From NCBI GenBank assembly GCA_012839145.1, contig DUNY01000342.1, forward strand, positions 1-17,321: a stretch of DNA of 17,321 nucleotides, read 5' to 3'. A program made the translations under genes and the position numbers. How positions within the stretch are numbered: position 1 is the first letter of the stretch; each line of letters begins with the position of its first letter. The notes beneath the pieces are model-generated. The model had not been told where the DNA came from, did no database searches, and saw nothing but the letters and a program-made list of their open reading frames with translations. This DNA is from Thermoanaerobacterales bacterium. GTDB lineage: Bacteria > Bacillota > Thermosediminibacteria > Thermosediminibacterales > Tepidanaerobacteraceae. This document shows, piece after piece, positions 1 to 17,321 of the stretch.

Positions 1-630
1 ACGGATTACATTATCAATGCTGTAAAAAAATGCGGAGCAAAGATCGTGACTGGAACGAAGGTGGATGGCGATACCCTTGCTAAAGGTGGTTTTGATGTTA
101 TAATTGTCGCAACCGGTGCATCAACTTTTAAACCTCCCATCGACGGAACCAAAGATGAGAGTATATTAGATCCCCTGAAGGTGTTGGAGGGTGAAATCCC
201 CGAAGGCCTGGATGTTGTAGTTTGTGGTGCTGGCTTAGTTGGATGTGAAGTGGCAATGTTCTTGGCGGAAAAAGGAAAGAACGTTACTATGATAGATATG
301 CTGCCGGAACCGGCACCGGATATGCCGATATATACAAAATGGGTCCTTAACTCGAAATTAGCGGAACTTGGTATAAAAATAAAGACAGATCACGAGATCG
401 TTGAGATGACGGGTAAACATGTAAGGTGTAAGCATGACGGCAATATAACAGAATTTATCGCAGATGCTGTGGTGTGTGCGCTAGGTCTCAAGTCGAGAAA
501 GCAACTCACCGAGGAGCTAAGAGATAAGCTGAAAAATACTGTTGACATTATTCCTGTGGGTGATACCAATAGCCCACGGAAGATAATGCAAGCTGTCCAC
601 GAAGGCTTCCACGCAGCAAGAAGAATATAG
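1..630 (+). CDS. Enoate reductase-type NADH:flavin oxidoreductase, C-terminal part (5' end outside window)
   Basis: The reading frame is open from base 1, so the start and the N-terminal FMN barrel lie to the left. What remains is the FAD/NAD(P)-binding half typical of 2-enoate reductase and 2,4-dienoyl-CoA reductase-like proteins. It has an ATGAS segment near base 111, a Rossmann motif GAGLVGCE around bases 223-246, and a C-terminal PVGDTNSPRKIMQAVHEG segment that fits the FAD-binding end. Such enzymes reduce activated C=C bonds with NADH, using FMN, FAD and a 4Fe-4S cluster; the exact substrate cannot be told from this half. A decayed relative lies on the opposite strand at 988-1540. The gene ends in TAG at 628-630, 16 bases before a long inverted repeat that probably terminates it. 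Confidence 0.88.
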   Translation, partial: TDYIINAVKKCGAKIVTGTKVDGDTLAKGGFDVIIVATGASTFKPPIDGTKDESILDPLKVLEGEIPEGLDVVVCGAGLVGCEVAMFLAEKGKNVTMIDMLPEPAPDMPIYTKWVLNSKLAELGIKIKTDHEIVEMTGKHVRCKHDGNITEFIADAVVCALGLKSRKQLTEELRDKLKNTVDIIPVGDTNSPRKIMQAVHEGFHAARRI

Positions 631-646
631 GATATCGATCTAATAC

Positions 647-703
647 AAAACAAGAGCTGTTGTATAACGAACGAAGCAGTTCATTTACAACAGCTCTTGT
701 TTT
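647..703. repeat. Perfect 18-bp inverted repeat, copy 1 of a dispersed element, also terminator-like
   Basis: Left arm AAAACAAGAGCTGTTGTA (647-664) pairs perfectly with 686-703, around a 21-base loop that contains a smaller GAAC/GTTC stem (669-672 with 679-682). The right arm ends in TTTT, so on the + strand it can act as an intrinsic terminator for the flavoprotein gene. It is not a generic hairpin: the loop and arms match, in opposite orientation, the hairpin at 17249-17304, with GAGCTGTTG, ATAACGAAC and CAGTTC shared in the same order. It therefore belongs to a dispersed repeat family. Confidence 0.85.
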
Positions 704-987
704 AATATAGTATAAAAATAACCACCTTACTGACAACAGAATGGTTAAGCTATAAATTAACGCTTTGCAGCCGCACTTATGCAGTTCCGGCTACTCCTGC
801 GCGATGTAGGATAGTGCAGATATCAAGTGAGCTTGGCAGCGTAAACTCGTATATAGTATGATTATATTTTTATTTCCCATGTTAGACATGCCATTTCTTA
901 GTATATTATAACAACCTTTCTGCGTATCTGGCAAACTCAGTACAGTATACCCCGATAGATTTATTTATAAGAAAGATTGTAAGAATA
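704..987. other. Intergenic stretch with no recognisable gene
   Basis: Short frames on both strands are interrupted by stops and match no family I recognise. I see no tRNA cloverleaf, riboswitch core or promoter that I would defend. It lies between the 3' end of an intact flavoprotein gene and the 3' end of a broken one on the other strand, so it may be degraded coding DNA. Confidence 0.5.
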
Positions 988-1540
988 TTAAAGTTTAATT
1001 GTAGTCTCAACAGCGGAATAAAGTGCCTCGCGAAGGCGGGAAGGTTTTGATGCATCACCGATAACGGTGTATTTGATTCCTTCTTTGTCTAAAGGTTTCT
1101 TTTAGCGGGGTATACGACTGCATACCTGCTGCCATGACGATGGTGTCAAATTTCTGGCTTTTATTCTCAACACCGTCTTTCTGGTAAGTTATGACACCTT
1201 CATCAATTGAAGATACTTTAGCCGAAGTGATTACTTTCACTTCCTTCTACTTTAAACGTTTTATCCTGTTAATCTTGATTGCTACCCACATGTCAGTAGC
1301 GATCTTATCCAACATCTCAAAAATGGTAATATTTTTACCGTATTCTGCCAGGAAGTCTACGACTTCACATCCTACCATTCCGCCGCCTATGACAGCTACA
1401 TTACTGCCAACCCATTTTTCACTTGACAAAAGGTCTACAGCAGTTATAGCAGTGTTATTATCTTTAACCTCAATATTAGGAATAAAAGGCAATGAGCCTG
1501 TGGCGAGTATAACTTGGTCAGGTTTATTTACCTTTATCAC
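988..1540 (-). pseudogene. Decayed enoate reductase-type oxidoreductase, C-terminal remnant
   Basis: Read on the minus strand, this is a recognisable but broken NAD(P)/FAD-binding half of an enoate reductase-like protein. It has an ILATGS segment, then the Rossmann motif GGGMVGCE with DFLAEYGKNITIFEML, closely parallel to the intact protein at 1-630. An in-frame TAG (1247-1249) interrupts the frame after KRLK, and the same frame continues as KEVKVITSAKV. A second lesion near 1094-1098 shifts the frame by one base. After it, another frame continues as KEGIKYTVIGDASKPSRLRE and stops at TAA (988-990), matching the expected GDA...A C-terminal region. The N-terminal FMN barrel is missing altogether. 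At least one nonsense change, one frameshift and one large deletion make a functional product very unlikely. Confidence 0.82.
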
Positions 1541-1568
1541 TCAGGCCAGCGCACTTTATCTTTATTTT

Positions 1569-1631
1569 TTATACTGACAAACCACTGAACTGGTTACTGC
1601 ATTCTTTACATTCGAAATCAAAAATCGGCAT
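1569..1631 (-). pseudogene. Truncated FmdB-like zinc-ribbon start (20 codons)
   Basis: An ATG at 1631 (minus strand) opens a 20-residue frame, MPIFDFECKECSNQFSGLSV, ending in TAA at 1569-1571. The MPxxxFxCxxCxxxF pattern is that of the N-terminus of FmdB-family zinc-ribbon proteins, small regulators of about 60-110 residues. Only the first CxxC pair is present; the second is absent, so this is a broken gene start. It begins 30 bases after the smpB stop and runs into the broken oxidoreductase, which marks a likely deletion junction. The short length limits certainty. Confidence 0.4.
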
Positions 1632-1661
1632 TCCTTTTCTCTTCTTTAATATTAATTAAAA

Positions 1662-2129
1662 CTACATTCTGTTAAATTCTTTAAAAGCCTTCTCTATTTG
1701 ACGACTGGCATCTCTTTGCTTAACATCTTCACGTTTATCATAAAGAGCCTTACCCTTGGCTAAAGCCAATTCCACTTTGACAAGTCCTCGCTCGTTCAAG
1801 TATAGCTTAAGGGGAATAAGGGTTAGGCCTTTTTCTTTGACTTGCCCGAAAAGGCGGTTGATTTGTCTTTTGTGCATCAATAACTTGCGAGTTCTCAATG
1901 GGTCCTTGTTATAAATGTTTCCTTTTTCATAAGGGCTTATATGCATATTGTATAAATAAAGCTCGCCATTTTCTACTCGAGCAAAACTATCTTTGAGATT
2001 GCCTTTTCCTTCCCGCAGAGATTTTACTTCGGTCCCGGCTAAGGCAATGCCTGCCTCAAAGGTTTCCAATATATGATAGTCATGTCGGGCTTTTCTATTT
2101 GTTATTAGGTCGCGAGATTTTTTTTCCAA
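1662..2129 (-). CDS. smpB: SsrA-binding protein SmpB
   Basis: SmpB binds tmRNA and delivers it to stalled ribosomes for trans-translation in the cytoplasm. The protein shows the family pattern: N-terminal [16 protein letters not shown], then [18 protein letters not shown], the [11 protein letters not shown] segment, [15 protein letters not shown], and the basic tail rich in K and R that ends in KEFNRM. I chose the TTG at 2127-2129 as start because a GGAGG lies about 8 bases upstream and the resulting 155 residues match the usual SmpB length. A longer frame from TTG 2159 adds ten residues with no ribosome site. It is the last intact gene on this strand. A hairpin at 2236-2262 separates it from the bactofilin gene. 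Confidence 0.95.
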
Positions 2130-2235
2130 TGTACAAACCTCCACTTGCTGGAAATCCAAAATTCATCTTCTATTATATCACATATCGAAAAAAGCTCATA
2201 TATTCTTTGTGATTCATTGTTGTGCCTAAAAACAG

Positions 2236-2262
2236 AAAAGCCGCCTTTTTTAAGCGGCTTTT
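2236..2262 (-). terminator. Intrinsic terminator after the bactofilin gene
   Basis: AAAAGCCGC (2236-2244) pairs with GCGGCTTTT (2254-2262) around a 9-base loop. On the minus strand the stem is followed by a T-rich run after two bases. It lies 20 bases past the bactofilin stop and before smpB, so it most likely ends the actin-like/bactofilin unit. It is nearly symmetrical and could work in both directions. Confidence 0.7.
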
Positions 2263-2282
2263 ACCATAATACAAGAATATAT

Positions 2283-2699
2283 TTAAAAACTGCTTTTAAA
2301 ATGCACATGTTCATTAGAACTGAGGACTTCTCTATCATCAAAAGTGGGAATGTTTGTTTTAACATGCAAGTGCCGTTTTTCACCTTTGGCTGCTGTAAGG
2401 CGGTTTTTTATCAGCAATCCGCCGTCTTCAATATCTAAATCTTTGTAATTAATTATATCAAAATATAGCTTACCGGAAGCACAGATTTTTAAATTGTCCG
2501 CCTCAACATTACCGTTCACTTTACCTGCGATAATTAGATTTTTTGCTTTAATATAACCGTTGACATAACCGGATGATGTGACATATACATCAGTTCCATT
2601 ACAAATGTTTCCGTTAAATACGCCACTAATTACAATTAAACCTTGCATTTTTGAACTTGTTGTGAGTAACTCATCATATATAAAATCTGGCAAAGTCAT
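2283..2699 (-). CDS. Bactofilin family polymer-forming cytoskeletal protein
   Basis: At 138 residues this has the size and repeating beta pattern of bactofilins (DUF583), which polymerise without nucleotide into filaments that position cell-wall or motility proteins. The central part (about residues 20-105) runs in short regular turns such as GVFNGNICNGTDVYVTSSGYVNGYIKA cut into GxVxGxI-like steps, as expected for a right-handed beta-helix. No membrane segment is seen; the tail is short and charged. The ATG at 2697-2699 has GGAGTGA about 7 bases upstream. It follows the actin-like gene by about 20 bases on the same strand and ends before a hairpin terminator, so the two are probably co-transcribed. 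Confidence 0.82.
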   Translation of the reverse strand: MTLPDFIYDELLTTSSKMQGLIVISGVFNGNICNGTDVYVTSSGYVNGYIKAKNLIIAGKVNGNVEADNLKICASGKLYFDIINYKDLDIEDGGLLIKNRLTAAKGEKRHLHVKTNIPTFDDREVLSSNEHVHFKSSF

Positions 2700-2720
2700 G
2701 AGCGAATCACTCCAAATACC

Positions 2721-3737
2721 TTAAACAAACTTTAATTTCTTATCACCTTGAGGAATGCCCTGATTCCATAAACGACCTGCCCAAGTCAAATACCCACGGC
2801 AGTTGGCGGTTATAGGATCTAAAGCAAGTTTTGCATGGGACAGCTCCGGAAGCAAATATGAATTCATAGCTTGACCACCGCCACCGGTCAATAATAAACA
2901 ATCGAACTCCGATACTCTCCATTGAGAATGGACTTCAACCAGAATATTAGTAGCCAATTTTTCGAAAGCACTGCCCACAATATCCGAAATATCGATGGTC
3001 TCTCCTGCCACATTTATTCTGTGATTTATGACAATTCCGTCAAGGACATAGCTTTCTTTTTCCAATCCGTATTCGGTTACAAGACTTGAACCTATATCAC
3101 CGTAAGCTGTATCCAAACCGACTAATAACGATTTGCTTTTCTCGGGTATGTACTCTGAATCTTCAATAGAGGCCAAATCTGTGGTTTTAAAACCGATATC
3201 AATTACTCCTACGCGACTTTCATGTGAAATAATTGAGTTTGAAAGGGATGACCAATAAGTACCCAAGGGTTGTGGTACTATTTCAATATTGTTGATGATA
3301 ATATTTATTTCGTTAACCTCATCACCGTCAAAATAAGTTATTGTTCTTTCACCTTTGACTCTGTTGATAAAATCATTGGCAAGATGCATCCTTTCAACGG
3401 GAAGCCCTGTAACAACATTAAAAACATTATCAACACCTTTGGAAAAAAAACTTAAAGCACTGAAAAACAGGACTTCCAAGTCATCACTGACAGATCGTGT
3501 GTAAGAAAGATCCCGATATGCAAATCTAGAGTGCCTAATAGCTGATTTTCCCACAAAATAGAGTTTATTCCCGATGCCTACCTTTAAATTGTCAATTGCG
3601 GGGCTTTGATTGACTTTTGTACTGAAAGTCGGTTTAGTGTGACCTTCTCCGACCACACTGGGAAAGGAATAACCAACCTCACCGTCTGTTACTTTTACGA
3701 ATCCATAACCTACATCGATACCAATTTGTTGTGCCAC
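2721..3737 (-). CDS. ParM/Alp-type actin-like ATPase
   Basis: A 338-residue member of the actin/Hsp70 fold related to ParM, Alp7A and archaeal Ta0583-type proteins. Residues 5-14 (IGIDVGYGFV) give the phosphate-1 loop. A VGVIDIGFKTTDL stretch near 176-188 is the phosphate-2 loop, and LLLTGGGGQ near 284-292 is the adenosine motif. Proteins of this family form ATP-dependent filaments, often to segregate plasmids but in some Firmicutes encoded on the chromosome. The GTG at 3735-3737 has AGGAGG about 8 bases upstream. No ParR-like partner or obvious centromere repeats flank it; instead the next gene is a bactofilin about 20 bases away. The role is therefore more likely cell architecture than plasmid partition, but this is inference. 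Confidence 0.85.
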   Translation of the reverse strand: MAQQIGIDVGYGFVKVTDGEVGYSFPSVVGEGHTKPTFSTKVNQSPAIDNLKVGIGNKLYFVGKSAIRHSRFAYRDLSYTRSVSDDLEVLFFSALSFFSKGVDNVFNVVTGLPVERMHLANDFINRVKGERTITYFDGDEVNEINIIINNIEIVPQPLGTYWSSLSNSIISHESRVGVIDIGFKTTDLASIEDSEYIPEKSKSLLVGLDTAYGDIGSSLVTEYGLEKESYVLDGIVINHRINVAGETIDISDIVGSAFEKLATNILVEVHSQWRVSEFDCLLLTGGGGQAMNSYLLPELSHAKLALDPITANCRGYLTWAGRLWNQGIPQGDKKLKFV

Positions 3738-3975
3738 AAACAGACCTCCTTTTCATTGTTTCCATAAGCGTGGCGTCCCTTTGTTCTTTTTGCCCATTGA
3801 CAATAGTAAAAAGCCCTTATAAATGAAGATAGTATAATTTTATCTTTATTTCTTGTATGATTCTGTGGACCTTTATATTAATTTACTATAAAAAAGGTTT
3901 TTTTGTCCATCTTTGTCAATACTATGATATCAATTATTCAATATTTTGTAAATACGTAAATATTAATCGCTACTA

Positions 3976-5385
3976 TTATATTTTCAATTCACCTATAACA
4001 TTTCCGCTACAGTCAATTACATGGGTGGCACATGACAGACAAGGGTCAAAGGAACGAACTATTCGGCCAAGAACGGCAAAGAGCATATTCGGCTTCGGTA
4101 TTACAGTTCCTATCAATGCATCTTCCGCAGGACCCAACTGACCTGAATCATCCTTAGGAGAAAAATTCCACATGGTGGGAGTAATAATATTATATTTTTC
4201 TATTTGTTCATTTTCGATTTGAGTTCTGTGCAGAAGTGGGCCTTTCATTGCATCGGTGATTGCTGCCGCTTCCGTTACAACCGGCTCTGTTTTCTGATTT
4301 ATAGGTGCAGGTCCGGGCTTTAGTTTATAGAGCCATTCTTCCATCAATTGAGAAATGTAAAAGGCCTCAAGAGACCGAGCATAGATACGGTCCATGGTAG
4401 ATGTTCCCCCTCGATAACGACCTAATAATATCATCCTTGCCAAAGGGCCTCCTTGAAAAGATTTACCGTCATATTTTACCGACTTTACCCAGGTATAAGC
4501 TCCGGGCTTATAGGGATTCGGTTTTATTTGTTCTTCATATGCATTTCCATCGTCCCCTTTGACAAACCAGGAATGGCTTATATCTTCGCTTATAAGCTCT
4601 AATTTTGGTCCTAATAAATCTCCATCCTCCAATACACCTGCAGGCCATAAATTATTTTGATTCTTTAACCCGAATTTAAATAAACCGAAGGAGAGCAATC
4701 GCCCAGGTGTGACACCGATATTATAATAATCATTGTAAGTGCGAGAGATAAGTTGAGTATCGGGAATCATTCGGCTTATTATAAATTCTTTTATGCTTTG
4801 AATCAAAGCAAGGGCTTGATTGACATTGTCGGAAGTCACGGGCACAGAAACCCCTCCGTGAACAAAGCTGTGCTGGTGGGGAGCTTTGCCCCCAAAAAGG
4901 CTTAGAATCTGATGGCTTTCTTGGGAAGCCTTAATTGAATCGAAATAATGCCTCACAAGAGCTTCATTATCTCTTTCGTTCAGCCTGGCGTCTGCCAGAT
5001 TTTGTCCAAGGAATGGCGGTCTTTCAGGCATTTTGACAAAGTCAGGGATACTGAAAAGATAGAAATGACGAATGTGATTTTGTAGAAAATCAGCACCCAG
5101 CATAATATTTCTCAAGTATTGGGCATTTTCATTTATATCATTGTCATATATGGCGTCCACCAGATAACCAGCCACGGCACCATGTGCCAGAGAACATATA
5201 CCGCATACTCGTTGGGTCAAATAGACCGCATCTGTGATATTTCTGTTTCGCATTATCCATTCAAAACCACGGAACATTGTGCTGCTGACGTTAGCATCGA
5301 CAACACGGTTTCTGTCAAGAAATACTTCAATGGATAATAACCCGCTGAGACGCGTTACAGGACTGAATATTATTCGCTTTTGCAT
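3976..5385 (-). CDS. [NiFe] hydrogenase-like large subunit with altered active-site shell
   Basis: A 469-residue group 1-like [NiFe] hydrogenase large subunit. The L1 motif RVCGICSLAH gives Cys61 and Cys64, and the L2 motif DPCLSCATH gives Cys449 and Cys452, so all four Ni-Fe ligands are present. A 14-residue tail after His455 is the usual peptide removed by the maturation protease. Compared by eye with E. coli HyaB, several second-shell residues differ. The RIEGH motif reads RLSGL, so the gate Glu (E28) is Ser14. HDH reads QNH, so D118 is Asn103. EAPRG reads DAMKG, so P508 and R509 are Met380 and Lys381. D574 is kept as Asp447. The ATG at 5385 has GGAGG 7 bases upstream. The gene lies 75 bases after the small-subunit gene on the same strand. 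It should bind H2 or another small substrate at Ni-Fe, but normal turnover is doubtful. Confidence 0.93.
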   Translation of the reverse strand: MQKRIIFSPVTRLSGLLSIEVFLDRNRVVDANVSSTMFRGFEWIMRNRNITDAVYLTQRVCGICSLAHGAVAGYLVDAIYDNDINENAQYLRNIMLGADFLQNHIRHFYLFSIPDFVKMPERPPFLGQNLADARLNERDNEALVRHYFDSIKASQESHQILSLFGGKAPHQHSFVHGGVSVPVTSDNVNQALALIQSIKEFIISRMIPDTQLISRTYNDYYNIGVTPGRLLSFGLFKFGLKNQNNLWPAGVLEDGDLLGPKLELISEDISHSWFVKGDDGNAYEEQIKPNPYKPGAYTWVKSVKYDGKSFQGGPLARMILLGRYRGGTSTMDRIYARSLEAFYISQLMEEWLYKLKPGPAPINQKTEPVVTEAAAITDAMKGPLLHRTQIENEQIEKYNIITPTMWNFSPKDDSGQLGPAEDALIGTVIPKPNMLFAVLGRIVRSFDPCLSCATHVIDCSGNVIGELKI

Positions 5386-5460
5386 AAACCTTCCTCCTCT
5401 TTACAAAAACTACTGTCATTTATTTTTTGACATTTGATCTTCGATTATGTCGATCTTCTG

Positions 5461-6384
5461 TTATTCTTGTGGGCTCTTTTCAGGCATGGGTGTAAAAAAG
5501 GGCGTCGACCCGTCCGGAAAATCAGCATTTGTGCATCCTATGCAGGGTGTATTAGCTTTGACAGGCCAGTTTACATGATTTACCCAGAGCCTGTAGGGAC
5601 AGTCTGCACCGGTCCGTGGTCCCATACACCCAAGTGAAAACATACACTCTATATCCCCTAACTTAAGAGCGAATTGATTTCTATCGAAATAGGAACGGCG
5701 CTGGCAGTGTCTATGTATTGTAAAACCATAGAATAACTTTGGCCGTCCCAATTCATCCAAATCAGGCATTCCGTACAAGATTAAATGAGCAAGGGTGCCT
5801 ACGAACCAATCAGGGTTTACCGGACAGCCACTGACATTTACCACCTGCCTCTTTAAAACATCTTTGACTCCCATGCTGCCTGTTAAATTAGGCCGGGCTC
5901 CCGAGGGACCGCCAAAGCTGGCACAGGTGCCTATGGCCACAACATATTTGGCAAGCCCACCCAGCCATGTAACGACTTTTAAAGCTGTTAAAGGTTGTTG
6001 TTCGGTAACAGCTATGACATTGTAAAGGCCTTGGTCTTTGATGGGAATCGCTCCCTCCACCACCAATGTAAACTTACCGGCATAGTATTTTGCAGTGTTG
6101 TTCAAAATGTCCAAGGCATCCTTACCCTGTGCTGCCATAAAAGTATTGCTGTAAAGGAGATCTATCATTTCGGTAAACACCCGGTCAAGGTAAGGATAAG
6201 TGGTGTTCATAAAAGATATATTATTGTCACCGCTATCATTTGTTTCTAACCAGATGACAGGTAGCTTTTCCTTTTTATAATCTGAATAATATTGCATTAC
6301 CAATTCTATTGCTTCCTTTGAAATGACATTGTCTTTATGCAATGACAAATTCTGAAAGTACTTGACAAAATCATCCTTGTTCAT
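5461..6384 (-). CDS. [NiFe] hydrogenase-like small subunit lacking two proximal-cluster cysteines
   Basis: A 307-residue Fe-S electron-transfer subunit. The ATG at 6382-6384 is preferred over TTG 6402 because GGTGGGGG lies just upstream of it. Ligands for the distal cluster (His224, Cys227, Cys247, Cys253) and the medial cluster (Cys262, Cys281, Cys284) are all present with family spacing. Proximal ligands Cys154 (GTCASFGG) and Cys187 (SGCP) are kept. The usual CxxC after the VIWL strand is absent: residues 50-54 read DSGDN, and no Cys occurs before residue 154. Ungapped alignment to D. vulgaris HynB puts Ser51 and Asn54 at the ligand positions, with Asp50 and Asp53 beside them. There is no Tat signal (no RRxF) and no C-terminal anchor, so it should be cytoplasmic. 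It is the first gene of the minus-strand pair and faces the maturation operon across 226 bases. Confidence 0.92.
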   Translation of the reverse strand: MNKDDFVKYFQNLSLHKDNVISKEAIELVMQYYSDYKKEKLPVIWLETNDSGDNNISFMNTTYPYLDRVFTEMIDLLYSNTFMAAQGKDALDILNNTAKYYAGKFTLVVEGAIPIKDQGLYNVIAVTEQQPLTALKVVTWLGGLAKYVVAIGTCASFGGPSGARPNLTGSMGVKDVLKRQVVNVSGCPVNPDWFVGTLAHLILYGMPDLDELGRPKLFYGFTIHRHCQRRSYFDRNQFALKLGDIECMFSLGCMGPRTGADCPYRLWVNHVNWPVKANTPCIGCTNADFPDGSTPFFTPMPEKSPQE

Positions 6385-6474
6385 GATACCCCCACCAATC
6401 AACTTTTTTTATAACAAATAGGGAAGTTTTCCTCATTCCGAACTACCTATAATTGGGTTTTAACGAAGTTTTTA

Positions 6475-6503
6475 TTGAATACTAAAAAAGCCTTTGCTCT
6501 AAT
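6475..6503 (+). promoter_or_regulatory. Candidate sigma-A promoter for the ferritin-hyp operon
   Basis: TTGAAT (6475-6480), a 17-base spacer and TCTAAT (6498-6503) resemble the -35 and -10 consensus (4/6 and 5/6). It would leave a leader of about 100 bases before the ATG at 6611. I found no convincing promoter on the opposite strand for the hydrogenase genes. Confidence 0.4.
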
Positions 6504-6610
6504 AGTATATGAGTTTGGCAATTAAGTGGAACATAAAGATCATGCTTTAAGTTACAGATTTGGATGTAATGAATAGTATATATAGAAAATAAACAAAGGA
6601 GGTATGCTTT

Positions 6611-7072
6611 ATGGATTATTTTTGCAGGATCGTGGAACAACTAAGAAGAGCCCTGCTTGACGAGCGGACAACTGCGGCTTTTTATGCAATACTGAGAGAC
6701 ATGTCTACAACTTTTGACGGTGTTGATGCATTTGCCGAAGCCCGAAAAGATGAACAGGACCACGCCCGTGAGATAACAGCACTCCTAGAGCGACTTACAG
6801 GACAACGACCGCCGGAAGCCGATATACCGGTACAACCTCCGATGGTGAGGGATTATTGTCAGGGGATTATGGAAGCAATAAGGGGCGAAAGAGAAGCGGC
6901 GGTTGAATATCAGTCTATAATAAATATTTCGCCGTATGAAGATGTAAACATCGCCTTGAGTGAAATTCGTGGTGATGAGGAGGTACATCTGGCAAAATTC
7001 CAAGCTTTATACCGAACTGTCTGTGAAAAAGGATTTTTCGCTGCAAATACCGGTGACAACCAAACTGATTAA
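6611..7072 (+). CDS. Rubrerythrin/ferritin-like diiron protein
   Basis: A 153-residue four-helix-bundle protein of the ferritin-like superfamily, without the rubredoxin tail of classical rubrerythrin. Candidate diiron ligands are spaced as in the family: Glu18 in helix 1, Glu48-x-x-His51 in helix 2, Glu93/Glu95 in helix 3, and Glu123-x-x-His126 in helix 4. Relatives reduce peroxide or oxidise iron. The ATG follows AAAGGAGG at a good distance. It is the first gene of the long operon, only 21 bases before the hydrogenase endopeptidase gene. This suggests a job tied to the hydrogenase-like enzyme, such as oxygen or peroxide protection or iron handling during cofactor assembly. That link is inferred from position only. 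Confidence 0.83.
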   Translation: MDYFCRIVEQLRRALLDERTTAAFYAILRDMSTTFDGVDAFAEARKDEQDHAREITALLERLTGQRPPEADIPVQPPMVRDYCQGIMEAIRGEREAAVEYQSIINISPYEDVNIALSEIRGDEEVHLAKFQALYRTVCEKGFFAANTGDNQTD

Positions 7073-7093
7073 AGCGAAATGGGATGAGAATTA

Positions 7094-7603
7094 TTGGACA
7101 AAATACTCATAATAGGTTTGGGGAATGTATTAATGTCCGACGATAGTCTTGGAGTCGTTGCCGTAAAAGAATTAGAGAAGAGGAATAAAGAGTATGGTAT
7201 TAATTTTTTAGATGTAGGCACATCAGTTTTAAATTATATTATTGATATTGGGAGAGCAGAAAACTTAATTGCAATAGATGCTATAACAGCCGGCCATCCT
7301 CCGGGGACAATTTATTACATTGACAATCCCGACATGATAAAGGATATGGAGTTACTTTCTGATAGCCACGGATGCAGCCTCCCGGAGGCTGTGGCCCTTT
7401 CAAGAGAATTAACGGGTTTACCGGCCAAAGTCATCATATACGGTATAGAACCTTATACCTGTGAAGTGGGTTTTTGCATTTCACAGGAGGTTAAGGAATC
7501 CCTTCAAAAACTTATAACGATGGTCCAACGGGAAATACGGTCTCTAATGGCATTAGAGCAGTATCAAACTGGGAGTGACCCTCCTTGCATGAATTGTCCA
7601 TAG
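7094..7603 (+). CDS. Hydrogenase maturation endopeptidase (HyaD/HybD/HycI family)
   Basis: This nickel-dependent protease trims the C-terminal tail of the large subunit after nickel is inserted. The 169-residue protein has the motif GLGNVLMSDD. Its candidate nickel ligands Asp17, Asp62 (IAIDAIT) and His92 (SDSHG) match the E16, D62 and H93 of E. coli HybD. The start is a TTG at 7094-7096, read as MDKILIIGLGN. The 3' end overlaps hypA by 19 bases. The natural substrate is probably the large subunit encoded at 3976-5385, which retains a cleavable tail after His455. The residues after about 160 (DPPCMNCP) are an overlap-encoded extension. Confidence 0.92.
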   Translation: MDKILIIGLGNVLMSDDSLGVVAVKELEKRNKEYGINFLDVGTSVLNYIIDIGRAENLIAIDAITAGHPPGTIYYIDNPDMIKDMELLSDSHGCSLPEAVALSRELTGLPAKVIIYGIEPYTCEVGFCISQEVKESLQKLITMVQREIRSLMALEQYQTGSDPPCMNCP

Positions 7604-7926
7604 CGGCAAATATCTTGGACATTGTTCTTAATGAGATATCATCAGGAAATTATAAAAGAATAACAGGGTTGGACATTATTATCGGCGATCTTTCAGGTGT
7701 CGTCGGCGATAATGTTAAATATTATTTTGAAATGCTAAGTCGGGATACCCCGGCATGGGATGCGACTATGACATTTGAATACAAAAAAAGTAAATTCCGA
7801 TGTAACAGCTGTGAGAAAATCTATGAAAGGGATAGCTTCTCCATATTATGTCCCTATTGTAATAGTGGGGGAACCGTGGTGGAAAGCTATACATCCCTTT
7901 ATATTGAGAGCATAGAGGTGGAATAG
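7585..7926 (+). CDS. hypA: Hydrogenase nickel-insertion protein HypA
   Basis: HypA binds nickel and hands it, with HypB, to the large-subunit precursor. The TTG at 7585 gives the obligatory N-terminus MHE, whose His2 binds nickel. The zinc site is made by Cys73, Cys76, Cys89 and Cys92 (CNSC and CPYC). The length of 113 residues is typical. It overlaps the protease gene by 19 bases and its TAG overlaps the GTG of hypB by one base, which points to translational coupling. Confidence 0.95.
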   Translation: MHELSIAANILDIVLNEISSGNYKRITGLDIIIGDLSGVVGDNVKYYFEMLSRDTPAWDATMTFEYKKSKFRCNSCEKIYERDSFSILCPYCNSGGTVVESYTSLYIESIEVE

Positions 7927-8576
7927 TGGAAATAAAAATCGTGAAAGACGTTCTTGAAGCCAACAATTATATTGCCAAAACGATAAATGAAGACCTTACT
8001 AAAAGAAATATAATGATGATAAATATCATTGGTTCTCCGGGAGCCGGAAAAACTAGTTTTATTTTAAAAACCATTGAACATCTTGAAGTAAAATGTGCGG
8101 TTATCGAGGGTGATATAACTTCTGATATTGATTCCAGAAAAGTTGCCGCATATGGTATTCCCGTGGTTCAAATAAATACCGGTGGGAGCTGTCACTTAAA
8201 TGCCAATATGATTGATGCCGCTCTAAAAGTAATCCCTTTAGAAAATGCAATAATTTTTGTTGAAAATGTTGGGAATTTGGTTTGTCCGGCTTCTTTTGAC
8301 ATCGGAGAGGACTTCAAGGTAGCCTTGAGCAGTGTTACCGAGGGTGATGATAAGCCGTATAAATATCCTGCTATATTTAAAAAAGCCATGGTGACTGTTT
8401 TAAATAAGATAGACTTAGTAAGGTATGTGGATTTTGACAGAGATTACTTCTATAAAGGATTAAAAACCTTAAATCCAAACGGTATTACCTTCGAGGTATC
8501 TTCTGTCCTGGGAGATGGAATAAGGGAGTGGAGTGAGTGGCTGGAGAACCAGTTAATGCAAAAGTACAAAAAATAG
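7926..8576 (+). CDS. hypB: Hydrogenase nickel-incorporation GTPase HypB
   Basis: A SIMIBI-class GTPase that drives nickel delivery together with HypA. It has the P-loop GSPGAGKT (residues 36-43), the metal site Cys89-His90 in TGGSCHLNAN, Cys120 in VGNLVCPASFD, and the guanine motif NKID (160-163). It lacks the N-terminal His-rich stretch and the CxxGC metal site found in some enterobacterial forms, so it is the compact 216-residue type. It starts with GTG overlapping the hypA stop. Its last 40 bases overlap the start of hypF. Confidence 0.95.
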   Translation: MEIKIVKDVLEANNYIAKTINEDLTKRNIMMINIIGSPGAGKTSFILKTIEHLEVKCAVIEGDITSDIDSRKVAAYGIPVVQINTGGSCHLNANMIDAALKVIPLENAIIFVENVGNLVCPASFDIGEDFKVALSSVTEGDDKPYKYPAIFKKAMVTVLNKIDLVRYVDFDRDYFYKGLKTLNPNGITFEVSSVLGDGIREWSEWLENQLMQKYKK

Positions 8577-10309
8577 ACAATGTTGATGGGAGATTAACGG
8601 TTAATTTTAAAAGCCGTGATACTATACTACATAAAAATGAGGCCGTTGAAAAAGCAGTAGAAATGTTAAACGATGGGAAAATTATTGCCATTAAAAGCAT
8701 GGGCGGCTATCATTTGGCAGTGGATGCCCGAAGGGAAGATGCTGTGTCAAGACTCAGGGAGAAAAAGCATAGATATGGAAAACCACTGGCTGTGATGATG
8801 CAAAATGTGGATGAAGTGGAAAAATACTGTTTAGTGAACGATTTCGAAAAAGACATTCTGGAAAGTCATCGTGCACCAATAGTCCTTTTAAAGAAGAAGG
8901 CCGGTGGCGATCCATTAGCTTTCAGCCTGACAACGGGTCTGAATACGGTGGGAGTAATGTTGCCATATACACCTATACATCACATATTAATGAACAAAGT
9001 CGATTTTCCTTTGGTCATGACCAGTGGTAACATAAGTGATGAGCCCATATGCAGGGATGAACGTGAAGCTCAATCCCGATTAAAGAATGTGGCTGATGGA
9101 TTTTTACATCACAACCGACCTATTGTAAACCGTATTGATGATTCTGTGTGTTTTTATACAGCTGGTGGGATGAGAATAGTAAGAAGAGCCCGGGGATTTG
9201 CACAGGAACCTATAATAGTCGAAAGGGGTACAACACATATTCTTGCCTGTGGAGCCTTTTACAAAAACACTTTCTGTCTGATGGAAGGTCAGCACGCTTT
9301 TGTCAGCCACCACATCGGTGATTTGGACAATTTGTTGACTTTTAGGTACTACAAGGAGGAAATAAAAAAACATAAAAAGCTTTTCAAAGTAAACCCCAAT
9401 TACGTGGTAAAGGATCTTCATCCCTTATACCCTTCAAGTCTGTACGCCGATGAGCAGGGTGTGCCAATTCTAGCCGTGCAGCATCATCATGCTCACACAG
9501 CTTCGGTTATGGCAGAGTACGATTTAGAGGAGACAGTTATAGGTATTGTTTATGACGGTACCGGATTAGGTAGTGATGGAAATGTGTGGGGGGCGGAATT
9601 TCTTCTTGCTGACTTAAAGGAATTTCAAAGGGTGGGGCATCTAAACTATGTCCCTCTTCCCGGTGGTGACAAAGCTGTTAAAAACCTCTTTCGGACAGCT
9701 CTGGGATTCATTTATCCGAATATGGAATGTTTTTCGGAATATACAGCTCGTTTAGACAGACTTCAAGTTGAAATCGTATTAAAACAAATAGAGAGGGAGA
9801 TTAATACACCTCTGGCTTCAAGTATGGGGCGACTTTTTGATGCCGTAGCTTCACTGATTAATCTGAGGGATTCAGTGGATTATGAAGGGCAAGCCGCTAT
9901 GGAGCTTGAGTCAATCATCTGTTTCTCGAAAGATTATTACAATTATGATATAAAAGAACAACCATCCGGTTTTTGTATTAAAGTCCATAAGCTTTTAACA
10001 GAATTGTATTATGACTACATTACCGGTGTTAATAAAGGCATTATTTCAGCCAAATTTCATAATACAGTCATAAAATTTACGGTGGACATGGCAAAGAAAA
10101 TAAGGGATGTTTATGGTGTGAATAAAACCGTGCTTTCGGGAGGGTGTTTTCAGAACCGATACCTCCTTGAAAGTATAAATGAAAAACTTCGAAGAGAAGG
10201 CTTTGAGACCTACATACCGAGCAAAATACCTGTAAATGACGGTGGTATTTCTCTGGGTCAGGCTGCAGTAGCAGCGGCATACTTTTCGGAAAAGGAAGGA
10301 AGAGGGTGA
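8537..10309 (+). CDS. hypF: HypF lacking acylphosphatase and zinc-finger domains
   Basis: HypF makes the carbamoyl group that becomes the CN ligands of the Ni-Fe site. This protein has 590 residues against about 750 in full-length forms. It opens almost directly with the YrdC-like domain: MGGYHL (55-60), KKHRYGKPLAVM (77-88), TSGNISDEP (162-170). This is followed by the Kae1-like carbamoyltransferase domain: QHHHAH (315-320), YDGTGLG (339-345), SMGRLFDA, and LSGGCFQN near the end. The N-terminal acylphosphatase domain (GxVQGVGFRP-type loop) and the paired CxxC zinc fingers are absent, and neither is encoded upstream, where hypB is intact. The GTG at 8537 overlaps hypB by 40 bases; a GGGAGTGGAG stretch serves as ribosome site. 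It may need an acylphosphatase from elsewhere, or a second HypF. I recall that a short HypF1 has been reported in Ralstonia eutropha. Confidence 0.92.
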   Translation: MAGEPVNAKVQKIDNVDGRLTVNFKSRDTILHKNEAVEKAVEMLNDGKIIAIKSMGGYHLAVDARREDAVSRLREKKHRYGKPLAVMMQNVDEVEKYCLVNDFEKDILESHRAPIVLLKKKAGGDPLAFSLTTGLNTVGVMLPYTPIHHILMNKVDFPLVMTSGNISDEPICRDEREAQSRLKNVADGFLHHNRPIVNRIDDSVCFYTAGGMRIVRRARGFAQEPIIVERGTTHILACGAFYKNTFCLMEGQHAFVSHHIGDLDNLLTFRYYKEEIKKHKKLFKVNPNYVVKDLHPLYPSSLYADEQGVPILAVQHHHAHTASVMAEYDLEETVIGIVYDGTGLGSDGNVWGAEFLLADLKEFQRVGHLNYVPLPGGDKAVKNLFRTALGFIYPNMECFSEYTARLDRLQVEIVLKQIEREINTPLASSMGRLFDAVASLINLRDSVDYEGQAAMELESIICFSKDYYNYDIKEQPSGFCIKVHKLLTELYYDYITGVNKGIISAKFHNTVIKFTVDMAKKIRDVYGVNKTVLSGGCFQNRYLLESINEKLRREGFETYIPSKIPVNDGGISLGQAAVAAAYFSEKEGRG

Positions 10310-10315
10310 AATCAA

Positions 10316-10528
10316 TTGTGCCTGGCTGTTCCCATGAAAGTCAAAAATATCAGATGGCCTATAGCAGAGGTTTCAGCCCAGGGTCTTATAAAAGATGTTG
10401 ATATACAGCTTGTACCAAAGGTTGATATAGGTGATTATGTCCTTGTTCACGCAGGGTTCGCCATACAAATTATGGATAAAGATCTGGCAAGGGAGAGTCT
10501 GGAAATATGGGAAGCCTTAGAATTCTAA
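10316..10528 (+). CDS. hypC: Hydrogenase assembly chaperone HypC
   Basis: HypC carries the Fe(CN)2CO group with HypD and escorts the large-subunit precursor. The TTG at 10316 yields the required N-terminus MCLAVP, with Cys2 as iron ligand, and the conserved His (His45 in VLVHAGFA) is present. At 70 residues it is at the short end of the family. It begins 6 bases after the hypF stop and overlaps hypD by 22 bases. Confidence 0.95.
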   Translation: MCLAVPMKVKNIRWPIAEVSAQGLIKDVDIQLVPKVDIGDYVLVHAGFAIQIMDKDLARESLEIWEALEF

Positions 10529-11544
10529 CTAAAGAAAAAGAAATTAAGATAATGGAAGTATGTGGAACTCATTCAGAAGTAATTTCAAAGTTTGCCATAA
10601 GACAACTTTATAAAGAAAGAGTAAAGCTCATATCAGGACCTGGTTGCCCGGTTTGTGTCATACCTCCTGAAGATATTGACCTAGTTGTTGAATATGCTAA
10701 AAACGGCTTTAGAGTTATAACCTTCGGGGATTTGGTAAGAGTTCCGGGAACTACATCCAGCCTGCTCATTGAGAGAGCACGCGGAAAAAGTGTTGAATCA
10801 GTATATTCGCCCTTGGATGCCCTTGTGGCAGCAAAAGAAAGTCCTTCAAAACAAGTGGTTTTTATTGCAGTGGGCTTTGAAACTACGGCACCTTTGGTTG
10901 CTCTGACAATTATGAAAGCCAAGCAGGATGGTATAAAAAACTTTAGTGTAATATGTTTGCTTAGGACAATGCCTAATATCTTAAGAAGTCTCTTTAAAAA
11001 CAACGTTCTGATTAATGGATTGCTGCTGCCTGGGCATGTTTGCACTATTACGGGCTCAAAGCCTTTCGAGTTTATTGCAGATGAATTGGGAATAACCGGA
11101 GTCATTTCCGGTTTTAACCTTGAAGATGTGGTGCAAAGTATCGAAACATTAATTAAGAGTATACATAAGCCCTCGATACATATCCAATATAAAAGGGCTG
11201 TTACCATTGACGGAAATGGGGTTGCCCAAAAAGTCATACAAAAAGTTTTTGAACCCTGTGACGTTTCCTGGAGGGGTTTTGATCTTGTTAAAGATTCCGG
11301 ACTTGCTATAAAACAAGAATGGAGTTTTTTTGATGCCCTAAAGCGGTGGGGTATAGAGATTAAATGTAAACAAAATGAAGAAATCCTTGAGAATATTTGC
11401 TGTTGCGGGGACATAATGCAGGGGCTTTTTACACCTATAGAATGCCCGTTATTTAAAATATCCTGTAAACCTGAAAGCCCAAAAGGGCCCTGTATGGTTT
11501 CTGCCGAAGGGTCCTGTGCCATCTACTATAAATACGGAGGGTAA
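10507..11544 (+). CDS. hypD: Hydrogenase Fe(CN)2CO assembly protein HypD
   Basis: HypD is the Fe-S scaffold on which the cyanide and CO groups are added to iron. Conserved motifs are all visible: CGTH (Cys19), GPGCPVC (Cys47 and Cys50), GFETTAP, PGHV, and the C-terminal 4Fe-4S region CCCGDIMQG...CPLF...C...GPCMVSAEG. The 345-residue length is slightly short because the N-terminal lead before CGTH is only 18 residues. The ATG at 10507 has GGGAGAG upstream inside hypC. It is followed after 4 bases by hypE. Confidence 0.95.
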   Translation: MGSLRILTKEKEIKIMEVCGTHSEVISKFAIRQLYKERVKLISGPGCPVCVIPPEDIDLVVEYAKNGFRVITFGDLVRVPGTTSSLLIERARGKSVESVYSPLDALVAAKESPSKQVVFIAVGFETTAPLVALTIMKAKQDGIKNFSVICLLRTMPNILRSLFKNNVLINGLLLPGHVCTITGSKPFEFIADELGITGVISGFNLEDVVQSIETLIKSIHKPSIHIQYKRAVTIDGNGVAQKVIQKVFEPCDVSWRGFDLVKDSGLAIKQEWSFFDALKRWGIEIKCKQNEEILENICCCGDIMQGLFTPIECPLFKISCKPESPKGPCMVSAEGSCAIYYKYGG

Positions 11545-11548
11545 AACT

Positions 11549-12547
11549 ATGAGCGTAGTTCAGATAGCCCATGGTGGAGGGGGAAAACTCACGGAAGATT
11601 TGATAAAAGAAGTTTTCGTAAAAACTTTTGATAATGAGATTATCAATGGAATGGAAGATTCCGCCGTAATAAATTTGGAATCTGTGAACCTTGCTTTCAC
11701 TACCGATAGCTACACTGTAAAACCCCTTTTTTTTCCAGGGGGTGACATCGGAAAGCTTGCGGTGTACGGGACTGTTAACGATCTTCTAATGAGAGGTGCA
11801 AGGCCATTATTCTTAAGTGCCTCTTTTATTATTGAGGAAGGTTTTGAAATAGAGGGGCTAAAAGCTGTAGCCACTTCAATGGCCGGTGCCTGTCAAGAGG
11901 CGAGAGTCAGTATTGTCACAGGGGATACTAAGGTGGTGGCAAAAGGCGAAGCCGATCAACTTTTTATAAATACTTCAGGGGTTGGATTGGTTCCCCCGGG
12001 TGTAGATGTGTCTATAAAAAAGGCCCGTCCGGGTGATAGTATAATTATTTCAGGCACTATAGGGGACCATGGGATGGCTATTTTATCAAGTCGAGAGAAT
12101 TTCACCTTTGACCCGCCGGTGGAGAGCGACTGTGCACCTCTTATGGAGATGGCAAATACCATTCTGGAGTATAGGGATTTCATAAGAGTAATGAGAGATC
12201 CAACTCGTGGTGGAGCTGCTGAGGTATTCTACAATATATCTGAAGCCGGTGGGGTAGGAATAGAAATCTATGAAGATCAGCTGCCGGTAAAGCCTCAGGT
12301 CATCTCAGCGTGTAATATGCTGGGTTTGGATTTTTATCAACTGGCCAATGAAGGCAAGCTTATTACCGTTGTAGAAAGCAGTGTTTCAAAAAAGGTCCTT
12401 GAATCAATAAAGGGATGCAAATATGGGCGTAATGCGGCCATAATAGGCACCGTCAATGATTCTGGATTGGTCACGGTCAAAACACGGCTTGGGACCTCAA
12501 GAATATTAAGCCGGCCCATAGGAGAACTAATACCCCGTATCTGTTAA
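11549..12547 (+). CDS. hypE: Hydrogenase maturation protein HypE (carbamoyl dehydratase)
   Basis: HypE accepts the carbamoyl group from HypF on its C-terminal cysteine and dehydrates it with ATP to a thiocyanate, which is passed to HypC-HypD. The 332-residue protein starts with MSVVQIAHGGGGK, has the PurM/ThiL-like motifs TDSYTVKPLFFPGGD and GDTKVV, and ends in PRIC, with the essential terminal Cys. I use the ATG at 11549 because GGAGGG lies 7 bases upstream; an in-frame upstream start at 11516 lies inside hypD. It is the last hyp gene and is followed by a probable terminator. Confidence 0.95.
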   Translation: MSVVQIAHGGGGKLTEDLIKEVFVKTFDNEIINGMEDSAVINLESVNLAFTTDSYTVKPLFFPGGDIGKLAVYGTVNDLLMRGARPLFLSASFIIEEGFEIEGLKAVATSMAGACQEARVSIVTGDTKVVAKGEADQLFINTSGVGLVPPGVDVSIKKARPGDSIIISGTIGDHGMAILSSRENFTFDPPVESDCAPLMEMANTILEYRDFIRVMRDPTRGGAAEVFYNISEAGGVGIEIYEDQLPVKPQVISACNMLGLDFYQLANEGKLITVVESSVSKKVLESIKGCKYGRNAAIIGTVNDSGLVTVKTRLGTSRILSRPIGELIPRIC

Positions 12548-12549
12548 TC

Positions 12550-12580
12550 CGCCCACTCTTATGAATTTCGGGCGCTTTTT
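12550..12580 (+). terminator. Probable terminator after hypE
   Basis: CGCCC (12550-12554) pairs with GGGCG (12570-12574) and is followed by CTTTTTATTT. The stem is only 5 bp with a 15-base loop, so it may allow read-through into the ferritin-like gene at 12673. Confidence 0.4.
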
Positions 12581-12672
12581 ATTTGCTGCTAACCATCCGA
12601 ATGCCCTTTTCGTATATCACTATAAGTAACGGTTACAATAATGTTAGATTACGGAAGGGTGTGATAAGCCTA

Positions 12673-13122
12673 GTGGATGACAGAAAACTAATTGGTGAGC
12701 TAAATAAAATATTGACCCTGGAACATGGGCATTTGGGGATGTATGAAAATTATCCGGACTATAAAGATAAAGATATAAGAAGGACATTCAGAAGGTTTAT
12801 GGAAATTGAGATCGAACATATAAATAAATTGAAAAATACAATTCGGAATTTGGGTGGGAAACCTTTTGCTATCGTTGAAGGTGGTAATATTATAGGAAGG
12901 ATGCTGGGGATAACTATTCAAGTTTCCGATATTAAGAACACTTTAGGGTCATACAGTTTAATTGAGAAAAAGTCTTTTGAAGGCTATTCAAAATTTGTAT
13001 TAGATCTTGAGGAAGATGCGGAAAAACGGAACCAATTTATAGCTGAAATTGCTGTCTCAAATATGCTGGAAGCGGATTTAATGCATCTGTGGCTGAAGGA
13101 TAAACTCAAAACGATGCGATAA
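12673..13122 (+). CDS. Second ferritin-like domain protein
   Basis: About 149 residues of helical, charged sequence with ferritin-like spacing: Glu17 in LTLEHGH, Glu46-x-x-His49 in EIEHI, Glu98 in the third helix, and Glu133/Asp135-x-x-His138 in the fourth. The last motif reads DLMH where ExxH would be usual, so the second metal site is less canonical. It is only distantly similar to the ferritin-like protein at 6611. The start is uncertain. I prefer GTG 12673 because AAGGGTGTGAT upstream resembles an extended ribosome site; GTG 12661 and ATG 12601 are in frame but have poorer context. It follows hypE with a weak terminator between, so it may be partly co-transcribed with the hyp genes. Confidence 0.72.
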   Translation: MDDRKLIGELNKILTLEHGHLGMYENYPDYKDKDIRRTFRRFMEIEIEHINKLKNTIRNLGGKPFAIVEGGNIIGRMLGITIQVSDIKNTLGSYSLIEKKSFEGYSKFVLDLEEDAEKRNQFIAEIAVSNMLEADLMHLWLKDKLKTMR

Positions 13123-13137
13123 CCTACATAGCTACTA

Positions 13138-13166
13138 TTGACAAACTCACGAAGTAGGAATAAAAT
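13138..13166 (+). promoter_or_regulatory. Sigma-A promoter of copA
   Basis: TTGACA (13138-13143), exactly 17 bases, then TAAAAT (13161-13166). This is the best promoter in the window. A copper-type palindrome lies just downstream at 13176-13192, over or just after the expected start of transcription. Confidence 0.8.
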
Positions 13167-13175
13167 AGACATACG

Positions 13176-13192
13176 ATACCCCACCGGGGTAT
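13176..13192. promoter_or_regulatory. CsoR-type copper operator
   Basis: ATACCCCACCGGGGTAT is a perfect 7-bp inverted repeat around a 3-base centre. It matches the TACCC...GGGGTA form known for CsoR operators in front of Firmicute copZA genes. Its position, 10-26 bases past the -10 box of copA, suits repression relieved by Cu(I). No csoR gene is in the window. Confidence 0.8.
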
Positions 13193-13217
13193 ATGAGCGA
13201 TAAAGGAGGTTATAACA

Positions 13218-15632
13218 ATGGCAGAAAATATTGAAAAAGCCAGTGTTAAAATAAAAGGGATGACCTGCGCTTCCTGTGCTGCACGAATTCAAAAGGCTGT
13301 AGAAAAGATGCCTGGGGTCAAAGAGGCCAATGTAAACTTTGCTACGGAAAAGCTCAATGTTACTTATGATACTAAACAGGCAGCGGTAGACGGTTTTATA
13401 AAAAAGGTAAGAGATGTGGGTTACGATGTGGTGATGGAAAAAGCAGAACTCGGTTTGAAAAAGATAACTTGTGCTGCCTGCGCTGCCAGGATAGAAAAAG
13501 CACTTTCCAAAGCTCCGGGTGTGTACAAAGCAACAGTAAACTTTGCTACAGAAACTGCAGCGGTAGAATATAACAGCAGTGAAACTAGTGTGGAAAATCT
13601 TATTAAAGTTGTAAGTGATGCCGGTTATGAGGCCTTTGAAAAGACTGACGTAAGTGTTGATCGGGAAAAGGAAGAGCGAGAAAGAGAAATAAAAAATCTT
13701 GGCAGGCTTGTAATCATTTCAGCTGTACTTTCAACTCCACTGATACTTTCCATGATATTAAACATGATGGGAAAGCCCGGTGGAATACTCTACAACCCTT
13801 GGTTTCAAGTAATTGTATCGGCTCCGGTGCAGTTTATAATAGGACTCAGATATTATAAAGGTGCATATTATGCATTAAAGGGTGGTGGCGCCAATATGGA
13901 TGTTTTAGTCGCCATGGGAACTTCCTCCGCTTTTTTCTATAGTTTATACAATGTTTTTACAGTTCCGGCAGAAATGATACATCATTATTTATACTTCGAA
14001 GCTTCGGCAGTAATTATAACTTTAATCTCTTTCGGAAAATACCTGGAAGCTGTTGCTAAAGGTAGAACTTCGGAAGCAATAAAAAAACTTATGGGTCTTG
14101 CACCTAAGACAGCCAGGGTAATCCGTAACGGAGAAGAAAGAGATATTCTCATTGATGAAGTAGAAGTTGGAGATATAGTTGTAGTGCGTCCGGGAGAAAA
14201 AATACCTGTAGACGGAAGAATTACCGAAGGATATTCTTCAGTGGATGAGTCCATGTTAACCGGTGAGAGTATCCCTGTGGAGAAAAAAGTCGGTGATGAG
14301 GTGGTTGGGGCTACCATCAACAAAACCGGGACCTTTAAATTTGAGGCTAACAAAGTGGGAAAAGATACGGTGCTTTCCCAGATAATTAAGATGGTAGAAG
14401 AAGCCCAGGGCTCCAAGGCTCCTATCCAAAAACTGGCAGATCAGATATCCGGAGTTTTTGTTCCTGCTGTAATAATTATTGCGGCTATCACCTTTGCCGC
14501 ATGGTACTTTATCTTCGGTAATTTTACCGCAGGTTTAATAAACGCTGTATCAGTTTTAGTCATAGCATGTCCTTGCGCTTTGGGTTTGGCTACCCCTACA
14601 TCGGTTATGGTAGGTACCGGCAAAGGTGCGGAAAACGGTGTTTTGATAAAGGGTGGAGAGCACTTGGAAAGAGCTCATAAAATTAATGCAATTGTTCTTG
14701 ATAAAACCGGCACCATAACTAAAGGTGAACCGGAAGTGACAGATATAATTTCTCAGGGAGATTTGATTCCGGAGGAAATCTTAACATATGCAGCCATAGC
14801 TGAGAAAAATTCCGAGCATCCATTAGGTGAAGCCATTGTAAACAAGGCTAGGAAAAGAGAAATGGATCTTTTTGATCCGGAGGAATTTGAAGCAATTCCA
14901 GGCCATGGCATCTATGCAAAAATACAAGGGAGAGATGTTTATCTCGGCAATCGACGGTTAATGAAGTCTAAAAACCTTCAGTTAGAAGGTATCGAAGAAG
15001 TTTTGGAAAAACTTGAGGATGAAGGGAAAACAGCCATGATAATGGCTATGGATGATAATATCCAGGGTGTTTTGGCTGTAGCCGATACCGTAAAAGAACA
15101 TTCAAAGAAAGCCATAGGCGAATTAAAACGGATGGGTATTGAAGTTTGGATGATGACCGGAGATAACCAGCGCACAGCCAAAGCCATTGCCAATCAGGTA
15201 GGTATAGAACATGTGTTGGCGGAAGTGTTACCCGAACACAAAGCTGAAGAGGTAAACAAACTTAAAGACCAAGGTAAAATAACTGCCATGGTGGGGGACG
15301 GTATAAACGATGCCCCGGCTCTAGCCGCTGCCGATGTGGGTATTGCTATTGGCACAGGAACTGACGTAGCTATGGAAGCCGCTGATATAACCCTTATGAG
15401 CGGTGATTTAAGAGGAATAGTAACGGCAATTAAACTGAGCAGAGCCACCATGAGAAACATAAAGCAAAACCTTTTCTGGGCCTTTATTTACAACGCCTTG
15501 GGTATTCCCTTCGCAGCCTTAGGATATTTGAGCCCTGCCATCGCAGGCGGAGCCATGGCCTTTAGCTCCGTTTCAGTGGTGACTAATGCTTTAAGACTAA
15601 GAAAATTCAAACCGGAAACTGCCAAACATTAA
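13218..15632 (+). CDS. copA: Copper-exporting P1B-type ATPase CopA
   Basis: An 804-residue membrane ATPase that exports Cu(I) from the cytoplasm. Two N-terminal heavy-metal-binding domains are present, with GMTCASCA (domain 1) and ITCAACA (domain 2). Several membrane helices follow. The core motifs are TGES (about 348), the membrane CPC in ACPCALG (about 451), the phosphorylation motif DKTGT (about 495), SEHPLG (about 532) and GDGIND (about 694). This set fits the Cu(I) subgroup, and the CsoR-like operator upstream supports copper control. The ATG at 13218 follows AAAGGAGG. No CopZ chaperone gene lies nearby, so it is a single-gene unit. Confidence 0.96.
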
Positions 15633-15669
15633 AGAATAGAAAGAACTGGTATCCATGAAGCGCTATTGT

Positions 15670-15705
15670 GGTGACAGGGGTGACAGGGGACGGTTCTGTG
15701 ACACC
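15670..15705. repeat. REP-like GGGGACGGTTC element
   Basis: GGTGACAGGGG and TGACAGGGGACGGTTC form a short tandem duplication, closed by TGTGACACC, which is roughly complementary to the start. From memory, similar GTGACAGGGGACGGTTCTGT units are scattered through many clostridial genomes, often near Y1-type transposases. None is present here. The ten bases AGAACCGTCC at 17225-17234 are the same core in reverse orientation. Confidence 0.6.
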
Positions 15706-15778
15706 TCCTTTATGACCGATCGTAAAAGCTATAGAGAAGCGATTCGTTCTTCTTTGTCAACTTCCACTAAATCATATA

Positions 15779-15807
15779 TTGTTTTTTTAAACTATATATG
15801 CTAAAAT
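15779..15807 (+). promoter_or_regulatory. Candidate promoter of sdpI-sdpR
   Basis: TTGTTT (15779-15784), 17 bases, TAAAAT (15802-15807). The -35 box is weak. An inverted repeat begins 4 bases downstream of the -10 box, as expected for a repressible promoter. Confidence 0.5.
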
Positions 15808-15810
15808 ACA

Positions 15811-15836
15811 TTTAGATAGTTATCAAAATATCTAAA
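15811..15836. promoter_or_regulatory. Inverted repeat, likely SdpR operator
   Basis: TTTAGATA (15811-15818) and TATCTAAA (15829-15836) are perfect 8-bp arms around 10 bases. The repeat sits between the -10 box and the ribosome site of sdpI. SdpR is an ArsR-family repressor encoded by the second gene of this pair, so self-regulation here is a reasonable inference. Confidence 0.55.
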
Positions 15837-15848
15837 AGGAGAATTTAT

Positions 15849-16511
15849 ATGTGTGAAAAAACAAAATTTAGATTACCTATAAATTGGCTAGTAATAGCTC
15901 TGATTCTTTCGCTTTACATTTTAGGCTATTTTTTTTACCCATATCTGCCTGAGCGTGTGCCCTCACACTGGAATATATCAGGACAAGTGGACGGTTATAG
16001 TTCGAGAACCTTCCACGTATTGTTTTTTCCAAGTATGATTCTTGCTTTATATGTGCTGATGTCCTTTGCACCGATTTTGGATCCCAGACCGGAAAATTAC
16101 AAAAAGTTTCAGGGAGTATATGAAGGTTTTCGTTGGGTGATGGTAGGTTTTTTGATAGTTCTATATGTGGTTACTACTCTTTTTGCTTTAGGATTTCCTA
16201 TATCCATAGGTCGGATAGTGAGATTTTGTATTGGAGTTTTGCTGATATTTATTGGAAACTATTTTGGCAAGATAAAACACAATTACACTTTTGGCATAAA
16301 GACTCCTTGGACCCTTGCCAGTGAGGAAGTATGGAATAAAACCCATAGAGTTTCTGGGCCTCTCTGGGTTGTAGCCGGTCTGGTATGGATCATTAGTGTA
16401 TTTATTCCGGAAAAACAGTCTTTTGTAGTATCTATGGGAGTATTGTTTCTTGTCAGCTTCTATGGTTTCATCTATTCTTATATATTATTTCAAAAACTTA
16501 AGAAAGAATAA
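15849..16511 (+). CDS. sdpI: SdpI-family membrane protein
   Basis: A 220-residue protein with about six membrane segments (near 12-30, 58-78, 97-115, 120-140, 172-190 and 195-215). The N-terminal DUF1648 motif VPSHWNISGQVDGY and the SdpI motif GIKTPWTLASEEVWNKTHR are clear. In Bacillus subtilis, SdpI gives immunity to the SdpC killing peptide and controls the repressor SdpR. No sdpC or processing genes are in the window, so here it may act as an orphan immunity or stress protein. The ATG follows AAAAGGAG. It is followed by sdpR 37 bases later. Confidence 0.9.
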   Translation: MCEKTKFRLPINWLVIALILSLYILGYFFYPYLPERVPSHWNISGQVDGYSSRTFHVLFFPSMILALYVLMSFAPILDPRPENYKKFQGVYEGFRWVMVGFLIVLYVVTTLFALGFPISIGRIVRFCIGVLLIFIGNYFGKIKHNYTFGIKTPWTLASEEVWNKTHRVSGPLWVVAGLVWIISVFIPEKQSFVVSMGVLFLVSFYGFIYSYILFQKLKKE

Positions 16512-16548
16512 AATGGGTTTGCATCTAACAGGGGAAAGGATGTGCGCG

Positions 16549-16824
16549 ATGAGCCTTAACATGATGTTTAAAGCTCTGTCAGATCCAATCCGGCGAAAAA
16601 TACTTCTTATGTTAAAAAATAATGATATGACAGCCGGGGAAATCGCAGAAGGATTTGATATATCAAAGCCAAGCATCTCCCATCACTTGAATACATTAAA
16701 ACAAGCAGGAATGGTGATGGATGAAAGAAAGGGCCAATATATCTACTATTCCATAAATACTTCCGTATTTGAAGATGTGGTGAGTTTCGGCATGGAACTA
16801 TGCGAGCGGAAAATACGGAAATAA
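16549..16824 (+). CDS. sdpR: SdpR-type ArsR-family repressor
   Basis: A 91-residue winged-helix repressor. FKALSDPIRRKILLML is the ArsR-family opening, and the recognition helix region ISKPSISHHLNTLKQAG is close to that of B. subtilis SdpR. There is no ArsR/SmtB metal-binding CxC motif in helix 3, so it is not expected to sense metals. I chose ATG 16549 because GGGGAAAGGA ends 8 bases upstream; in-frame ATGs at 16513 and 16540 have worse spacing. Gene order is sdpI then sdpR, the reverse of B. subtilis. Its likely target is the inverted repeat at 15811-15836. Confidence 0.9.
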   Translation: MSLNMMFKALSDPIRRKILLMLKNNDMTAGEIAEGFDISKPSISHHLNTLKQAGMVMDERKGQYIYYSINTSVFEDVVSFGMELCERKIRK

Positions 16825-16957
16825 AATAATTGCAATAATAGAAAAAGGCAAAAAACCCTCGAAAAAGAATTATTTTTATCGTATATATATTACATTAGAA
16901 CACTTTTATTTAACTCAATATAAATAAGTATCAAATAAATTCGGGGGGCTAAAAGAT

Positions 16958-17221
16958 TTGACAAAAGAAGAAACTTACAAATATTTTATTGATTTAATTA
17001 TTGATACAACCGGAGGTAAATTTACTGATCCGGATAATTTAATGGAGGAGAACCTATCATATTTTATTGAACGGTACTATAACACGCCACAGTGGGATTT
17101 CATGAAAAAGGAAGTTGAAACACTTATTAAAAAAGGTGATCTAATAGGTCTTGGGCTTTATATATTTAAAGCAGTAAAAAAATACAGAAAAGCACTTAAT
17201 GATTTTAGTGCAATTGAATAA
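16958..17221 (+). CDS. Small hypothetical protein
   Basis: An 87-residue, probably helical soluble protein starting at TTG 16958, with a GGGGGG run about 9 bases upstream. It is rich in Lys, Tyr and Ile and has no Cys or His, no membrane segment and no motif I recognise. The AT-rich leader and ribosome-like site support a real gene. It ends in TAA 27 bases before a terminator-like repeat. No function is proposed. Confidence 0.6.
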   Translation: MTKEETYKYFIDLIIDTTGGKFTDPDNLMEENLSYFIERYYNTPQWDFMKKEVETLIKKGDLIGLGLYIFKAVKKYRKALNDFSAIE

Positions 17222-17248
17222 AAAAGAACCGTCCTAATTATTCATTCC

Positions 17249-17304
17249 AAAGGGAGCTGTTACATTGCGAACTGTTTAGTTCGTTATGCAACAGCTCCCT
17301 TTTT
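17249..17304. repeat. Inverted repeat, copy 2 of the dispersed element, also terminator-like
   Basis: AAAGGGAGCTGTT (17249-17261) pairs with AACAGCTCCCTTT (17290-17302). An inner stem CGAACT/AGTTCG (17268-17273 with 17278-17283) has a GTTT loop. The right arm runs into TTTTTC, so it can terminate the small gene before it. Read on the minus strand it aligns with the element at 647-703 through GAGCTGTTG, ATAACGAAC and CAGTTC. Confidence 0.85.
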
Positions 17305-17321
17305 CTATGTAAATGTAAAAG

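Follow-up and report, generated by a model that had tools for sequence, protein, structure and literature searches.

The window, by which we mean the whole 17,321-nucleotide stretch analysed here (contig DUNY01000342.1 of a Thermoanaerobacterales genome of 2.58 Mb in 493 contigs, 89% complete), raises the question of how a [NiFe] hydrogenase can keep every ligand of its metal site when the gate Glu and most of the canopy residues have been replaced. An earlier note, made from the letters alone, had described these replacements as concerted and took them to suggest a protein whose selected role is not rapid H2 cycling. That observation holds up and points to something larger than was stated. 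The part of it that was stressed most, the loss of the canopy Arg, is not a property of the family to which the enzyme belongs.

The large subunit and its locus

Both structural genes lie on the minus strand, with the small-subunit gene (5461..6384, 307 aa from its ATG, in an ORF that opens at TTG 6402) upstream of the large-subunit gene (3976..5385, 469 aa, ATG start). Matches of the two subunits to PF00374 (286.7 bits for the large subunit), PF01058 and PF14720 (both in the small subunit) exceed the cut-offs, and the NiFe(Se) large-subunit equivalog NF033181 of NCBIfam scores 397.7 bits, under its cut-off of 600. A divergent block on the plus strand begins with a ferritin-like ORF and continues with a hydrogenase maturation protease (7094..7603; PF01750, TIGR00072), a HypA-like protein (7585..7926; PF01155, under the TIGR00100 cut-off), HypB (7926..8576; TIGR00073), HypF (8537..10309), HypC (10316..10528; PF01455, TIGR00074), HypD (10507..11544; TIGR00075) and HypE (11516..12547; TIGR02124). 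The acylphosphatase and zinc-finger part is missing from this HypF, which matches positions 180-740 of the 741 in TIGR00143. A 95-aa frame on another contig of the genome (G000:C332) matches HypF positions 2-48 and is perhaps a separate acylphosphatase; a short HypF is also carried on C. necator pHG1. Two ORFs of similar size flank the hyp genes: that at 6611-7072 is rubrerythrin- or encapsulin-cargo-like, under cut-offs, and that at 12583-13122 matches no Pfam family. Partial frames of a pyridine nucleotide-disulphide oxidoreductase lie near the contig edge (46-630, plus strand) and, as a short remnant, at 1247-1540 (minus strand).

Residues of the large subunit were mapped onto E. coli HyaB in a MAFFT alignment that comprised 88 large subunits. 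All four Ni-Fe cysteines are present, as the note had read them: Cys61 (5203..5205, HyaB C76), Cys64 (5194..5196, C79), Cys449 (4039..4041, C576) and Cys452 (4030..4032, C579). The protein is thus not of the complex I NuoD-like kind, in which the Ni-Fe cysteines are lost. The alignment also reproduces the replacements, with Ser14 (5344..5346) at the site of the gate Glu E28, Asn103 (5077..5079) at D118, Met380 (4246..4248) at P508 and Lys381 (4243..4245) at R509; D574 is kept as Asp447 (4045..4047). All of these codons are on the minus strand, and the interval 4243-5346 assigned to them in the note runs exactly over the codons of residues 381 to 14. No Glu or Arg from a neighbouring segment occupies the gate or canopy sites, and so the replacements do not dissolve into a misalignment.

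Whether they belong to the protein or to its family was judged on the window protein together with the best 120 of 2401 matches (E<=0.001), a set of 121 large subunits, 59-99% identical. In this set each Cys of both CxxC pairs is found 121 times out of 121, as are Asn at position 103 and Met at position 380. Position 14 is Ser in 114, Glu in 3, Ala in 2 and gapped in 2. Position 381, however, is Arg in 119, Lys in the window alone and Cys in one. Since they are conserved across the 121 large subunits, the changes at the gate, D118 and P508 are family traits; the loss of the Arg is not. Concerted replacement around intact Ni-Fe ligands therefore stands for three of the four sites named in the note but fails for the canopy Arg. 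Three members (P0014, P0044 and P0060) combine a gate Glu with Asn103, Met380 and Arg381, so that Ser at the gate is not obligatory; they are either partial revertants or retained ancestors.

Lys381 itself very probably has no bearing on the family: it would be either an erroneous base or a rare allele that cripples the enzyme of a single strain. It is the only Lys among those 121 sequences, and the 99% identical protein P0004, which differs at 3 of 469 residues (A131T, E137K and K381R), has Arg. The Lys codon, AAA, is one G-to-A change from AGA, and the assembly is fragmented. Against this, the reading frame is intact and the residues around Lys381 are canonical for the family, and we consider a base error and a real change equally likely. 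The note was correct that R509K alone lowers turnover strongly in E. coli Hyd-1: about 1% of H2 oxidation is left in that enzyme, and 2-10% in the R479K variant of Hyd-2 (both reported within PMC10430524). By analogy, if Lys381 is real, the enzyme of the window strain is probably slow.

After His455, which aligns with HyaB H582, the large subunit has a 14-residue C-terminal extension (3979..4020, minus strand) that we would expect the maturation protease to remove. Nine of the 120 best-matching large subunits (P0076, P0099, P0100, P0105, P0106, P0109, P0114, P0117 and P0122) stop exactly at the last motif His, so that no cutting is needed. The large subunit at locus L004 is also of this type, and no protease gene was seen in its stretch.

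Gate residues across the Bacillota

A search with the window protein through 398 genomes of the phylum gave hits in 106 at an E-value of 1e-40 or lower. Subunits encoded in 80 fetched stretches were aligned together with the ones from L001-L005 and from E. coli, C. necator, Sulfobacillus, Mycobacterium, Alteromonas and Dehalobacter. The table of gates and proximal motifs has 87 rows; it leaves out L079 (also absent from the tree), L091 and L093 (no Ni ligands), L084 (gap at the gate), and L036, L070, L088 and L094_Dehre, in which the motif is missing. The gate is Glu in 21 rows and another residue in 66 (Ser 30, Asn 18, His 13, Gln 2, Leu 2 and Cys 1). The D118 site of these 66 is occupied by Asn in 63 and by Asp in 2, with a gap in 1, and the P508 site by Met in 48; the R509 site is Arg in 86 of all 87 scored rows. 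Non-Glu gates therefore extend through a large Bacillota group. The window genome itself holds a second hydrogenase, on contig C459, and this enzyme and its 120 best-listed homologues have Asn at the gate in 109 of 121 and keep the Arg in 121 of 121. In a quick tree the window family is one branch of 15 rows (SH-aLRT 99), enclosed in a soluble Ser-gate clade of 22 rows (SH-aLRT 98). Constraining all non-Glu-gate rows to a single clade was not rejected (p-AU 0.82); the constrained tree even outdid the unconstrained one.

The gate letter sorts with the type of enzyme in 68 of 68 loci. Neither a Tat motif nor, in the fetched stretches, some of which were short (4-9 kb), a cytochrome b was found at any of the 31 loci with a Ser gate (30) or a Cys gate (one). 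The window is among them: its small subunit has no Tat motif, and probes for cytochrome b found nothing in the window. A looser Tat pattern matches 2 of the 120 database small subunits of the family. At the loci with Asn, His, Gln or Leu at the gate, in contrast, the fetched stretch includes a cytochrome b gene in 37 of 37 cases, and a Tat-like motif is seen in 24 of 37, two of which 37 have a cut small subunit.

The cytochrome b-linked enzymes, such as those of Dehalobacter restrictus, Calderihabitans maritimus and Dethiobacter alkaliphilus, share with the window family the non-Glu gate, here Asn, His or Gln, and the Met at P508, and the Arg is kept in the group; they have Asn or Asp at D118 and CxxD or CxxN as the proximal motif. 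They differ in the adjoining cytochrome b gene, in keeping the first proximal Cys and in being only about 40-43% identical. Similar gate and canopy changes thus occur in enzymes with the build of ordinary uptake hydrogenases, which weakens the note's suggestion of a selected role apart from rapid H2 cycling. The soluble enzymes at L023-L026 are closer (46-48% identity). Like the window they have a Ser gate, Asn at D118, a Glu after the conserved Trp of the small subunit, and neither Tat signal nor cytochrome b; unlike it they have Pro at P508 and keep the first proximal Cys (ACSGDS).

Of the 14 other family loci, 8 carry hyp or protease genes; at the remaining 6 none turned up in the fetched stretch. 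An all-against-all comparison of ORFs from 18 loci and the window, used as a search for partners, recovered the hyp and protease genes. It also returned an ABC transporter (five family and two sister loci), an FmdE-like protein (four family loci) and a cytochrome b5-like protein (one family and three sister loci), all of them absent from the window. ORFs antisense to the structural genes, which recur among the loci as well, were set aside.

Two further kinds of relative came to light. The 452-aa large-subunit-like proteins of L091 (5043-6398) and L093 (5020-6375) end at 'RSF' just before the DPCxxC motif and have lost the first CxxC too (S/D), and they adjoin a small subunit with CxxC, a cytochrome b, hypA and hypB; judged by these residues, the type is a hydrogenase fold without metal ligands. 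Other matches of about 450 aa occur in G036, G120, G206, G230, G277 and G300. Several relatives, L084 and L085 among them, have an in-frame TGA and are probably selenocysteine (NiFeSe) enzymes; the L085 frame stops directly after the DP of the last motif.

The small subunit and the proximal cluster

The note had overlooked that the replacements in the large subunit, borne out for the gate, D118 and P508, are matched by a change in the small subunit. The fourth Cys of the proximal cluster is absent from 66 of 66 non-Glu-gate rows, where the motif is CxxD in 31, CxxN in 19, CxxE in 1 and of the window-family type in 15. Among the 21 Glu-gate rows it is CxxC in 17 and CxxN in 4, so that some enzymes with a Glu gate have lost the fourth Cys too. 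In the window family both Cys of the motif are gone at 14 of 15 loci, which read DSGDN, and the remaining locus reads NCSGDN. The window has DSGDN at residues 56-60 (6223..6237, minus strand) in place of the CxxC. Across 121 small subunits D56, S57, G58, D59 and N60 are each found in 119 or 120, with one row gapped, and the first proximal Cys is missing in 119 of the 120 that have a residue at position 56. The only Cys among the proximal ligands of the window are Cys160 (5923..5925) and Cys193 (5824..5826), both on the minus strand and both retained in 121 of 121, rather than the four of a four-Cys [4Fe-4S] cluster. The Cys ligands of the medial and distal clusters are present in all 121 small subunits, as is the medial Pro, and the distal His is present in the window. 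A Cys near the N-terminus of the small subunit (position 16 of P0003), found in 100 of 121, is Phe in the window.

A new acidic residue accompanies the change. A Glu lies two residues past a conserved Trp in 61 of 66 non-Glu-gate rows and in 0 of 21 Glu-gate rows, counted over the rows that have a residue there, which leaves aside L036 and L070 (non-Glu gate) and L088 (Glu gate). Most Glu-gate enzymes have Gln or His at this position; in the window it is Glu53 (6244..6246, minus strand).

We are unsure of the exact register of the motif. Asp56-Ser-Gly-Asp59 fits the pattern C-[ST]-G-[CDN] when shifted by one residue, whereas in an alignment without gaps the two Cys fall opposite Ser57 and Asn60. 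The one family locus with a Cys at position 56 (L016/P0209, NCSGDN) suggests that Asp56 stands where the first Cys would be. The predicted structure of the small subunit (mean pLDDT 68.4) is weak at the motif, with DSGD (residues 50-53 of the 307-aa form) below 50, and does not settle the register.

The best sequence match of the window enzyme is 5jsu_B, a group 1 periplasmic [NiFeSe]/[NiFe] hydrogenase, and the best fold match of the predicted large subunit is 4kn9_L, with a TM score of 0.86 at 32% identity; the prediction confirms the fold only. The enzyme shares the Ni-Fe cysteines and the medial and distal ligands with the group 1 periplasmic enzymes (D. vulgaris Hildenborough, Dm. baculatum and D. 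fructosovorans). Unlike them, it lacks the gate Glu, the CxxC proximal motif and the Tat signal, and it has Asn at HyaB position 118. The family has a medial Pro where the NiFeSe enzymes have Cys in the NF and PDB alignments. The Actinobacterial-type (group 1h) hydrogenases, HofKG, have a 3Cys/1Asp proximal cluster. The window family resembles them in having a non-Cys residue at the fourth proximal position, and the M. intracellulare relative reads CSGN there. That relative has a gate Glu, however, and group 1h keeps the first proximal Cys, with Asp or Asn as the fourth residue, while the window family is also without the first.

Much of the association between gate and motif may be explained by common descent, since the events on the tree are few: two changes of the gate and three of the motif, with one independent pair on the starred branches. 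This bears on the reading of an ordinary hydrogenase in which the second shell drifted neutrally, the proximal motif drifted by common descent and nothing was rerouted. The scarcity of independent events, the variety of gate letters (S, N, H, Q, L and C) and the gate Glu of three family members are all in its favour. Neutral drift sits poorly, however, with Asn103 and Met380, which are invariant in the window and its best 120 of 2401 matches, with the near-invariant D56-S-G-D-N, and with a gate letter that tracks the soluble or cytochrome b-linked type throughout. We think this reading unlikely.

How the enzyme may handle hydrogen

The non-canonical set and the metal ligands are conserved together in 121 large and 121 small subunits, which argues for a maintained enzyme and against decay. 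We consider it on balance probable, from residue conservation and gene content, that the window encodes a two-subunit cytosolic Bacillota [NiFe] hydrogenase, able to build the Ni-Fe site and to activate H2, with a remodelled relay. The Ni-Fe, medial and distal ligands are retained, and hyp genes adjoin the structural genes. The gate Glu has given way to Ser, or rarely Cys, in the soluble forms and to Asn, His, Gln or Leu in the cytochrome b-linked ones, and the small subunit has gained a Glu near the proximal motif and lost the fourth Cys, and in the window family the first as well. Because the medial and distal ligands are invariant, electrons should still pass through a proximal cluster, whose ligands are probably two Cys and two Asp (Asp56 and Asp59). 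Protons would leave along the canopy Arg, Asn103/Asp447 and His104, or else via small-subunit carboxylates, rather than by a gate Glu, and the electrons would pass to a soluble carrier, for example ferredoxin, since no partner subunit is encoded.

Published mutants bear on both parts of this proposal. In T. roseopersicina HynL the E14Q enzyme keeps about 50% of its activity, R487I and D103L are dead and H104F has about 6%, and a D. fructosovorans enzyme with Gln at the gate is cited as inactive, according to passages of PMC3325256. In Hyd-1 the gate Glu is described in PMC10430524 as not needed for the initial deprotonation. The window family keeps the Arg, His104 and Asp447 and has Asn in place of Asp103; as the gate Glu is dispensable in some enzymes, we favour activation of H2 on the Arg side, perhaps with the new small-subunit carboxylates. 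The inactive D. fructosovorans Gln enzyme counts against this reading, and so by analogy does the dead D103L enzyme, although Asn is a milder change than Leu. At the proximal cluster, A. macleodii hydrogenase tolerates Asp singly at either position (C78D and C81D), and among its multiply substituted enzymes, which were distal and medial pairs only, none is given as active in PMC4070099. We also put forward, tentatively and as possible rather than probable, that the proton gate has moved to the small subunit, where the carboxylates of a 2Asp/2Cys proximal cluster and Glu53 would take over from Glu28 and carry the proton and the electron together, with the Arg as the primary base.

We came across no activity measurement for members of the family and know of none for H2, which weighs against the proposal above and leaves room for a Ni-Fe enzyme of a non-H2 reaction. 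In such an enzyme the remade second shell and proximal cluster would be suited to some other small substrate, or to a two-electron reduction carried out in the cytosol. The joint change of the gate Glu, D118, P508 and two proximal Cys around metal ligands that stayed would suit such an enzyme. So would the genomes in which it sits beside other hydrogenases: among nine family genomes searched it is the sole PF00374 match (E<=0.001) in four (G284, G394, G067 and G335), all of which also carry [FeFe] hydrogenases, and it is therefore not their only H2 enzyme. That it is the sole PF00374 protein of four genomes we also count in favour of the H2-activating reading. We regard a non-H2 reaction as quite improbable, because the canopy Arg persists in 119 of 121 (window and best 120 of 2401), related cytochrome b-linked enzymes with like changes resemble uptake hydrogenases, and most loci lack a conserved substrate-specific neighbour.

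D. restrictus has one Asn-gate and two Glu-gate enzymes. D. alkaliphilus, in which H2 consumption was measured at the level of the organism (PMC10376724), has a Gln-gate cytochrome b-linked NiFe enzyme and one group-3-like enzyme. A. arabaticum (G335), which uses H2 with CO2 or CO, carries the window-family enzyme as its sole PF00374 match alongside three [FeFe] hydrogenase matches. These cases are compatible with H2 chemistry, short of proof.

Sensing, one of the functions the note had proposed, fares worse. A sensor or tight binder of H2 or CO would turn over slowly and use the trapped ligand to signal H2 to a kinase or partner. The enzyme is indeed soluble and without a Tat signal, HoxJ-like kinases lie near 3 of the 14 other family loci (L001, L003 and L020), and R-to-K enzymes hold a diatomic ligand very tightly (PMC10430524). 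But the window itself has no HoxJ-like kinase, the known sensor HoxC of C. necator retains the Glu, Asp and Arg, and conservation of the medial and distal clusters is complete. We consider a sensor highly improbable. Taken together, the data tend to favour a different route for H2 chemistry over a new reaction.

Two Cys plus two ligands of another kind at the proximal cluster would, to our knowledge, be new for hydrogenases. Table 1 of the survey in PMC4070099 has only single replacements at the proximal cluster, and our search of the open-access literature, with subscription papers outside its reach, found no description of the combination of gate and proximal motif. So far, the roles of the gate Glu and the canopy Arg as acceptor of the proton from H2 have been argued mainly from point mutants. 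A natural group that has lost the gate Glu but retains the Arg, whose proximal cluster is rebuilt and whose small subunit has gained a Glu, would allow the question to be put to enzymes tuned by evolution.
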